From Clostridia bacterium (GTDB lineage Bacteria; Bacillota; Clostridia; Oscillospirales; Acutalibacteraceae): 64,000 nt of DNA. The DNA is taken from assembly GCA_017513525.1 (NCBI GenBank), contig JAFXFC010000048.1:1-64000 (forward strand), given 5' to 3'. The notes beneath the pieces are model-generated. The model was not told the DNA's origin. It did not search any database and worked only from the letters and a program-made list of their open reading frames with translations. This document shows, piece after piece, positions 1 through 64,000 of this stretch; the stretch's first letter is position 1; every line of letters begins with the position of its first letter. The translations under genes and the position numbers were made by a program.

Positions 1-2
1 AT

Positions 3-140
3 TCCATATGGGGAAATAGTTTTGAAATTCCATATAATCCATCCTTCCCTTATCCGCTTGTAAGTACGGAGCATATAAGGAATATGTTTTTAATTTTTTA
101 TACACGATTTGCTCCGAAAATTCAATACGAATATGATTGA
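3..140 (+). CDS. Possible 3' end of a gene cut by the window edge
   Basis: The frame beginning at base 3 is open from the window edge to a TGA at 138-140. It reads 45 residues rich in Tyr, Phe, Pro and Asn, ending KIQYEYD. The composition looks protein-like and is not low complexity, but no start or ribosome site lies inside the window and I do not recognise a family. It could equally be chance openness in AT-rich DNA. Bases 141-203 show nothing further. Confidence 0.3.
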   Translation, partial: SIWGNSFEIPYNPSFPYPLVSTEHIRNMFLIFYTRFAPKIQYEYD

Positions 141-203
141 TTGTAATTTAGTAATAGATATCTTTTAGATTCAAACCATAAAATTTGCAAATTAACGAAC
201 TGT

Positions 204-456
204 GGTTCAGAATTGGGTAGTAAGGCCAAAAAATTCCTGTTCTTATGAACAGGAATTTTTTTATCCAAGCCGACAGGCTTGGTATATCATCACGCTTTAG
301 CGTGTATATCATCAAATGCGACAAGTCGCATTTGTATCTCATCACACCTTTAGGTGTGCATTTTGGTCGGCTTGATGATATACAACTTCTTACGAAGTTG
401 ATGATATGCAATTCCTGCGGAATTGATGATATACAAGGCTTACGCCTTGATTTTTT
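204..456 (+). repeat. Palindrome array A (TATATCATCA / TGATGATATA linkers)
   Basis: The element opens with GGTTCAG (204-210) and a terminator-like hairpin (228-262). Palindromic words of 4-9 bp arm length follow, at 265-282, 291-304, 314-333, 343-358, 383-400, 409-425 and 434-449. They are separated by a constant linker. It reads TATATCATCA at 283-292 and 305-314 and TATCTCATCA at 335-344. In the right half it is reverse-complemented: TGATGATATA at 373-382 and 424-433, and TGATGATATG at 399-408. AAGCCGAC (267-274) is complementary to GTCGGCTT (366-373) at the midpoint. It ends in T-rich DNA and a promoter for the next gene. Short open frames across it only reflect the repeats. Confidence 0.9.
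228..262 (+). terminator. Left-end hairpin of array A
   Basis: AAAAAATTCCTGTTC (228-242) pairs with GAACAGGAATTTTTT (247-261) across a TTAT loop, giving a 15-bp stem with A and T tracts on both sides. It has the form of a bidirectional intrinsic terminator and occupies the same place as the hairpins at 4581-4618 and 12592-12629. Confidence 0.7.
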
Positions 457-476
457 ACAAAACTTTATAGTATAAT
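447..476 (+). promoter_or_regulatory. Sigma-A-like promoter for the four-helix gene
   Basis: TTGATT at 447-452, an 18-base spacer and TATAAT at 471-476, 20 bases before the ATG at 497. The -35 box overlaps the last palindrome of array A, so the array edge supplies the promoter. Confidence 0.6.
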
Positions 477-496
477 CATAACAAGGAAGTGATAAT

Positions 497-841
497 ATGC
501 CCAAGAATTATTTGTTTGTTTATTCGGAACAACTTGCAACTGATATTGAATTGCTTTGCCAAAATATTAAAGCACCATCAAATACATTGTTTCAAATCCG
601 TAAAAGTTCAAGTAGTGTATATGCAAATATTCGTGAAGCAAATTACGGACAAAGCAGGGCAGATATGCTTTCTAAGTTTGAAATTGCATTAAAAGAATGT
701 AGTGAAACTGAGGGTTGGTTACAACTTTTATTCAACACAAAATCTATTGATGAAGATACATTTAAAAAGAATAGAAATCTTTGTGGGCGTATAAGAAGAT
801 TGTTGATTGCAAGTTGTAAAACTTTGAAAGATAAATCGTAA
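497..841 (+). CDS. Four-helix-bundle protein (23S rRNA IVS / Avd-like family)
   Basis: A 114-residue, all-helical protein of the four-helix-bundle family (TIGR02436-like). That family includes proteins encoded in 23S rRNA intervening sequences and is related to Avd, the accessory protein of diversity-generating retroelements. Recognisable features are the central IREANYGQSRADMLSKFEIALKE-type segment (about residues 48-70; only the pattern is diagnostic), the ETEGWLQLL stretch and the basic C-terminal helix with RIRRLL. AAGGAAGTG stands 5 bases before the ATG. Cellular function is unknown for free-standing members. No reverse transcriptase or template/variable repeat pair is nearby, so a retroelement role is not supported here. 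It lies directly behind array A, whose end provides its promoter. Confidence 0.75.
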   Translation: MPKNYLFVYSEQLATDIELLCQNIKAPSNTLFQIRKSSSSVYANIREANYGQSRADMLSKFEIALKECSETEGWLQLLFNTKSIDEDTFKKNRNLCGRIRRLLIASCKTLKDKS

Positions 842-880
842 TGTTGGAATAGTTAATTAGGATTTAATGGAGGAATATCA

Positions 881-1321
881 GTGCGAAACAGAAGTATGGC
901 GTTGGTTGTGAGGGCTGACAAGATTCTTATGATAAAAACACTTCATTTTAATAGATGGGAACTTCCGGGCGGTGGAATTGAAAAAGATGAAACTCCCGAA
1001 GAAGCTGCAATTAGAGAATTGAAAGAAGAATGCGGTTTAGACGGCATAGTTAATAGACCGCTAAATATTCTGCATTGTAAAGACGGAAGTGTGGAATATG
1101 TTTTTTTAGTTGATGTTTCTGATGAACAAGAAGCCATTATAGGAACAGACCCTGAAGCTCAAACTGAAGAGCAATCTATTAAAAATGTCTGTTGGAAAAA
1201 GCTTGATGAACTTAGCGAAAAAGATAGGGCTTTTTTATGGGCGTATGGCTTATTAGAAGTAGATGATTATTTTGACCTTGTATTAAGCTGGGGAGATGAA
1301 ATAAGCTATCCTCTTGGTTAA
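881..1321 (+). CDS. NUDIX hydrolase
   Basis: A 146-residue NUDIX-fold pyrophosphohydrolase. The Nudix box is complete: Gly31, Glu37, then Arg45-Glu46 and Glu49-Glu50 before Gly52, fitting GX5EX7REUXEEXGU. The preceding WELPGGG is typical. Such enzymes cleave nucleoside diphosphates linked to another moiety, using Mg2+; the substrate here cannot be predicted. The start is GTG at 881, chosen because GGAGG (869-873) lies 7 bases upstream; the next ATG at 896 has no such site. It is 39 bases after the four-helix gene and may be cotranscribed. The strong hairpin at 1406-1448 would end the transcript. Confidence 0.85.
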   Translation: MRNRSMALVVRADKILMIKTLHFNRWELPGGGIEKDETPEEAAIRELKEECGLDGIVNRPLNILHCKDGSVEYVFLVDVSDEQEAIIGTDPEAQTEEQSIKNVCWKKLDELSEKDRAFLWAYGLLEVDDYFDLVLSWGDEISYPLG

Positions 1322-1357
1322 GAAGTTTGGAAAGATAAAATTAATATATAAAACTTC

Positions 1358-1481
1358 GGTTCTAAAGTGAGACGTACTCCCATGATGTTCACCCAAAAGT
1401 GAACCAAAGCTGAAAACCCTTGAGAGATCAAGGGTTTTCAGCTTTTTTAGACCAATTTTTTGAACTTTTACCGATAGAACC
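1358..1481. repeat. Short element with GGTTCTA / TAGAACC ends
   Basis: The segment starts GGTTCTAAAGTGAGACGTAC, nearly the same as the left end of array D (12568 on), and finishes with TAGAACC (1475-1481), the reverse complement of its first seven bases. Inside are a small hairpin (GTTCAC 1387-1392 with GTGAAC 1399-1404) and the strong hairpin at 1406-1448. It has no palindrome array and no coding capacity. It looks like an array-less relative of the elements at 204, 4557 and 12568. Confidence 0.55.
1406..1448 (+). terminator. Strong intrinsic terminator after the NUDIX gene
   Basis: AAAGCTGAAAACCCTTG (1406-1422) pairs with CAAGGGTTTTCAGCTTT (1429-1445) over a 6-base loop, a perfect 17-bp stem running into a T tract. 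Confidence 0.8.
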
Positions 1482-1555
1482 AAAATCGCTTGTTTTTTAG
1501 ACCACTCGGATTTGAACCGGAAAAACTATCTAAAACTAAATATTTTCATACATAA

Positions 1556-1601
1556 GACCTGTTTTTTAGGAATATTAACTCCTGAAAAACAGGTCTTTTT
1601 T
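1556..1601 (+). terminator. Second intrinsic terminator hairpin before the TetR operon
   Basis: GACCTGTTTTT-AGG (1556-1570) pairs with CCT-AAAAACAGGTC (1581-1595), followed by six Ts (1596-1601). It insulates the following operon from upstream transcription. Apart from this, the short element and the TetR promoter, I see nothing in the 456 bases between the NUDIX and TetR genes. Confidence 0.75.
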
Positions 1602-1689
1602 ATATAGGAAATTACTCGCTTTGTGAGCGATTTTCGTATAACAAGACTTAAAGAAGAAAAAATTATTCTAACAAAATTGTAAAAAAATA

Positions 1690-1718
1690 TTGACAGCTTT
1701 GATTATTTTTGTTAATAT
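1690..1718 (+). promoter_or_regulatory. Promoter of the TetR-ubiquitin operon
   Basis: A consensus TTGACA (1690-1695), a 17-base spacer and TAATAT (1713-1718), 60 bases before the preferred TTG start at 1778. A TetR-type autoregulator would be expected to bind near here, but I could not pick out a convincing operator palindrome. Confidence 0.6.
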
Positions 1719-1777
1719 GACATCGAAAACAAACTGCGTTTTGTATTGAAATGCGAATTGCGAATGGAGTTGATGAT

Positions 1778-2476
1778 TTGGCGAACATAAGAAGTGAAGA
1801 AGCAACTGCTGAGTTGCACAGGAAAATCCTTACCGCTTCAACGGCACTGTTTATGCAGAAGGGCTTTGAGCGTACCACCTTTACGGATATAGCTAAGCTG
1901 TCAGGAGTACTGAAAAGCAAAATCCTTTATGAGTTCAGCAGTAAAGAGGAAATTTTAGGCTTACTTGTAACAAGATTTCTCGACGGTGTTACGGCGGCAT
2001 CGGATGCTGTTTCAAAAAAGCTGACCGATGACCAGATTCTTATCTTCATAGCCAATGAGGTTTTACAGCTCTATATGGCGGAAATGAATGAGGATATGCG
2101 AAACCTGTATCTTGCCGGCTATTCGATGCCGAAAACAAGCGAAGAAGTCCTTAAACGCAGAACAAATATGATGTATGAAGCTTTCAGTGAAATATTCCCG
2201 ACTTTTGAAATTAAGGATTTTTACGAAACTGAAATCGCTTCAATGGGCATAATGAGAGCATATATGACCATTCCTTGCGATATGTATTTTACTATTGAGT
2301 CAAAAGCAAAAAGACTCGTAACAATGCTTATGCGTATTTACAATGCAGAAGATGAAAAAATCACCGAGGCACTTGAGTTTATCGAAAAGATTGATTTTGA
2401 AGCCGTGGCAAAAAAGGCGGTGCAAAGTGTTTTCAAGGAACTCGATATAAAGACTAATTTCCCGAAAGGAGAATAA
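1778..2476 (+). CDS. TetR/AcrR-family transcriptional regulator
   Basis: A 232-residue regulator with an N-terminal TetR helix-turn-helix. It shows the family pattern of a first helix ([11 protein letters not shown]), a Gly-Phe-x-x-Thr-Thr turn and the recognition segment [23 protein letters not shown]. The C-terminal ligand-binding domain is helical and of unknown ligand. TTG at 1778 is preferred because GGAG (1766-1769) sits 8 bases upstream; an ATG at 1751 in the same frame has no ribosome site. Its stop is four bases before the start of the ubiquitin gene, whose ribosome site lies inside this gene's end. The two are therefore almost surely cotranscribed, and export of ubiquitin may answer to a TetR ligand. 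Confidence 0.85.
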
Positions 2477-2480
2477 ACCA

Positions 2481-2918
2481 ATGAAAAACACATTAAAGAA
2501 AACATTATCATTACTGTTGGCTGTAGTAATGATGCTCACAATGACATTGTCTGCATCAGCTATGCAGATTTTTGTTAAAACCCTCGAGGGCTTAACTATA
2601 ACCCTTGAAGTGGAACCTAATGACTCTATTGATGCTATTAAGGCGAAAATTCAGGAGAAAGAGGGAATTCCTCCTGAACAGCAGGAATTAATTTTTGCCG
2701 GAAAACAGCTTGAGGAGGGAAAAACTCTTTCAGATTACAATATTCAGAAGGAATCAACTCTTCATCTTGTTGTACATATCCGTGGCGAGGAAGAAGCACC
2801 GACACCTGACGAAACCTGCAAGGACTGCGGCAGACCTGTACATGATAACACCTTCGTTCAGAAGCTCGTTTGTCTTATCGTTATGCTTATTAACCTCGTT
2901 AAATCAATGTTTGCATAA
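2481..2918 (+). CDS. Secreted ubiquitin with C-terminal Cys/helix tail
   Basis: The 145-residue product has three parts. Residues 1-27 are a Sec signal peptide ending SASA, placing the predicted cut exactly before ubiquitin Met1. Residues 28-103 are a complete ubiquitin fold: compared from memory with human ubiquitin, 60 of 76 positions match and no gap is needed. Leu8, Ile44, Val70, His68, Asp58 and lysines 6, 27, 29, 33, 48 and 63 are kept. Changes include K11L, R42E, R72H and G76E, so the end reads HIRGE and there is no Gly-Gly. Residues 104-145 are an acidic linker, then a CxDCG motif and a hydrophobic helix ending FA, shared with the next gene. AAAGGAG (2465-2471) precedes the ATG. Conjugation without processing seems impossible; binding to eukaryotic ubiquitin receptors is plausible. 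Acquisition from a eukaryote is inferred. Codons look like those of neighbouring genes. Confidence 0.95.
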
Positions 2919-2958
2919 AAACATATAACTTATCAAATTCCCGAAAGGAGCAAAACAA

Positions 2959-4506
2959 ATGAAAAAAACAAACAAACTCTTATCAATCATCCTCGCAATC
3001 TTAATGGTTATGACAACCGTACCCTTTGCCTTTGCGGCAGATGAAACACCGACTACAAGAGAGGTTGACGGTAAAATCTATTATGAGCTTGATTCAGCAG
3101 ACAAGCTTTATTGGTTTGCAGAACAGGTAAACGGTGGAAATGTAGAAATTAATGCCATTCTCACCGACGATATAGTAGTAAATGAAAATTTGTTATCTGA
3201 AAAACTCATTTTAACTGAAAAAATTGAAACAAAAATCTCACATCGCGGCGGCAGCGAAACAGTAAAAGTTTGTGTCGCAGAAGTAAAAACCGGTGAGAAT
3301 GTCAGGGAATGGATACCTATGGGTACGGAATTGTGGGAAAATATGTATTCCGGACACTTTAACGGCAACGGTAAAACCATTTCCGGATTGTATGTTAATG
3401 AAATGTATGATTATGCAGGATTAGTTGGCAATGCATACGGTTGTACGATTGAAAACTTAACTTTAGAAGATTCCTACTTTAATTGTGAGTATAATTTTGC
3501 AGGAGCTTTTGTTGCATTTGCAGAAAACCCGTATGATGGGCATGTTTATTTGAAAAATCTTGTAAACAAATCTATTGTTTGCGGCAGATGTGCGGGCGGT
3601 ATTGTCGGATGCGTTCAGGGTACAACAGAAATATCAGGTTGTATCAACTTAGAAACTGTTTATCCTTTTTCTATCAATTATCATGAATATAAGGGCGGCG
3701 GAATAGCAGGAACAATACAAAATGAATTTTCTGCAACTGACTGTGTAAATCTCGGTAATGCCGAATATGCGTTTGGCAGCATAAATGATAGCTTTACAAA
3801 CTGTTATTATCTTGACACAGCATCAAAGGGAGTACCTTTTGATACGAATAATGTTTTAGCTGTTACAGCTGAAGAAGTAGCTTCAGGGTTTGTTTGTGAA
3901 AAGATTGGCGGACACAAAACAGAAGTCATAACTGAAGAACCTACCTGCACAGAAAACGTTTTTGAAAAAATTGAATGTCTGATATGTGAATATTCAGCAA
4001 TTCAAAAAGAAATCCCTGCAACAAACCACAACGATACCCTTGTTCAGGTTGAAGCAAAAGCACCCACTTGCACAGAAATCGGCTGGAATGCTTATGAATA
4101 CTGCACAGCTTGTGACTACACAACCTATACAGAAAAAGAAGCTCTTGACCACGATATAGTTATTGACGAAGCAGTAGCTCCCAAGTGCGATGAAACAGGT
4201 CTCACAGCTGGTCAGCATTGTTCCCGTTGTGATGCTATGACAGTTGTTCAGGAAGTTGTTCCTGCTCTCACTCACAAGGACGAAGATGGTGACTACAAGT
4301 GTGACTACAGCTGCGGACACGAATTTGAAAAGCCCGTTGAACCCGATGATCCTGATGTTCCCAATACTCCCGATGAACCCGACACACCTGACGAACCCAC
4401 AGATGAAACTTGTACAGACTGCGGAAAGGTTCACACAAACTTCTTCTCAGAAATCATCTGCTTCTTTATAAGAATATTTAACTTCATCAAAAATCTTTTT
4501 GCATAA
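2959..4506 (+). CDS. Secreted GLUG-like/Cys-repeat surface protein with the same C-terminal tail
   Basis: A 515-residue exported protein. Residues 1-26 are a signal peptide ending AFA. The middle (about 130-290) has Gly-rich GLUG/adhesin-like repeats such as FNGNGKTISGLYV and YDYAGLVGNAYG. Residues about 305-440 hold several CxxC repeats of the PTCTExG...YCxxC...H type, common in Clostridia surface proteins. A Pro-Asp-rich linker follows, then DETCTDCGKVH and a hydrophobic helix ending NLFA. That end matches the tail of the ubiquitin protein. The leader TTCCCGAAAGGAG before the ATG is also shared with the ubiquitin gene, 40 bases upstream, so they form one operon. Role unknown; adhesion or surface display is likely. 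A GC-rich hairpin follows at 4515-4539. Confidence 0.8.
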   Translation: MKKTNKLLSIILAILMVMTTVPFAFAADETPTTREVDGKIYYELDSADKLYWFAEQVNGGNVEINAILTDDIVVNENLLSEKLILTEKIETKISHRGGSETVKVCVAEVKTGENVREWIPMGTELWENMYSGHFNGNGKTISGLYVNEMYDYAGLVGNAYGCTIENLTLEDSYFNCEYNFAGAFVAFAENPYDGHVYLKNLVNKSIVCGRCAGGIVGCVQGTTEISGCINLETVYPFSINYHEYKGGGIAGTIQNEFSATDCVNLGNAEYAFGSINDSFTNCYYLDTASKGVPFDTNNVLAVTAEEVASGFVCEKIGGHKTEVITEEPTCTENVFEKIECLICEYSAIQKEIPATNHNDTLVQVEAKAPTCTEIGWNAYEYCTACDYTTYTEKEALDHDIVIDEAVAPKCDETGLTAGQHCSRCDAMTVVQEVVPALTHKDEDGDYKCDYSCGHEFEKPVEPDDPDVPNTPDEPDTPDEPTDETCTDCGKVHTNFFSEIICFFIRIFNFIKNLFA

Positions 4507-4514
4507 TAAAACTT

Positions 4515-4539
4515 ACCGCCGGGGATAATCCTCGGCGGT
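4515..4539 (+). terminator. GC-rich hairpin after the ubiquitin operon
   Basis: ACCGCCGGGG (4515-4524) pairs with CCTCGGCGGT (4530-4539) around a 5-base loop, one G-U pair included. The stem is very stable but lacks a clear T tract, so it may end transcription or protect the mRNA 3' end. Confidence 0.55.
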
Positions 4540-4556
4540 TGTCGATACATAACCAT

Positions 4557-4794
4557 GGTTCAGATTTGGGTAGTACTGCCAAAAAGAAAAGCACTTCGCA
4601 AGAAGTGCTTTTCTTTTTGTGTTTATGTCCGCAGGACATAACTTCATTACGAGTGAAGCGAGTACTTCATTTTACTGCTTGCAGTAAACTTCATTGTCCG
4701 AAAAGCGGACATAAAATGAAGTTGCCTGACGGCAAATGAAGTGGCTGCGCCAATGAAGTGTGCTTTAGGCACAATGAAGTTGCCCTTCGGGCAA
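4557..4794 (+). repeat. Palindrome array B (AACTTCATT / AATGAAGTT linkers)
   Basis: It starts GGTTCAGATTTGGGTAGTAC, like array A, then carries a 17-bp hairpin (4581-4618). Palindromic words include 4624-4640, 4671-4688, 4695-4711, 4722-4735, 4742-4752, 4760-4772 and 4780-4794. Left-half linkers read ACTTCATT (4640-4648, 4664-4671, 4687-4695). Right-half linkers are the reverse complement AATGAAGT (4715-4723, 4735-4742, 4752-4759, 4773-4780). TATGTCCG (4624-4631) is complementary to CGGACATA (4706-4713), where the flip occurs. The tail leads into a promoter at 4818-4846. No gene is seen within 4507-4887. Confidence 0.9.
4581..4618 (+). terminator. Left-end hairpin of array B, GCAA tetraloop
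   Basis: AAAAAGAAAAGCACTTC (4581-4597) pairs perfectly with GAAGTGCTTTTCTTTTT (4602-4618) across GCAA, a GNRA-type loop. It is flanked by A and T runs and could terminate in either direction. The same stem recurs at 12592-12629 with a GAAA loop. Confidence 0.75.
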
Positions 4795-4817
4795 ACGAGA
4801 TTGACACTCGCACCCAA

Positions 4818-4846
4818 TTGCAATTTCAGATTATGTATGATATAAT
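4818..4846 (+). promoter_or_regulatory. Element-borne promoter for the GH16 gene
   Basis: TTGCAA (4818-4823), 17 bases, then TATAAT (4841-4846) with an upstream TGn extension (4838-4840). The sequence from GACACTCGC through the -10 box resembles the ends at 7936-7979 and 12808-12851, so it belongs to the repeat family. Confidence 0.75.
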
Positions 4847-4887
4847 TATCTTGACAAATAAGAATTTGTACGAAAGGATAACAAACT

Positions 4888-5991
4888 ATGTTCAGAAAAG
4901 GTATGGCTTTGTTGCTTGTTTTAACTATGCTGGTCTGCTTGCCGTTAGGAGCATCTGCCGAAGAAGCAACCGTGTCCGATTCAGTAAATTCTGAAAATAG
5001 TGTTCCCGAAAAGGAAGGCTATGTGCTTGATTTCAGCACAGAATTTAATGATGGCAATTTAAATACAGAATACTGGCTGCCGCAGTATCTGCCTCACTGT
5101 ACTACCAACACAGAAGGCTCCTCTGCAAGGTATAAAATTGAGAATGGTTATCTGAATCTGTTTATCACAAAAGATTCACCGGATTATTTCGGCGGTCAGC
5201 CGGGTTCAGCAGATCCCGATAATCTTTTATGGATAGCCAACGGTATTCAGACATGGGAAAAAAATCATCTTCATCCCGGCGGTAGTCAGCAGATGGAAGT
5301 TGAGCCTTATGAAGGATATGCCACACAGTATGGCTACTTTGAAATACGGATGAAGATGCCTGACACCAAAGGCGGTGGATACGCATCATGGTGGCTTATA
5401 GGTGCTCAGGATGATGCCCGTCCCGACGGAACAGGTTCTCAGCAGAACGGTGAAATTGATGTGTTAGAAACTTTTTTCAAATCTCCGGGAGTATTTGAAC
5501 CCAAGGTTCACGCATGGGATGACCCTGTACTTAACGAATGGGCAAGCAAAGTTGAATTGAATGGCGACCCGATGGATTATGTAAACGAATTCCACACCTA
5601 TGCTATGGACTGGAGACCTGAAGGGATAACATTTTATGTGGACGGAAAAGAAGTAGCCAAGACAATAGAATCACCCCAATACAGAATGTGTATGATTCTG
5701 TCTATGTATATCAATTCTGATTTCAGCGGTTGGGATGAACCCGAAAATAACTATCCCATAGAATGGCTGATTGATTATGTCCGTGTATATAAAGATAAAA
5801 ACGGTTATGACGAGAACAACAGACTTACAGAATTTGAGCGTTTTATAAAAGATATGTGCGACTCGCTCACTGCATTCAGGCAGCGTATTTTATCATTTAT
5901 TCAGGACCTCTGTACGCAGTGTCATCAGTTCTTTGAGAGTTTATTCAGTATGATACCGGTTTTGTACAGAACGACAAATTCCAATTTGTAA
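4888..5991 (+). CDS. Secreted GH16 family glycoside hydrolase (beta-glucanase-like)
   Basis: A 367-residue exported enzyme with a signal peptide ending GASA (residues 1-24). The GH16 concanavalin-like fold follows. The catalytic motif ExDxxE is seen as Glu189, Asp191 and Glu194 in NGEIDVLE, with the WWLIGA and IDYVRVYK segments typical of the family. GH16 enzymes cleave beta-1,3/1,4-glucans, xyloglucan or related polymers by retention; exact specificity is not readable. Residues about 310-367 are an extra helical tail with MCDSL and LCTQCHQFF, perhaps a degenerate relative of the Cys/helix tail on the ubiquitin protein. AAAGGAT (4873-4879) sets the start. Its promoter is the end of array B. 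The GH-A gene follows after 24 bases and is probably cotranscribed. Confidence 0.88.
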   Translation: MFRKGMALLLVLTMLVCLPLGASAEEATVSDSVNSENSVPEKEGYVLDFSTEFNDGNLNTEYWLPQYLPHCTTNTEGSSARYKIENGYLNLFITKDSPDYFGGQPGSADPDNLLWIANGIQTWEKNHLHPGGSQQMEVEPYEGYATQYGYFEIRMKMPDTKGGGYASWWLIGAQDDARPDGTGSQQNGEIDVLETFFKSPGVFEPKVHAWDDPVLNEWASKVELNGDPMDYVNEFHTYAMDWRPEGITFYVDGKEVAKTIESPQYRMCMILSMYINSDFSGWDEPENNYPIEWLIDYVRVYKDKNGYDENNRLTEFERFIKDMCDSLTAFRQRILSFIQDLCTQCHQFFESLFSMIPVLYRTTNSNL

Positions 5992-6015
5992 AACAGATAT
6001 TAAAGGAGAAAAAAA

Positions 6016-7605
6016 ATGGCAAAAATCATTTCATTTTTACTGTCCGTAATATTCACACTTGACATGTTTTTTATCGGCTTATTCCCCGAAAAACAACTTG
6101 TCATCATCGGGACAGATACCGAAACCGAATACTATATAAACGGTGAAAGTGAAAAACTTCGTTTCGGTGTTATTGGTGAAGGCAATCTGTTTGAGCCTAA
6201 TGATGAAATCAAGGTTGTTGTTGAATGCCTTGATGAAGCCCTTGACGGCACAAAAGCAAAAATCTCTGTTACGAGTGAGGGGACGGGCTTTAATAAGCGA
6301 GGATATGTCAAATTGAATTTTGATGTGCCGTATAACACCTTTGCTTTTTCTTCCGAGAAAAACGGAATTTTTACTGTTGCAATTGAATTGCCTGACAGAA
6401 CAAAACACAGTTTCAACATCGGTGTTCTCCCGCGAAACGAGCAGGCAAGCGATAATTTTTACTACGGTATTCAGCCGTATATAAACCGTGCATATACATG
6501 GGGCGAAGGTTTTCAGCTTCCGAACTATACCGCTGCTGAATCAGTAGACAAAATACTTGATGCTGCACAGTATCTCGGTGTAAATCTTGTGCGTGAGGAC
6601 AGTGTCGGTTGGGGTGCAATGCAAAGTGAGCCTTACGGTGAAGTTAATTTCACCGTGCAGGATTACCTTGTCGGCAAGGTCAATGAACGAGGTATGAAAT
6701 ACAACTGGATTCTCGGCTTCAACGCTGGCAAGTGGTCTGCCGCAGATAAGTATAAAGAGAATTACGATGAATCAATCGGTTGGACTTGCCCTCCCGATGA
6801 AAATATATGGTCGGATTTTTCAAGCAAGGTTGCTGCACATTATGCCGATAATACCGACATTTTATGGGAAATCTGGAACGAGCCTAACTGGTATTTCTTT
6901 GTAGGTACTCCAGAAGAATACTTTTCACTTCTTGAAAACACGGCATCAATAATTAAATCCGAAAATCCGTCAGCCTATGTTTATTCGGGCGGACTTGCAG
7001 TTGCAGAAAAAGAAAGCAACCTTGCTTTCTATCAGAAATCCGCAGAGCTGATGAGAAAAAATCTGCTTGATAATTTCGGTTATCACAACCACGACGGGCT
7101 TGGCAATTACTATGATTATATGAGCAAAACGCTCACCCTTGCGAAATCTGCAGGACTTTGGGGCGGCGGCATCAACAGCGAAAGCGGAGTGGGCGGCGCG
7201 GATGCGGCAACAATCGCCTGCAAAGCACTTTACACCCGTTCAACAGGCGCAAGCGGTTTTGTTTCGTTCTCATTCAGAAAAACAGTCACCCCCGAAAACG
7301 ATATCAACGACTTTGCATTTTTCAACGAATATCTTCAGCCTACCGAAGCCGCAATAACTTACGCAACGGTTATCCGTTTTCTCGGCAATGCGGATTTCGT
7401 TAAGAATGTTTCAAACGAAAAGAATCTTGTGATTGATGAATACAAGGCAAACGGAAATAAAATTGAAGTATATTACAGTCTTGGCGATAAAACAAAAATC
7501 GCTGCACCCGAAGGCGATTACACTGCATATGACATGTATGGTAATGAAATATCTATCGACAGGAATCTGCCCATCAGCAATACACCGATATATGTTGTTT
7601 ATTGA
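6016..7605 (+). CDS. Exported clan GH-A glycoside hydrolase (GH39/GH5-like)
   Basis: A 529-residue protein with a hydrophobic N-terminal segment (about 1-22), probably a signal peptide or anchor. An Ig-like beta region follows to about 140, then a TIM barrel. Clan GH-A active-site strands are visible: WEIWNEPN with Glu289 as likely acid/base, and GGINSESG with Glu389 as likely nucleophile. The closest families by motif are GH39-type beta-xylosidases and GH5-like enzymes, but I cannot assign one. AAAGGAG precedes the ATG. Position and spacing suggest an operon with the GH16 gene and a joint role in extracellular glycan breakdown. Confidence 0.8.
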   Translation: MAKIISFLLSVIFTLDMFFIGLFPEKQLVIIGTDTETEYYINGESEKLRFGVIGEGNLFEPNDEIKVVVECLDEALDGTKAKISVTSEGTGFNKRGYVKLNFDVPYNTFAFSSEKNGIFTVAIELPDRTKHSFNIGVLPRNEQASDNFYYGIQPYINRAYTWGEGFQLPNYTAAESVDKILDAAQYLGVNLVREDSVGWGAMQSEPYGEVNFTVQDYLVGKVNERGMKYNWILGFNAGKWSAADKYKENYDESIGWTCPPDENIWSDFSSKVAAHYADNTDILWEIWNEPNWYFFVGTPEEYFSLLENTASIIKSENPSAYVYSGGLAVAEKESNLAFYQKSAELMRKNLLDNFGYHNHDGLGNYYDYMSKTLTLAKSAGLWGGGINSESGVGGADAATIACKALYTRSTGASGFVSFSFRKTVTPENDINDFAFFNEYLQPTEAAITYATVIRFLGNADFVKNVSNEKNLVIDEYKANGNKIEVYYSLGDKTKIAAPEGDYTAYDMYGNEISIDRNLPISNTPIYVVY

Positions 7606-7635
7606 TGCTACATCATTTTTATGACAATTTTTTAT

Positions 7636-7799
7636 CCATTACGAAGTAATGGCATATCATCAGCCGTCAGGCTGTATATCATCAAGGGCGACATTGTCGC
7701 CCTTGTATCTCATCATACCGTAGGTATGTATTAAAAAGGCTTTCGCAATGATGATATACAACTTCTTACAAAGTTGATGATATACAATGCTCCGCATTG
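7636..7799 (+). repeat. Palindrome array C (TATATCATCA / TGATGATATA linkers)
   Basis: Same linker family as array A, but with the left-end terminator missing; it begins TTTTTTATCCA like the inner edge of A. Words lie at 7636-7652, 7661-7674, 7684-7704, 7714-7728, 7759-7776 and 7785-7799. Left linkers are at 7653-7662, 7675-7684 and 7706-7715; right, reverse-complemented linkers are at 7749-7758 and 7775-7784. The word CAACTTC...GTTG (7759-7776) repeats one in array A (383-400), with one arm mismatched. The stretch 7606-8005 contains no gene. Confidence 0.88.
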
Positions 7800-7801
7800 A
7801 T

Positions 7802-7935
7802 TTTTTTCTTTATAGGAAATTCCTTCCTATAAAGAAAAAAGATTTTATGTCCCTCCGAACGGAAAGCAAGCTTTCCTCGTAGAGGCCTCGCCGAAAACGG
7901 TCGCCTGAGGCTTCGGCGAAGCCGTTTTCTTGTGT
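7802..7935 (+). repeat. Hairpin module, near-identical to an inverted copy at 32788-32927
   Basis: The module has an AT-rich hairpin (TTCTTTATAGGAA with TTCCTATAAAGAA, 7806-7836), then TATGTCCCTCCGAACGG, a GGAAAGC/GCTTTCC hairpin (7861-7876) and a final stem GAAAACGG (7893-7900) with CCGTTTTC (7922-7929). By eye it differs from the reverse complement of 32788-32927 at only a small number of positions. It is joined directly to array C and ends in the promoter of the next gene. Confidence 0.88.
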
Positions 7936-7951
7936 TGACACCCGCCCCCGA

Positions 7952-7979
7952 TTGTAATTTTTTTTCAGTGTGATATAAT
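7952..7979 (+). promoter_or_regulatory. Element-borne promoter for the phosphoesterase operon
   Basis: TTGTAA (7952-7957), 16 bases, then TATAAT (7974-7979) with a TGn extension (7971-7973). The preceding GACACCCGC and ATTGTAATTT are shared with the ends of arrays B and D. Confidence 0.75.
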
Positions 7980-8005
7980 CAAAATACCGGAAGGAGTGTA
8001 AAATT

Positions 8006-9262
8006 ATGGCAAGAGTAAAACACAAAAAAGGAAAAATAGCTTTAATTGTCCTTGCTTTAGTGGCAGTTATTGCAATTGTAATTACAGGTGCTAATGTTTT
8101 ATCAGTTCAAAATCTTCTGAAGTTGGGAAGTTCATACAGCAAGGTTGAAATTGATAATCAACTTGTGCCGGAAAAAGACGAAAACGGCAACTGGTATTTT
8201 ACTGCTGACAGAGATTTTAAGATAATGCAGCTTACGGATATTCACATCGGTGGCGGTTTCATGTCAAAGACTGTGGATGAAAAAGCTCTTAATGCAGTTG
8301 CGGCTATGATTACTAAAGAAAAGCCCGACCTTGTTATTGCAACGGGTGATATAACTTTCCCCGTTCCCTATTCTGCAGGTACATTCAATAACCATAGCGG
8401 CATAAAGGCGTTTGCAAATCTTATGGAAAGCCTTGGTGTTTATTGGGATGTTACCTTTGGTAATCACGATGCTGAGGCATACTCATATTTTGACAGAGAA
8501 ACTGTTGCAGAATTTTATGAAAGCGAAGAATATAAATATTGCTTGTTCCGGGCAGGTCCTGAAGACATTGACGGTTACGGCAACCATACTATTGAAGTGA
8601 AAAACTCAGAGGGTGTCATCACTCAGGCAATAATTTTAATTGACTCTCAGGCTTATATTGAAGATAACATCATTGAAAGCATCAAGGGTACATATGATAA
8701 TATTCATCCCAATCAGGTTGAGTGGTATGAATCTGAAATACTCAGAATGAACGCCGAAAACGAGAAAATCAGTGAAGAAGCAGTGCCCGTTAAATCTCTT
8801 GCTTTCTTCCATATCCCTCTTGTTGAAATGGATGATGCATGGACTGAATTCCGTGAAAACGCCTATAAAGATACAGATGATTTCAAATATGTTGAAGGTA
8901 TAATCGGTGAACTTGGCAGACAGGTTTGCTGTGGCTACGGTGAAGACGATATGTTTGAAAAAATGCTTGAGCTCCAGTCAACAAAGGCAATGTTCAACGG
9001 TCACGACCATGTTAATAATACAACCTTTGAATATAAGGGAATTACTTTCAGCTACGGCTACAGCATTGACTACTTTGCATATTCGGGTATTGATAAGCTC
9101 GGCTCACAGAGAGGCTGTACAATGATTACCTGTAAGCCCGATAGCACATTCACTATCAATAAATACAATTACTATACCGACAGATATGACCTCGAAGGCT
9201 TCACCCGAGAAGAAGTAACAATGCAGTTTGAGGATGTTACTTATCAGGTCATACCTGAATAA
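8006..9262 (+). CDS. Membrane-anchored calcineurin-like metallophosphoesterase
   Basis: A 418-residue protein. Residues 10-30 form one transmembrane segment behind a Lys-rich N-terminus, so the catalytic domain should face outside. Metallophosphoesterase motifs are in order: Asp78-x-His80, Gly114-Asp115, Gly152-Asn-His-Asp155, His269 and Gly332-His-Asp-His335. These bind two metals and hydrolyse phosphomono- or diesters; the substrate is unknown. CCGGAAGGAG stands upstream of the ATG. An MFS transporter starts 41 bases later and a GH127-like gene follows, which suggests uptake and processing of a modified or phosphorylated saccharide. A cousin with a C-terminal membrane segment lies at 17574-18698. 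Confidence 0.87.
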   Translation: MARVKHKKGKIALIVLALVAVIAIVITGANVLSVQNLLKLGSSYSKVEIDNQLVPEKDENGNWYFTADRDFKIMQLTDIHIGGGFMSKTVDEKALNAVAAMITKEKPDLVIATGDITFPVPYSAGTFNNHSGIKAFANLMESLGVYWDVTFGNHDAEAYSYFDRETVAEFYESEEYKYCLFRAGPEDIDGYGNHTIEVKNSEGVITQAIILIDSQAYIEDNIIESIKGTYDNIHPNQVEWYESEILRMNAENEKISEEAVPVKSLAFFHIPLVEMDDAWTEFRENAYKDTDDFKYVEGIIGELGRQVCCGYGEDDMFEKMLELQSTKAMFNGHDHVNNTTFEYKGITFSYGYSIDYFAYSGIDKLGSQRGCTMITCKPDSTFTINKYNYYTDRYDLEGFTREEVTMQFEDVTYQVIPE

Positions 9263-9303
9263 AAATCCTGTATGAAATTTTTGTATAAAAGGAATGATAA
9301 GGT

Positions 9304-10707
9304 ATGGTTAAAGACAAATTAAGTAAAAAGAATTGGTTTATCATATTCCTGTTCTGCTTTATGGGCGGTATAGCTTGGAATACTGAAAATATGTATTTCA
9401 ACACCTTTATCACCAATGAAATATATGCCGATGTGTCACAGGCGGCTATCCTCGGTTCTATGGAAGCAACAACGGCGGTAGCCCGTATGGTAGCTCTTTC
9501 TGCTATTGCGGCGGTGGTTACTACATTTATAATGGGTGCCCTCAGCGATAAGCTGAAAAACCGTAAGATGTTTATTTCCGTTGGTTACATATTATGGGGT
9601 ATTGTTACTGCTATGTTTGGTTTCATTACAAAAGAAAATGTAGCAAACCTTTTTAATCTTACGGATGAAGCAAGAATTCTCGGTACCACGGTGTGGTTTA
9701 TCATTCTTATGGATATTGTCATGACATTTATGGGCTCAACCAGTAACGATGCCGCCTTTCAGGCATGGGTGACAGATATTACCGTACCAAAGCAACGACC
9801 TGTAGTTGAGACTGTGTTATCCGTTGTCGGTACAGTGTCTTCTTTTGCAGTAACCGGAGTGGGCAGCTTTGCTCAGGCAGGTACTATAACTTACAAGGTT
9901 TTCTTTGCTTGTCTCGGATTTACAGTAACCTTGTGCGGTGTACTCGGTCTGTTTCTTATCAAGGATCCTCCCCGCACTGCGCAGATTGAAAGCTCATCAA
10001 ATTATTGGGTGGACCTCTTTTACGGTTTCAGACCGTCAGTTATAAAGAATAATGCAAGGCTCTATATGTCTCTTTTATCGTTCTGCTTTGCAATAATTGC
10101 ATTCCAGGTTTTCTATCCCTATCTTCTTACTTATGTTCAGTATGTCGTTATTCCCGATAACGGCGGTGTAAGCAATATCCTGAAACCCTCTGTAATAATA
10201 ACAGCAGTGGTTGTTGCGGCGTTGCTTCTATTCTGCATTGTAAAGCTTCTCAAGCTCTCGGTTGAGAAAAAAGGCATATGCCTCGTACTGGGTGTTGTTG
10301 TAATGACATTAGGCTTCTTCCTGCTTTCAACAAGCACAAGTATCTTTGTCATTCTCTTAAGCTTGTTGCCCGTTGTGCTTGGCAATGCTCTTGTAAATAT
10401 TCTTTTCAGTGCCGCTGTCAAGGACTTTATTCCCGAGGGCAAGGCAGGTCTTTTCCAAGGTATAAGAATGATATTCACCGTACTTCTTCCTATGGTTATA
10501 GGCCCCGTTATCGGTGATATGGCTTGTCAGAAAGCAGCACAGACTATTATAAATGAAGTCGGTGCAGAGGTGATAGTACCTGCTAAGAATATGTTCCTTT
10601 GGGCGGGTATAGTATGTATATTTGCATTGCCGCCTCTTTATTTCCTCATCAAAAAAGGTTTTGATATTAAAGAGAGTAAAACTACGGAAAATGAAATCAT
10701 TGCCTGA
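9304..10707 (+). CDS. MFS transporter (probable sugar permease)
   Basis: A 467-residue polytopic protein with about twelve hydrophobic segments. The early cytoplasmic loop GALSDKLKNRK matches the conserved G-x-x-x-D-R/K loop between helices 2 and 3 of the major facilitator superfamily. The overall look is closest to SLC45/GPH-like sugar carriers, but substrate residues cannot be read. It lies between a phosphoesterase and a GH127-like enzyme, so import of oligosaccharide products is the likely job. The following gene begins 10 bases after its stop, with the ribosome site spanning this gene's end. Confidence 0.8.
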   Translation: MVKDKLSKKNWFIIFLFCFMGGIAWNTENMYFNTFITNEIYADVSQAAILGSMEATTAVARMVALSAIAAVVTTFIMGALSDKLKNRKMFISVGYILWGIVTAMFGFITKENVANLFNLTDEARILGTTVWFIILMDIVMTFMGSTSNDAAFQAWVTDITVPKQRPVVETVLSVVGTVSSFAVTGVGSFAQAGTITYKVFFACLGFTVTLCGVLGLFLIKDPPRTAQIESSSNYWVDLFYGFRPSVIKNNARLYMSLLSFCFAIIAFQVFYPYLLTYVQYVVIPDNGGVSNILKPSVIITAVVVAALLLFCIVKLLKLSVEKKGICLVLGVVVMTLGFFLLSTSTSIFVILLSLLPVVLGNALVNILFSAAVKDFIPEGKAGLFQGIRMIFTVLLPMVIGPVIGDMACQKAAQTIINEVGAEVIVPAKNMFLWAGIVCIFALPPLYFLIKKGFDIKESKTTENEIIA

Positions 10708-10717
10708 GGTGAAAAAT

Positions 10718-12529
10718 ATGAATAAATGGAGCTTTTACACATCAAAAGAGATAAAGCCTGAGGGTTGGCTTCGCCGTCAGCTGGAAATTCAGGCGGAAGG
10801 ACTCAGCGGTAATCTTCACAAAATTTGGCCCGACATCCGTGACAGCGCATGGATTGGCGGAAATTGTGAGGGGTGGGAAAGAGTGCCTTACTGGCTTGAC
10901 GGTTTTATTCCACTTGCTTATTTGTTGCAGAATGAAGAAATGATTTCCGTTGCAAAGAAATATATTGATGCAATTATTTCAGCTCAAGAGGATGACGGTT
11001 GGATTTGTCCCTGCAAAAAAGAAGAAAGAGTAAAATACGATACTTGGGCTATTCAGCTTATCTGTAAAACTCTCAAGGTTTATTACGATTGTTCAGGGGA
11101 CGAAAGAATTCCCGAGGTTATTTACAGAGTGCTTAAAAACTATTACGAAATGCTTAAAAGCGGAGAAAGCAAGCTGTTTAAATGGGCAAAATTCAGATGG
11201 TTTGAGACCTTTATTTCGCTCAATTTCTTATACGAAAAATATCAGGAAGATTGGATAAAAGACCTTGCAAAAATCATTAAAGCACAGGGTTTTGAGTATA
11301 ATTCTGCCATTAATTCATGGAAGAAGCCGAGTCATATGTGGCTGAGAAAAACCCATATAGTAAACATCGCCATGATGCTTAAAAGTGAGGCTGTTTCTCA
11401 CGATTTGTTGGGTGAAGAATATACGGACAACGCAGAAAAGCTCCGCGAAATTCTCGACCGTTACAACGGCACGGCATTTGAGGGCTTTACAGGGGATGAA
11501 GTGCTTTCAGGTCTTGATCCTACCAGAGGCACTGAATGTTGTGCAGTAGTGGAGCAGATGTATTCCTACGAAGAAATTTTTGCCCATACAGGTGATAACA
11601 AATGGGCAGAACGGCTTGAGGTTCTCGGCTTCAATGCTCTTCCTGCCACGCTCAGTGAGGATATGTGGACTCATCAGTATGTTCAGCAGGTAAATCAGAT
11701 TGCCTGTCAGAAAACGATGATTATGGCTCCGTGGAGTACAAACGGCCCTTATGCACATACATTCGGACTTGAGCCGAATTTCGGTTGCTGTACTGCAAAC
11801 TTCAATCAGGGCTGGCCTAAATTTGCTCTTTCATCATTTATGCATACTGGAAACACAATAATAAATTCTGTTATGTTGCCATCTGTTTTGAATGATAATG
11901 GTGTTACAATCAAACTCGAAACTAACTATCCTTTTGAGAATAAAATGCATTATTACATAGATGCACAAAGGAATTTTGACTTTGTAATCCGCATTCCAAC
12001 CTTTGCAAAAAATCTTAAAGTAAACGGCGAAAATACAGAAGTTAAAGACCTTGATTTCGCAATAAACATTGGTAAAACAGAAATCGAAATAGAGTTTTCT
12101 GCAACACCATTCTTAAAAGAAAGACCAAATAATCTTTATGCCTTGCAAATGGGCTCATTGCTTTTCTCTGTGCCTATTGAATATGAAAAGCAAATGAGAG
12201 AATATACAAAAAAAGGTGTAGAACGCAAATTCCCTTATTGCGATTATCAGTTCATACCAAAAACAGCTTGGAATTATGGCTATTCAAATGCGGATTTTGA
12301 AGTGAGCTTTAATGGTATCAGCGATATTCCGTTTTCACAGAAAAATCCACCGGTAACCATAAAAGCAAATATGGTGGGAATCAACTGGGGACTTAAGTTT
12401 CCGTACAGAAGTGTTGCAAGAAAAACACCGAAATCAAGAGTGCCGAAAACTGGAGTGCAGGAAACAGAGCTTTGCCCATACGGCTGTGCAAGACTTCGAA
12501 TGACAGAAATGCCGCTGCTTGGTAAATAG
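10718..12529 (+). CDS. GH127-like beta-L-arabinofuranosidase family protein
   Basis: A 603-residue cytoplasmic protein without signal peptide, of the DUF1680/GH127-GH146 superfamily. An alpha/alpha barrel is indicated by GNCEGWERVPYWLDGFIPLAY and AQEDDGW. The metal/nucleophile cysteines expected in these enzymes appear as Glu273-Cys274-Cys275 and Cys357-Cys358 in FGCCTAN. Family members release beta-L-arabinofuranose or related sugars; some relatives act on other residues. The ATG at 10718 is chosen because GAGGTG (10706-10711) lies 6 bases upstream; further in-frame starts lie inside the MFS gene. It is third in the phosphoesterase-MFS operon, placing it after import. Array D follows. Confidence 0.82.
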   Translation: MNKWSFYTSKEIKPEGWLRRQLEIQAEGLSGNLHKIWPDIRDSAWIGGNCEGWERVPYWLDGFIPLAYLLQNEEMISVAKKYIDAIISAQEDDGWICPCKKEERVKYDTWAIQLICKTLKVYYDCSGDERIPEVIYRVLKNYYEMLKSGESKLFKWAKFRWFETFISLNFLYEKYQEDWIKDLAKIIKAQGFEYNSAINSWKKPSHMWLRKTHIVNIAMMLKSEAVSHDLLGEEYTDNAEKLREILDRYNGTAFEGFTGDEVLSGLDPTRGTECCAVVEQMYSYEEIFAHTGDNKWAERLEVLGFNALPATLSEDMWTHQYVQQVNQIACQKTMIMAPWSTNGPYAHTFGLEPNFGCCTANFNQGWPKFALSSFMHTGNTIINSVMLPSVLNDNGVTIKLETNYPFENKMHYYIDAQRNFDFVIRIPTFAKNLKVNGENTEVKDLDFAINIGKTEIEIEFSATPFLKERPNNLYALQMGSLLFSVPIEYEKQMREYTKKGVERKFPYCDYQFIPKTAWNYGYSNADFEVSFNGISDIPFSQKNPPVTIKANMVGINWGLKFPYRSVARKTPKSRVPKTGVQETELCPYGCARLRMTEMPLLGK

Positions 12530-12567
12530 AATCGTTGAAATATACAATTTATATGTTAACTATAAGT

Positions 12568-12805
12568 GGTTCTAAAATGAAACGTACTCCCAAAAAGAAA
12601 AGCACTTCGAAAGAAGTGCTTTTCTTTTTGGAAACTAAGTTTGTCTTACGGCAAGTGAAGTTCACTTTGTGAGTGAAGTTGCTTACGCAGTGAAGTTTGC
12701 TTCGCAATTTGTATGGCAAACTTAACTTCACTTTACGCCGAAGGTGTAAAACTTCACTGTGCCCAAAGCACAACTTCACATTCGGCTTTAGCCGAATACT
12801 TCACT
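12568..12805 (+). repeat. Palindrome array D (AGTGAAGTT / AACTTCACT linkers)
   Basis: It begins GGTTCTAAAATGAAACGTAC, like the short element at 1358, then the hairpin 12592-12629. Linkers read AGTGAAGTT in the left half (12654-12662, 12672-12680, 12689-12697). In the right half they are AACTTCACT or close variants (12724-12732, 12750-12758, 12772-12780, 12797-12805). Words include 12697-12707, 12732-12750, 12758-12772 and 12781-12796. TAAGTTTG (12636-12643) is complementary to CAAACTTA (12717-12724) at the flip. The 3-left/4-right layout equals array B, although the linker direction is opposite. No gene lies in 12530-12890. Confidence 0.9.
12592..12629 (+). terminator. Left-end hairpin of array D, GAAA tetraloop
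   Basis: A perfect 17-bp stem, AAAAAGAAAAGCACTTC with GAAGTGCTTTTCTTTTT, closed by GAAA. It is the same stem as 4581-4618, with a different GNRA loop. It would terminate the MFS/GH127 transcript. Confidence 0.78.
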
Positions 12806-12822
12806 GTATACACCCGCTGCGA

Positions 12823-12851
12823 TTGTAATTTTATCTTCAATGTGATATAAT
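12823..12851 (+). promoter_or_regulatory. Element-borne promoter for the GH5-like gene
   Basis: TTGTAA (12823-12828), 17 bases, TATAAT (12846-12851) with a TGn extension (12843-12845). ACACCCGC and GATTGTAATTTT upstream match the array B and array C ends. Confidence 0.75.
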
Positions 12852-12890
12852 AATATCAAGTTGAAATTTATTGTAACGGGAGGATACAGT

Positions 12891-14036
12891 ATGAGCCTCA
12901 GTATGCTGCATTGCGAGGGTGAAAGAATTATCAATGCCGAGGGAAAGCAAGTTTTTTTGCGCGGAACAAATCTCGGCGGATGGTTGCTCGATGAATTATG
13001 GCAGGGATTTTTTAAAGGCGGAAATGCCCAATGGGATATTGTAATCGCGCTTGAAAGTCGTTTCGGTAAAAAGGAAGCCGATCGGCTTATAAAAATCCGC
13101 GAAGATAACTACATCACCGAATATGACCTTGACTATCTTCAGTCGCTGGGATTTACCTGTGTGCGTGTGCCGTTCTGGTACCGTAATTTCCAGACAGATG
13201 ATGTCGGCACTTGGAAACGCAAGGAAAACGGCGAAATTGATTTTTCTCGCCTTGACTGGATTGTTGAGGAATGCGGAAAAAGAGGTATGTATGTCATCCT
13301 TGATATGCACGGTGTGCCGGGACATCAGAGCATCGCTCATCACAGCTGCCGTGTGAATCATTGCAGACTTTATGATGAAACCGAAGAGGGTGCTTATTTT
13401 CGTTCGGTTGCCGGTACTTTGTGGAGCGAAATTGCCTGTCATTTTGCAGGTAACGGAACGGTTGCCGCCTATGACCTGATGAATGAGCCGATGTGCGATT
13501 ACGAAGGCGAGGATAAAGTCAACAGCAAGTATCACGATGTTTATTCTTTGCTTTATGATGCAGTCAGGGCTAAAGATCCCAACCATATCATAACACTTGA
13601 AGCTATATGGACACCTGATGACATACCGCACCCTGAAGAACGCGGATGGGAAAATGTGATGTATCAGTATCACCTTTATGACGATTCGAACGACAGCTTC
13701 AGGGAAGTTACCGAGCATCATGCAAGCAGAAACTTCAATGTGCCGGTTCTTGTCGGTGAATTTTCTCCTTGCCGCGGAACTGCAACATGGGAATACATAT
13801 TGAAGCTTTTTAATGAATGCTCATATAACTGGCAGACATGGACCTACAAAGGACATTGCCCCAATGGAGAAACGAGCCAATGGTTTATGATGGGTTCAGA
13901 TGACGAGGACAATGTTGTTGATATAAATAACGACTCCGCCGCGGAAATTGAACGCAAATGGTCATCTGTCAGAACAGAAATTTGCTGTAAGCCGATGAAT
14001 GACCATGCCTTGCTCTCCCAATATGCAAAATCATAA
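12891..14036 (+). CDS. Cytoplasmic GH5-like glycoside hydrolase (exo-beta-glucanase-like)
   Basis: A 381-residue TIM-barrel enzyme without signal peptide. VFLRGTNLGGWL near the N-terminus is typical of GH5 exo-beta-1,3-glucanase-like proteins. Glu199 in DLMNEP is the likely acid/base and Glu290 in VLVGEFS the likely nucleophile; HGVPG is also conserved. The ATG at 12891 is preferred because GGGAGGA (12878-12884) precedes it by 6 bases. An ATG at 12861 would lie only about 10 bases after the -10 box. A GH78-like gene follows after 74 bases. The pair probably finishes hydrolysis of imported oligosaccharides. Confidence 0.85.
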   Translation: MSLSMLHCEGERIINAEGKQVFLRGTNLGGWLLDELWQGFFKGGNAQWDIVIALESRFGKKEADRLIKIREDNYITEYDLDYLQSLGFTCVRVPFWYRNFQTDDVGTWKRKENGEIDFSRLDWIVEECGKRGMYVILDMHGVPGHQSIAHHSCRVNHCRLYDETEEGAYFRSVAGTLWSEIACHFAGNGTVAAYDLMNEPMCDYEGEDKVNSKYHDVYSLLYDAVRAKDPNHIITLEAIWTPDDIPHPEERGWENVMYQYHLYDDSNDSFREVTEHHASRNFNVPVLVGEFSPCRGTATWEYILKLFNECSYNWQTWTYKGHCPNGETSQWFMMGSDDEDNVVDINNDSAAEIERKWSSVRTEICCKPMNDHALLSQYAKS

Positions 14037-14110
14037 TTTTTATGGATTTATTGTTTTAACAAATTCCAATTTATCAATCAGAACATCAATTATAAAGGAA
14101 ATATAATATT

Positions 14111-15571
14111 ATGATAGATAAAAATTATTTTCTGAGAAAGGCTCAGGATAATTTTCCTGAACTGAAATATTCTGTTCTCACTCCCGAAATAACCGAGTTT
14201 ATCGGTTCAGACGGAGAGGGTATTCTTCTTGACCTTGGCGAACATGCGGTGGGACATTTTTCCTTTTCTTTTGACAGAGTTGATGTTTTCGTTGATGCTC
14301 CTGTCCGGTTAATTATTAAGTTCGGTGAAGATATCAGAGAGATAAATGACGATTTTTCTCAATATGGCGGCATACTTTCAAAAACCTGGTTGCAGGAGGA
14401 AGTAATCAATCTTGATTTCCCTCAGAAAATAACTATGCCGAGAAGGTACGCTTGCAGATACATAAAAATAACGGTGGAAAGAACCACCAGACCGATAAGA
14501 CTCTTTGATTTCAGCTTCCGTGCTTCAACAAGTGCTGATGTATCCGCTTTGAAACCTGCAAATAAAACAGATGATTTGTTGAGAAAAATTGACCTTGTTG
14601 CAACAAACACTCTTAAAGAATGTATGCAGACTTTCTTTGAAGACGGTCCCAAGCGTGACCGCCGTCTTTGGATTGGCGACCTTCGGCTTGAGGCACTTGC
14701 TAATTATTATACATTCAATAACCTTGAAATTGTAAAAAGATGTTTATATCTTTTTGCCGCAGGTGAATGTAATAAATCAGGTTTCTTGCCGTCCTTTGTT
14801 TATGAAACTCCTTACTACCATTCAGGAGCAACACATATTGAGGACTATGCACTTTTATATGTTGTAAGTGTATGTGATTATTACGAGCATACAAGAGATA
14901 TAAATGTTATAAATGACCTTTTGGGAATTTGCAAATCACAGCTTGAAAGTTTCACAGCCACGCTGGATGAGAATCTGATTGCAACAAAGCAGGACGGTTG
15001 GTTTTCTTTTATTGACTGGTGTCCGGGCCTCCAATGTATGACTGCCTTACAGGGGGTATATCTTTATACTCTTGAACGATTTTCGGGATTGCTTAAAGCA
15101 ATTGGTGATGAGGAATATAAAAAATATTCTGCTCTTTTTTCACAAGTCTGTTCAGCTTCCAAAAAACATCTTTATGATGAAAATGAAAAAGTTTTCGTAA
15201 ATAATTCGGACAATGCACAGCTTAGTGTTCATTCTCAGGTCTGGATGATTCTGGGCGGTGTGATAAGCGGGGATGAAGCAAAAAAACTTCTTCTTTCATG
15301 CCTTGATAACAAGAAATTCAAGCAACCTGTCACACCATATATGCGCCACTATGTTATTGAAGCTATGCTAAAACTCGATATGAAGGCTGAAGCGGTGCAA
15401 TATCTGAAAGAGTTCTGGGGCGGAATGGTTGAGCTGGGTGCAGACACCTTCTGGGAAGCATATGTTCCGGATGACCTTGAATTCTCACCGTATAAGGATA
15501 GAATGATAAACAGCCTTTGCCACGCATGGAGCTGTACTCCCTCGTATTTCATCCGTAAATACGGCTTGTAA
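14111..15571 (+). CDS. GH78-like alpha-L-rhamnosidase (six-hairpin glycosidase)
   Basis: A 486-residue intracellular protein with an N-terminal beta domain (about 1-140) and an alpha/alpha barrel. The segment EDGPKRDRRLWIGDLRLEA (about 177-195) corresponds to the D-x-P-x-R-D-x-R-x-x-W-x-G-D signature of GH78 rhamnosidases, with Asp178, Asp183 and Asp190 as candidate acidic residues. It is shorter than many GH78 enzymes, which carry extra beta domains. AAAGGA precedes the ATG. It sits after the GH5-like gene, and rhamnose isomerase and aldolase genes lie at 61.5-63.6 kb, consistent with use of rhamnose-bearing pectin or glycosides. Exact sugar specificity is inferred. Confidence 0.75.
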   Translation: MIDKNYFLRKAQDNFPELKYSVLTPEITEFIGSDGEGILLDLGEHAVGHFSFSFDRVDVFVDAPVRLIIKFGEDIREINDDFSQYGGILSKTWLQEEVINLDFPQKITMPRRYACRYIKITVERTTRPIRLFDFSFRASTSADVSALKPANKTDDLLRKIDLVATNTLKECMQTFFEDGPKRDRRLWIGDLRLEALANYYTFNNLEIVKRCLYLFAAGECNKSGFLPSFVYETPYYHSGATHIEDYALLYVVSVCDYYEHTRDINVINDLLGICKSQLESFTATLDENLIATKQDGWFSFIDWCPGLQCMTALQGVYLYTLERFSGLLKAIGDEEYKKYSALFSQVCSASKKHLYDENEKVFVNNSDNAQLSVHSQVWMILGGVISGDEAKKLLLSCLDNKKFKQPVTPYMRHYVIEAMLKLDMKAEAVQYLKEFWGGMVELGADTFWEAYVPDDLEFSPYKDRMINSLCHAWSCTPSYFIRKYGL

Positions 15572-15637
15572 TGAAACTGTTGCTATGATAAAATAACTTC
15601 ATAACACACTAATCAAATATAATCGGAAGTATATTTT

Positions 15638-16315
15638 ATGTCAAAAAGAGAGTATAAATACGAGCTTCATTGTCATACCTCGGATGTGAGCCGCTGCGCT
15701 TCATCAGATGCACATGAAGCCATTCAATTTTATAAAGAGAGAGGTTATGACGGAATAGTTATAACCGATCATTATTCACCGCAGACCTTTTTGTTTCATA
15801 AGGCAATTAAACCTTACAAGTATATTGATATGTACTTAAAAGGCTACAAAAAAGCGAAGGCACTTGCAGGTGACGATTTTACGGTGCTTCTCGGGTGTGA
15901 AGTTCGTTTTTTCGGAACTATTGACGATTTTCTTATTTACGGAATAGATGAAGATTTTCTCAGAAGCAGCGGAAATCTCATGGCACTTTATCTTAAAAAG
16001 CTGTTCAGGCTTTGTGACAGTAAAGATCTTTTACTGCTTGAAGCGCATCCGTTCAGAGAGCTCCGTTTTCGTCATAATCCGAAATATCTTCACGGCTGTG
16101 AAGTGTTTAACGGCAAGGATGCGGGTACATCTGCCGGTAGAAAAGCAAGGGAATGGGCGAAGAAATGCGGTTTTTCCGTTTTGACCTCGGGCGGAGATTT
16201 CCACGATAAGAAAAAATGCGTCCCCGGCGGTATTAAAACTTCTGAACCCATTAAAACCAACGCCGATCTTTTAAGAATTCTCAGAAGCGGAAGCTTTACT
16301 CTCATTGAAGAATAA
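15638..16315 (+). CDS. PHP-domain phosphoesterase
   Basis: A 225-residue single-domain PHP protein. Metal-binding motifs are visible: YELHCHTSD at the N-terminus (His11 and His13), ITDHYS, LEAHPF and GGDFHDKK near the C-terminus. PHP proteins include histidinol phosphatase and nucleic-acid or small-molecule phosphatases; the motif set supports hydrolase activity but not a substrate. The ATG at 15638 has a weak CGGAAG upstream. It lies 66 bases behind the rhamnosidase-like gene and may belong to its transcript, ending at the hairpin near 16418. Confidence 0.8.
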   Translation: MSKREYKYELHCHTSDVSRCASSDAHEAIQFYKERGYDGIVITDHYSPQTFLFHKAIKPYKYIDMYLKGYKKAKALAGDDFTVLLGCEVRFFGTIDDFLIYGIDEDFLRSSGNLMALYLKKLFRLCDSKDLLLLEAHPFRELRFRHNPKYLHGCEVFNGKDAGTSAGRKAREWAKKCGFSVLTSGGDFHDKKKCVPGGIKTSEPIKTNADLLRILRSGSFTLIEE

Positions 16316-16417
16316 CTCTTTATTTTCCGTCTTTTTTACAACCAAGGATTTGGCATACCGTCTGATGTTTTCGGTCATATCAAAAGCCGACCGTGTTAAT
16401 ATAATAGTCAGACCGAT

Positions 16418-16463
16418 AAAATGCTGTTTCCCTTGATTTATAAGGGGTGAGCGGCATTTTTTT
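16418..16463 (+). terminator. Intrinsic terminator after the PHP gene
   Basis: AAAATGC (16418-16424) pairs with GCATTTT (16454-16460), with further imperfect pairing of CCTT and AAGG inside, then Ts to 16463. Between here and the iteron-like repeats at 16638 I see no gene. Confidence 0.6.
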
Positions 16464-16637
16464 ATTGAGATTTTGCCGACCGATAACAAAATCCAGTCAG
16501 ACCTTCAGCATACTGATACCGTAATTCGGCGAACACTTCAGCCAAGCTTATATAAATAAGAAGGAATAGAATAAAGAATATATAATAAAGAGAGAATTTA
16601 TAGGTGTCGTTTTTTGTAAAAAAATTTTTTTTTGAAG

Positions 16638-16726
16638 AGTTTTCAACATTTAAACCGTTGATATATAAGGGATCTTAAAAGTTTTCAACAAAGTTTTCAA
16701 CATTTTTTCGGACCAACTTGCAACAT
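16638..16726 (+). repeat. Iteron-like direct repeats AGTTTTCAACA
   Basis: AGTTTTCAACA occurs at 16638-16648, 16680-16690 and 16692-16702, with a degenerate CTTGCAACAT at 16717-16726. Two of the copies are followed by TT. They lie in very AT-rich DNA directly before a replication-initiator-like gene, as iterons or operator sites would. Their distance is irregular (42, then 12 bases). Confidence 0.5.
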
Positions 16727-16740
16727 GAAAAAAAATTATG

Positions 16741-16749
16741 TGCTATAAT
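16741..16749 (+). promoter_or_regulatory. Extended -10 promoter of the HTH gene
   Basis: TGCTATAAT is a perfect extended -10 element. A TTGCAA at 16718-16723 is 20 bases away, long for a -35 box, so the promoter may depend on the TGn motif or on a protein bound at the nearby repeats. The 5' leader contains a hairpin, AAGGGAGC (16766-16773) with GCTCCCTT (16791-16798), without a T tract. Confidence 0.5.
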
Positions 16750-16832
16750 AGGAATATACACAGAAAAGGGAGCCGGACCGGTTGGGTTCAGCTCCCTTGT
16801 GTTAATCGGAAAAAAGCATTCGGAGGAGATAT

Positions 16833-17552
16833 ATGTTATCGGAAGGTTATGTTGCAGCACCGAGAAAAATTGAACGCACGGAAATTTTTAAGGACAACGA
16901 AAAGCTCGGTATCTACATGAAGCTTTTGTTCCTTGCAAGATTCAGAGAAACTGTAATTGACGGAATTACCGTAAAGGAAAATCAGATACTGTGTACTAAA
17001 GCACAGCTTTCAAAGCTATTCGGTGTAAATGAAAGAAAGGTAAGAACTGTTCTTGACGGCTTTGTTAAAATGGGCGGCATAAAAACAGAGAACATAAAAA
17101 ACAGACATACGCTCATTACTATATTGCCGCCGTTTTTATACACCTTACCTCAGAAGACGGAAAAAGAAATAAAAGCGTCAGCAGAAACAGTCAATAAAAC
17201 TTCATTTAATTCAGAGTGTTTACCTGAAACAATAAAGTCTTGCGGTACATTCAGAAATGTTATTCTTTCAGATGAAGAATTAAAGGAATTTTCCGCATTG
17301 ACTTCAATGTATGAAAGCTACATAAATAGTCTTTCTGCTTATCTTGTAAACTATCCGCAAAAGAAGTATAAAAGCCATTATGCGCTACTAATATCTCAGT
17401 ATGAAAATGACCGTATCACCCGTCTTACAGAAATAAAAAAAGAAGAAAAACCGAAAATTGAAGCGTCATATGATATTTTAAGAGCAGAGGAAAGAGCAAG
17501 AACTACCGTGCCTAAGGTAAAAAAGCGCGAAAAAAGAGAGTCTGTCTTTTAA
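16833..17552 (+). CDS. Replication-initiator/DnaD-like HTH protein
   Basis: A 239-residue protein. Residues 1-105 read as a winged-helix region with KAQLSKLFGVNERKVRTVLDGFVKMGGI. The C-terminal part has a conserved LSDEELKEFSALT...YINSLSAYLVNYPQKKYKSHYALLISQ block (about residues 145-190). That block is typical of small phage or plasmid replisome-organiser proteins in Firmicutes. The tail is Lys/Arg/Glu-rich. GGAGGAG lies 7 bases before the ATG. With AGTTTTCAACA repeats just upstream it resembles a replication or autoregulatory module of a lost mobile element; no other phage or plasmid gene is nearby. DNA-binding role likely, exact job unknown. Confidence 0.6.
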   Translation: MLSEGYVAAPRKIERTEIFKDNEKLGIYMKLLFLARFRETVIDGITVKENQILCTKAQLSKLFGVNERKVRTVLDGFVKMGGIKTENIKNRHTLITILPPFLYTLPQKTEKEIKASAETVNKTSFNSECLPETIKSCGTFRNVILSDEELKEFSALTSMYESYINSLSAYLVNYPQKKYKSHYALLISQYENDRITRLTEIKKEEKPKIEASYDILRAEERARTTVPKVKKREKRESVF

Positions 17553-17565
17553 TCGGACAAGACTC
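17538..17565 (-). terminator. Terminator between convergent genes
   Basis: GAGTCTGTC (17538-17546) pairs with GACAAGACTC (17556-17565), with one bulged base. Read on the minus strand it is followed by TCTCTTTTTT, so it fits termination of the phosphoesterase gene. It overlaps the 3' end of the HTH gene and may serve both. Confidence 0.6.
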
Positions 17566-17573
17566 CCTGAGAT

Positions 17574-18698
17574 TTATTTTCGCTTTTTAAGAATATGGTA
17601 TAAAGCCACACTGCCCACAGTGCCTACTCCCATAAAGCCTAAAACAGCAAGGCGTTTTACCTGCTCCATGCTGGTGGGGATATGAGTAAGCACGAATTCT
17701 TTTAAGGGTTTGCTGAGCTTTTCAGAAGTGAGTTCATCATAGGTGACGGTATATGTGTTAAACTCCGAAAGGTCGTTTTTATCAAGCTCAATTATTCTGA
17801 CACCTCGTTTGAGCTTAGGGCCGTATACATTAAATCCTGCACACTGAGTATATATGAGTTTTATGCCGTCTTTTTCGCCTATGAAGGAATTTATATGGTC
17901 GTGGCCTACTATGAGAGCCAAGATATTTCCCTTTTCCTTGAGGACTTCAAATTCTCCCGAATTCCTGTCGGGAGTGGCCGGGGATTCGCCCATAAAACCG
18001 CCCTTGTTTTTGATTTCTTCGGGTAAAACATAGAATTCCCCTTTATGGGTACGGAAGGCTTCTACAGCCCCTTTTGTGCCGAATTTAACTCTTTTGATAA
18101 TATCGAAAAATTCGGGCACGGGAATATGTTGAAAAACTATTGCGTTGGTATAAATGCCGTCTTCTTTTGCCTTTTCACGTTCAGTCTTAAACCAATCAAG
18201 CTGAGCTTCACTTACGGGAAGATATTCACCCGTGACGGACTGACCGTTTGAGTCAATAAGGAAAATATCAAATATATGCTTATCTTCACAGTATAAGGGA
18301 AGTCTGAATGTGCCTTTATCGTTTTCGTCAGCGTATTTCCCGTGAATACAATAGGGGTAGCAGTTATAAATATCCGCCTGCTCGGCATTTGAAAGCCCCA
18401 CCTGTCGGTCGTGATTACCGAATGTGACAGCAAAGGGAATACCCGCTTCAATAAAGGGAGAAACTATTGTATCAATTACTTTTCTTACTTTCTCTTCAGA
18501 GTTTCCCGTAAAATAAGAGGGAGAAATTCCGTGAAGCTGATCGCCCGTCAGAACAATAAGGTCAGGCTTTTCCTTTTCTATTGCAAGGGTTATAAGCCTT
18601 ATTGTATCGGGAGAAACACTCGCTTCCTCCTGAATATCTGCTATCTGCATTATCTTAAACTTGCCGTCGGAGTTAAACTTTAATTTATCACTGTACAT
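17574..18698 (-). CDS. Metallophosphoesterase with C-terminal membrane segment
   Basis: A 374-residue calcineurin-like phosphoesterase. Motifs IADIQ, LTGDQLH, FGNHDRQ, FQHIPVPEF and VGHDHINS are in family order, although the first is D-x-Q rather than the usual D-x-H. There is no N-terminal signal. A hydrophobic stretch near residues 350-366 (LAVLGFMGVGTVGSVALYHIL) followed by KKRK suggests a C-terminal anchor with the enzyme in the cytoplasm. The minus-strand start lies beside a divergent sigma-factor gene. It resembles the phosphoesterase at 8006-9262 in sequence style but has opposite membrane topology. Substrate unknown. Confidence 0.83.
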   Translation of the reverse strand: MYSDKLKFNSDGKFKIMQIADIQEEASVSPDTIRLITLAIEKEKPDLIVLTGDQLHGISPSYFTGNSEEKVRKVIDTIVSPFIEAGIPFAVTFGNHDRQVGLSNAEQADIYNCYPYCIHGKYADENDKGTFRLPLYCEDKHIFDIFLIDSNGQSVTGEYLPVSEAQLDWFKTEREKAKEDGIYTNAIVFQHIPVPEFFDIIKRVKFGTKGAVEAFRTHKGEFYVLPEEIKNKGGFMGESPATPDRNSGEFEVLKEKGNILALIVGHDHINSFIGEKDGIKLIYTQCAGFNVYGPKLKRGVRIIELDKNDLSEFNTYTVTYDELTSEKLSKPLKEFVLTHIPTSMEQVKRLAVLGFMGVGTVGSVALYHILKKRK

Positions 18699-18810
18699 AA
18701 TACTGCCTCATTTATATCATTTTGAGATTATTATAATATATCAAAAAAATTTTTTCAACTTAATCCTTTTGGTTGCAATTTTCGTTTATATAAGTGAAAG
18801 GGGGAGAAAA

Positions 18811-19347
18811 ATGAACGGCAATATTCAAAATGCTTTACTTATTCATCGGATAAAAAACGGTGAAAATGAGCTCGCACAGGAGCTTATTATAAACAATTAT
18901 GACCGGGTTTATAAATATATCCGTTATAAAACAGGGGATGAACATTTAGCATATGATCTGACACAGGAAGTATTTCTGCGTCTTCTGACCGGTATTATAA
19001 GCTACCGCGAAAAATCTCATTTTAATGCGTATCTTATGAGAATAGCTCATAATGTTTTAGTTGACTATTTTAAGCTCCGAAAAGAAGCTTCAAGCATTGA
19101 AGATATCGAATTTATTCCCCAAATAAACGCATTTGAAGATACCGTTTCAGATAAGGATGCCGTAAGACGGGCACTTATGAAGCTGCCACTAGAACAAAGA
19201 GAAGCAGTTCTTCTGAAATTTGTAGCAGGACTTAAAAGCCGTGAAATTGCAGAAATTACAAATAGTAATGTTGCAACCGTAAAGTCCCGTATACATCTCG
19301 GAAAAGAGAAGCTGAAAATAATACTTAAAGAGGAGGGGTTAGGATGA
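18811..19347 (+). CDS. ECF-type RNA polymerase sigma factor
   Basis: A 178-residue sigma-70-family protein. Region 2 is seen in YDLTQEVFLRLL and region 4 in LPLEQREAVLLKFVAGLKSREIAEITNSNVATVKSRIHLGKEKL, a helix-turn-helix that reads -35 elements. AAAGGGGGAG (18798-18806) fixes the ATG at 18811. The next gene overlaps by ATGA and encodes a membrane protein in the place where an anti-sigma factor usually sits. The ABC exporter genes behind it are therefore probable targets of self-controlled expression. The inducing signal is unknown. Confidence 0.87.
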   Translation: MNGNIQNALLIHRIKNGENELAQELIINNYDRVYKYIRYKTGDEHLAYDLTQEVFLRLLTGIISYREKSHFNAYLMRIAHNVLVDYFKLRKEASSIEDIEFIPQINAFEDTVSDKDAVRRALMKLPLEQREAVLLKFVAGLKSREIAEITNSNVATVKSRIHLGKEKLKIILKEEGLG

Positions 19348-20045
19348 CGGACAGAAAGCTTAAAAAAATTCTTAACGGCAGTGTTTCTTATGAAAGTGCT
19401 GCGGCAGAAAAAACTTCAAAGCTCTTAATCGAAAACTTAAATTTAAAAAATAAATACCGCTTTACATTTGTCAGAAGACTAAAAAATGTGATTTCTTATA
19501 TTTCTCCGCTTTTCTGGTGTATACAGTCGGTATTTCTTCTGATATTCATTTTTATTGACTATGAAAAATTCTCAATTCTCCCCGTAATTCCGATAGTGGC
19601 TGTAACTGCTCTTTGCGAAATACTGAAAAGCGCATATTTTGAAATGTGGGAACTTGAGCGTACATGTAAATATGATTTGAGAAGTCTTCTGATAACCAAG
19701 CTTTTAATAACAGGTACTGTGGATTTTATATTAGTTATAATTGCCGTAATTTCAGGCGGCAGTGAAATATACGGCTTATTGTATTCAGCCTGTATATATA
19801 TTCTTACCTGCGTTTTATGTCTTACGGCTTTTAAGTTCTTCAGAAATAAAAGCTTAGTATATGTTTTTTCGGTGATAGGACTTATTCTGTCGCTGACAGT
19901 GTATGTTCTTTTGAATTTTCAGAGATTTGATATTTTTTCTCTGCAATATATTCATTTGTGGTGTATGTGCTTTATAGTATTTCTTATTTTATATTTTATG
20001 AGAATAAAAAGAATTCTCGGGGCGGAGGGTGTATATGAAAGGTAA
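19344..20045 (+). CDS. Integral membrane protein, possible anti-sigma factor
   Basis: A 233-residue protein with a charged cytoplasmic N-terminus (about 1-50) and roughly six hydrophobic segments from residue 52 on. The start overlaps the sigma gene by four bases, implying translational coupling. Placement suggests it restrains the ECF sigma factor at the membrane, but no zinc-binding HxxxCxxC motif is present and I do not recognise a named family. Alternatively it is an extra permease part of the ABC system that follows. It overlaps the ATPase gene by 11 bases. Confidence 0.6.
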   Translation: MTDRKLKKILNGSVSYESAAAEKTSKLLIENLNLKNKYRFTFVRRLKNVISYISPLFWCIQSVFLLIFIFIDYEKFSILPVIPIVAVTALCEILKSAYFEMWELERTCKYDLRSLLITKLLITGTVDFILVIIAVISGGSEIYGLLYSACIYILTCVLCLTAFKFFRNKSLVYVFSVIGLILSLTVYVLLNFQRFDIFSLQYIHLWCMCFIVFLILYFMRIKRILGAEGVYER

Positions 20046-20925
20046 TGAGCTTGTAATTGACAGACTTACAAAAAATTACGGAAATAAAATTGCTGTTGAC
20101 AGATTTTCGGCGGTTTTCACTCCCGGTGTGTACGGTCTTCTCGGTTCTAACGGGGCGGGAAAAACAACACTGATGCGCCTGATTTGCGATATACTGCCGC
20201 CCACTTCGGGAGAAGTCCGCTATAACGGCAAAGATTTACGCTCTCTCGGGGAGAATTACAGGGAAATACTCGGTTATCTCCCGCAAAAGTTCGGCTTTTA
20301 TCCCAATTTTACAGCCGAAAAGTTTCTTTACTATATGGCAACACTGAAAGGTATAGATAAAAACACAGCAAAGAAAAGAATTGATGAGCTTCTTGAAACC
20401 GTGTCTTTAACTGATGTGAAAAAGCATAAAATAAAGACCTTTTCGGGCGGTATGAAGCAAAGGCTCGGAATTGCACAGGCTATGCTTTCAGAGCCGAAGA
20501 TACTTATTCTTGATGAACCTACAGCAGGGCTTGATCCGAAGGAAAGAGCAAAATTCAGAAATCTGTTGTCGCTTTTCTCAAAAGACAGGATAGTAATTCT
20601 CTCAACTCATATAGTATCGGATATAGAGTTTATAGCCGATAATATTCTTATTATGAAAAAAGGTGAGCTGATTTTAAGAGGAACGGTGGATGAGCTTGTA
20701 AGTAAAATAAAAGACAGTGTCTGGGAAGTCAATGTTCCCATAAATAACCTTTCAGAAATTGAAGGTAAATACACTGTTATAAATATAAATTCAGAAGGAG
20801 ATTTTGCTGTTGTACGCTTATTAGCTTCGGAAAAACCGTTTGAAAATGCGAAGGCTTGCACGGCACGGCTCGAAGACCTTTACTTATACTGTTTTAATGA
20901 AAGCTCGGTGACGGAAAATGTTTAA
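20035..20925 (+). CDS. ABC transporter ATP-binding protein
   Basis: A 296-residue ATPase with Walker A GSNGAGKTT (about 37-45), a Q-loop, the signature SGGMKQR and Walker B LILDEPTAGLD, with the switch His in LSTHIV. The start is ATG 20035, because GGAGG (20024-20028) is 6 bases upstream; a GTG two codons earlier is too close. It is of the ABC-2 export type, with a C-terminal extension after about 220. It partners the permease that begins inside its last codons (20918). Confidence 0.9.
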   Translation: MKGNELVIDRLTKNYGNKIAVDRFSAVFTPGVYGLLGSNGAGKTTLMRLICDILPPTSGEVRYNGKDLRSLGENYREILGYLPQKFGFYPNFTAEKFLYYMATLKGIDKNTAKKRIDELLETVSLTDVKKHKIKTFSGGMKQRLGIAQAMLSEPKILILDEPTAGLDPKERAKFRNLLSLFSKDRIVILSTHIVSDIEFIADNILIMKKGELILRGTVDELVSKIKDSVWEVNVPINNLSEIEGKYTVININSEGDFAVVRLLASEKPFENAKACTARLEDLYLYCFNESSVTENV

Positions 20926-22105
20926 TCTCATATTAAATGAAAATAAAAAGTTGATAAAAAACCGAATAGTTCAAGGCATTATTTTTCTTTACTGTGTGTT
21001 ATTCATTTATTTTGCCGTTGATATTATATTTTTAACTCACATGGGATATGATAAAAAAGACGGAGAGCAAAAGATATATACTGGGCTTGAAGCAATTGAA
21101 TGGGAAAAGGAACAGTGTAAAGCTTTTGACGGAAAAATAGTGAATGCTGACTTTTTAGCTGAAGCCGAGAAGATGTTCGGATTCGATTACATCGTGTGTC
21201 ATGCTGAAATTTATTTTATCTATAATTCCTTTATTGACAGAACTCCTTTCGGTACGGTGTATGACCCTGTCAGCGGTACTGCAACGATAGGCGAGGTTAT
21301 AGAAGGCTTCAAAGAGATTGAAGATGTAATCCCTGCCGCTTCTTCACCGGCTTTATACCGCTACAGCGGTGCTTATGAAGCGCTCTTTCAAAAACTTGGT
21401 TTCGTAGGTATTTTATCGGTGGTGTCTGCTCTTATAATTTCAGCACTTGTATTTTCACAGGAGTATACTTTAGATACGGATGTTCTGCTTCTTACATCAA
21501 AATTCGGAAGACGAAGGCTTGCAATCGCAAAGAGTATTTCGGGAATAAGTGTTTCAGTGGGGCTGTTTCTTTTATTCACTTTAATATCTGCACTGCTGTG
21601 TTTTGCCTGCTACGGTTTTTCGGGGGCTGACGGAGATATCCGTCTTTCGCTTATCAGAAATTGCAATCATAAAGTATTGGAAAATCTCAGTATCTTCGGT
21701 AACAGTGTATCTAATATAGAATTTCTGGGTTTCGCATTTTTAGTGTTTTTTTCAGCGGTCTTAATCGTGAGTTCAATTACACTGTTGATATCAGCATTAT
21801 CTTACGGTTCATTTTCCGCTCTGAGTATTTCAGCAGGTGTTTTCATCTTGCCCTTTGCCGTAAGAGCGATCATAAATACTTATGAATATATTACTGCTTT
21901 TTCAAAACTCCATTCAATATTCGCTTTGTTCCCCGTAATTCTCATTGCCGATTGGAATAAAAATTTATGGTGGGAGATAAACTATGAAATTTACGGAAAA
22001 TTATACCCGTATGCTGTCATATTCCCCATAATTGCACTTATTTTTACTGCTTTATTCTTTTTCTGCAGTATTTTTGTATACAGTAAGAGAAAACTTAAAT
22101 CTTGA
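20918..22105 (+). CDS. ABC-2-type permease
   Basis: A 395-residue membrane protein. One transmembrane helix near residues 17-37 is followed by an extracytoplasmic domain of about 120 residues, then five or so helices (about 165-390), ending in a basic tail. This plan is usual for ABC-2 permeases of peptide, lantibiotic or cell-envelope exporters. It overlaps the ATPase gene by eight bases. With the ECF sigma and membrane regulator upstream it forms one four-gene unit. The cargo is unknown. A G-rich repeat tract follows. Confidence 0.78.
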   Translation: MFNLILNENKKLIKNRIVQGIIFLYCVLFIYFAVDIIFLTHMGYDKKDGEQKIYTGLEAIEWEKEQCKAFDGKIVNADFLAEAEKMFGFDYIVCHAEIYFIYNSFIDRTPFGTVYDPVSGTATIGEVIEGFKEIEDVIPAASSPALYRYSGAYEALFQKLGFVGILSVVSALIISALVFSQEYTLDTDVLLLTSKFGRRRLAIAKSISGISVSVGLFLLFTLISALLCFACYGFSGADGDIRLSLIRNCNHKVLENLSIFGNSVSNIEFLGFAFLVFFSAVLIVSSITLLISALSYGSFSALSISAGVFILPFAVRAIINTYEYITAFSKLHSIFALFPVILIADWNKNLWWEINYEIYGKLYPYAVIFPIIALIFTALFFFCSIFVYSKRKLKS

Positions 22106-22141
22106 TGTAACTTTTTTAGAGGTACAGAATAAACTTTTAGC

Positions 22142-22414
22142 TGTAGGGGAGGGGTTCCCCCCTCCCGCAACCGAGGGTTGTAACTTTAAAAATTACATAT
22201 TTCTTAAAAGTATAAACATAAATTTTTTCTTTCCCGTATAAAAAATTTAATTCGATTATATGTCTTCTCTCACTAACGGGAGGGGAGACCCCTCCCCTAC
22301 GATTTGTATGTGATTTTTGATAACGGGAGGGGAGACCCCTTAAAAACAGGAGGGGGGACCCCTTAAAAACGGGAGAGGGGACCCCTTAAAAACGGGAGGG
22401 GAGACCCCTCCCCT
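22142..22414. repeat. GGGAGGGG...CCCC intergenic repeat cluster
   Basis: Five related units starting AACGGGAGGGGAGACCCC lie at about 22275, 22322, 22345, 22368 and 22391; the last four are tandem with a period near 23 bases. A diverged palindromic relative lies at 22143-22167 (TAGGGGAGGGG...CCCCTCCC). The units can fold as GGGAGGGG/CCCCTCCC hairpins, and the G runs could form quadruplexes. They sit between the convergent ABC permease and aspS genes. Nothing coding is seen in 22106-22505. Confidence 0.85.
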
Positions 22415-22462
22415 ACAAAAGGGATAGACATCTTACTGCCAAATAATAATTTATTTCGTAAT

Positions 22463-22500
22463 ACAAAAAAACCGTTCTCCGCATTGTTTGGAGAACGGTT
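22463..22500 (-). terminator. Terminator of the hisS-aspS unit
   Basis: AACCGTTCTCC (22470-22480) pairs with GGAGAACGGTT (22490-22500). On the minus strand the 11-bp stem is followed by a run of Ts, directly after the aspS stop. Confidence 0.85.
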
Positions 22501-22505
22501 GTTGC

Positions 22506-24284
22506 TTATTCTTTTGTATTTATTGAAAGTCCGAGAAGCTTTAACTGTTCGTCGTCTACTCTTGAGGGACATTCGGTCATGGCTTCTGTTGCGTCCTTGA
22601 GCTTGGGATATGCGATAACATCACGAAGGCTTTCTGCGCCTATCATCTGCATCACAAGTCTGTCAAGACCTATGCCCATGCCGCCGTGGGGGGGAGGTCC
22701 GAAGCGGAAGGCATCAAGAAGATAGCCGAATTTATTATGTGCTTCTTCTTCTGAAAGTCCTAAAAGCTCAAAGATCTTGCCCTGAAGCTCGGGATTTGTA
22801 ATTCTGATAGAACCGCTTGAAAGCTCAATGCCGTTAAGAACAAGGTCGTATGCCTTAGCACGGACTGCACCCTTATCACTTTCAAGATAAGGAATACATT
22901 CATCAAGAGGAGAGGTGAAGGGATGGTGCATAGCTACCCAGCTCTGAGTTTCTTCATCCCAATCAAAGAACGGGAATTCAACTATCCATAAGAAGTTGTA
23001 GCCGTCACCAATGATATTGAGCTTCTTTGCAGCTTCGTTTCTTAAAGCGCCGAGAATTGAAAGCACAAGGTTCTTCCTAGTGTCGCCTATAATAAATACA
23101 ACGTCACCCTTTTCAGCACCTGCGGCAGCAAGAATTTCAGCCATTTTTTCTTCTGAAATGAATTTACCGAAAGAGGAAGCAATGCCGTCATCAGTGTATC
23201 TTACCCATGCAAGGCCTTTTGCGCCGATACCCTTTGCGAACTCTGTAAGCTTATCAATTTCTTTTCTTGTATAAACAGATACAGCGTTCTTTGCAGTGAT
23301 ACCTCTTACAGTACCGCCGTTTGCTATTGTGCCTTCAAATACGCTGAAGCCGCAGTCCTTTACAATGTCACTGAGGTCGAAAAGCTCCATGCCGAAGCGT
23401 GTGTCGGGCTTATCTGAACCGTAACGCTCCATAGCGTCCTTATATTTAAGTCTGGGAAGGGGAGTTGGAATATCTACATCAATAGCTTCCTTAAAGAGCT
23501 TTACTATGTAGCCTTCTATCATATCAAGAACATCGTCAACATCAACGAAGGACATTTCAAGGTCTATCTGAGTGAATTCAGGCTGTCTGTCAGCTCTTAA
23601 GTCCTCATCTCTGAAGCAACGGGCAATCTGCATATATCTGTCAAAGCCTGCAACCATTGAAAGCTGCTTATAAAGCTGAGGTGACTGGGGAAGAGCATAG
23701 AATTCACCGTTATGAAGACGGGAGGGAACAAGGAAGTCACGCGCTCCTTCGGGTGTAGACTTCATAAGAATGGGAGTTTCTATTTCAACGAAGCCGTTAT
23801 CATAGAAATAATCTCTTGTGATTTTTGTTACCTTGTTTCTTAAGAGAATGTTGCTCTGTAAATCGGGACGGCGAAGGTCAAGATAACGGTATTTAAGTCT
23901 TGTGGTTTCCGCTGTCTGACAGTTGGGAACTATTTCAAAGGGAGTGGTTTCACTCTTGGCGAGAATTCTTAATTCCTCAACAAATACTTCAATGTCACCT
24001 GTGGGGATCTTATCGGTTTTAGCAGAGCGTTCTCTTACCTTACCGCGTGCTGCGAGAACATATTCGCTCTTAGCGGAAGCTGCCTTTTCAAAAACATCCT
24101 TTGCTGAGGTTTCATCGAATGCAAGCTGAATAATACCTGTTCTGTCACGAAGGTCAATAAAGATAAGACCGCCGAGATTTCTCATTCTCTGAACCCAACC
24201 GAATACGGTTACTTCTTCACCGACGTTACTTGCTCTGAAGTTTCCGCAATAGTCGGTTCTTTTCATTCCTGCTACAAATTCCAT
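22506..24284 (-). CDS. aspS: Aspartate--tRNA ligase
   Basis: A 592-residue class II aminoacyl-tRNA synthetase of bacterial size. An N-terminal OB-fold anticodon domain (VTVFGWVQRMRNLGGLIFIDLRDRTG) is followed by class II motifs. Motif 2 is seen in ARCFRDEDLRADRQPEFTQIDLEMSF and motif 3 in GIGLDRLVMQMIGAESLRDVIAYPK. The central GAD insertion typical of bacterial AspRS is covered by the length. It charges tRNA-Asp; whether it also charges tRNA-Asn cannot be judged. GGAGG precedes the ATG, whose A is the last base of the hisS stop codon. Confidence 0.97.
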   Translation of the reverse strand: MEFVAGMKRTDYCGNFRASNVGEEVTVFGWVQRMRNLGGLIFIDLRDRTGIIQLAFDETSAKDVFEKAASAKSEYVLAARGKVRERSAKTDKIPTGDIEVFVEELRILAKSETTPFEIVPNCQTAETTRLKYRYLDLRRPDLQSNILLRNKVTKITRDYFYDNGFVEIETPILMKSTPEGARDFLVPSRLHNGEFYALPQSPQLYKQLSMVAGFDRYMQIARCFRDEDLRADRQPEFTQIDLEMSFVDVDDVLDMIEGYIVKLFKEAIDVDIPTPLPRLKYKDAMERYGSDKPDTRFGMELFDLSDIVKDCGFSVFEGTIANGGTVRGITAKNAVSVYTRKEIDKLTEFAKGIGAKGLAWVRYTDDGIASSFGKFISEEKMAEILAAAGAEKGDVVFIIGDTRKNLVLSILGALRNEAAKKLNIIGDGYNFLWIVEFPFFDWDEETQSWVAMHHPFTSPLDECIPYLESDKGAVRAKAYDLVLNGIELSSGSIRITNPELQGKIFELLGLSEEEAHNKFGYLLDAFRFGPPPHGGMGIGLDRLVMQMIGAESLRDVIAYPKLKDATEAMTECPSRVDDEQLKLLGLSINTKE

Positions 24285-25621
24285 TATTGTTTTCCTCCGT
24301 TAATAAGAGTAAAGTCCTGTAATGAGCCCATTCCGATACCGCCTAAAGCCGCGTTTATCGAAACGTGCATAAAGTCTTCCGTGAAGGTGTCAAGTGAAAT
24401 TTCAGTTATTTCACCTGTATCCATATTCTTTACACTTGCTTTATGGGATTTAATTTCATCCTCACCTAAAACAAGCGTGAACATTACATTTTTCTTATTG
24501 GCATATTTCATCTGCGCTTTAAGTGAACGCTCACCGAGATCTGTTAATGCTGATATTCCTTCATATCTGAGATCGTTTATTATTCTCATAGCTTCAAAGG
24601 AATATTCGGGAGTGGCAGGGGCTATATAGAGCTGAATTCTCTGTTCCTCGGGAAGTGACTTTCTCTGTGCATCAATGAGCATTATAAGTCTTTCAATTCC
24701 CATGCCAAATCCGCATGCGGGAAGAGCATTTCCGCCGAGCTCCTTTATAAGTCCGTCATATCTTCCGCCGCCGCACACGGTTCCCTGTGCGCCTATAGAA
24801 GTTGAAACGAATTCAAAAACAGTTTTCGTATAATAGTCAAGTCCTCTTACTATCTGAGGATTTACTGTATATTCGATATCCATTGCATCAAGGTGCTTGC
24901 GTACATTTTTGAAATGAGTGTCACATTCCTCACATAAGAAGTCAAGAACAACGGGAGCACCTTCGGCTATAGCTGAACAAACGGGGGACTTGCAGTCGAG
25001 TATTCTCATGGGGTTTCTTTCGAGTCTGGAAAGACATGTTTCACAAAGCTCATCTTTTTTTGAATTGAAATAATTTATGAGAGCCGCATGGTAATTCTTT
25101 CTGCATTCGGGACAGCCTATAGAGTTTATTTCAAGGCTTATATCATTTAATTCAAAAAAGTCGAATATCTGACGTGCGAGTGAGATTATCTCTGCATCAG
25201 CGGCAGGTGAGCCTGTTCCGAGGCTTTCAACACCGAACTGATGAAATTCTCGGAGCCTTCCTGCCTGAGGCTTTTCGTATCTGTAGCATGAAGTGAGATA
25301 AAAATACTTCTGCGGAAGCGGTTCGTTGAAAAGACCGTGTTCAAGAAATGCTCTGACACAGCCCGCAGTTCCTTCAGGACGAAGAGAAATTGAACGGTTG
25401 CCGTTGTCGTTAAAGGTATACATTTCTTTTTGCACAACGTCGGTGGTTTCTCCCACACCCCTCATAAAAAGCTCTGTATGCTCAAATACGGGAGTTCTTA
25501 TTTCTCTGAAGCCGAAACAGCCTGCTGTTTCAGAAAGTGCGTTTTCAATGTGTCTTAATCGGTAGCTCTCCGACGGGAGAGTGTCCATTGTGCCTCTGGG
25601 AGCCTTTGTTAAAAGTGCCAT
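24284..25621 (-). CDS. hisS: Histidine--tRNA ligase
   Basis: A 445-residue class II synthetase. It shows RGTMDTLPSESYRLRHIE at the N-terminus, motif 2 region FYLTSCYRYEKPQAGRLREFHQFGVE, the histidine-A motif VRGLDYYTKTVFEFVS and motif 3 ACGFGMGIERLIMLI. The C-terminal anticodon domain has about 20 residues more than a minimal HisRS. GAGGAT lies before the ATG. It overlaps aspS by one base, a common Firmicutes pair. The 92 bases upstream are too short for a T-box leader and none was seen. Confidence 0.97.
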   Translation of the reverse strand: MALLTKAPRGTMDTLPSESYRLRHIENALSETAGCFGFREIRTPVFEHTELFMRGVGETTDVVQKEMYTFNDNGNRSISLRPEGTAGCVRAFLEHGLFNEPLPQKYFYLTSCYRYEKPQAGRLREFHQFGVESLGTGSPAADAEIISLARQIFDFFELNDISLEINSIGCPECRKNYHAALINYFNSKKDELCETCLSRLERNPMRILDCKSPVCSAIAEGAPVVLDFLCEECDTHFKNVRKHLDAMDIEYTVNPQIVRGLDYYTKTVFEFVSTSIGAQGTVCGGGRYDGLIKELGGNALPACGFGMGIERLIMLIDAQRKSLPEEQRIQLYIAPATPEYSFEAMRIINDLRYEGISALTDLGERSLKAQMKYANKKNVMFTLVLGEDEIKSHKASVKNMDTGEITEISLDTFTEDFMHVSINAALGGIGMGSLQDFTLINGGKQ

Positions 25622-25713
25622 TTTTTATCATCCTCAAAATCGCATGAAAATTTTTGAGCCGCTATCCCGAAAAACGGAATAACGACTGAAGCTTTATTAA
25701 AAACAAAAAGGGA

Positions 25714-26109
25714 TTATTTTACAAGATCACGCCAGTCAAGGTCGCCTCTTTCAAGCCCTCTTACAAGGGATTCCGCAGTTGCAATATTTGTTGCAACAGG
25801 GATATTGTGAACGTCACAAAGACGAAGAAGGTCATTATCGTCGGGTTCATAAGGCTTTCTTGTGAGGGGATCGCGGAATAAAAGCAGAAGGTCGATTTCA
25901 TTGCATGAAACGAGAGAGCCTATCTGCTGAGCGCCGCCCTGAGAGCCTGCAAGGAACTTTTTGATAGGAATACCTGTTGCATCTTCTATCATTTTTCCTG
26001 TTGTTGATGTTGCGCAAAGCGAATGATGACTTAAAATTCCGCAGTATGCTATACAAAACTGTGTCATAAGTTCTTTCTTTGAATCGTGTGCAATCAGTGC
26101 AATGTTCAT
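25714..26109 (-). CDS. mgsA: Methylglyoxal synthase
   Basis: A 131-residue enzyme converting dihydroxyacetone phosphate to methylglyoxal and phosphate. Family marks are IALIAHDSKK at the N-terminus, SHHSLCATSTTG, the phosphate-binding GSQGGAQQIG and LLLFRDPLTRKPYEPD containing the catalytic Asp region. Length is close to the usual 130-150. AAGGATGG precedes the ATG. In many Clostridia mgsA follows the mre/min cluster, as here. Confidence 0.95.
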   Translation of the reverse strand: MNIALIAHDSKKELMTQFCIAYCGILSHHSLCATSTTGKMIEDATGIPIKKFLAGSQGGAQQIGSLVSCNEIDLLLLFRDPLTRKPYEPDDNDLLRLCDVHNIPVATNIATAESLVRGLERGDLDWRDLVK

Positions 26110-26187
26110 AATCCACCATCCTTAAAAAATTATATTTATAATTTACTATCAATTAATAATAACACAAAAAAATTGATATTTCAACAC

Positions 26188-26922
26188 TTATTTAATCTGA
26201 GAAAGTGTCAATTCTACATTTTTGCCGTCAATTCGCTGAGAAATCCTCGAAAATGCGTTATCGCTCTTTTTGGTTCTGAGTGCTTTTTCGCTTACCGTAG
26301 AATATACTATATTCTTATCTTCGGGGATAATTCCTATGAGCTGAACCATTGTTTTATCTATAATTTCATCAACGGTAAGAAGCAGTCCTTTTCTTGCGGC
26401 TTTAACATCATAGCGGTTAATAAGAAGCCGTGAGTCTTCGATACCGTGCTGTTTCAGCACATTGTCAACAGCTTTAGCTCCCTTTACGGAAACCTCGTCT
26501 GCTGTTGCAACTACGAGTGCTTTTGATGCTCCCTTTGCGGCTCTGATAAGTCCTGTGCCGATACCTGCGGGTGCATCCATAATAATTATGTCATAAATTT
26601 CATCTATATTATTCACAATTTCTGAAATAATACTGTCATTTATCTGAGCTTCAATAAACTTTGGTGAGGGGAGAAGTGTGAGGTTTTCGGTGACTTCAAT
26701 AAGAGTATCTGCGATTTCACATCTGTCAGCTTCAATATCGAGCCACGAAAAATTTACTTTATCTGCAACGCCGAGCATTATGTCAAGAGAAGAAAGACCT
26801 GCATCACAGTCAATAAGAAGAGTCTTTTTGCCCGCTTTTGCAAACTGAAGTCCCAATCCCTTACAAACGGTAGATTTTCCGACACCGCCTTTGCCCGATG
26901 CCGTTACTATTCTGATAGCCAT
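26188..26922 (-). CDS. minD: MinD/ParA-like ATPase, without MinC partner
   Basis: A 244-residue deviant-Walker-A ATPase: GKGGVGKST at 10-18 with Lys11 and Lys16, switch I region LIDCDAGLSSLDIMLG and switch II IIIMDAPAGIGTG. This fits MinD of the division-site selection system. It is shorter than typical MinD (about 260-270), and the C-terminus stops at VELTLSQIK without the amphipathic membrane-targeting helix usually seen. No minC or minE is adjacent although they normally accompany it. GGAGGAATAAAA precedes the ATG. It may act as a MinD with altered membrane binding or as another ParA-type positioning protein. Confidence 0.8.
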   Translation of the reverse strand: MAIRIVTASGKGGVGKSTVCKGLGLQFAKAGKKTLLIDCDAGLSSLDIMLGVADKVNFSWLDIEADRCEIADTLIEVTENLTLLPSPKFIEAQINDSIISEIVNNIDEIYDIIIMDAPAGIGTGLIRAAKGASKALVVATADEVSVKGAKAVDNVLKQHGIEDSRLLINRYDVKAARKGLLLTVDEIIDKTMVQLIGIIPEDKNIVYSTVSEKALRTKKSDNAFSRISQRIDGKNVELTLSQIK

Positions 26923-26937
26923 TTTTATTCCTCCCTG

Positions 26938-29052
26938 TCACCAGATAACCGTATTATCCTTCTGCACGGTCGGTGCAGTATTGAGTGTGCTGAAGTAATA
27001 TTCGAATATATCGGCGGCAACCTGTGCTGTTGATGAACCGCTGCCTGCGTTTTCAATTACAACGGTAATTGCTATTTTCGCATCTTCATAGGGCCCGAAT
27101 GCAATAAGAAAACCGTCGGTGCCTTCAACAACATTGCCGTCAACAATAAGAGTTTTTTCCGCTGTACCTGTTTTACATGCGACCTTATATTTGAGATTTC
27201 CGAGATACGGTGCACATGAGCCCTCGTTTGCAACAAGATACATACCTTCTTTAACGGTATCAAGAGTAGACTTTGAAATATTTGTTTCTGCTGCTATTTC
27301 AGGTGTATGCTCATATGATGATACCGTATAATCCGAAGAAGCCACTCTCTCAATAAGATAGGGAACATATCTTGTACCGCCGTTTGCGATAGTCGCACAG
27401 TAATTATTAAGCTGTAAGGGTGAGAAGGAGTTATCGGACTGACCGATAGCCGCAAGAAGCGTTTCACCTGCTTTCCAGCCGAGTCCCAGAGAATCTCTGT
27501 ATGTAATACCAGCGAGAATACCTGCACTTTCGGAAACTTCAATGCCTGTTTTCTGTCCGAGACCGAAGAGTGAGGAGTATGTATTCATTTTGTCAATTCC
27601 AAGCTGTCTTGCCATTTCAAAGAAGAAAATATTGCATGAATGCTGAAGTGCCTGTCTTACGGTTATGTTTCCGTGTGCAGTTTTATTGAAGCAAGCAAAG
27701 ACCTGGTCAATATACTCATACTGTCCCGTGCAGTATACTCTTGAATCGGCATCAATTATACCTTCTTCGAGGGCGGCTATTGCAATTACGGGCTTCATTG
27801 TAGAGCCCGGCGAATATGTGCTCTGAAAAGCTCTGTTCCATAATGGCTTTCCGGGGTCCTCTGCGAGAGTGTTATAGTCTTCAAAATATGAAGTCAAACT
27901 GAAATTCGGGTAGGATGAATTAGCGAGCACCGCACCTGTTGTGACATCCTGAACCACTACAGCACCCGCAGGTGTAAGTCCGCTTGCGAGCGCTTCCTCT
28001 TCAGTTACAGCCAATATCTGCTTTTTAAGGGATTTATCTGCAATTTCCTGTAAATTCTGATCAATTGTAAGAAATACCGTACTGCCGGGAGAGGGAAGAA
28101 GCGAATAGCTTTCGAGTATCTCGTTTGCAGTATTGACGGATAAGGTCTTAGTGCCCTTAGTGCCTCGAAGAAAGCTTTCCATTGCACTTTCTATACCGTT
28201 TTTACCGATTTTATCGTTAAGTGCATAGCTTTTATTTTTAATAGCTTGTATTTCGCTGTCAGAAAGACCTTCAGCAGCTAAAGCTTCGTTTGTTTTTTCT
28301 TTTTCGGCATTATATTCCTCTGCACTGATTGAGCCTGTTACTCCGAGAATGTGTGCTGCAGCCGTGCCGTCACCCGTGTATTTTCTTTCAGATGTGACAC
28401 CGGCATCCACTCCGGGGAAAATATCGTTATTTTCCTTGACATATCCCAGAGTTGTAACAGAAATATCCTCAGCGAAGGTGTAGGGATATGAAGTAGAGAA
28501 ATACATTTTCTGCATATTATATCTTACAGATGCAATATTTCTCGCATCAATAGAAGAATATTCCCGGAGGGCAAACTTTTCAATAAGGACATTAAGACAG
28601 TCTTCAGCCGTAGCATAAGGGTTTACGGCACACATACTCTCTGATTTCATCCACTCGATCTCTGCTTCGGCGTCTTCTTTATATGTGATAACACCGTTTT
28701 CGTCAAAGACAAGAGGAAGCAGATCTATCCATGTTTCATTCTTTGTTTCAAGATGCTTTATGAGCTTATTTATAAGAGAATTTATTTCAATATCTTCTGA
28801 CGGGAAGGAAAGTGCATTAAAGCTGAGTGTCCTTACCTGTTCGTTATAAACGAGCGCATTGCCGTTTTTGTCGAGTATATCGCCTCTCGGTGCTTCAACT
28901 GCAACAGAATATGTAGATACCGCCGTACCGTAGGCATATTCCTCGGCATTCACTATCTGTGTAAAAACGAGCAAGGCAAAAAAGCCCGCAAAGAAAACTC
29001 CGAACAGGGAAAAAATAAATATTACTCTTTTGTTTAGTTTGCCGTTATTCAT
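26938..29052 (-). CDS. mrdA: Penicillin-binding protein 2 (transpeptidase of the elongasome)
   Basis: A 704-residue class B PBP with one N-terminal membrane helix (about 8-30), a pedestal domain starting VEAPRGDILDKNGN and a transpeptidase domain. Catalytic motifs are SxxK in SPGSTMKP, SxN in HSCN and KTG in KTGTAEK. It crosslinks side-wall peptidoglycan with MreBCD and RodA. The start is ATG 29052, with TGAGG upstream; a TTG four codons earlier lacks spacing. It overlaps mreD by eight bases. The gene is longer than E. coli PBP2 (633), as usual in Clostridia. Confidence 0.93.
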   Translation of the reverse strand: MNNGKLNKRVIFIFSLFGVFFAGFFALLVFTQIVNAEEYAYGTAVSTYSVAVEAPRGDILDKNGNALVYNEQVRTLSFNALSFPSEDIEINSLINKLIKHLETKNETWIDLLPLVFDENGVITYKEDAEAEIEWMKSESMCAVNPYATAEDCLNVLIEKFALREYSSIDARNIASVRYNMQKMYFSTSYPYTFAEDISVTTLGYVKENNDIFPGVDAGVTSERKYTGDGTAAAHILGVTGSISAEEYNAEKEKTNEALAAEGLSDSEIQAIKNKSYALNDKIGKNGIESAMESFLRGTKGTKTLSVNTANEILESYSLLPSPGSTVFLTIDQNLQEIADKSLKKQILAVTEEEALASGLTPAGAVVVQDVTTGAVLANSSYPNFSLTSYFEDYNTLAEDPGKPLWNRAFQSTYSPGSTMKPVIAIAALEEGIIDADSRVYCTGQYEYIDQVFACFNKTAHGNITVRQALQHSCNIFFFEMARQLGIDKMNTYSSLFGLGQKTGIEVSESAGILAGITYRDSLGLGWKAGETLLAAIGQSDNSFSPLQLNNYCATIANGGTRYVPYLIERVASSDYTVSSYEHTPEIAAETNISKSTLDTVKEGMYLVANEGSCAPYLGNLKYKVACKTGTAEKTLIVDGNVVEGTDGFLIAFGPYEDAKIAITVVIENAGSGSSTAQVAADIFEYYFSTLNTAPTVQKDNTVIW

Positions 29053-29587
29053 GTTTTGCCTCAATCAGAAGTTTTTCTCCTCTGAAATAAACTGCTGTTT
29101 TTCTTATAAGAAAGTATAAAGGAACCGTAAAAATGACGGTTAAAGCAGTTGCAGGGAGATAATGATTTAAGAAAATAATTCTGAAATACTGAAAATCCAG
29201 AGCCGAAGCGAAAAACAGCTCTGTGATAAGTGAATAAATAATGCTGACAATTGCTGTCAGAAGCAGTGTATTGAGAAGCGTGTTTCTGAGTATATAATGA
29301 CTTAAAAGTCCTGTAAGACAGGCGGTAAATGCGAATATCAAAGCGAGCGCACCGTCTGTAACAGGAGAAGCAAGATCCCATAGTGCACCTGTAAGAAGTC
29401 CGAAGAAAAGTGCGGAAAATTCATGCTCAAACAAAGAAACGGAAATAAGCAGAGGGATTAAGAAAAATACGGGTAAGGGAAACCCGGTTCTCGGAAGAAA
29501 AGCGCATTGGAATAAATATGCCGCTACTGTCAGTAAGACATATATCAGTCTTCTTATGAAATGTAGGGTCAGTTTTTTAGTTTTCAT
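29045..29587 (-). CDS. mreD: Rod shape-determining membrane protein MreD
   Basis: A 180-residue protein with about five or six hydrophobic helices and the TGxLxDLxSP-type loop seen as LLTGALWDLASPV, characteristic of MreD. It links the cytoplasmic MreB filament with MreC and PBP2 at the membrane. It lies five bases after mreC and overlaps the PBP2 gene, in the standard mreBCD-mrdA order. Confidence 0.9.
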   Translation of the reverse strand: MKTKKLTLHFIRRLIYVLLTVAAYLFQCAFLPRTGFPLPVFFLIPLLISVSLFEHEFSALFFGLLTGALWDLASPVTDGALALIFAFTACLTGLLSHYILRNTLLNTLLLTAIVSIIYSLITELFFASALDFQYFRIIFLNHYLPATALTVIFTVPLYFLIRKTAVYFRGEKLLIEAKHE

Positions 29588-29592
29588 GACAC

Positions 29593-30435
29593 TCAGCCGT
29601 TCTTTCCTTGAAATTCGGTGATTATAAATACATCTGTTATCTGTGAATAATCAGCTTCGGGTTCAATAAGAGCATAAACGGAAAGACCTGTTTCGTCGGT
29701 CTTTATTTCCTTTACGGTTCCTATAATAAGATCCATAGGATAAATACCGCCGATACCCGATGTGCAGACTATACCGCCTGAAACCACGGCAGTAGTTTTT
29801 GTAAGTCCCGAAAGTCTTATAAAACCGTTTCTCGAAACGGAGATTTCAGATTCCGTATAGCAGTCCTCTCTCGTTCTTATCTCATAAGCACTGACACTTA
29901 CCTCGGGATTAAACAGAGAATAGACAGTGCAGTTATTTTCAGTGACGGTTTTAACGATTCCCACAAGCGCTTCTCCGTAGATGACGGGATCGTTTACATT
30001 AACTCCGTCTGAAAGACCCTTATTCAGCGTAAAAGAACCGAATACATCAGAAGTATCCTTAAGGATTATCTGAGAGGGGACAAATGAAAAATCGGGATTT
30101 TTATCTTTGACATCAAGAAATTCCTCATAGGCTTCAAGCTTATGAAGTGTTTTTTCGTAATCAACAAGCTGAGAACGAAGAAGGGCATTCTCTTCTTTCA
30201 GTTCATCTATTTTATCGGCATAGCTTTTCGAAGAAACGAAATAGCCGTTGAAGTCACTCATCATGTCTGCAAAGCTTGCCGCCGCATTCTCTAAAGGCGT
30301 CATTATGAAGCCGAGAGCTGAAGAAACGGGTGAAGAGCCGCTCGTTGAAACAGCGGCAACAAAAACACCCAGAAAGAGCGACAGCAATACTGCGAGGGTT
30401 ATTTTGAATTTTGTTCCGGTAAAGAAATTGCGCAT
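29593..30435 (-). CDS. mreC: Rod shape-determining protein MreC
   Basis: A 280-residue protein: short cytoplasmic end, one membrane helix (about 11-33), a coiled coil (about 70-108, DKIDELKEENALLRSQLVDYEKTLHKLE) and the MreC beta domain with NKGLSDGVNVNDPVIYGEALVGIV. It forms extracytoplasmic filaments activating PBP2. It is 15 bases behind mreB. Confidence 0.93.
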   Translation of the reverse strand: MRNFFTGTKFKITLAVLLSLFLGVFVAAVSTSGSSPVSSALGFIMTPLENAAASFADMMSDFNGYFVSSKSYADKIDELKEENALLRSQLVDYEKTLHKLEAYEEFLDVKDKNPDFSFVPSQIILKDTSDVFGSFTLNKGLSDGVNVNDPVIYGEALVGIVKTVTENNCTVYSLFNPEVSVSAYEIRTREDCYTESEISVSRNGFIRLSGLTKTTAVVSGGIVCTSGIGGIYPMDLIIGTVKEIKTDETGLSVYALIEPEADYSQITDVFIITEFQGKNG

Positions 30436-30450
30436 AAGCTTCTCCGTGAA

Positions 30451-31455
30451 TTATGAATTAATAATATTAAGTGTATCCTTCTGCAGACATATGGCTATGC
30501 CTGTTACAACACAGTCTATGGGCTTTTCCGCCACATGTACTGTCATTCCGGTTTCTTTTTCAATAAGCTTATCAAGACCTCTGAGCAGTGCTGAACCGCC
30601 TGTAAGAATTATTCCCGAAGAAATAATATCAGCGGAAAGCTCGGGAGGTGTTTTTTCAAGAGTTGTACGAATAGCGTCTATTATCTGACTTACGGGATCA
30701 GAAAGTGCCTGTCTTACATCCTCGGATGTTATTTCCGCAGTTTTGGGGAGACCGTCTGTAAGACTTCTGCCCTTGACGGATACGGCACCCTCGCCGCTGT
30801 AGGGAGCGGCTGAGCCAATACTTATCTTAATCTCTTCTGCGGTTCTCTCACCGATAAGAAGATTGAATTTTTTCTTTATGTACTGAACTATTGCGCTGTC
30901 GAAGGCATCGCCTGCAACCTTGACGGAACGGGAAGCCACGATATCACCGAGCGCGATGACAGCAGTTTCTGCAGTACCCGAACCTATATCAACTATCATA
31001 CTGCCTGTAGCATCGGCAACAGGAAGCCCTGCACCGATAGCCGCCGCCATGGGTGCTTCAATAAGGCTTACATATCTTGCGCCTGCAGCCTTTGCCGCAT
31101 CGTGAACCGCTTTTCTTTCAACCTCAGTAACACTTGAGGGAATACAAATGAGAACTCTCGGTCTTGAAAAAAGGGAGCCGCTTGTAGCCTTTTTCATAAA
31201 TGCTCTCAGCATATCTGCGGTTATATCATAATCTGCTATAACAGAATCCTTAAGGGGCTTTACGGCGGTAATGGAGCCGGGAGTCCTTCCTATCATCTGC
31301 TTTGCTTCTTCGCCAACCGCTACCACTCTTGCGGGGGTAAGCTTTACATCTACGGCAACAACAGAGGGTTCTCTTATGATAATGCCTTTATTTTTTGCAC
31401 ATACAAGTGTGTTGCCTGTACCGAGATCTATTCCGATATCCTGAGAGAATAACAT
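30451..31455 (-). CDS. mreB: Rod shape-determining actin-like protein MreB
   Basis: A 334-residue actin-fold ATPase. Phosphate 1 motif IGIDLGTGNTLV, phosphate 2 motif MIVDIGSGTAETAV and adenosine motif ILTGGSALLRGL are present. It polymerises beneath the membrane and guides side-wall synthesis. It is first gene of the mreB-mreC-mreD-mrdA-minD series on the minus strand. A 9-bp hairpin (31489-31510) separates it from the oxidoreductase gene upstream. Confidence 0.95.
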   Translation of the reverse strand: MLFSQDIGIDLGTGNTLVCAKNKGIIIREPSVVAVDVKLTPARVVAVGEEAKQMIGRTPGSITAVKPLKDSVIADYDITADMLRAFMKKATSGSLFSRPRVLICIPSSVTEVERKAVHDAAKAAGARYVSLIEAPMAAAIGAGLPVADATGSMIVDIGSGTAETAVIALGDIVASRSVKVAGDAFDSAIVQYIKKKFNLLIGERTAEEIKISIGSAAPYSGEGAVSVKGRSLTDGLPKTAEITSEDVRQALSDPVSQIIDAIRTTLEKTPPELSADIISSGIILTGGSALLRGLDKLIEKETGMTVHVAEKPIDCVVTGIAICLQKDTLNIINS

Positions 31456-31488
31456 AATTTAGGTTCGTCCTTTCAAAAAATCAGGGCA

Positions 31489-31510
31489 GGGAAAACCAAA
31501 AGGTTTTCCC
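31489..31510 (-). terminator. Hairpin between the oxidoreductase gene and mreB
   Basis: GGGAAAACC (31489-31497) pairs with GGTTTTCCC (31502-31510) around AAAA. On the minus strand a T run follows after about 9 bases, so termination after the oxidoreductase gene is likely but not certain. Confidence 0.55.
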
Positions 31511-31534
31511 TTGTCCGAAAAAGTATATGTGTTA

Positions 31535-32695
31535 TCAGAATGTTGAGTCCATATCCTGTTCTATCTGCTCAACAACTGTTTTCTTTGCTGTGGAATTTGA
31601 TATCTTGTCCATAAGCATGCTGTAGTAAAGCTCTTCATCAAAGGGGAGCTCAACTGTTTTATCAAGCCATGAGGAAAGGAATGCTGCATTTGAAATTGTA
31701 AGACCGTTTATGCCTTCTGCGCCTGCTGCAACAAGGGGTTCGCCTCTTAAAATGTGAGCGGCAAAGGCATTCATAACGCCTGAATGCTGTTCATTCTTGC
31801 CGTCTGTTTCAACAGTTATCCATTCACCCTCGATTTTACCGAAGCCCTTATCGGCATTCTTTGTATATTCGGAGGTTGCCATGTTGAGCTTGTACATCTT
31901 GATTTCATCATTTTCGCAGATGATCTTTGCCTTATCGAGTGTTATTTCAAGTCTGTTTGTACCCGGATAATCGCCTGTGGTGGTAATGAATGTGCCTGTA
32001 GCGCCGTTCGGATATTCAACATATATTGAAACATCGTCCTCAACTTCGATATCGTGCCATTTGCCTTCGTGGCAGATAGCCTTTACCTTTGTGGGCATAC
32101 CGCATATCCACTGCCAGAGGTCAAGCTGATGGGGGCACTGATTAAGCATAACGCCGCCGCCTTCGCCTTCCCATGTAGCTCTCCAGCCGCCTGAATTATA
32201 ATATGCCTGAGTGCGGTACCAGTCGGTGATTATCCAGCTTACTCTCTTGATTTCGCCGTATTCGCCGCTGTCAACAATTTCTTTTACCTTGCGGTAGATG
32301 CAGTTTGTTCTCTGATTGAACATGATAGCATATGTCTTATCGGAGCCTTCGGCTACCTTAATAAGCTCTCTGACCTGCTTTGTATAAACGCCTGCAGGCT
32401 TTTCACTCATTACATGAACACCTGCATTCAGTGCTTCAATGGCAATGGGGGGATGGTCATAGTGAGGGGTCGCAATAATAATAGCATCACAAAGACCGCT
32501 GTTTATAAGCTCAGTTGCTGTGTTGAAGCAAACTACATCGGGAAGCTTCTGCTTTGCATTTTCAAATCTTGAAGGATCAATATCAGCAACGCAGGTAATA
32601 TCAATTTCGGGCATTTTACCGGCAACGAAGTTGTTGATATGGCTTGAACCCATATTACCGATACCGATAATGCCAACTCTTACTTTATCTGACAT
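31535..32695 (-). CDS. Gfo/Idh/MocA-family oxidoreductase
   Basis: A 386-residue NAD(P)-dependent sugar dehydrogenase-type protein. The Rossmann motif GIGNMGSSH near the N-terminus and the conserved E-K-P (SEKPAG, about residue 97) define the family; the C-terminal alpha/beta domain includes GWRATWEGEGGGVMLNQCPHQLDLWQW. Substrates in this family range over inositols, glucose and N-acetyl sugars; none can be chosen here. AAAGGAG lies 9 bases before the ATG. A decayed copy of the repeat-element end lies just upstream and may have provided a promoter. Confidence 0.88.
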   Translation of the reverse strand: MSDKVRVGIIGIGNMGSSHINNFVAGKMPEIDITCVADIDPSRFENAKQKLPDVVCFNTATELINSGLCDAIIIATPHYDHPPIAIEALNAGVHVMSEKPAGVYTKQVRELIKVAEGSDKTYAIMFNQRTNCIYRKVKEIVDSGEYGEIKRVSWIITDWYRTQAYYNSGGWRATWEGEGGGVMLNQCPHQLDLWQWICGMPTKVKAICHEGKWHDIEVEDDVSIYVEYPNGATGTFITTTGDYPGTNRLEITLDKAKIICENDEIKMYKLNMATSEYTKNADKGFGKIEGEWITVETDGKNEQHSGVMNAFAAHILRGEPLVAAGAEGINGLTISNAAFLSSWLDKTVELPFDEELYYSMLMDKISNSTAKKTVVEQIEQDMDSTF

Positions 32696-32787
32696 CCGGA
32701 CAACTCCTTTATTTTATAATAATACAATTTGAAGTATAACATAAATGTTTTATTAAAATCAATAGTCTACTGAGAGAAAATTCACAA

Positions 32788-32927
32788 TTGAAAACACAAG
32801 AAACGGCTTCGCCGTGCGCTACGGCGACCGTTTTCGGCGAGGCCTCTCCGAGGAAAGCTTGCTTTCCGTTCGGAGGGACATAAAATCTTATTTCTTTATA
32901 GGAAGGAATTTCCTATAAAGAAATAAA
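32788..32927 (-). repeat. Inverted copy of the 7802-7935 hairpin module
   Basis: Read on the minus strand, this segment repeats the AT-rich hairpin, TATGTCCCTCCGAACGG, the GGAAAGC/GCTTTCC hairpin and the final GCGAAGCCGTTT stem of 7802-7935, with few differences. Beyond its end (32741-32787, minus strand) a decayed version of the promoter end is visible, with AATTGTGAATTTT and CTCAGT, pointing at the oxidoreductase gene. No palindrome array accompanies this copy. Intergenic 32696-32966 holds nothing else besides the terminator. Confidence 0.88.
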
Positions 32928-32958
32928 AACTCTTCGGGGACTTATGCCTCGAAGAGTT
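32921..32958 (-). terminator. Terminator after the alcohol dehydrogenase gene
   Basis: AACTCTTCG (32928-32936) pairs with CGAAGAGTT (32950-32958). On the minus strand the stem is followed by TTTTATTT, nine bases past the stop codon. Confidence 0.75.
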
Positions 32959-32966
32959 AATATGTG

Positions 32967-34175
32967 TTATGCCATGAGCTGTCTTATAACAGCTTCGCAG
33001 TCCATTTTGTCCATGATTTTCGGAACGGGATAAAGGGGATTTCCTTCCTTGAGTGCTCTTTCCACGATAACGGGAATATCTTCTTCCTTTATCTGATCGA
33101 ACTTTGAGGGAATACCCATTTTTTCGTTCATTGCTCTGATTTCGGCAATAAAGAGCTTTGCCTTCTGTTCCTTGTTCATGCCGAGAGTTTCAAGACCTGC
33201 AATATCAGCGAGCTTTGCGAGCTTCTTATATGCGGACTTTCCGTAATAATCAAGAACATAGGGGAGAATTACTGCATTTGCAAGTCCGTGAGGAATACCG
33301 TAGTGTCCGCCGAGGTTATGTGCTATTGCGTGAACATAACCGACATATGCTCTTGTGAAAGCAACACCTGCAAGGAAAGAAGCTTCAAGCATATTCATTC
33401 TTGCATCAAGATCCTGACCGTTTTCATAAGCTGTGTAAAGATTATCAAAGATCATCTTTGTAGCTTTTTCTGCAGCCTTCTTGGTGCCGGGAGTATTGCT
33501 CTTACCTATGTATGCTTCAACTGCATGAGTAAGTGCATCCATACCTGTGGTAGATGTGATGTGCTTGGGAAGTCCTACAGTAAGCTCAGGATCAAGAACA
33601 GCTATCTTGGGGATGAGCTTGTGGTCATTGATAGCATTCTTTTCGTGAGTTACGGGGTTTGAAACTACTGCAGCTATAGTGGTTTCTGAGCCTGTTCCTG
33701 CTGTTGTGGGAACTGCAAAGAGGGGAGGCAGCTTTTTGCCTACCTTGAGAAGACCTCTCATCTGAGGAACAGTCTTGTTGGGACGGGCAATTCTTGCGCC
33801 GCATGCCTTTGCACAGTCCATGGGTGAGCCGCCGCCGAAAGCAACGATACCGTTGCAGCCGTTTTCATGATAAAGCTCAACAGCATCTTCTATATTATTG
33901 ATAGTGGGGTTCGGCTGAACACCGTCAAAAATAACATAGCCTATACCTGCATTTTCGAGTTCTTCAATAAGACCGTTAAGAAGACCTAAGGACATCAGCA
34001 TTTTATCGGTTACGATAAGTACCTTTGAAACGCCCTTTTCTTTAATAACGGCAGGAAGCTTTTTTACGGAACCCGCGCCCTTGAGAAGCTCAGGCTTTGA
34101 CCAGTCAAGGACAGAAGAACCGACATAAAGCGCTTTCTGAAAAACTCTGCAATATGCATTGAAAAGTTTTGACAT
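32967..34175 (-). CDS. Iron-containing alcohol dehydrogenase
   Basis: A 402-residue group III dehydrogenase. The NAD-binding GGGSPMDCAKA and the metal-binding end AIAHNLGGHYGIPHGLANAVILP, with paired histidines, are clear. Such enzymes reduce aldehydes to alcohols or oxidise propanediol or butanol in fermentative anaerobes. The start is ATG 34175 because GGAGGA stands upstream; a TTG nine codons earlier has none. It is 65 bases after the zinc-ribbon gene. With mgsA and rhaD nearby, lactaldehyde or methylglyoxal products are possible substrates, which is inference. Confidence 0.92.
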   Translation of the reverse strand: MSKLFNAYCRVFQKALYVGSSVLDWSKPELLKGAGSVKKLPAVIKEKGVSKVLIVTDKMLMSLGLLNGLIEELENAGIGYVIFDGVQPNPTINNIEDAVELYHENGCNGIVAFGGGSPMDCAKACGARIARPNKTVPQMRGLLKVGKKLPPLFAVPTTAGTGSETTIAAVVSNPVTHEKNAINDHKLIPKIAVLDPELTVGLPKHITSTTGMDALTHAVEAYIGKSNTPGTKKAAEKATKMIFDNLYTAYENGQDLDARMNMLEASFLAGVAFTRAYVGYVHAIAHNLGGHYGIPHGLANAVILPYVLDYYGKSAYKKLAKLADIAGLETLGMNKEQKAKLFIAEIRAMNEKMGIPSKFDQIKEEDIPVIVERALKEGNPLYPVPKIMDKMDCEAVIRQLMA

Positions 34176-34240
34176 TATATCTTCCTCCATATTAATTTTC
34201 AACTATTATACAACTTTTTTTGCTTAATTGCAAGAAGCAA

Positions 34241-34993
34241 TCAGGATAATTTTCCCATAGCCTTTCTTTTTTCTCTGAATTCCCGTCTTTCCTTTCGTAT
34301 GCCCTTTTCGGCAAGAATACTGAGAGTCAGATTGACAGCGTAAAAAATGAATGCGACGAAAAGAGCAATTCCGAGAGAAGGCTCGGTTATAAAGTTTATA
34401 CCGCTTTCGGTGATTGCCGAAAAGGCTGATAAATATACAATGACTGCACCGATTGAGAAAATTATGCTTAAAACATTGCAGACGATATTACCGTTAGCAC
34501 CGAGACTGAAGCTTCTTATAACGAGCAGTAAAAAGCTTATTACCGCGCAAAGAAAAGCCAGAAGGAAAAAGACTGTTCCGAGAAGAAGCAGAAGTACGGG
34601 TGTGCCTATTACTTCGCCCGATAAAAGTGAAAGAGTAGATCCGATATCAATGCCGTTATTTACTACCCATAAAACAGCGGTAAGCACGCTTACATGGGCT
34701 TTGTCGGTGAGAAACGGCAGATTTACGGTGACATTGATAAAGGGGATAACAAGAAGCAGTAACGGAGTAAATGTGAGAATAAGCCTTGCAATGCGTACAC
34801 GAGAGCCGAAAAGATATGCTTTTACGAGTCTTACTCGTTCATTAAGCATTGCGAACGCTTTTTCTGAGCGTACTGCATCCTCCTCAAGTCTTTCTTCCCA
34901 GTTGAAATTCGGAATATTGACCTTACAGGAAGGGCATTCCGCCTTTATATGCCAGGGCTTGAGGTCAAATGAACAATTCGGGCATTTTGCCAA
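34241..34993 (-). CDS. Zinc-ribbon multi-pass membrane protein
   Basis: A 250-residue protein. The N-terminus has a zinc ribbon, CPNC and CPSC about 17 residues apart, then a charged helix (EERLEEDAVRSEKAF) and four or five hydrophobic helices. TTG 34993 is preferred (AAAGGA about 9 bases upstream), which makes the protein begin MAKCPNCSF, parallel to MAEYCPKCNY of the gene at 63673; the two align through the first membrane helix and are paralogues. Function unknown. It starts just after the GH51 stop. Confidence 0.75.
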   Translation of the reverse strand: MAKCPNCSFDLKPWHIKAECPSCKVNIPNFNWEERLEEDAVRSEKAFAMLNERVRLVKAYLFGSRVRIARLILTFTPLLLLVIPFINVTVNLPFLTDKAHVSVLTAVLWVVNNGIDIGSTLSLLSGEVIGTPVLLLLLGTVFFLLAFLCAVISFLLLVIRSFSLGANGNIVCNVLSIIFSIGAVIVYLSAFSAITESGINFITEPSLGIALFVAFIFYAVNLTLSILAEKGIRKERREFREKRKAMGKLS

Positions 34994-34998
34994 GAATA

Positions 34999-36501
34999 TC
35001 AATCCTTTCTTTTGACGAGTCTTATCATGTTCCAGGACATAGGCTTAAGCTCACAGCGAAGCATTTTTCCGTCAAGCTCGGGAAGCTCTTTTGAAACGGG
35101 TTTAACTTTTTCACAGTCCTTTGTATTTATATCTTCAGCATCGCAGTCCTGAAGAGCTATGTTTTCAACAGGAACGAAGCCTTCAAAATCGCAAAGCTTG
35201 GTTTCAAGTGTTATGCTGTCTTTTATGTCACGGTTAACTGCAAAAATTACAAGCTCTTCACCGTCTTCCGAAATAACTGCCGAAGTATCGACATCGGGTA
35301 CATCGCTGTACCAACGGGTATCATATTTTGAAGTTTCGGTAATTCCCTGAAGAGCATAGCCTCTTGCATATTTTGAAGCATAGTAGAAGGGATAGAAAAT
35401 AGTCTGCTTCCATGCTTTTCCGCCGTCTTCGGTCATTATGGGAGCTATAACATTTACAAGCTGTGCAAGACAGGCTATTTTTACTCTGTCGCTGTGTCTT
35501 AAAATGGAGTTGAGCATTGTTCCCACAACAAGTGCATCGGCAAAATTATAAACATCTTCAAGAATATGGGGAGCTTTTGACCATTTTTCAAACTTTGTGC
35601 CGTTAGAATGATACCATACATTCCATTCATCAAAGGAGATATCAATTCTTTTCTTTGTGTGACGCTTGCCCTGAACATAGTCAAGGGCTGCAATTACGCT
35701 TTCAATAAAGGAGTCTGTTTCAACACCCTTTGCGAGGAAGTTTTCGAGGTATTCGTCAGCATTGCTGTGATACTGGTGCATTGAAACATAATCGACCGTA
35801 TCGTATGCTATATCAAGAGCGGTGGTCTCCCATTCGCCGAAGGTCTTCATATGCCAGCCTGAGCTTCCGCAAAGAACTGTTTCAATGGAGGGATCAACCC
35901 ATTTCATGAGCTTTGATGCTTCATATGCGGTTCTGCCGTATTCGACTGCGGTCTTACTGCCCATTTGCCACGGTCCGTCCATTTCGTTTCCGAGACACCA
36001 GAGCTTTACATCATAGGGAAGAGCACTTGCGTACTTTTTACGAAGGTCACTGAGATATGTACCGCCCGCGTGATTGCAGTATTCAACAAGCTGTCTTGCT
36101 TCATCGGGACCTCTTGTTCCGAGGTTTACAGCCATCATGGGAGAGGTTCCTGCTTTTTTGCACCACTTCATGAATTCATCAGTGCCGAATTCGTTTGTTT
36201 CGAGTGTGCCCCATGCAAGCTCCAATCTTTTGGGTCTGTTTTCTTTCGGTCCTATGCCGTCTTCCCAGTTATAGCCCGAAACAAAATTTCCTCCGGGGTA
36301 ACGCACGATAGGAACCTGAAGCTCGGTGATAAGCTCCAAAACATCCTCTCTGAAGCCGTTTTCATCAGAAGACGGGTGTCCGGGCTCATATATTCCGCCG
36401 TAAACACAACGGCCGAGATGCTCTACGAAAGAGCCGTACACTCTTTTGTCGATTTTTCCGATTTTATAATCAGAAGCAAGGGTAAGCTTTGCAAATTTCA
36501 T
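34999..36501 (-). CDS. abfA: GH51 alpha-N-arabinofuranosidase
   Basis: A 500-residue cytoplasmic enzyme releasing alpha-L-arabinofuranose from arabinan or arabinoxylan fragments. The acid/base Glu173 is in WCLGNEMDGPW and the nucleophile Glu292 in ISFDEWNVWY; VRYPGGNFVSGYNWEDGIGP is the family signature. Length is normal. AAAGGAG lies before the ATG. It is 11 bases behind an LCP-family gene, an unusual partner, and is followed by the zinc-ribbon protein. Confidence 0.95.
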   Translation of the reverse strand: MKFAKLTLASDYKIGKIDKRVYGSFVEHLGRCVYGGIYEPGHPSSDENGFREDVLELITELQVPIVRYPGGNFVSGYNWEDGIGPKENRPKRLELAWGTLETNEFGTDEFMKWCKKAGTSPMMAVNLGTRGPDEARQLVEYCNHAGGTYLSDLRKKYASALPYDVKLWCLGNEMDGPWQMGSKTAVEYGRTAYEASKLMKWVDPSIETVLCGSSGWHMKTFGEWETTALDIAYDTVDYVSMHQYHSNADEYLENFLAKGVETDSFIESVIAALDYVQGKRHTKKRIDISFDEWNVWYHSNGTKFEKWSKAPHILEDVYNFADALVVGTMLNSILRHSDRVKIACLAQLVNVIAPIMTEDGGKAWKQTIFYPFYYASKYARGYALQGITETSKYDTRWYSDVPDVDTSAVISEDGEELVIFAVNRDIKDSITLETKLCDFEGFVPVENIALQDCDAEDINTKDCEKVKPVSKELPELDGKMLRCELKPMSWNMIRLVKRKD

Positions 36502-36512
36502 AATTATCTCCT

Positions 36513-37646
36513 TTATTTATATAAAAACTCGTTGAGCTTTTCTTTATTTTCATCAAAATCCAGAACCAAAACAGACTGATAGTTTTTGGTATCATTATAC
36601 CATGTGCCGTCTGCAGGGATAGTCTGCTGTTCAATATCTTTCATAATGCACGAAGCCATTTTAAGTGCAAGTGACACAAACTCGCTTTTGTCTATACTGC
36701 ATTCGATAGTTCCCGCTATGTCCTTTGCAGTGTTGATAAGAGTTACGGGATTAGCCCTTATCAGCTTTTTGAGAACGAGGGAAAGAACCTCTCTTTGTCT
36801 GCCTGTTCTGTAAAAATCGTCCTGTCCTTTTCTTATTCTGCAATAAGCTAAAGCCTCAGTACCGTTAACATCAATATTTTCACCGGGTTCAATAAAAATA
36901 CCTTCTCTTTTGAGAGCCGAAACCTCTGTTTCGTCGATTTCGGGAATTGTAACGCCGCCTACGGCATCTATTATCTTGATGAACATATCATAGCCGACCT
37001 TGGCATAGTCGTCTATTCTGACACCGAAATTGTATTCTATTGTGTCGCATACAAGCTGAGGTCCGCCGTATACACACGAAGCATTGAGCTTTGCATAACC
37101 GGAACCCGGAATATAAACATATGAATCTCTTAAAAAAGAAGTCAGCTTCAGCTGATTATGTTTTGTATCAACGGAAAGAAGTATCATGGCATCTGAACGG
37201 GAAGAAGCTTCCGTATCAAGTGTATCAATGCCCATTAAAAGTATATTATAGACCCTGTCCGAATGAAGAAGCGAGCTGCTTTCGGTATAAATATTTTCAC
37301 CGAATTCCTGAACGGAATAATCCTTGAGAATATATGCTGCTGCGGCAGAGATGCCTATGCCGAGAACTATGATCAATGTAAGAAAACAGCAGATGACAGA
37401 ACGCAGAATCAATTTGTTTTTTGTGTTTGAAGCTTTTGCCTTTGCCTTTTCTTTGTCTGCCTGTTTTTTTGTTTTTACCGGGGCAGAGCCTTTAATTACC
37501 TTATTGTCTTTTCTGATATTGCCGAAAGAATATTCGCCCGGCTCGGAGCTCAGCTGCTCGGGATTTATTTTTTCGGTAAAGCCTGCGTTATGTGAAGATT
37601 TTGTTTTTTTGTTTTTGTTTTTGTTGAAATAAATATCTTCTGCCAT
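36513..37646 (-). CDS. LytR-CpsA-Psr (LCP) family protein
   Basis: A 377-residue membrane-anchored enzyme attaching anionic glycopolymers to peptidoglycan. A cytoplasmic Lys-rich region of about 80 residues precedes one membrane helix (about 82-110). The LCP core shows NILLMGIDTLDTEASSRSDAMILLSVD, LRDSYVYIPG, KLNASCVYGGPQLVCDTIEYNFG and YCRIRKGQDDFYRTGRQR, with the Arg and Asp residues that bind polyprenyl phosphate. GGTGAT precedes the ATG. Its promoter lies at 37700-37728. The abfA gene follows after 11 bases. Confidence 0.92.
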   Translation of the reverse strand: MAEDIYFNKNKNKKTKSSHNAGFTEKINPEQLSSEPGEYSFGNIRKDNKVIKGSAPVKTKKQADKEKAKAKASNTKNKLILRSVICCFLTLIIVLGIGISAAAAYILKDYSVQEFGENIYTESSSLLHSDRVYNILLMGIDTLDTEASSRSDAMILLSVDTKHNQLKLTSFLRDSYVYIPGSGYAKLNASCVYGGPQLVCDTIEYNFGVRIDDYAKVGYDMFIKIIDAVGGVTIPEIDETEVSALKREGIFIEPGENIDVNGTEALAYCRIRKGQDDFYRTGRQREVLSLVLKKLIRANPVTLINTAKDIAGTIECSIDKSEFVSLALKMASCIMKDIEQQTIPADGTWYNDTKNYQSVLVLDFDENKEKLNEFLYK

Positions 37647-37699
37647 TATATCACCCTTTTTTCTGAATTTGTTTTTTTGTTGGCAGACTAACTAAATAT

Positions 37700-37728
37700 A
37701 TTTTAGCTTGTCATTATAAAATTTACAA
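37700..37728 (-). promoter_or_regulatory. Promoter of the LCP-abfA unit
   Basis: On the minus strand, TTGTAA (37728-37723), a 17-base spacer and TAAAAT (37705-37700), about 54 bases before the LCP start. Confidence 0.6.
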
Positions 37729-37797
37729 TATTTTTTTTGAATTTAACTTAATTTTTTATGGAATGTCATATAATGCGGATAATTATTCAAAAAAAAC

Positions 37798-37826
37798 TTG
37801 AAAATCGCATTTAAGTCTTATATAAT
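37798..37826 (+). promoter_or_regulatory. Promoter of the pyrophosphatase-like/NUDIX gene
   Basis: TTGAAA (37798-37803), 17 bases, TATAAT (37821-37826), 32 bases before the ATG. Confidence 0.7.
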
Positions 37827-37858
37827 GATGTAAATTAGTTGTTTTGCGGAGTTTTATA

Positions 37859-38590
37859 ATGTTAGGAAAAATGGTTAGGGTTAAAGTGACAAAGCCCTGT
37901 AATTACTATGAACTCCGTACCGGTGTAAGATATATTATAAATTATGGAATAGCTGAGGTGCAAAGTGAAAAGCGAAACTTTGTGCTCGGTGCGTATATTC
38001 TCGGTGTAAATCACCCGGTACGTGTTTTTGAAGGTAAAATAATTGCAGTTTTGCGCTACAATAACAGCAAAAGATCCGTGCTTGTTGTTGCTCCCAAGAA
38101 TATGAAAAGGATTGATTATGAAATAAGGGATGTTCTTGAGTTCAATGAGCCGAGAGATTCATATACACTCGAATGCTTATATGAGCATTCCTGCGGTGCC
38201 GTTGTGTTCCGCCGTATTAATGAAGAATACAGATTTCTTCTTATAAAAAACAGACGAAGCAATCATTGGGGATTCCCCAAGGGACACATGGAAAAAGGTG
38301 AAACCAGAGAAGAAACGGCAATCCGTGAGGTTCTTGAAGAAACAGGACTGCATATAGATATATTGGAAGGCTTCTGCAAGGATTCTCAATACCGGATAGG
38401 CTCGAAAATAGAAAAGCGTGTCGAGGTGTTTTTAGCATCGACCAAGGATACGCAGACTATCATTCAGAAAGAGGAAATAGAAGATTACTTGTGGCTTCGT
38501 TATCCCGAAGCACTTGATATGCTCAAGTTTGAAAATGACAAGGAAATTCTTATTGCCGTACGAGAATATATGTCAGCACATGCCATCTGA
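37859..38590 (+). CDS. Pyrophosphatase-like domain fused to a NUDIX hydrolase
   Basis: A 243-residue two-domain protein. Residues about 5-95 resemble the inorganic-pyrophosphatase-like domain (NYGIAEVQ, GAYILGVNHPVRVFEGKIIAVL, VLVVAPKN). Residues about 110-235 are a NUDIX domain with GFPKGHMEKGETREETAIRE and EETGL, a complete Nudix box. The Nudix part resembles bis(5'-nucleosyl)-tetraphosphatase-type enzymes. The start is ATG 37859 with GCGGAG 8 bases before; an upstream in-frame codon is less likely. The N-terminal half lacks the full acidic set of true pyrophosphatases as far as I can see, so it may bind rather than cleave. Confidence 0.8.
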   Translation: MLGKMVRVKVTKPCNYYELRTGVRYIINYGIAEVQSEKRNFVLGAYILGVNHPVRVFEGKIIAVLRYNNSKRSVLVVAPKNMKRIDYEIRDVLEFNEPRDSYTLECLYEHSCGAVVFRRINEEYRFLLIKNRRSNHWGFPKGHMEKGETREETAIREVLEETGLHIDILEGFCKDSQYRIGSKIEKRVEVFLASTKDTQTIIQKEEIEDYLWLRYPEALDMLKFENDKEILIAVREYMSAHAI

Positions 38591-38613
38591 AAGAAAAGTA
38601 AGGAGTTATTCAC

Positions 38614-39117
38614 ATGACCGAACAGTTGACACAGTGGTTTGCGGGACTTTTCAGTGATTCCGTAAGTCATGAAATTATTATTTTTCTTACCTCTCTTTTT
38701 CCCATACTTGAATGCAGAGGCGGAATGATACTTGCAAAGATATTTGAGATTAATTTTTTCAAAGCCTTTGCAATCTGTTATATCGGTAATATGATTCCGA
38801 TGCCGTTTATAATTCTCTTTATAAAGCAGATATTCAAGTTCATGAAAAAGCATAATATACTTGTCGGCTTTATAGAAAAGCTTGAGGGTAAAACCGCAAA
38901 GAATGCTGATAAGGTGCTGAAGTATAAGCAGTGGGGGCTTCTTGCGTTTATTGCAATACCGCTTCCCGGTACGGGCGGCTGGACCGGTTCTCTTTTTGCG
39001 GCACTTCTCGGTATTGATTTTAAGAAGGCTTTACCTATAGTTGCTCTCGGCGTATTTATTGCTGACCTTATAATGTCTGTTGTTACATACGGCGCGGGTG
39101 CTATATTTAATTTCTGA
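38614..39117 (+). CDS. Small multidrug-export-type membrane protein (COG2426)
   Basis: A 167-residue protein with about four hydrophobic segments. LFPILECRGGMILA corresponds to the conserved P-x-x-E-x-R-G-x-I motif, and FIAIPLPGTGGWTGSLFAALLG to the second signature, of the Sm_multidrug_ex family. Transport function in this family is poorly proven. AAGGAG precedes the ATG; 24 bases after the NUDIX gene. Confidence 0.8.
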   Translation: MTEQLTQWFAGLFSDSVSHEIIIFLTSLFPILECRGGMILAKIFEINFFKAFAICYIGNMIPMPFIILFIKQIFKFMKKHNILVGFIEKLEGKTAKNADKVLKYKQWGLLAFIAIPLPGTGGWTGSLFAALLGIDFKKALPIVALGVFIADLIMSVVTYGAGAIFNF

Positions 39118-39165
39118 ACTTTATTTTAGAAAGGCAGGAAACTCCGTTTTTACGGTGGAAGTTTT

Positions 39166-39558
39166 ATGATAAATATTATAAAAGAGAAAGGCGAAAATCT
39201 TGCATTTTTTATATTAACGCTCGTAAACGGTATTTTTTACGGTGTTTGGTTTTTGGCGTATATTATCTGTTCCGTGCTGAGATATCAGGCATTTAATACG
39301 GCACAGACTAATATGATGATAAGCGGATTTACCAATTTTACGGTTGAGGTAACATCACCGTTTTTCGCTGTTCTTAAATTTGCAGTCTTGCTTCTGCCCG
39401 TGATACTTGCGGTGTGGACTGTCATGATGTTTATTATTGATCATAAAGGAAAAAAGCTTTGCGACAAATGGCTCGTAATTGCTGTTTTTGCCGTTGATTT
39501 TCTTTGTGCGCTTATAGCTTCAGCGGATATTATCTCGCTTCACATGATATTTGTGTGA
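39166..39558 (+). CDS. Hypothetical small membrane protein
   Basis: A 130-residue protein with three, perhaps four, hydrophobic segments (about 14-36, 65-90 and 100-125) and a Lys-rich loop HKGKKLCDKW. I do not recognise a family. GGTGGAAG before the ATG is a reasonable ribosome site. It lies between the COG2426 protein and tyrS. Confidence 0.55.
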   Translation: MINIIKEKGENLAFFILTLVNGIFYGVWFLAYIICSVLRYQAFNTAQTNMMISGFTNFTVEVTSPFFAVLKFAVLLLPVILAVWTVMMFIIDHKGKKLCDKWLVIAVFAVDFLCALIASADIISLHMIFV

Positions 39559-39599
39559 TTGCTGAGGAAAAAACATATATGCTGTGAGCTCCCGTGAAA

Positions 39600-39665
39600 G
39601 CTTCGGCAGTTTGATTATCTGAAAGCGTTTCACCGTTTTTTCGGCGAAGCCGCTTTCTTGTTTCG
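39600..39665 (+). repeat. Remnant of the hairpin-module end before tyrS
   Basis: GAAAGCG and CGCTTTC form a stem (about 39620-39655), and TTCGGCGAAGCCG-TTTCTTGT repeats the final stem of the 7802-7935 module. Only this terminal piece is present. It again lies directly upstream of a gene start. No T-box is visible in the 131-base leader. Confidence 0.5.
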
Positions 39666-39689
39666 TATTATACAAAGGATGGTATTTTT

Positions 39690-40907
39690 ATGCAGATTTA
39701 TGAAGAACTTAAAGCCAGAGGCTTAATAGCTCAGGTTACTAACGAAGAAGAAGTCAGAGAGCTTGTCAATAACGGCAAGGCTGTATTTTATATCGGATTT
39801 GATCCCACTGCAGATTCACTTCATGTAGGTCATTTTATGGCTCTTTGTCTTATGAAGCGTCTTCAGATGGCAGGCAATAAGCCTATTGCTCTTATAGGCG
39901 GCGGAACGGCTCACATCGGCGACCCCTCAGGCAGAACCGATATGCGTTCAATGATGACAACCGAAACTATCAATCACAACTGTGAATGCTTCAAAAAACA
40001 GATGGAGCGTTTTATTGAATTCGGTGAAGATAAGGCTATAATGGTCAATAATGCCGATTGGCTTTTAGATCTTAATTATGTTGAGCTTTTAAGAGAGGTA
40101 GGCGCTTGCTTCTCTGTTAATAATATGCTCAGAGCAGAGTGTTATAAGCAGAGAATGGAAAAGGGGCTTTCTTTCCTTGAATTTAATTACATGATAATGC
40201 AAAGCTACGACTTCCTTGAATTATACCGCCGTTTCGGCTGTAATCTTCAGTTCGGCGGTGACGATCAGTGGTCAAATATGCTCGGCGGCAGAGAGCTTAT
40301 CAGAAGAAAGCTTGATAAAGAATCTCATGCCATGACTATTACTCTTCTTCTTAATTCCGAAGGAAAGAAAATGGGTAAGACCGTAGGCGGTGCCGTATGG
40401 CTTGATCCCAATAAGACATCTCCTTATGATTTCTATCAGTATTGGAGAAATGTAGGCGATGCAGATGTTCTTAAGTGCATCCGTATGCTTACCTTCCTTC
40501 CTCTTGAAGAAATTGATAAAATGGACTCATGGGAGGGTGCACAGCTTAATACTGCCAAGGAAATTCTCGCATTTGAGCTTACAAAGCTCGTTCACGGTGA
40601 AGAAGAAGCAAATAAGGCACAATCTGCCGCAAGGGCTCTTTTCAGTGACGGCGGCAGTGATGCTCCCGAGGCTCCCGTTTCGGATGAAGATTTTACAGAC
40701 GGAGCTATTGATATTCTTACAATGCTTGTAAAATCGGGTCTTGTAGCCTCACGCTCGGAAGCGAGAAGAGCAGTTGAGCAGGGCGGCGTTACCGTTGATA
40801 ATGAAAAAGTTACCGATATTAAAAAAGCTTTCACAAAGGACGATATCGGTGAAGGAATTCTTCTTAAAAGAGGCAAGAAAAACTTTAAGAAGATTGTTGT
40901 AGAATAA
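39690..40907 (+). CDS. tyrS: Tyrosine--tRNA ligase
   Basis: A 405-residue class I synthetase. The HIGH-type motif is DSLHVGHFM, the KMSKS motif reads KMGKT, and [26 protein letters not shown] segments contact tyrosine. A C-terminal S4 RNA-binding domain (about 340-405) includes [34 protein letters not shown] precedes the ATG. A strong terminator follows. Confidence 0.97.
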
Positions 40908-40922
40908 AATAATGATAAAAGC

Positions 40923-40962
40923 AAAACTACCGAAGGCAATTTAGTTTTCTTCGGTAGTTTTT
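40923..40962 (+). terminator. Intrinsic terminator of tyrS
   Basis: ACTACCGAAG (40926-40935) pairs with CTTCGGTAGT (40949-40958), followed by TTTT. The flanking A run also allows use for the convergent gerC transcript. Confidence 0.88.
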
Positions 40963-40985
40963 CTTTATGATTGCGAAAATTTGTC

Positions 40986-42137
40986 TTATTCTTTTTCTAA
41001 AACAACTTTGCCGATACGGCGTACCGATACTTCGACTGAAATATTGAAAACACTTAATTTTCCGAAATTACCGCCCTTATTGAGCTGTTCCGAGTAAAAT
41101 CTGTTGTCTGCGAGGTTTATTCTTCTGTTGAAATTAAAAATATCAAAATTTTTATCTATATAAAATTCTGTTATGGTATCGGATATCATGCTTGTAAGCT
41201 TTTTTGCGGCAATTTCCGCAATTTTTTCCGTGTCGCTTTTTGAGAGTCCCGAAAAAGTTTCAGATTGAAATTCGGGGATATCGCATTTTATTTTAGTTTT
41301 GATATCAAATACAGTTTTTTCGTTAATTATTTCGGTTTTTATTTTTGAAATGCTGTCTATGATTTCAAGAGTACATTTGCCTTTTTCTGTTTCTATTGTC
41401 ATGTCACCGTTTTCGGTGTCGTTGTTGATGATCGTAAGTGATTGGGTCTGTTCGGGAGAAAGAACCGTATCGGAGTTTTTTCCTATAACAACGGTTCCCA
41501 ATATCTTAACGTCTTTTTTCTTTGTGTATTCATTGTCTTTAACTGTGAGTAAGGGGCAGTATGCCGCATCGCTTTCGTTCATGGCATTGTTAAGAAACTT
41601 ATAAAGCGGTATATATACAGATGTGCCCGTGTGTTTGTATGATTTGAGAGCGGATTCGAGAATTTTTCCTGCAGATACATTTTTCCCGAAGTCTGCACTT
41701 ACGATATCCGAAGCCTTGCCGTCAGCAACGGCTATCAGAATATCTGTTCTTGTTGTATATTCACGCCTGAAAAAGTCGAGTGCTTCACTAAGAAAGTTTG
41801 TTGCGGTGTCCCTGCCGATTATTAAGACTCTTGCCTGTGAAAACAAAGGAATCTGACCTGTTATGACACTTATGCTGTTCATTGCCATGCCGATGGTCTC
41901 ACCTTCAAACAGATAGCATTTTGTCAGCTCTTCACCTGATACACTGTTGGAATCACTGCCTGCCGTATATGAATCAAGGCCTTCGATTGTCACATTATAT
42001 TTTCCGTTTTCTTTATCAATGCCAATGGCTTCAATAATAAGCCTTTCATTAAGCTCCACTATCTCTATTTCACCGCAGGAATTCAGAGGCACTAATAAAA
42101 AAGTAATTATCAGAATGATGCAGACAGTTTTTTTCAT
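40986..42137 (-). CDS. gerC: Ger(x)C-family spore germination lipoprotein
   Basis: A 383-residue lipoprotein of the germinant receptor. A signal sequence ends in the lipobox LNSC (Cys21). The body shows RLIIEAIGIDKENGKYNVTI, the GETIGMAMNSISVITG segment and FSQARVLIIGRDTA, all familiar in GerAC proteins. It sits on the outer face of the spore inner membrane with the A and B subunits. ATGA overlap with gerB indicates coupling. Confidence 0.93.
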   Translation of the reverse strand: MKKTVCIILIITFLLVPLNSCGEIEIVELNERLIIEAIGIDKENGKYNVTIEGLDSYTAGSDSNSVSGEELTKCYLFEGETIGMAMNSISVITGQIPLFSQARVLIIGRDTATNFLSEALDFFRREYTTRTDILIAVADGKASDIVSADFGKNVSAGKILESALKSYKHTGTSVYIPLYKFLNNAMNESDAAYCPLLTVKDNEYTKKKDVKILGTVVIGKNSDTVLSPEQTQSLTIINNDTENGDMTIETEKGKCTLEIIDSISKIKTEIINEKTVFDIKTKIKCDIPEFQSETFSGLSKSDTEKIAEIAAKKLTSMISDTITEFYIDKNFDIFNFNRRINLADNRFYSEQLNKGGNFGKLSVFNISVEVSVRRIGKVVLEKE

Positions 42138-43213
42138 GCGCTTTTCTTCTTTCTAATGAAATTTATCGCTGTGATCAGTAAGGGAAGTGCTGCTGCCGAA
42201 ACAACAAAAAGTATATCCTGCATGAAGGAGGCGACAATTTCGGAAAATGATGTTACAGTCTGTGATGAAAAAAGATAAACTCCGAATACGCCTAAGGTAC
42301 AAACAAGGCAGACAGGCAGTTTTTTTGCTTTTTTCATACTTTGTCTGAGAGAAAAACAGCTCAGAAATATCAGAAATGATACCTGAATAAAACCGCAAAG
42401 CACCCAAAGTCCCGACATTATATCGTCAAGTCTTTCAAAAATGCCGAATTTTGCTATGACTGTAAGAGTATATAAGGGGAATATCTGATCGTCACCGTAT
42501 TCACCCGTAACACCTGCGAGGATAATCAGTATGAGAGTGGTAAGTATACCGAAAAAAATGACCCATGAGGTTGTCATTCTTTTGATATTTCCCTTTACAA
42601 GAGGCGCTGTGATCAGAATTGTAATTAATTCTACGGCACGGGTCGAAATATAGAATGCGAATCTTAAAATCGGTGTGATGCCTTGTGTCAATAAGGGTTT
42701 AAGATTAGTAAATTCAAATTCGTCCGAAACAGTGATGAGAATGAATAAAATGCTTGCACCCAGCAGCACTGAAAGAATTGAAGATGCCCGTCCGATAGCT
42801 TCTATTCCTTTAAGCGAAGCATAAAAGGAAGCACTCAGAAGTATGATCGTCATTAAATACAGTTCAGAGTTAGGAAACATGACAGTGCTTATAAAAAGCT
42901 CAAATCGCGATACTGCAATGCCTGCAAACCATATAAAACACAGCGCATAAGCGACTGAAACCAATTTTCCGAAAATATCTGAAATATCAGATGCGGCTGA
43001 AATAATGCTCTTACTGCCGCAGTATTTAAGGCAGAATATTACTATAGCCGTAAAGATGAGCTCAATAAAAATAACGGGTATGGTCGTTATTATTCTGTCT
43101 CCCGAAGGAAGATACGAGGCGGACGGCAGCATAAAAGTAAAAAGTGCTATTATGCGGCTTAAAAGAAGCACGGAAAACATCTGAAAAGCGCTTATTTTGC
43201 CGAGTCTTTCCAT
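42134..43213 (-). CDS. gerB: Spore germination protein B subunit (GerAB, APC-type permease)
   Basis: A 359-residue protein with about ten membrane helices, of the GerAB branch of the amino acid-polyamine-organocation superfamily. ISAFQMFSVLLLSRIIA at the N-terminus is typical. In related receptors this subunit holds the germinant-binding pocket. It overlaps gerA by one base and gerC by four. Confidence 0.92.
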   Translation of the reverse strand: MERLGKISAFQMFSVLLLSRIIALFTFMLPSASYLPSGDRIITTIPVIFIELIFTAIVIFCLKYCGSKSIISAASDISDIFGKLVSVAYALCFIWFAGIAVSRFELFISTVMFPNSELYLMTIILLSASFYASLKGIEAIGRASSILSVLLGASILFILITVSDEFEFTNLKPLLTQGITPILRFAFYISTRAVELITILITAPLVKGNIKRMTTSWVIFFGILTTLILIILAGVTGEYGDDQIFPLYTLTVIAKFGIFERLDDIMSGLWVLCGFIQVSFLIFLSCFSLRQSMKKAKKLPVCLVCTLGVFGVYLFSSQTVTSFSEIVASFMQDILFVVSAAALPLLITAINFIRKKKSA

Positions 43214-44670
43214 CAGAATTTCATCCCCTGAATCAATTTTTTATTCTTTATCTTTGTCCAGTTACGACGGAAAAAAACATCCGACTGTGCTTTTAAGACA
43301 AAGGGTGAAACGGGCGCCGAAAACGGAATTCCGTAAGGCGAAACAGAGCATATATCAATGAGCATTAATCCGATGCCGAGCATAATACCGTACAGTCCCG
43401 TAAATCCGCCGATGAGTATAAAGCCGAAGCGCATTATTGCAACGGGCTCATGAAGCTTTACTATAACGGAAGAGGAAATTGCAGTAAGTGCTACTATGAT
43501 AAGCATAGGAGCCGCAATAAGTCCTGCCGTAACAGCCGCATCGCCGATTACAAGCGCACCGACTATACTTACGGCATGACCAACGGAACGCGGCATTCTA
43601 AGTCCCGCTTCACGGACTATCTCGTAAATAAAGTGAATTGTAAGCGCCTCGATCATTATGGGAAACGGAGTTCTGCTTGTTGCCGCCGAAATGCCGTACA
43701 TGATATCAGCGGGCATTATTTCCGGATGAAAAAGGCATATTGCCACAAATGTACCGGGCAGAGTTGAAGCTATAATAAAGCATACGATTCTCAGAATTCT
43801 CATAAAAAGTGCATAGTACGGACTCGATAAATAATCGTCAACCGCATGAAAATAGTCAATAAAAAGATAAGGCACAATAAGTGCAAAGGGGGTGCCGTCA
43901 ACAATTATTCCGACTCTTCCTTCAAGAAGCATTGAAGCGAAGGTGTCGGGTCTTTCTGTTATACCCGTGTCGGTAAAAAATGACGGACGGCGGTTATCAA
44001 GAAACGGTTGTATATAGCCTGAACCCAGAATTGCATCAAGATCAATTTTATCAATTCTTTTTGTTATTTTATCGAGAAGCTCACGGCTTACTCTGTCCGA
44101 TAAATAGCAGATAAGAGTAGGGGTATTGCTTGTTTTTCCGAGTGTAATATGTCTTATTGTCAGATTCGGTGTTCTGAGCTTTCTTCTGAGAAGAGTGGTA
44201 TTATCCTTGAAATTGTCGGTAAAAGCTTCCTGTGCACCTCTTTCGTTTTGTTCGGTCTGAGGCTCGCTTACTGATTTTTTAGGAAATCCCTGAAGAGGAA
44301 AAGACACTGCTTCGGTTTCCCCGTCGGCAATGAGTACAAGATTTCCCATTATAATATCCAAAGCCGCGTCCTCTACGGTTCTGAGTAATTTGACACTTGT
44401 TCCCTTAAACAGCCTTTTTTGTATTTTCTCATTCAGATTTTTACTGTTCGTTTCGGGATAAATTTCCGTTAAGGGCTTTATGACACCTTCAATTATTTTA
44501 ATTTCATCGCACATTCCGTCTATTATGAAAATATATATCGGTGTTTTTCCGAACAATATTTCTCTTGCTATAAGATCAAAGCTTCCGCCGAAGGCATTCT
44601 TTACGGCGTTACTGTCGGTTTTTATGTCGCCTGTGAAATATTGCTTTTCTTCAGATGTGTTTTTGTTCAT
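43213..44670 (-). CDS. gerA: Spore germination protein A subunit (GerAA)
   Basis: A 485-residue receptor subunit: a large N-terminal cytoplasmic domain with the GRVGIIVDGTPFALIVPYLFIDYF segment, followed by five or so helices including RTPFPIMIEALTIHFIYEIVREAGLRMP, a family hallmark. Start ATG 44670 is preferred; an ATG three codons earlier abuts the AAAGG site. The gerA-gerB-gerC order is canonical and shows the host makes endospores. It is divergent from the DUF421 gene. Confidence 0.93.
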   Translation of the reverse strand: MNKNTSEEKQYFTGDIKTDSNAVKNAFGGSFDLIAREILFGKTPIYIFIIDGMCDEIKIIEGVIKPLTEIYPETNSKNLNEKIQKRLFKGTSVKLLRTVEDAALDIIMGNLVLIADGETEAVSFPLQGFPKKSVSEPQTEQNERGAQEAFTDNFKDNTTLLRRKLRTPNLTIRHITLGKTSNTPTLICYLSDRVSRELLDKITKRIDKIDLDAILGSGYIQPFLDNRRPSFFTDTGITERPDTFASMLLEGRVGIIVDGTPFALIVPYLFIDYFHAVDDYLSSPYYALFMRILRIVCFIIASTLPGTFVAICLFHPEIMPADIMYGISAATSRTPFPIMIEALTIHFIYEIVREAGLRMPRSVGHAVSIVGALVIGDAAVTAGLIAAPMLIIVALTAISSSVIVKLHEPVAIMRFGFILIGGFTGLYGIMLGIGLMLIDICSVSPYGIPFSAPVSPFVLKAQSDVFFRRNWTKIKNKKLIQGMKF

Positions 44671-44744
44671 CTTATTCATCCTTTCGAAATTAGGTATTTC
44701 CGAAAAATTTCAGGATATACTTAAATTTAGAAAGTGGTGATAAG

Positions 44745-45425
44745 ATGCTCACATCCTTTGTAAGAACGGGAATACTTTTAATAATCGTAATTTTTGCAGT
44801 CAGAATTATGGGAAAACGGCAGATAGGTCAGCTTCAGCCTGCAGAGCTTGTTGTAACAATTCTTCTTTCGGAAATTGCGGCAACTCCCATGCAGGATAAT
44901 GATATTCCCATGCTTAATACCGTAGTTGCAATACTTGTGCTTGTAAGCATTGAAATTTTCCTGTCAGCACTCAGCATGAAAAGTATCAGAATAAGAAGTC
45001 TTTTACAGGGAAATTCTCTTATTCTCATCAGAAACGGAGTTATAGATCAGGCACAGATAAAAAGACTTCGTTTTACGCTCGATGACCTTCTGGAAGCTTT
45101 AAGACAGAAGGATGTTTTTAATGTCAGTGATGTTCAGTATGCAATAGCAGAAACCGACGGAACTCTCAGTGTAATGCTTAAGCCCGAAAAAAGATCCGTA
45201 AGCATTGAGGATATGGATATAGTAAAGGAAGACACAGGACTTCCTTGTGTAGTCGTTATGGACGGCAATATTATCCGCTCGGATTTCAAGGACTGCGGCA
45301 TGACCGAAGAAAAGCTTAGGAAAATTATTAAAAATACAGGACACGATATTTTTGATATTTATCTTATGACAGTTGATAAGGCAGGGAATACAAATACCGT
45401 GATAAAGGAGCGAAAGCATGACTAA
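44745..45425 (+). CDS. DUF421 (YetF/YdfR-like) membrane protein
   Basis: A 226-residue protein: three N-terminal helices with MGKRQIGQLQPAELVVTILLSEIAATPMQD, the strongest DUF421 signature, then a cytoplasmic alpha/beta domain with LIRNGVIDQAQIKRLRFTLDDLLEALRQKDVFNVSDVQYAIAETDG. Members occur in spore formers, several being spore-inner-membrane proteins. GTGGTGATAAG lies upstream. It overlaps the next gene by eight bases. Confidence 0.88.
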   Translation: MLTSFVRTGILLIIVIFAVRIMGKRQIGQLQPAELVVTILLSEIAATPMQDNDIPMLNTVVAILVLVSIEIFLSALSMKSIRIRSLLQGNSLILIRNGVIDQAQIKRLRFTLDDLLEALRQKDVFNVSDVQYAIAETDGTLSVMLKPEKRSVSIEDMDIVKEDTGLPCVVVMDGNIIRSDFKDCGMTEEKLRKIIKNTGHDIFDIYLMTVDKAGNTNTVIKERKHD

Positions 45426-45783
45426 AAGACTTGTTATAGCGGCTGTATTTTTGTCTTTGGCTCTTTTTATAAGCATTTCCTCGTATGTGTATCTTGAAAT
45501 TACCTCCGAAAAAATATTTTCCGCAATTGATGAGCTTTCGGAAGATATATACGAAGAGAATGCGGCAAATGAACTTATAAGTATCTGGGATAAAAACAAA
45601 AAAATATACGGTGTTTTTCTCAAGCATGCCGATGCTGATATGCTCGACAGGCAATTTATTGTTTTGGAAAAAAGCATTCTTGAGGGGGATAGCTACACGG
45701 CTTTACTCACGCTCAGAGAGCTTAACGCCTATCTTCATATTACTCTTGAAGGAGAAATGCTAAAAATTGAAAATATTTTTTGA
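45418..45783 (+). CDS. DUF4363 family protein
   Basis: A 121-residue protein with one N-terminal membrane helix (about 5-25) and a helical remainder including LISIWDKNKKIYGVFLKHADADMLD. It matches DUF4363 proteins, which regularly follow DUF421 genes in Clostridia. AAGGAG inside the upstream gene is 7 bases before the ATG. Function unknown, probably sporulation-linked by context. Confidence 0.75.
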   Translation: MTKRLVIAAVFLSLALFISISSYVYLEITSEKIFSAIDELSEDIYEENAANELISIWDKNKKIYGVFLKHADADMLDRQFIVLEKSILEGDSYTALLTLRELNAYLHITLEGEMLKIENIF

Positions 45784-45790
45784 TTTGCCC

Positions 45791-45819
45791 TTTACTTTTT
45801 TTAATATATTATATATAAT
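45791..45819 (+). promoter_or_regulatory. Promoter of the miaB-mutS-mutL series
   Basis: TTTACT (45791-45796), 17 bases, TATAAT (45814-45819) in AT-rich DNA, 62 bases before the miaB start. Confidence 0.55.
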
Positions 45820-45881
45820 AAACTGAATTGTGATTTTTACGCTCGATAGTAGCCTTATTTTTTGCATTCGGAGGTTTCAAA

Positions 45882-47312
45882 TTGTCTGTTTCAGCAGAAA
45901 AAATATCCGTTGTTTCTCCCGAGGAAATGAGAATACAGCGGGAATACATAGAAAAAATTAAAACTATCCTTTCGGTCAGGTATCCTGAGAGTTCCCCTAA
46001 GGCATATGTTCATACATACGGCTGTCAGGGTAATGTTGCGGACTCTGAAAGAATAAAGGGACAGCTTTTCGAGATGGGATATGTGTTTACCGAAAACCGT
46101 GAAGAGGCTGATTTTGTTCTTTTTAACACATGTGCCATAAGAGAACACGCCGAAGACAGAGTTTTCGGAAATGTGGGTGCATTGAAGCCCATAAAAAACC
46201 TCAAAAAGGACATGATAATTGCTCTGTGCGGCTGTATGATGCAGCAAAAGCATGTTTCCGAAAGAATTAAACGAAGCTATCCTTATGTAAATCTCGTATT
46301 CGGAACCTTTGCCATTCACCGTGTGCCTGAGCTGCTTTATAAGGTTCTAAGAGGCGGTAAGCGTGTTTTCGAAACCGAAGAAACCAAGGGTGAGATAGCA
46401 GAGGGACTTCCCGTTTACAGAGACAGGGAATTTAAGACATGGCTTCCGATAATGTACGGCTGCAATAATTTCTGCAGCTACTGTGTAGTGCCGTATGTAA
46501 GAGGCAGAGAAAGAAGCCGTGCTCCCGAAGAGGTTATAAAAGAAGCAAAGGAGCTTATTTCTCTCGGAGCAAAGGAAATTACACTTCTCGGACAGAATGT
46601 TAATTCCTACGGAAAAAATAGTTTAAGCGGTGTCAACTTCCCGAAGCTTCTCGAAATGATAAACGAACTTCCCGGGAATTTTAAGATAAGATTTATGACC
46701 TCGCATCCGAAGGACTGCACAAAAGAGCTGCTTGATACCATGGCAAGATGCGAAAAGGTTGCAAGACACCTTCATTTACCTTTTCAATCTGGAAATAATC
46801 GGGTTCTTAAAGAAATGAACAGAGGCTATTCGAGAGAAAAGTATCTTGAGCTTATAGTCTATGCTAAAAAAGTGATGCCCGATATTTCAATTACAAGTGA
46901 TATCATAGTAGGCTTTCCCGGAGAAACCTATGAAGAATTCAAGGACACGCTCTCTCTTATTGAAGAAGTCCGCTTTACATCACTTTTTACCTTCATCTTT
47001 TCACCGAGAGAGGGTACTAAGGCAAAGAATATGCCCGATCCCGTACCCTACAGTGAAAAATCAAAGTGGTTTTCTGAGCTTCTGAAGGTTCAGGAAAGAA
47101 TAGCCGCCGAAAGATGTAAGGGTATGGTCGGTAAAACTTTTGAGGTCTTAGTTGAGGGAACAACAAAGGAAAATGACGGAAGGCTTACAGGCAGGACGGA
47201 CGGAAGTATCAATATTGATTTTGAGGGTGACGAAAGTCTTATCGGTGAGTATGTCAGAGTAAAAGTAACAAATGCACTAAACTGGATATTATCCGGAGAA
47301 ATACAAAAATAA
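45882..47312 (+). CDS. miaB: tRNA-2-methylthio-N6-dimethylallyladenosine synthase
   Basis: A 476-residue radical-SAM methylthiotransferase acting on i6A37 of tRNA. The N-terminal UPF0004 domain has YGCQGNVADSER, FNTCAIREHAEDR and CGCMMQQ cluster cysteines. The radical-SAM motif is GCNNFCSYCVVPYVRGRERSR, and a TRAM domain closes the protein. TTG is the start: GGAGG (45870-45874) is 7 bases before it. miaA, which makes the substrate modification, is in the same series at 52365. Confidence 0.96.
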   Translation: MSVSAEKISVVSPEEMRIQREYIEKIKTILSVRYPESSPKAYVHTYGCQGNVADSERIKGQLFEMGYVFTENREEADFVLFNTCAIREHAEDRVFGNVGALKPIKNLKKDMIIALCGCMMQQKHVSERIKRSYPYVNLVFGTFAIHRVPELLYKVLRGGKRVFETEETKGEIAEGLPVYRDREFKTWLPIMYGCNNFCSYCVVPYVRGRERSRAPEEVIKEAKELISLGAKEITLLGQNVNSYGKNSLSGVNFPKLLEMINELPGNFKIRFMTSHPKDCTKELLDTMARCEKVARHLHLPFQSGNNRVLKEMNRGYSREKYLELIVYAKKVMPDISITSDIIVGFPGETYEEFKDTLSLIEEVRFTSLFTFIFSPREGTKAKNMPDPVPYSEKSKWFSELLKVQERIAAERCKGMVGKTFEVLVEGTTKENDGRLTGRTDGSINIDFEGDESLIGEYVRVKVTNALNWILSGEIQK

Positions 47313-47331
47313 AGAAACGGAGAAAATTAAA

Positions 47332-47745
47332 ATGGATGTAATTACAGCAGTAAGAGCACTCGGTGCCGCAATACAGGAAGATGAAAGATATCTCGCTTTT
47401 ATGAAGGCAAGAGAAGCTAATGAATCAGATATAGAGCTCAACGGCCTTATCGGAAAGCTTAATCTTATTCAGCTTTCTTATCAGAATGAATCACAGAAAG
47501 AAGAACCCGATCAGAGCAAGCTTGAGGGTATGGATGCCGAATTCAGAGAAATTTACGGTCAGATTATGCTCAATGAAAATATGAGAAATTATGAAGAAGC
47601 AAAGAACACAGTTGACAGCATGATGAATTATCTCATTCAGATACTCACCCTTTGCGTAAACGGTGACGACCCCATGACTTGCGAGCCTCAGGCTCAGGAA
47701 GAGGGATGCGGCGGTAACTGTGCATCCTGCGGCGGCTGCGGCTGA
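47332..47745 (+). CDS. YlbF-family protein with Cys-rich C-terminus
   Basis: A 137-residue helical protein of the YlbF/YmcA (RicF/RicA) family, seen in YLAFMKAREANESD and the LNENMRNYEEAKNTVDSMM segment. In Bacillus, relatives form the RicAFT complex aiding mRNA maturation and carry iron-sulfur clusters. Here the protein ends EGCGGNCASCGGCG, four cysteines in twelve residues, which could bind metal or a cluster. CGGAG precedes the ATG. It lies 19 bases after miaB and 35 before mutS. Confidence 0.78.
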   Translation: MDVITAVRALGAAIQEDERYLAFMKAREANESDIELNGLIGKLNLIQLSYQNESQKEEPDQSKLEGMDAEFREIYGQIMLNENMRNYEEAKNTVDSMMNYLIQILTLCVNGDDPMTCEPQAQEEGCGGNCASCGGCG

Positions 47746-47780
47746 TAAAGAGATTTTATTGACAAGGAAGTTAAAAGATA

Positions 47781-50390
47781 ATGGCTGAATTCACGCCGAT
47801 GATGCAACAATATTTCAAAATAAAAGAGCAGCACAAGGACGCAATTTTGTTCTACCGTCTCGGTGACTTTTATGAAATGTTTTTCGATGACGCAAAAACA
47901 GCTTCCAGAGAGCTCGAATTGGTGCTGACGGGAAGAGATTGCGGACAGGAAGAAAGAGCTCCCATGTGCGGTGTTCCTTTTCATGCGGCAGAAACCTATA
48001 TTGCCCGTCTGGTTTCAAAGGGCTATAAGGTAGCGGTTTGTGAGCAGACTGAGGATCCTGCGGCGGCTAAGGGAATAGTAACAAGAGATGTTATCAGAAT
48101 AGTTACACCCGGAACTGTCACTGAAAGCATAATGCTTGACGAGTCCAAGAATAATTATCTCGCATGTGTATATCTCACGGATGAGGCGGCAGGGCTTAGC
48201 TTTTGTGATGTTTCCACGGGTGAGCTTTATGTAAGTCGGCTGTCGGGAAATGGTGTTTCTGAAAAGATAATTGATGAGCTTGCAAGATTTTCACCCGCTG
48301 AGCTCATTGCCAATGAAGCAGTCGCAAGCGATAAAACTGTCAGAACCTATGTTTCAAGAAAAACAGACATTCTTGTATCCGTAAAAAATGAATCGGCTTT
48401 TGATATAACAAAAGCAACAGATATTGTTGAAAATCATTTTAATAAGAAGCTCAATGAGCTGCCTGTGGCTGATATGCCGGAAGCCGTAAGAGCCCTCGGA
48501 GGAATTCTTTCTTATCTTTTTGACACGCAGAAAAACTCCCTTGCAAATATCACTGAAATTAAAATCTACAATGATGAAAAATACCTCTCTCTCGGTGCCG
48601 TAACAAGAAGAAATCTTGAGCTTACGGAAACTGAAAGACGAAGAGAAAAAAGAGGCTCACTTTTGTGGGTCCTCGATAAAACAAAGACCGCTATGGGCAA
48701 AAGAATGCTCAGAAGCTGGGTCGAACAGCCCCTTATAAATGTTTCGGGTATAAACTACAGACTTAATGCCGTTGAAGAGCTATATAACCTTAATCAGCTT
48801 CGTGCAGAAATTGTTGATATACTTGTGGGTATAAATGACCTTGAAAGAATAACAACAAGAATAGTGTACGGCTCTGCTAATGCCAAAGAGCTCAGAAGCC
48901 TTGAACAGACGGCGGCAGTGCTTCCCGTTATAAAAGCACTTTTGAAAAAGACCTCCTGCAGAATGCTTCAGGATATATATTCCGAACTTGATACACTTGC
49001 AGATATCCGTGAGCTTATTGACAGAGCCATTGTGAATGAGCCTCCGTTTTCCGTCAGAGAAGGCGGTATGATAAAGGACGGTTATCACAGTGAGCTTGAT
49101 GAGCTCAGAGGAATATTAAACGGCGGTAAGGATTATCTTGCAAGAATAGAACAGAGTGAGCAGGAAAAAACAGGTATAAAGAAGCTTAAGATCGGTTATA
49201 ACCGAGTTTTCGGCTACTATATAGAGGTTCTTAATTCCTTCAAGGAGCTTGTTCCCGAGCACTACATAAGAAAACAGACACTTACAAACTGTGAAAGATA
49301 TATAACTCCCGAGCTTAAAGAGCTTGAATCCAAGGTTCTCGGAGCACAGGAGAGAATAACAAAGCTTGAATATGAGCTTTTCTGTCATATCAGAGAAAAG
49401 GTTGCCGATAATCAGTTCAGATTAAGAAATACAGCCCGTGCAATAGCAACACTTGATGCTTTGTGTTCTTTAGCGGCAGTAGCTCAGAATAACGGCTATG
49501 TCCGTCCCGATGTCAATATGAGTGATACGATTGAAATTAAGGACGGCAGACACCCCGTTGTTGAAAAATTCCTTGACGGTGCGCCCTTTGTTCCCAATGA
49601 TACGCTTTTAGATTCGGGTGAAAATACGGCTGCTATTATTACAGGTCCCAATATGGCAGGTAAATCCACATATATGCGACAGACTGCAATAATTGTGCTT
49701 ATGGCTCAGATGGGCTCTTTCGTTCCCGCAAGAAGTGCTTCGATAGGTGTTGTTGACAGCATCTTTACAAGAGTCGGAGCTTCTGATGACCTTGTAGGCG
49801 GTCAGTCCACATTTATGACCGAAATGAGTGAAGTGGCTTCAATTCTTCAGAATGCCACAAACAGAAGCCTTATTATCCTTGATGAAATAGGAAGAGGCAC
49901 CTCAACCTATGACGGCATGAGCATTGCAAGGGCAGTGCTCGAATATGTGACAGATAAAAAGAAAATAGGAGCAAAAACACTTTTTGCAACTCATTATCAT
50001 GAACTGACAGAGCTTGAAGGCAAATTACCGGGTGTTAAGAATTACAATACTTCCGTTAAGAAAAGGGGAGACGACATCACTTTTCTCAGAAGAATTGTAA
50101 GAGGCGGCGCAGACGGAAGCTACGGTATTGAGGTTGCAAAGCTTTCAGGTGTTCCCGTAAGCGTTGTAAGCCGAGCAAAGGTAGTCTTAAAAGAGCTTGA
50201 AGAGAACGGTGCAGTTGTAACTCAGCCTAAGAACATACAAAAAGAAGCCCCTGAGGATGATATGCAGCTTCAGATGTTCAGGAATCTCAACAATGAAATT
50301 ATCGAAGAATTAAAAGTGCTTGATGTGAATACTCTTACTCCCATTGAAGCACTGCAAAAGCTTTACGAAATAAAAAACCGTATAGTTTAA
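47781..50390 (+). CDS. mutS: DNA mismatch repair protein MutS
   Basis: An 869-residue mismatch-recognition ATPase. The N-terminal mismatch domain has FYRLGDFYEMFFDDA with the Phe-x-Glu reading wedge. The ATPase domain has Walker A TGPNMAGKSTYMRQ and Walker B IILDEIGRGTSTYDG, and the linker signature ATHYHELTELE follows. Length is that of bacterial MutS1. mutL is 27 bases downstream. Confidence 0.98.
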   Translation: MAEFTPMMQQYFKIKEQHKDAILFYRLGDFYEMFFDDAKTASRELELVLTGRDCGQEERAPMCGVPFHAAETYIARLVSKGYKVAVCEQTEDPAAAKGIVTRDVIRIVTPGTVTESIMLDESKNNYLACVYLTDEAAGLSFCDVSTGELYVSRLSGNGVSEKIIDELARFSPAELIANEAVASDKTVRTYVSRKTDILVSVKNESAFDITKATDIVENHFNKKLNELPVADMPEAVRALGGILSYLFDTQKNSLANITEIKIYNDEKYLSLGAVTRRNLELTETERRREKRGSLLWVLDKTKTAMGKRMLRSWVEQPLINVSGINYRLNAVEELYNLNQLRAEIVDILVGINDLERITTRIVYGSANAKELRSLEQTAAVLPVIKALLKKTSCRMLQDIYSELDTLADIRELIDRAIVNEPPFSVREGGMIKDGYHSELDELRGILNGGKDYLARIEQSEQEKTGIKKLKIGYNRVFGYYIEVLNSFKELVPEHYIRKQTLTNCERYITPELKELESKVLGAQERITKLEYELFCHIREKVADNQFRLRNTARAIATLDALCSLAAVAQNNGYVRPDVNMSDTIEIKDGRHPVVEKFLDGAPFVPNDTLLDSGENTAAIITGPNMAGKSTYMRQTAIIVLMAQMGSFVPARSASIGVVDSIFTRVGASDDLVGGQSTFMTEMSEVASILQNATNRSLIILDEIGRGTSTYDGMSIARAVLEYVTDKKKIGAKTLFATHYHELTELEGKLPGVKNYNTSVKKRGDDITFLRRIVRGGADGSYGIEVAKLSGVPVSVVSRAKVVLKELEENGAVVTQPKNIQKEAPEDDMQLQMFRNLNNEIIEELKVLDVNTLTPIEALQKLYEIKNRIV

Positions 50391-50417
50391 TAAATTTAAC
50401 GGAAAGGTGGCGGAAAA

Positions 50418-52364
50418 ATGCCTAAAATTAATGTACTCCCGAAATCGGTAGCAGAGCTCATAGCAGCAGGCGAAGTTGTAGAGCGTCCGTCATCTGCCGT
50501 GAAAGAGCTCATTGAAAATTCAATAGACGCAGGTGCTACTGCCATCAGCGTTGAAATAAAAAACGGCGGCGTGAAATATATCCGAGTTACGGATAACGGC
50601 TGCGGAATACACCGCGAAGATGTAAGAACGGCATTTATAAGCCACGCCACAAGTAAAATAAGCTCGGGTGAAGACCTTGATGCTATCTTTACCTTAGGCT
50701 TCAGAGGGGAAGCGCTCCCTTCCATTGCGGCAGTTTCAAGGCTTTCAATGCTTACTAAGACCGAAGAGGAAGAAATCGGCACTCTCATTGATATAGAAGG
50801 TGGCGAAGAAAAATCCTTTGACGATGCAGGCTGTCCCGACGGTACTACCATAATTATCAGAGATCTGTTTTATAACACCCCCGCAAGAATGAAATTCCTT
50901 AAAAAGGATATGACAGAGGGAAGTTATGTTTCCGATATTGTTGCAAAAACCGCAATATCTCACCCTGAGATCAGATTTTCTCTGATAAAAGACGGAAAGC
51001 AAGTGATTTCCACTCCCGGAAACTCTGATCTTAAAGAGGCAATATTTGCTGTTTTCGGAAAAGATATTTCCGAAGCGCTTATTCCTTGTGAATATGAATA
51101 TAAATCCATAAGTGTCAAAGGCTATATTTCAAGACCGCTTAATAACAGACCTAACAGAAATCTTCAGTACTGTTATGTCAACGGCAGATTTGTCCGTATT
51201 CCCGTAGCGGCGGCGGCTCTTGATGAAGCATATAAAAACCGTATTATGGTTGGAAAATTCCCCATGTGCTTCCTGTTTGTTGATATTCCTGCAGGAAAAA
51301 TAGATGTAAATGTTCACCCCGCTAAGACTGAAATAAGATTTTCAGAGGATTCTTCAATTTTTGAAGCAATATTCTATGCCGCAAAATCGGCTCTGAATAA
51401 AGGTGATACATTAAGACCTGAGGTTTCGCTCAGAGATAAAAAAGATATTACGGCAAAAAAGACCCCTGAGATAACGCAAATGCGTTTTTCTGAAAAAATT
51501 CCGACAAAAGAAGATAAACCGATAACAGTTAAACCCGAAGAGAAAAAAGAAGAAAAAGAGCAGGTGACGGTAGCTTCAAAGCCGACAGCGGTTCCCTCTG
51601 TAAGTGTCACGCCGACTCCCGTGACATTTCGTGATACCTCAAATGTTTTCTCCAATATGACACCAAAACAAATTGTTGAGGAGAAAAAAACTCCTGCGCC
51701 TTCTGTAGCTGTTACTTCAAATAACAAGGCAATAGATATTGTTTTTGATGACGAAGAAGAAAAAACAAAAGAAAACACTTGCGTAAATACAGAGATTAAT
51801 GATATCCGCATAGTCGGTGAGATATTTAAGACATATATACTTGTTGAACAGAAAAGTAAGCTTCTGATAATAGACAAGCATGCGGCGCATGAAAGAATGA
51901 TATTCAATAAGCTTTCTGAAAACGGCTTTTCCTCAGATTCTCAGCTGCTTCTTTCTCCGATTTCTGTGACCCTCTCGGGAAAAGAATATGCAGTAGTCCT
52001 TGAAAATCTTGATATTTTTTCAAAGGGCGGTTTTTTAGTGGAGGATTTCGGCGGCGGTACGGTTATCGTCAGAGAATGCCCCGTAACTCTCCAGAAAGAA
52101 GATATATCCGCTATAATTTCTGAAATGGCAGGCGAGCTTCTGAAAGGAAATATGAAGCCTGTCCCCGAAAAGCTTACATGGCTTTACCATTCAACTGCAT
52201 GCAGGGCTGCTGTGAAGGCAGGGGATGAATTAAAGCCCGTTGAAACCGAAGCCTTTGTAAAACAGCTTCTTTCAGATGACAGTATCCGTTACTGTCCTCA
52301 CGGAAGACCTGTAATGTATGAGCTTACAAAGCACGAAATTGAAAAACAGTTCGGAAGAATATAA
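50418..52364 (+). CDS. mutL: DNA mismatch repair protein MutL
   Basis: A 648-residue protein. The GHKL ATPase domain shows AAGEVVERPSSAVKELIENSIDAGA, DNGCGI and GFRGEALPSIAAVS. A long Glu/Lys/Thr-rich linker (about 330-465) joins a C-terminal dimerisation domain. This contains DKHAAHERMIF, close to the DQHA(X)2E(X)4E endonuclease motif of MutL proteins from bacteria lacking MutH. The stop is directly followed by the miaA ATG. Confidence 0.97.
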   Translation: MPKINVLPKSVAELIAAGEVVERPSSAVKELIENSIDAGATAISVEIKNGGVKYIRVTDNGCGIHREDVRTAFISHATSKISSGEDLDAIFTLGFRGEALPSIAAVSRLSMLTKTEEEEIGTLIDIEGGEEKSFDDAGCPDGTTIIIRDLFYNTPARMKFLKKDMTEGSYVSDIVAKTAISHPEIRFSLIKDGKQVISTPGNSDLKEAIFAVFGKDISEALIPCEYEYKSISVKGYISRPLNNRPNRNLQYCYVNGRFVRIPVAAAALDEAYKNRIMVGKFPMCFLFVDIPAGKIDVNVHPAKTEIRFSEDSSIFEAIFYAAKSALNKGDTLRPEVSLRDKKDITAKKTPEITQMRFSEKIPTKEDKPITVKPEEKKEEKEQVTVASKPTAVPSVSVTPTPVTFRDTSNVFSNMTPKQIVEEKKTPAPSVAVTSNNKAIDIVFDDEEEKTKENTCVNTEINDIRIVGEIFKTYILVEQKSKLLIIDKHAAHERMIFNKLSENGFSSDSQLLLSPISVTLSGKEYAVVLENLDIFSKGGFLVEDFGGGTVIVRECPVTLQKEDISAIISEMAGELLKGNMKPVPEKLTWLYHSTACRAAVKAGDELKPVETEAFVKQLLSDDSIRYCPHGRPVMYELTKHEIEKQFGRI

Positions 52365-53339
52365 ATGAAAATAAATACAACAGAAAAAATTCCTGTTGTT
52401 GCGGTGGTAGGTCCCACGGCGTCGGGAAAAACCGCAATGGCAATTGAACTTGCAAAGATATTTAATGCTGAAATAGTATCCGCTGATTCAATGCAGATAT
52501 ATAAGGGTATGGATATAGCTTCTGCAAAACCCGACGAAGAAGAAATGCAGGGCATAAGACATCATCTTATAGATTTTCTGGATAACTCAGAAAGATACAG
52601 TGTCGCAAGATATATTGATGATGCCACGGCGGCAATAAAGGATATAAGAAGCCGAAATAAAAATGTTATTGTCTGCGGAGGAACGGGGCTTTATATTGAT
52701 TCACTTCTCAAAAATATTATTTTTGAAGAAGAGCCCGATAATTCTGAAATAAGAGAAAATCTCCGCACGCGAAAAGATGAAGAAGGTATTGAAAGCCTTT
52801 ATAATGAACTGAAAAGAATTGACCCCGTAACAGCTGAGTCGCTACATATAAATAACGAGGGCAGAATTCTCAGAGCCATTGAAACCTATTATCTGACAGG
52901 TGAGCTTCCTTCTGCTTTAAGAGAACGCTCAAGAAGCGTCGAGTCCCCATATGAAGTCTTATATATAGGATTAAATTATGAAGACAGAGATATTCTTTAT
53001 GACAGAATAAACGCTCGTGTTGAAATAATGGTGGAAAAAGGTCTTATCACGGAAGCAAAGGAATATTTTTCTCTTGAAAATAAGCATACCGCCGCTCAGG
53101 CAATAGGTCATAAAGAAATAATTCCCTACCTTTCAGGGGAACTGAGCCTCAAAGAAGCAAAGGAAAATCTGAAAAAGGCTACAAGGCACTACGCAAAAAG
53201 GCAAATGACATGGTTCAGACGCAATACTGAAATCCATAATATTTACTGTGATAAATATGAAAACTTTTCTGATGCCGTAAATGCGGCGGCTATGATAATA
53301 AAAACAAACGGATTGTTTAAGGCAGGTGAAACTGATTGA
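52365..53339 (+). CDS. miaA: tRNA dimethylallyltransferase
   Basis: A 324-residue enzyme adding a dimethylallyl group to A37 of tRNAs reading U-initial codons. P-loop GPTASGKTAMAIELA, SADSMQIYKGMDIASAKP and VCGGTGLYIDSLL are family signatures, as is the AIGHKEI...ATRHYAKRQMTWFRR end. Its ATG touches the mutL stop. Together with miaB in this series it completes ms2i6A formation. Confidence 0.97.
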   Translation: MKINTTEKIPVVAVVGPTASGKTAMAIELAKIFNAEIVSADSMQIYKGMDIASAKPDEEEMQGIRHHLIDFLDNSERYSVARYIDDATAAIKDIRSRNKNVIVCGGTGLYIDSLLKNIIFEEEPDNSEIRENLRTRKDEEGIESLYNELKRIDPVTAESLHINNEGRILRAIETYYLTGELPSALRERSRSVESPYEVLYIGLNYEDRDILYDRINARVEIMVEKGLITEAKEYFSLENKHTAAQAIGHKEIIPYLSGELSLKEAKENLKKATRHYAKRQMTWFRRNTEIHNIYCDKYENFSDAVNAAAMIIKTNGLFKAGETD

Positions 53340-54604
53340 AAAAGCCTCATGTGAGAACCAATATAGATTTTGAAGTAACTTCTCCCGTTATAAAAAATAT
53401 TTTTTGGGTGGTTTTGTTTCTTGTTCTTATGTTCTTTGTAATTTATCCGTTAACGGTTTTCAAAGGAAACATAAGTCCCGTCAGAACACAGACTGCAGTT
53501 CAGCAGACGGTCTACGATACAATTGATGTTGATGCTTTTGCAGTCAGAAGCGAGGTGTGTATCAATAACACATATTCCGGAACAATAGTTCCCGCTGTCA
53601 CTAACGGAAACAAGGTTGCCATAGGTGATACCGTTGCAGATATTTATGCGAATGAAGCTGCAGCTCAGAATGCTTCAAGGCTTAAGGAGCTTCAAAATGA
53701 AATTGAGTATTACCGCTCCATAGAATCCGCTGTCGGAGGAACACTGCAGACAGATATAGACCTATATAAAAGCAGCGTAACAAAATCATTGTTTTCTTTG
53801 TCTTCAAGCATTGAAAATGATGAGCTTTCCGAAATATATACAAAATCCAGAGAGCTTCGGGAAGCAATTACAAGAAAACAGATTGCAATCGGCACTCCCG
53901 TTGATGTATCGGATATAATTACACAGCTTACGAATGAATATTCCGCACTTGAAAAGTCCGTTAATGTCGGTTCGTCAATAGAAGCCCCACAGTCGGGCTA
54001 CTATGTAAATACCGCAGACGGGTATGAAAATGCCGTTGATTTTGAGAATGTAAAAAATCTCAATTTTTCCCAAGTTGAAAGTATACTGAACAGCGAGCCT
54101 TCTTTAGTTTCTTCCGATAATGTCGGTAAGATCATAACAGATTTTAACTGGTATCTTGTATGTAATACTACATTAGACCGGCTCGGAAATATTAAGACAG
54201 GCACGACAGTTACTGTTACCTTTGCCAATTCACCTGTCGATGAATTGAAAATGACGGTGGTTGCAATAAATCAGTCAGATGCAAACACTCCCGTTACATT
54301 GATACTCGGCAGCAATATAATGAATGAGGATATTGCCGATTTAAGACTTGCATCGATTAAAATAAGAGTTGAAGCTTTTACAGGTCTTGCAGTTGACAGA
54401 CAGGCACTTCGCACTGTAGACGGAGTAAAGGGTGTATATGTCAAGGTCGGAAATATTGCTGAATTCAAAAAGATCAATATAATTTATTCAGATGAAAATA
54501 TAATTCTGACTTCAGCCCCACCGGATGAAAGAGGATATCTGGAGCTTTATGATGATATAATATTGGAAGGGACTGATATGTATGACTCAAAACTCCTCGA
54601 TTGA
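53336..54604 (+). CDS. HlyD-like membrane fusion/adaptor protein
   Basis: A 422-residue protein with one membrane helix (about 20-41), then an extracytoplasmic part. A split lipoyl-like region (YSGTIVPAVTNGNKVAIGDTVADIY, about 81-105) precedes an alpha-helical hairpin (about 112-200) and further beta segments. This is the HlyD-type layout, although no transporter is adjacent. TTG at 53336 with AGGTG 7 bases before; it overlaps miaA by four bases and yggS by 23. Clostridia often have such a gene beside yggS-sepF; function unknown, perhaps envelope or division related. Confidence 0.65.
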   Translation: MKKPHVRTNIDFEVTSPVIKNIFWVVLFLVLMFFVIYPLTVFKGNISPVRTQTAVQQTVYDTIDVDAFAVRSEVCINNTYSGTIVPAVTNGNKVAIGDTVADIYANEAAAQNASRLKELQNEIEYYRSIESAVGGTLQTDIDLYKSSVTKSLFSLSSSIENDELSEIYTKSRELREAITRKQIAIGTPVDVSDIITQLTNEYSALEKSVNVGSSIEAPQSGYYVNTADGYENAVDFENVKNLNFSQVESILNSEPSLVSSDNVGKIITDFNWYLVCNTTLDRLGNIKTGTTVTVTFANSPVDELKMTVVAINQSDANTPVTLILGSNIMNEDIADLRLASIKIRVEAFTGLAVDRQALRTVDGVKGVYVKVGNIAEFKKINIIYSDENIILTSAPPDERGYLELYDDIILEGTDMYDSKLLD

Positions 54605-55307
54605 TTTTGATCTGTCTTATTTGGACGAAAATTATAAGAGAGTTACTTCAGAAATCTCTGAAGCTGCAATAAAAGCGGGAAGAGCTCCCGAGGAAGTAAG
54701 TCTTATGGCGGTTACAAAAACCGTGAGTCCCGTAATGATAAATCACATGATTTCCCTCGGAGCCAAGCTTATCGGAGAGAACAAAGTTCAGGAGCTTCTC
54801 TCAAAGCTTGATTTTCTTGATACCAAAGATATCAAAATGCACATTATCGGACATTTACAGTCGAACAAGGTGAGAAAAATAATTGACACGGTATCAATGA
54901 TTCAATCTGTTGACAGCGTGTCACTTGCTGAAGAAATCTCCCGTCAGGCGGTGAAACATGAAAAAGAAATGGATATCCTGCTTGAAGTTAATATCGGTGA
55001 TGAAGAAGCAAAAACGGGTATGCCGATAGGCCTTTTGAAAGAAAGTGCCTGTGAGATCGCAGAAATGCCGGGCATAAAAATAAAAGGTCTTATGTGTGTA
55101 CCGCCCATATGCGAAAATGATGATGAAGCACGGCGTTATTTTGAAAAAACAAGATTGCTTTATGAAGACTTAAAGGTACCGTTAAAGGGTAAATCTGAGC
55201 TGAGTGTCCTATCAATGGGAATGTCGTCGGACTTTGTTCCGGCAATTCTTGAGGGTGCAACGATTGTAAGAGTCGGAAGTTCCTTATTCGGTGCAAGACG
55301 GTATTAA
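54582..55307 (+). CDS. PLP-binding YggS/YlmE-family protein
   Basis: A 241-residue single-barrel pyridoxal-phosphate protein of the PROSC family, concerned with PLP homeostasis. The PLP lysine lies in LMAVTKTVSP (about residue 46), and GENKVQEL, HIIGHLQSNK, GLMCVPP and SVLSMGMSSDF are conserved blocks. GGAAGGGA precedes the ATG. It is upstream of sepF, as ylmE is in Bacillus. Confidence 0.93.
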   Translation: MTQNSSIDFDLSYLDENYKRVTSEISEAAIKAGRAPEEVSLMAVTKTVSPVMINHMISLGAKLIGENKVQELLSKLDFLDTKDIKMHIIGHLQSNKVRKIIDTVSMIQSVDSVSLAEEISRQAVKHEKEMDILLEVNIGDEEAKTGMPIGLLKESACEIAEMPGIKIKGLMCVPPICENDDEARRYFEKTRLLYEDLKVPLKGKSELSVLSMGMSSDFVPAILEGATIVRVGSSLFGARRY

Positions 55308-55352
55308 AATGTATATATTATATTGTTAAATAAATGAAAGGACGTATTAATA

Positions 55353-55817
55353 ATGGGTATAGGAGATAAATTAAAAAAGATGCTGAACATTGATGACGGC
55401 TATTTCGATGAGGTTGAGGATGATGATCTCGAATATGATCCTGCTTACTCACAGGATAACAGCAAACGCACATCAGACAGAAGAGGTCTTTCTCTGTCAG
55501 CTCCCTCAGGTACAAAGGTAGTTGATATTCACACAACAGCAAAGCTTCAGGTCGTTCTTAAAAAGCCCGAACGCTTTGAAGAGGCAACAGGTATTGCCGA
55601 TGAATTACTTGATAAGAGAACAGTAGTTCTCAATCTTGAAGCAACTGCAAAGGATGAGGCTGCAAGACTTCTTTGCTTCCTCAGCGGTGTTGCATATGCA
55701 AACGGAGGAAAGCTTAAGAAGATCGCAAATAACACTTATATTATTACACCTTATAATGTTGATGTTATGGGTGATCTTCTTGATGAACTCGAAAGCAACG
55801 GAATGTTTTTTGTTTAA
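55353..55817 (+). CDS. sepF: Cell division protein SepF
   Basis: A 154-residue FtsZ-binding protein that tethers the Z-ring. An N-terminal amphipathic start (MGIGDKLKKMLNI) for membrane contact is followed by an acidic linker. The SepF core carries KLQVVLKKPERFEEATGIADELLDKRTVVLNLE and RLLCFLSGVAYANGGKLKKIANNTYIITP. AAAGGA lies upstream. It precedes divIVA as in Bacillus. Confidence 0.95.
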   Translation: MGIGDKLKKMLNIDDGYFDEVEDDDLEYDPAYSQDNSKRTSDRRGLSLSAPSGTKVVDIHTTAKLQVVLKKPERFEEATGIADELLDKRTVVLNLEATAKDEAARLLCFLSGVAYANGGKLKKIANNTYIITPYNVDVMGDLLDELESNGMFFV

Positions 55818-55864
55818 TTAATAATAGTTTAAGAAACTCTTGAGAGGAAAGGAAGCGAATTGCT

Positions 55865-58198
55865 ATGCTTACACCTGCACAGCTTAAACAGACAGAACTG
55901 AAAAAACTTGAAAACGGTGGTTATTCTGCAGAAGATGTAGATAAGATGCTGTCACTGATAATAAATGACTATGAACAGATATTTGAAGAAAATGCCAATC
56001 TTATCAGAAAACTCAGTGTTCTTGCCGCAAAGCTTGATGAATACAGAAAAGATGAAAATGTTTTAAGAGACGTTCTTCTTAATGCACAAAAGAGTGCAGA
56101 TATGATAATTTCAACATCTCAGGCACAGGCAGATGCAATTATTGTTGAAGCAAACAATAATGTTGCCGAAATATACAAAAACGGCGAAGGAATCATTGAA
56201 GAAGCGAAGATTAAGGCTGAAAAGATTACAGCTGCTGCTGAGGCAGAGTATACAAGTATCATCCAGTCTGCTAAGGTTATGGCAGACGGATATCTGTCTG
56301 CTGCAAGAGAATCTGCCGCATCTGTAACCGCTGAGGTTGAAATGAGCGTTAATGAGCTTCTCGGTGACTGTGATGAAAAGGCAGCAAATATACTTGAAGA
56401 AGCAAAGATGCGTGCTGAGGAAATGCTCAGTGAAACAAAAGCTGAAACAGATATGATGCGCAGTGATGCAAAATCTGAAATAGAAGTAATGCGCAGTGAT
56501 GCAAAAATTGTGGCTGACGCAATGATAACGGAAGCTACAACAAAGGCGGATGAACTTTCTGCTGCTGCTGAAAAATATTCTCAGGATCTTGTAAATGCTG
56601 CTAAGAATGATGCCGAGCTTATCATGAAAAAAGCAGAAGAAGATTCTCAGGAATATGTAGCACAAGCTAAAGAAAATCTTGAAAAGGCTAAGGGTACATC
56701 CATACAGCTTATTGATGAGGCTGAGACCAGAGCTGTTCAGATGATAGACGAAGCAAAGAAACAGGCTGATGAATTAAACCGTGTCAGCAGCCATAATTCC
56801 TTTATGTATATAGAGGAAGCAAAGAGCCGTGCACAGGAAGAAGTAGCAGCTGTAAGGGAAGCAGCTGCAAAAGAATCTGCTGATGCCAAGGAGCTTGCCG
56901 AAAAGCTTCTCAGTGAGGCAAAATCTATCAGTGAAGAAATACATAATAACACCCGTGCTCAGTCAGAAGAGCTTCTGAATTCCGCAAAAATCAAGGCTCA
57001 GGAAATTATAACTGAGGCTGAAAATGCAGTAAAAACAGCACTTATAGAAACTGATGAAACCGTTGAGAGAATTCTCACTTCTGCAAAAGAGGAAAGTGCC
57101 GCAATGCTCTCTTCTGCTTCTGCAGAGGCTAAGAGTAAAATTGAAGCAGCAGACAGCAATGCTGATGCTATGATGTCTGAGGCATCTTCAAAGGCTGCTG
57201 AAATGTTAAGCGGTGCAAAGCATGAATGTGAAAGAATGACCTCTCTTGCTACCAATCTCAAAGTAAAGCTTGTTGATCTTATAAATACTGTCGAAAAGAA
57301 TTATCATATAGTTCAGAGCCAGTCAACTCAGCTTCGTGAGAGTCTTGAAAAACAGGTAAAGGCAAGCGAAGAAATGCTCAGTGCACAAAAAGCCGCTCTT
57401 GAAGTGCTTCCTGCATTTGAAGAGAATGAAGTTTTTCATATCAATGTAGACGCTCATTTTGAGCCCATTGCTCATGATGTTGATGTCATTAAAATGCTTT
57501 CTGTTTACGGCTTATACAGAGAAAGAGAGAATTTAGCAGATTCCGCAGATAATTCTGAAGCTTCTGTCATTAAAAGCGGTGTAACTCCCGAAAAAGCAGC
57601 TCAGAAGATAGAAGACATTTTATCAGGTGTGACAAGACCTGTTGATTTTGATACTGATAAGTTCATTGACGATAATGATACGGTTTCGGATTTCTCAGAT
57701 CTGACTCTTTCGGATACTGAAGAAAAGACTGAACCTGTTGCAGAAAAGCCGTCTGAACCTCTATTCACTTCAGGCATTGATTATTCAACCGATGATTTTT
57801 CCGCTATTGCAGAAAATTTAAGAGGTGCTATTAATGAGGTAATTTCCAACGAAACGACCGAGGTTGAAAATGTAGTTACTTCTGAACAGGCTGAGCCTTC
57901 TGAAGATATCAGTGACAGTGTGATCGGTGAATTTGCAGATATTGATGATTTTGATTCTTTTGAAAGCTTCGATGAAGAATTTTCTGATTTTTCCGCTGAT
58001 TTTACCGCTGACGAATATGCATCGGATAATAATTCTCTCGAACAAGAAAACAGCATTGATGATAATGCTGCTGTCAATAAAGATGTAGAAGGCTTTAATG
58101 TTGATTTTTCTGCTTTTGAAGATGCGGATACCATAACATCTTCTACTCCCTCTCAGAAGTTCGGAAAAAGCAAAAGAAGAGGCAGAAGAAGAAAATAA
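55865..58198 (+). CDS. divIVA: Giant DivIVA-domain coiled-coil protein
   Basis: A 777-residue protein, several times longer than common DivIVA (150-250). Residues 1-60 hold a DivIVA-type head (LTPAQLKQTELKKLENGGYSAEDVDKML). Residues about 60-490 are nearly uninterrupted Ala/Glu/Lys coiled coil with repeats of the EEAKxxAxEMLSEA type. About 520-760 is an acidic, Asp/Glu/Ser-rich region, and the last residues are strongly basic (KSKRRGRRRK). The head lacks the canonical F-x-R-x-F-x-G-Y membrane-binding start. It probably marks poles or septa with SepF upstream. GAGGAAAGGAAG precedes the ATG. Confidence 0.8.
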   Translation: MLTPAQLKQTELKKLENGGYSAEDVDKMLSLIINDYEQIFEENANLIRKLSVLAAKLDEYRKDENVLRDVLLNAQKSADMIISTSQAQADAIIVEANNNVAEIYKNGEGIIEEAKIKAEKITAAAEAEYTSIIQSAKVMADGYLSAARESAASVTAEVEMSVNELLGDCDEKAANILEEAKMRAEEMLSETKAETDMMRSDAKSEIEVMRSDAKIVADAMITEATTKADELSAAAEKYSQDLVNAAKNDAELIMKKAEEDSQEYVAQAKENLEKAKGTSIQLIDEAETRAVQMIDEAKKQADELNRVSSHNSFMYIEEAKSRAQEEVAAVREAAAKESADAKELAEKLLSEAKSISEEIHNNTRAQSEELLNSAKIKAQEIITEAENAVKTALIETDETVERILTSAKEESAAMLSSASAEAKSKIEAADSNADAMMSEASSKAAEMLSGAKHECERMTSLATNLKVKLVDLINTVEKNYHIVQSQSTQLRESLEKQVKASEEMLSAQKAALEVLPAFEENEVFHINVDAHFEPIAHDVDVIKMLSVYGLYRERENLADSADNSEASVIKSGVTPEKAAQKIEDILSGVTRPVDFDTDKFIDDNDTVSDFSDLTLSDTEEKTEPVAEKPSEPLFTSGIDYSTDDFSAIAENLRGAINEVISNETTEVENVVTSEQAEPSEDISDSVIGEFADIDDFDSFESFDEEFSDFSADFTADEYASDNNSLEQENSIDDNAAVNKDVEGFNVDFSAFEDADTITSSTPSQKFGKSKRRGRRRK

Positions 58199-58225
58199 TC
58201 CGATGAACTGCGCGGAGGATTTAAA

Positions 58226-58753
58226 TTGAAAAAATATAATAAAAAGAAAATCATAACACTGTTTTTACAGCTTTTGGGTATTGCTGTTCTGGTTGCCGTC
58301 GATCTTGTTATTAAGAATGTCGTTACCGATAATATTGCATTATATGAGGATGTTCGTTTTATAGACGGAATTTTAGGCTGGACTTATGTTCAGAATACGG
58401 GCATGGCATGGAGTATGTTTGACGGTAATCCCGAGCTTCTTTCCCTGTTTACGGGAATTATCATAGCAGTGGCACTTGTTTATCTTGCATTACCTTTGAA
58501 AAGACCGCTTGCATATGATATATGTATTCCGATAATACTCGCAGGCGGCGCTGCAAATATGATAGACAGAATTACAAAAGGCTTTGTAGTTGACTATATC
58601 AAAACGCTTTTTGTAGATTTCCCCGTATATAATTTTGCGGACTGCCTTGTGACCTGCGGTGCATTTGCTCTTATCTTTTATCTTATATATGAGATAGTAA
58701 AAGAGTCAAAAGAGGAAAAGAAAAAGCTTTCAGAGGAAACAAGCGGTGAATGA
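58226..58753 (+). CDS. lspA: Lipoprotein signal peptidase
   Basis: A 175-residue aspartyl protease with four membrane helices, removing signal peptides from prolipoproteins. Conserved blocks are VQNTGMAWSM, GGAANMIDRITKGFVVDYI with the first catalytic Asp, and YNFADC with the second. TTG 58226 is the start, with GGAGGAT 5-6 bases upstream. It overlaps rluD by eight bases. The GerC lipoprotein is one likely client. Confidence 0.94.
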   Translation: MKKYNKKKIITLFLQLLGIAVLVAVDLVIKNVVTDNIALYEDVRFIDGILGWTYVQNTGMAWSMFDGNPELLSLFTGIIIAVALVYLALPLKRPLAYDICIPIILAGGAANMIDRITKGFVVDYIKTLFVDFPVYNFADCLVTCGAFALIFYLIYEIVKESKEEKKKLSEETSGE

Positions 58754-59660
58754 GATAATCTTTTCGGTTTCTCCCGAGATGCAAGGGGAACGACTTGACA
58801 AAATAATATCACTCGAAATTGACTCTCTTTCAAGAAGTGCCGTTCAGAAAATAATTGAAGACGGTTCAGTTGCAGTTAACGGCAAGACCGTTACAAAAAG
58901 CTCAAAGCTTAAAAGCGGTGACGAGCTTTGTATTATTATTCCCGAGCCCGTGGAATTAAAAGCTGTTCCTCAGGATATCCCCGTTGAGATAGTTTATGAG
59001 GATGATGACCTTCTCGTTGTAAATAAACCCAAGGGAATGGTAGTTCATCCCGCTGCGGGCAATCCCGACGGCACACTTGTAAATGCGCTTTTGTTTCACT
59101 GTAAGGGAAGGTTATCTTCAATAAACGGTGTTATAAGACCCGGAATCGTTCACAGAATAGATAAGGATACAAGCGGTCTTCTGATAGTTGCAAAGAATGA
59201 CTTTTCTCATGCGGCATTAGCCGAACAGATAAAGGAGCACAGCTTCAAAAGGGAATACCGTGCCGTAGTAACAGGACATATGCCGAATGTTAAGGGAACG
59301 ATAAATGTTCCCTTGGGAAGAAGCAAGAATGACCGAAAAAAACAAGCTCCCAACGGCATAAACCCGAGAGAAGCCATAACGCATTATGAGGTTCTTGAAC
59401 AATATTCGGGATATGATTACTGCAGATTTACTCTTGAAACGGGAAGAACTCATCAGATAAGAGTTCATTCTGCATATATAGGTCATCCTGTAGCGGGAGA
59501 TGCTGTATACGGTCCCGAAAAAAACTCCTTAGGACTTGTGGGTCAATGTCTTCATGCGGCAGTTATAGGCTTTATTCATCCCGTTACAAAAGAATATTTG
59601 GAATTTTCGGCGCCTTTGCCCGATTATTTTATAGATGTATTAAATAAAATCAATAAATAA
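58746..59660 (+). CDS. rluD: Pseudouridine synthase RluD-type
   Basis: A 304-residue RluA/RluD-family enzyme with an N-terminal S4 domain (about 12-75). The catalytic block GIVHRIDKDTSGLLIVAKN contains the essential Asp, and ETGRTHQIRVH is the closing motif. It converts uridines in 23S rRNA or tRNA. GTG start, inside the lspA end. lspA-rluD neighbours are common in Firmicutes (ylyA/ylyB region). Confidence 0.93.
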   Translation: MNEIIFSVSPEMQGERLDKIISLEIDSLSRSAVQKIIEDGSVAVNGKTVTKSSKLKSGDELCIIIPEPVELKAVPQDIPVEIVYEDDDLLVVNKPKGMVVHPAAGNPDGTLVNALLFHCKGRLSSINGVIRPGIVHRIDKDTSGLLIVAKNDFSHAALAEQIKEHSFKREYRAVVTGHMPNVKGTINVPLGRSKNDRKKQAPNGINPREAITHYEVLEQYSGYDYCRFTLETGRTHQIRVHSAYIGHPVAGDAVYGPEKNSLGLVGQCLHAAVIGFIHPVTKEYLEFSAPLPDYFIDVLNKINK

Positions 59661-59676
59661 AGGAGTGCTTTAACTT

Positions 59677-60519
59677 ATGGAACTTGCAGAAAAAAAACAG
59701 CTTAAACTGAAAGCCTTAAATGTCAGAAAAGGCATTATCGAAGGCACCTTCAATGCAAAAAGCGGTCATCCCGGCGGCTCTCTTTCTATAGCAGATATTC
59801 TCACTTATCTTTATTTCAAAGAGATGAGAGTTGATACAACTAATCCCAAATGGGAAAAAAGAGACAGATTGGTTCTTTCCAAAGGTCATGCTGCACCTGC
59901 ACTTTATGCAGTGCTTGCCGAGAAAGGATTCTTCCCCGTTGAGGACCTCAAGACTCTTCGTAAGTCTGATTCATATCTTCAGGGACATCCCAATATGAAC
60001 TATGTGCCCGGTGTTGACATGAGCACAGGCTCTCTCGGACAGGGAATTTCTGCTGCCTGCGGATTTGCACTTGCTTCAAAAATCGAAGGCAATCCTTATA
60101 ATGTATATACTATACTCGGTGACGGTGAAATTGAAGAAGGTCAGGTATGGGAGGCTTGTATGTTTGCAGCCGCAAAGAAGCTCGACTGTCTTACCGTGAT
60201 TGTTGACAATAATGACCTTCAGATAGACGGCACGGTAGAAGAGGTTAACTCTCCCTATCCCATCCCTGAAAAATTCGCAGCTTTCGGCTTCAATGTAATT
60301 GAAATCTGCGGCCACTGCTTTACTCAGATAGAAGAAGCAATAGAGAAAGCTAAGGCATGTAATGATAAGCCCACAGCTATTATCATGAAGACTGTTAAGG
60401 GTAAGGGCGTTTCCTTTATGGAAAATCAGGTATCATGGCACGGCAGTGCTCCGAATGCTGAGCAGTATGCTGCCGCAATGGCTGAGCTTGATGCCGCAAT
60501 CGAAGAATTGAACAAATAA
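59677..60519 (+). CDS. Transketolase N-terminal subunit
   Basis: A 280-residue TPP-binding half of a split transketolase. KSGHPGGSLSIADIL, the TPP/Mg motif GDGEIEEGQVWEACMFAAAKKLDCLTVIVDNND and SKGHAAPALYAVLAE are clear. It moves two-carbon units between ketose and aldose phosphates in the pentose-phosphate pathway. AAAGGAG precedes the ATG. The partner half starts 14 bases later. Confidence 0.95.
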   Translation: MELAEKKQLKLKALNVRKGIIEGTFNAKSGHPGGSLSIADILTYLYFKEMRVDTTNPKWEKRDRLVLSKGHAAPALYAVLAEKGFFPVEDLKTLRKSDSYLQGHPNMNYVPGVDMSTGSLGQGISAACGFALASKIEGNPYNVYTILGDGEIEEGQVWEACMFAAAKKLDCLTVIVDNNDLQIDGTVEEVNSPYPIPEKFAAFGFNVIEICGHCFTQIEEAIEKAKACNDKPTAIIMKTVKGKGVSFMENQVSWHGSAPNAEQYAAAMAELDAAIEELNK

Positions 60520-60533
60520 GGGAGGAAACGAAA

Positions 60534-61481
60534 ATGGCTGATATAATTAAGACCGCTACAAGAGATGCTTACGGTAAAGCTCTCGTGGAACTCGGTGAAA
60601 AGAATGATAAACTCATTGTTCTTGATGCTGACCTTGCAGCAGCAACAAAAACAGGTATGTTCAAAAAGGCATTCCCCGAACGCTTTTATGACTGCGGAAT
60701 TGCTGAAGGCAATATGATGGGTATTGCAGCAGGACTTGCTTCCTCTGGCTATACTGTATTTGCAAGCTCCTTCGCTATGTTTGCCGCAGGCAGAGCATTT
60801 GAACAGATAAGAAACACAATAGGCTATCCTCATATTAATGTTAAAATCGGTGCTACACATGCGGGTATTTCCGTTGGTGAAGACGGCGCAAGCCATCAGT
60901 GCTGTGAGGATATCGCTCTTATGAGAACTATCCCCGGTATGACAATTATAAATCCTGCAGATGATATAGAAACACGCCTTGCAGTTCTTGCTGCAGCAGA
61001 GCACGACGGTCCTGTATATATGCGATTCGGCAGACTTGCAGTTCCGAGAGTATTTGATGAAAATTATAAATTTGAAATCGGCAAGGGCGTATATCTCAAT
61101 GAAGGCACAGATGTAACTATTATCGCAACAGGTCTTATGGTTGAAAGGGCTATTGCCGCTGTTGAACTTCTCAAGAGTGAAGGCATTTCAGCTGCTCTTA
61201 TAAATATGGCTACCATTAAGCCTATTGATAAGGATATAATCATTGATGCTGCAAAGAAAACAGGCTGCATAGTAACTGCTGAAGAGCATAATGTCATTGG
61301 CGGTCTCGGTTCTGCGGTAGCTGAAGTTGTCAGTGAAAACTGTCCCGTTCCCGTAACAAGAGTAGGCGTAGAGGACGTGTTCGGAAAATCAGGTCCCGCA
61401 CTTGAGCTTCTTGAAATATACGGACTTAACGCAAAGGGCATTGCAGAAAAAGCAAAGAAGGCAATTGAGCTTAAAAAGTAA
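60534..61481 (+). CDS. Transketolase C-terminal subunit
   Basis: A 315-residue subunit with the pyrimidine-binding domain (DADLAAATKTGMFKKAFPERFYDCGIAEGNMMGIAAGLA, containing the conserved Glu) and the C-terminal transketolase domain. It completes the enzyme with the preceding gene. GGGAGGAAAC precedes the ATG. The rhamnose genes start 12 bases after its stop and appear cotranscribed. Confidence 0.95.
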   Translation: MADIIKTATRDAYGKALVELGEKNDKLIVLDADLAAATKTGMFKKAFPERFYDCGIAEGNMMGIAAGLASSGYTVFASSFAMFAAGRAFEQIRNTIGYPHINVKIGATHAGISVGEDGASHQCCEDIALMRTIPGMTIINPADDIETRLAVLAAAEHDGPVYMRFGRLAVPRVFDENYKFEIGKGVYLNEGTDVTIIATGLMVERAIAAVELLKSEGISAALINMATIKPIDKDIIIDAAKKTGCIVTAEEHNVIGGLGSAVAEVVSENCPVPVTRVGVEDVFGKSGPALELLEIYGLNAKGIAEKAKKAIELKK

Positions 61482-61493
61482 GAGGTGAAAGCC

Positions 61494-62738
61494 ATGTCAT
61501 GTCTTTATGAGGAAGCAAAAAAAATATATAAGGAAATCGGAATTGATACCGATGCGGCTATAAAAAAGCTTTCTGAAGTTTCCGTTTCCATGCACTGCTG
61601 GCAGGGTGATGATGTTGGCGGCTTTGAGTCTGCGGGTGAACTCACCGGCGGTATTCAGGCAACAGGAAATTATCCCGGAAAAGCAAGAAACATGGAAGAG
61701 CTTATGGCTGATATTGATAAGGCTCTCTCTCTTATTCCCGGTAAGCACAGAATAAATCTTCATGCTACTTATGCTGATTATTCAAATGGTGTTGTTTCCC
61801 GTGATAAGCTTCAGCCCGAACACTTTGACAAGTGGATAGAATTTGCAAAGGAGAGGGGACTCGGTATTGATATAAACCCCACTCTTTTCTCACATCCTTT
61901 AGCTGCTGACGGACTTACTCTTTCTCATCCCGATGAAAAGGTACGCCGATTCTGGATAGACCATTGTAAGGCAATAAGAAAAATCGGTGCATATATCGGT
62001 GAAAAATTAGGCACTCCCTGTCTTAATAATATCTGGATACCCGATGGCTACAAGGAAACTCCTGCAGACAGAACTTCACCGAGACTTCGTCTTAAGGAAG
62101 CTCTCGATGAAATCTTAAGCGTTAAATATGATCCGCGTTTTCTTGTTGACAGCGTTGAATCTAAGGTATTCGGTATCGGTGTTGAATCTTATACGGTCGG
62201 TTCACATGAGTTTTATATGAACTATGCCGCAAAAAACGGTGTTATGTGCCTTCTTGATAACGGTCACTATCATCCCACAGAGAGTGTTGCGGATAAAATT
62301 CCCTCAATGCTTCTTTTCTCTGATAAGGTAGCGCTTCATGTGACAAGAGGTGTTCGCTGGGACTCCGACCATGTTGTAGGTTTTACAGATGAGCTTAAAG
62401 AAATAGCAAAGGAAATCGTTATAGCAGGACCCGAAAAGGTTCTTATAGGACTTGATTACTTTGATGCAAGCATAAACAGAATTGCCGCTTGGGTCATGGG
62501 TATGCGTAATATGCAAAAGGCACTTCTCGGAGCTTTACTTACTCCCAATGAAAAATTAGCCGATTGTCAGAACAGCGGTAATTTTACTGAAATGTTCGTG
62601 CTCGGTGAAGAAGTAAAGTCTTATCCTATCGGTGCTGTATGGGATAAATTCTGTGAAATAAACGAAGTACCTCTTAGAGAAAATTGGTTTAATATTGTAA
62701 AAGAGTACGAGAAAAACGTACTTTCTGAAAGGAAGTAA
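61494..62738 (+). CDS. rhaA: L-rhamnose isomerase
   Basis: A 414-residue enzyme converting L-rhamnose to L-rhamnulose. The family start [43 protein letters not shown] and the metal-site region DNGHYHPTE are all present. ATG 61494 is preferred because AGAGGTG (61481-61487) lies 6 bases upstream; a GTG three codons earlier overlaps that site. rhaD follows after six bases. No rhamnulokinase gene is seen in the window. Confidence 0.96.
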
Positions 62739-62744
62739 AATAAA

Positions 62745-63566
62745 ATGAACAATGTACTTGAACTTAAAGCAGTAGCAAGATTTGCCGATATCTGTCACCA
62801 GTCATGGCTTAAGGGCTGGAATGAAAGAAACGGCGGTAATATGTCTTACAGAATGACCGATGAAGAAGTAGCCGAAATCAAGCACTTACTCAGTGATGAC
62901 GGTGAATGGAAAAGCATAGGAATTACTGTAGATAACCTTTCAAATGAATATTTTATCGTCACAGGCAGCGGCAAGTTTTATATGAATGTGCTTCGTGAGC
63001 CCGAAAACAATATCTGTATCGTTAAGATAGACGATAAGGGTGAAAACTATAAGATAGTATGGGGACTTTTTGAAGGCGGCGTTCCTACAAGTGAATTCCC
63101 CACACATCTTCTTAATCACTCCATTAAGAAAGAAAAGACTAACGGTCTTCACCGTGTAATCATGCACGCACATCCCGCAAATATTATTGCACTTACATTC
63201 ATTCTTCCTCTTGAAGATAAGGTATTTACAAGAGAGATATGGGAAATGATCACCGAATGTCCCATCGTTTTCCCTGCAGGTATAGGTGTTGTTCCCTGGA
63301 TGGTTTGCGGCAGCGCTGACATTGCAGTTGCAACAGGCGAGAAAATTAAGCAGTATGACGCTGTTATCTGGTCACATCACGGAATATTCTGCAGCGGTGA
63401 AAATTTTGATGTAGCCTTCGGTCTTATGGATACCATAGAAAAGGCAGCAGAAATTCTTATTAAGGTAATGTCCTGCGGCGGCAAGAAGCAGTTCATTACA
63501 TCCGAACAGATACTTGCATTATCTGAGCCTTATAATGTCAATATCGACAAAACTATGCTCGAATAA
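62745..63566 (+). CDS. rhaD: Rhamnulose-1-phosphate aldolase
   Basis: A 273-residue class II aldolase of the AraD/RhaD/FucA family. It splits L-rhamnulose-1-phosphate into dihydroxyacetone phosphate and lactaldehyde. GWNERNGGNMSYRM, the zinc ligands in IMHAHPANI and VIWSHHGIF, and the overall length fit RhaD. GAAAGGAAG precedes the ATG. Its products connect to methylglyoxal synthase (DHAP) and possibly to the iron alcohol dehydrogenase (lactaldehyde). Confidence 0.93.
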   Translation: MNNVLELKAVARFADICHQSWLKGWNERNGGNMSYRMTDEEVAEIKHLLSDDGEWKSIGITVDNLSNEYFIVTGSGKFYMNVLREPENNICIVKIDDKGENYKIVWGLFEGGVPTSEFPTHLLNHSIKKEKTNGLHRVIMHAHPANIIALTFILPLEDKVFTREIWEMITECPIVFPAGIGVVPWMVCGSADIAVATGEKIKQYDAVIWSHHGIFCSGENFDVAFGLMDTIEKAAEILIKVMSCGGKKQFITSEQILALSEPYNVNIDKTMLE

Positions 63567-63596
63567 TACACAAATTGAACAAATATTTTTTAGTTC

Positions 63597-63625
63597 TTGT
63601 ATTATTATACTTTTTGTGATAAAAT
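63597..63625 (+). promoter_or_regulatory. Promoter of the final zinc-ribbon gene
   Basis: TTGTAT (63597-63602), 17 bases, TAAAAT (63620-63625) with a TGn extension, 48 bases before the ATG. Confidence 0.6.
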
Positions 63626-63672
63626 AAGTTATTGATAAAGAAAATTATTTCAGCGTTAGGTTAGGTGAGATT

Positions 63673-64000
63673 ATGGCAGAATATTGTCCAAAATGTAACT
63701 ATAAACTCAAAATAACAGATTGGCGTCCCGAATGTCCTAAGTGCGGTGTCAATGTTATGTACTACGGTATTGAAGACAGACTCCGTGAAGAGGCAGACCG
63801 TGCTGAGCTTCAGCATGCAAAGAGCCAGCCGAGATATGACAGACTTAAGTTCTCTCTTATCGGTCATCCTCTTTCTATTGTAAGAATAGTATTGGGACTT
63901 TTACCCATTGTTGCAACCTTGCTTCCCATGGGTACTGTAAATTACATACTTCCTTATTTAGAGAAGCATGCAACAGTCAATCTCATTTCTATTGTCACTT
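63673..64000 (+). CDS. Zinc-ribbon membrane protein, truncated by window end
   Basis: The first 109 residues are in the window and the frame is open to the edge. An N-terminal zinc ribbon (CPKC and CPKC, 15-16 residues apart) is followed by a charged segment (EDRLREEADRAELQ) and hydrophobic helices from about residue 68. It aligns with the protein at 34241-34993 through the first membrane helix, so the two are paralogues. AGGTGAG precedes the ATG. Function unknown. Confidence 0.75.
   Translation, partial: MAEYCPKCNYKLKITDWRPECPKCGVNVMYYGIEDRLREEADRAELQHAKSQPRYDRLKFSLIGHPLSIVRIVLGLLPIVATLLPMGTVNYILPYLEKHATVNLISIVT

Follow-up and report, generated by a model that had tools for sequence, protein, structure and literature searches.

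We found a bacterial gene for a leader-headed ubiquitin at positions 2481-2918 of the window, the 64,000-nucleotide stretch of Clostridia bacterium DNA (Acutalibacteraceae) analysed here. The gene lies, like all features of the locus described below, on the forward strand, and its product of 145 amino acids consists of a leader of 27, a ubiquitin of 76 and a tail of 42 residues. We propose that it is an exported, conjugation-dead ubiquitin of Entamoeba-type amoeba origin, which is held at the cell envelope and would act by non-covalent binding; for this reading as a whole, we consider the chances to be about even.

The signal-peptide-like leader (2481-2561), read from the translation, ends in SASA directly at Met1 of the ubiquitin domain (2562-2789; residues 28-103), which aligns with human ubiquitin without gaps and is identical to it at 60 of 76 positions. 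The sequence-only reading from which this study started had given the same architecture and count, and alignment reproduced all of it. The 16 differences from human are T9E, K11L, S20N, T22S, E24D, N25A, V26I, D32E, D39E, R42E, D52E, R54K, L71V, R72H, L73I and G76E; I44, K48, H68 and V70 are kept. The domain belongs to the ubiquitin family PF00240 both by its profile score (E 1.2e-27, 95.9 bits versus a curated cut-off of 25.4) and by its beta-grasp fold: the ubiquitin core of an AlphaFold2 model reaches pLDDT values of 85-94 (blocks, residues 31-100), and Foldseek matches the model to solved ubiquitins, at 0.7 A from 4gsw_A. The domain evolves under purifying selection (dN/dS 0.07-0.21), with values of 0.205, 0.135, 0.068 and 0.093 against the related loci L024, L025, L026 and L028, respectively. 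Export is predicted with high confidence, the signal peptide having been judged by eye and by a simple rule of our own.

The gene is also set among bacterial signals, as had been claimed: an RBS-like AAAGGAG (2465-2471) stands 9 bases before the ATG, the stop codon of a TetR gene lies 4 bases before the same ATG, and the next leader-bearing gene follows 40 bases downstream. The TetR-ubiquitin junction was found again in other assemblies, on a 127 kb contig (L025) and a 31 kb contig (L026), and the ubiquitin reading frame is thus no assembly chimaera. Eukaryotic contamination or an assembly artefact might be suspected from the position of the gene, 2.5 kb from the contig end of a metagenome-type assembly, and from two leaderless relatives (L094, L102) that are possibly contaminants. 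The bacterial leader and ribosome-binding site and the adjoining TetR gene argue against this explanation, which the recurrence of the junction already refutes, and we regard it as extremely improbable.

The TetR-family regulator (1751-2476; PF00440, 42.5 bits) is the first gene of a presumed unit. A scan placed a promoter-like site, TTGACA-17-TAATAT, before it (1690-1718), one of eight such sites in the region versus a shuffle mean of 9.5, which is not above chance; L025 and L026 retain TTGACA and GTTAATAT of this site. We considered a TetR operator immediately behind the site but do not claim one, the inverted repeat being imperfect by eye. The gene downstream of the ubiquitin encodes a secreted repeat protein of 515 residues (2959-4506) with a signal-peptide-like leader and a GLUG match of 18.3 bits, under the cut-off of 20.5. 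The unit is followed by a terminator-like hairpin of 18 pairs (4580-4619); the scan found 14 such hairpins versus a shuffle mean of 2.4. Besides TetR and the repeat protein, the window neighbours include NUDIX, GH16 and a GH39/cellulase-like protein. Short direct and inverted repeats are clustered on either side of the region, at 228-441 and 4580-4784 (TTGATGATATACAA units; AATGAAGTTGCC units).

Among ten related loci, L025, L026, L028 and L033 have a TetR gene directly upstream of the ubiquitin gene, as does L027, where the contig end truncates it. No TetR neighbour was matched at L029, L031, L038 and L008, and L024 comprises 43 bases of upstream sequence only. Identity to the regulator of the window is 95% in L026 and also in L006, a locus in a genome from another genus of the same family, 92.5% in L025, 76% in L028 and 43% in L033; more distant ubiquitin genes with TetR relatives alongside are found in L015 (33%) and L003 (23%).

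The capacity for conjugation appears to have been lost from the ubiquitin of the window. Its domain ends in RGEEE and the chain then continues with EEAPTPDET, so that the diglycine is gone and the mature C-terminus is not the GG of a conjugating ubiquitin. R42E, R72H and G76E moreover alter positions known to be linked to ubiquitin activation and recognition, with R42 and R72 linked to E1 and deubiquitinase binding. The protein is very probably not conjugable. A PF00179 (E2) profile search of its own genome gave no match, in a search whose control likewise matched nowhere. The same pattern extends to 73 full-length leader-bearing relatives, five of which keep GG, in no case at the terminus. 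I44 is kept in 70 of these proteins, K48 in 68, H68 in 72 and V70 in 64, and these four residues lie outside the search words, which covered ubiquitin residues 1-7, 27-34 and 57-64 and thereby partly built in the conservation of those stretches. Relative to an Entamoeba-like root, 34 distinct gut-clade domains changed most often at L73 (27), T9 (25), K11 (23), R72 (20) and L71 (18), followed by L67 (12), D39 (11), R42 (6) and L8 (6), the last of which is part of the hydrophobic patch of ubiquitin. By contrast, a single change each falls on I44, G47, K48, K63 and H68, and two on V70. The simplest reading of these comparisons would be that most of the ubiquitin surface was retained and conjugation abandoned.

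From 2817 onwards, the C-terminal tail (2790-2915) combines a CxxC(x4)H(x9)C motif, in which C, C, H and C are invariant across ten aligned tails hand-chosen from those of the present gene set, with a helix. This helix occupies residues 125-144 in the AlphaFold2 model, reaches to the C-terminus and is amphipathic (hydrophobic moment 0.43-0.58, five tails). The repeat protein next to the ubiquitin ends in the same module (4405-4503), and a tail profile run against the genome of the window has three strong places, namely the ubiquitin gene, this neighbour and a repeat protein of 815 residues encoded on a different contig. Five further matches (E 0.17-0.96) were disregarded, as they cover the helix part of the profile only. 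Matches at E 1e-4 or better occur in 6 of 26 genomes of the genus; three of the five tail loci from its other genomes (L118, L119, L121) read as the end of a longer protein, and in the remaining two (L120, L122) the tail was not recovered by the motif rule. Downstream of the ubiquitin gene, L025 also has two tail-bearing proteins and L026 has one, and the proteins that come next in L033 and L024 carry weaker tails, which the motif rule passed over. BspA-type leucine-rich repeats (LRR_5) are found in the next proteins of L024, L025 and L033; the next proteins of L026 and L029 and the second one of L025 gave no family match above cut-off.

The tail appears to act as an exchangeable module, because in one protein (P0134) a ubiquitin head is combined with a tail of the identical sequence found in the window's repeat protein, and because synonymous divergence between L024 and the window rises sharply from 0 in the leader and 0.11 in the domain to 1.33 in the tail. 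About 100 extra residues separate ubiquitin from tail in L027 and L028. When the tail region was scored alone against a large protein database, all 15 matches at E <= 10 had a ubiquitin domain. Neither Pfam nor NCBIfam scans assigned the tail of the window proteins to a described family, and curated C-terminal sorting-signal models gave no match in the window protein. The C-terminus made of CxxC..H and an amphipathic helix, as in the repeat protein and in L118, L119 and L121, is apparently an undescribed module of secreted proteins of this genus. We lean towards an envelope-holding role for the tail of the ubiquitin.

Eukaryotic-grade ubiquitin had been said to be almost absent from bacteria, and this did not hold: one scan of a species-level genome collection yielded 325 stretches that encode relatives, and within the same family, matches occur in 19 of 397 genomes (18 over cut-off, own genome included). 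The feature itself proved real, richer in anatomy through its lost diglycine and shared tail, and wider in nature, whereas its exclusivity had been overstated. The best 80 of the 325, which were kept for analysis, fall by title, which may be wrong for individual metagenome bins, into 10 named phyla: Bacillota (44), Pseudomonadota (17), Actinomycetota and Verrucomicrobiota (4 each), Bacteroidota (3), Cyanobacteriota and Planctomycetota (2 each), and Fibrobacterota, Thermodesulfobacteriota and the archaeal Methanobacteriota (1 each), with one unassigned. Soil, fresh-water and marine bacteria are among the titles of the relatives. The 80 loci gave 81 domains, 76 of which have a leader-like stretch right before Met1 by our own rule, with alanine at -1 in 75. 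Three of the misses (L048, L054, L084) have no start codon within the range of the rule, and leader-like stretches are visible in L048 and L054; the other two are the leaderless L094 and L102. Most relatives are longer proteins headed by ubiquitin, with a median of 280 residues after the domain in 73 proteins. Within the genus, 3 of 26 genomes match, own included, and 23 do not; a sample of the phylum gave 5 matching genomes in 398 (4 over cut-off, own included). IMG/VR contributed 11 loci, seven of them leader-bearing by reading (L127, L130-L133, L135, L136), plasmid records 3 matches and phage records none. Searches of a large protein database, with the whole protein as with the domain alone, were dominated by eukaryotic polyubiquitins. 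One of the three plasmid matches, a 'ubiquitin family protein' of Ruminococcus albus 7 on a 421 kb record (NC_014824.1, 388171-388431), could provide a culturable test organism.

Several relatives stand alone instead of heading a longer protein. L130 (2322-2765) and L097 (4992-5402) consist of leader, ubiquitin and an IPTL-CTERM sorting signal and represent a minimal surface-type ubiquitin; their NCBIfam scores are 33.6 and 21.3 versus a cut-off of 20.5, with L097 below the corresponding Pfam cut-off (14.9 versus 20.8). The endings of L131 and L132 resemble that of L130 by reading, and L055, L057 and L069 have hydrophobic ends without a match to sorting models. The sorting signals on the two unrelated stand-alone proteins support envelope fixation of such ubiquitins, and the differing ends point to more than one origin of surface display. 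Not all secreted bacterial ubiquitins are conjugation-dead, since in an IMG/VR contig (L127, 2968-3291) the leader abuts a complete ubiquitin ending exactly in RLRGG, which is conjugable in principle; L127 is the single exception observed. A genome of the same family (L112, 8497-10003; G093:C22) has four tandem genes for proteins of 103-123 residues with leaders ending LSEEELELVIGG; three contain PF00240 domains and two end in RLRG or RLMG. These leaders resemble the double-glycine kind known from bacteriocins, and no transporter gene was recognised by eye beside the tandem genes.

The sequence-only reading had proposed horizontal gain from a eukaryote and a gut-protist donor, possibly Entamoeba-like, in place of the animal host, and our comparisons support an Entamoeba-like donor. 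Among the single-copy ubiquitins of the PDB, 4gsw scores best against the window protein (139.4 bits; runner-up 128.3). This is the ubiquitin of Entamoeba histolytica, which is 90% identical over 74 columns in Foldseek; the human-type chains in the Foldseek list of 50 lie mostly at 78-80%. That ubiquitin, a cytosolic modifier with an RLRGG end, differs from the window protein in having neither leader nor tail. Its sequence, checked by scores, shares N20, S22, D24, A25, I26, E32, E52 and K54 with the window domain. With one plausible tag added, the sequence comes within 0.2 bits of the printed 4gsw scores for three queries (139.4, 142.6, 147.8), and all but I26V of eight single reversions to human fit about 1 bit or more worse. 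PMC8588831 likewise identifies 4GSW as Entamoeba histolytica ubiquitin.

A 74-column tree was built from 83 prokaryotic and 40 eukaryotic domains, and its bootstrap remained unsettled; in this tree, Entamoeba forms a zero-length branch inside a 22-row set (97/90) and a 26-row set (99/89). The remaining 21 and 25 rows are bacterial, many with titles naming goat, sheep, deer or buffalo gut. The eukaryotes in the tree were taken from two match lists sorted by score against the query, in which ciliates, trichomonads and anaerobic fungi were not sampled by name. A single prokaryotic clade with one common origin was rejected (p-AU 0.001), and the supported branches require at least five changes between prokaryote and eukaryote labels; relatives in other phyla point to several uptakes of ubiquitin by bacteria. 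Convergence instead of Entamoeba-like descent is disfavoured by the eight shared differences from human and by the nested position, within the limits of a 74-column tree with unsettled bootstrap. We consider an Entamoeba-lineage origin of the window ubiquitin probable. A phylogeny had been suggested as a check, and it did place Entamoeba among gut-bacterial secreted ubiquitins, but the acquisition need not have been by this genome itself: the ubiquitin belongs to a clade of gut bacteria, a 95% identical TetR occurs in another genus and 23 of 26 genomes of the genus lack a ubiquitin match.

In searches of open-access literature, judged by titles and the beginnings of abstracts, BfUbb of Bacteroides fragilis was the one secreted bacterial ubiquitin to come up. 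According to two reports (PMC3352274, PMC5705921), BfUbb has a signal peptide abutting Met1 of a 76-residue ubiquitin without terminal glycine, as the window protein does. Its gene likewise belongs to a gut bacterium, is of eukaryotic origin and is patchily present in these accounts. They also describe BfUbb as soluble and as stopping at 76 residues with a C-terminal cysteine, whereas the 42-residue tail follows in the window protein, and they trace it to an entomopoxvirus-like gene, whereas the window ubiquitin is nearest to Entamoeba. The toxicity of BfUbb is experimental, 250 ng of the synthetic protein having been enough to inhibit other B. fragilis strains in PMC5705921, whereas the window protein is known from sequence. 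PMC3352274 further reports binding of human E1 and inhibition of ubiquitination in vitro, and the mode of action is left open there. Since the stand-alone 76-residue form is absent, the window ubiquitin counts as a variant of BfUbb rather than as a strict member of its kind, with the leader ending at Met1 and the missing terminal glycine in common. Signal peptide, ubiquitin and a C-terminal extension of 12 residues also make up the ubiquitin that the cyst nematode Globodera rostochiensis secretes (PMC5705921); that one is an animal gene and a plant-parasite effector, whose extension is removed within the plant and is unrelated to the tail described here. BilABCD likewise includes a bacterially encoded ubiquitin-like protein, BilA, which is accompanied by E1, E2 and JAB conjugation genes (PMC11354881), whereas profile scans of the window genes adjoining the ubiquitin found no E1-, E2- or JAB-like gene.

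The leader, the tail held in common with large repeat proteins and the sorting signals on stand-alone relatives make the envelope the likeliest location of the window protein. The locus could work as follows: TetR would control the unit, signal peptidase would free Met1, the tail would fix both the ubiquitin and the repeat protein at the envelope via its Cys/His motif and amphipathic helix, and the exported ubiquitin would bind its partners non-covalently through the native surface. Non-covalent action is proposed because the C-terminal glycine, which is used for ubiquitin activation, is absent. Antagonism, adhesion and decoy are all conceivable uses; by analogy with soluble BfUbb, such a protein may serve in short-range interaction with other gut microbes, which is our first, if tentative, choice of use.

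A diffusible antibacterial of the BfUbb type, exported, released and toxic to related strains, with the tail aiding release or membrane attack, is a possible though less likely alternative. It would fit the shared build up to the tail and the inhibition of B. fragilis strains by synthetic mature BfUbb (PMC5705921), the patchy presence in genus and family (3 of 26 and 19 of 397 genomes), and the tandem ubiquitin-like genes of a same-family genome, whose leaders are of a type known from bacteriocins. It is harder to reconcile with a tail that is common to repeat proteins of 500 or more residues and with the position of ubiquitin at the N-terminus of a longer protein in most relatives. No immunity gene is apparent at the window locus, but BfUbb producers are reported to need none. 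The ubiquitin could instead be a decoy or mimic directed against eukaryotes, engaging deubiquitinases or ubiquitin-binding proteins in gut protists, or in the animal once the bacterium has been taken up, as its amoeba-type sequence, the almost unchanged I44, K48, H68 and V70 and the in vitro effects of BfUbb on human E1 and ubiquitination (PMC3352274) might suggest. The same target is not obvious for soil, fresh-water and marine relatives, however, and R42E and R72H alter residues linked to E1 and deubiquitinase binding, so that we judge a decoy unlikely. A still slightly less probable explanation takes the ubiquitin to be only a stable folding cap or spacer at the N-terminus of surface proteins, without ubiquitin-specific binding. 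Ubiquitin does head very different secreted proteins in many phyla, and distant members such as L008 and L013 lose patch residues; yet the window protein is almost only ubiquitin and tail, and its surface residues are nearly fixed within its clade.

Ubiquitin is the textbook eukaryotic modifier, a tag of eukaryotic cells. Judging from the window locus and its relatives, extracellular ubiquitins form a broad and recurrent class, in which most members have no tagging end that could be used; the locus would also make a clear example of genes passing from a gut amoeba lineage into gut bacteria. More speculatively, eukaryotic ubiquitin may have been captured repeatedly in several phyla, dropped its tagging end and been displayed outside the cell through unrelated anchors; in gut Clostridia, the Entamoeba-derived form might constitute, together with the tail-sharing repeat proteins, a regulated surface apparatus directed at nearby microbes or amoebae. 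With identifiable tails, partners and donors, the role of ubiquitin outside bacteria becomes testable in many organisms.
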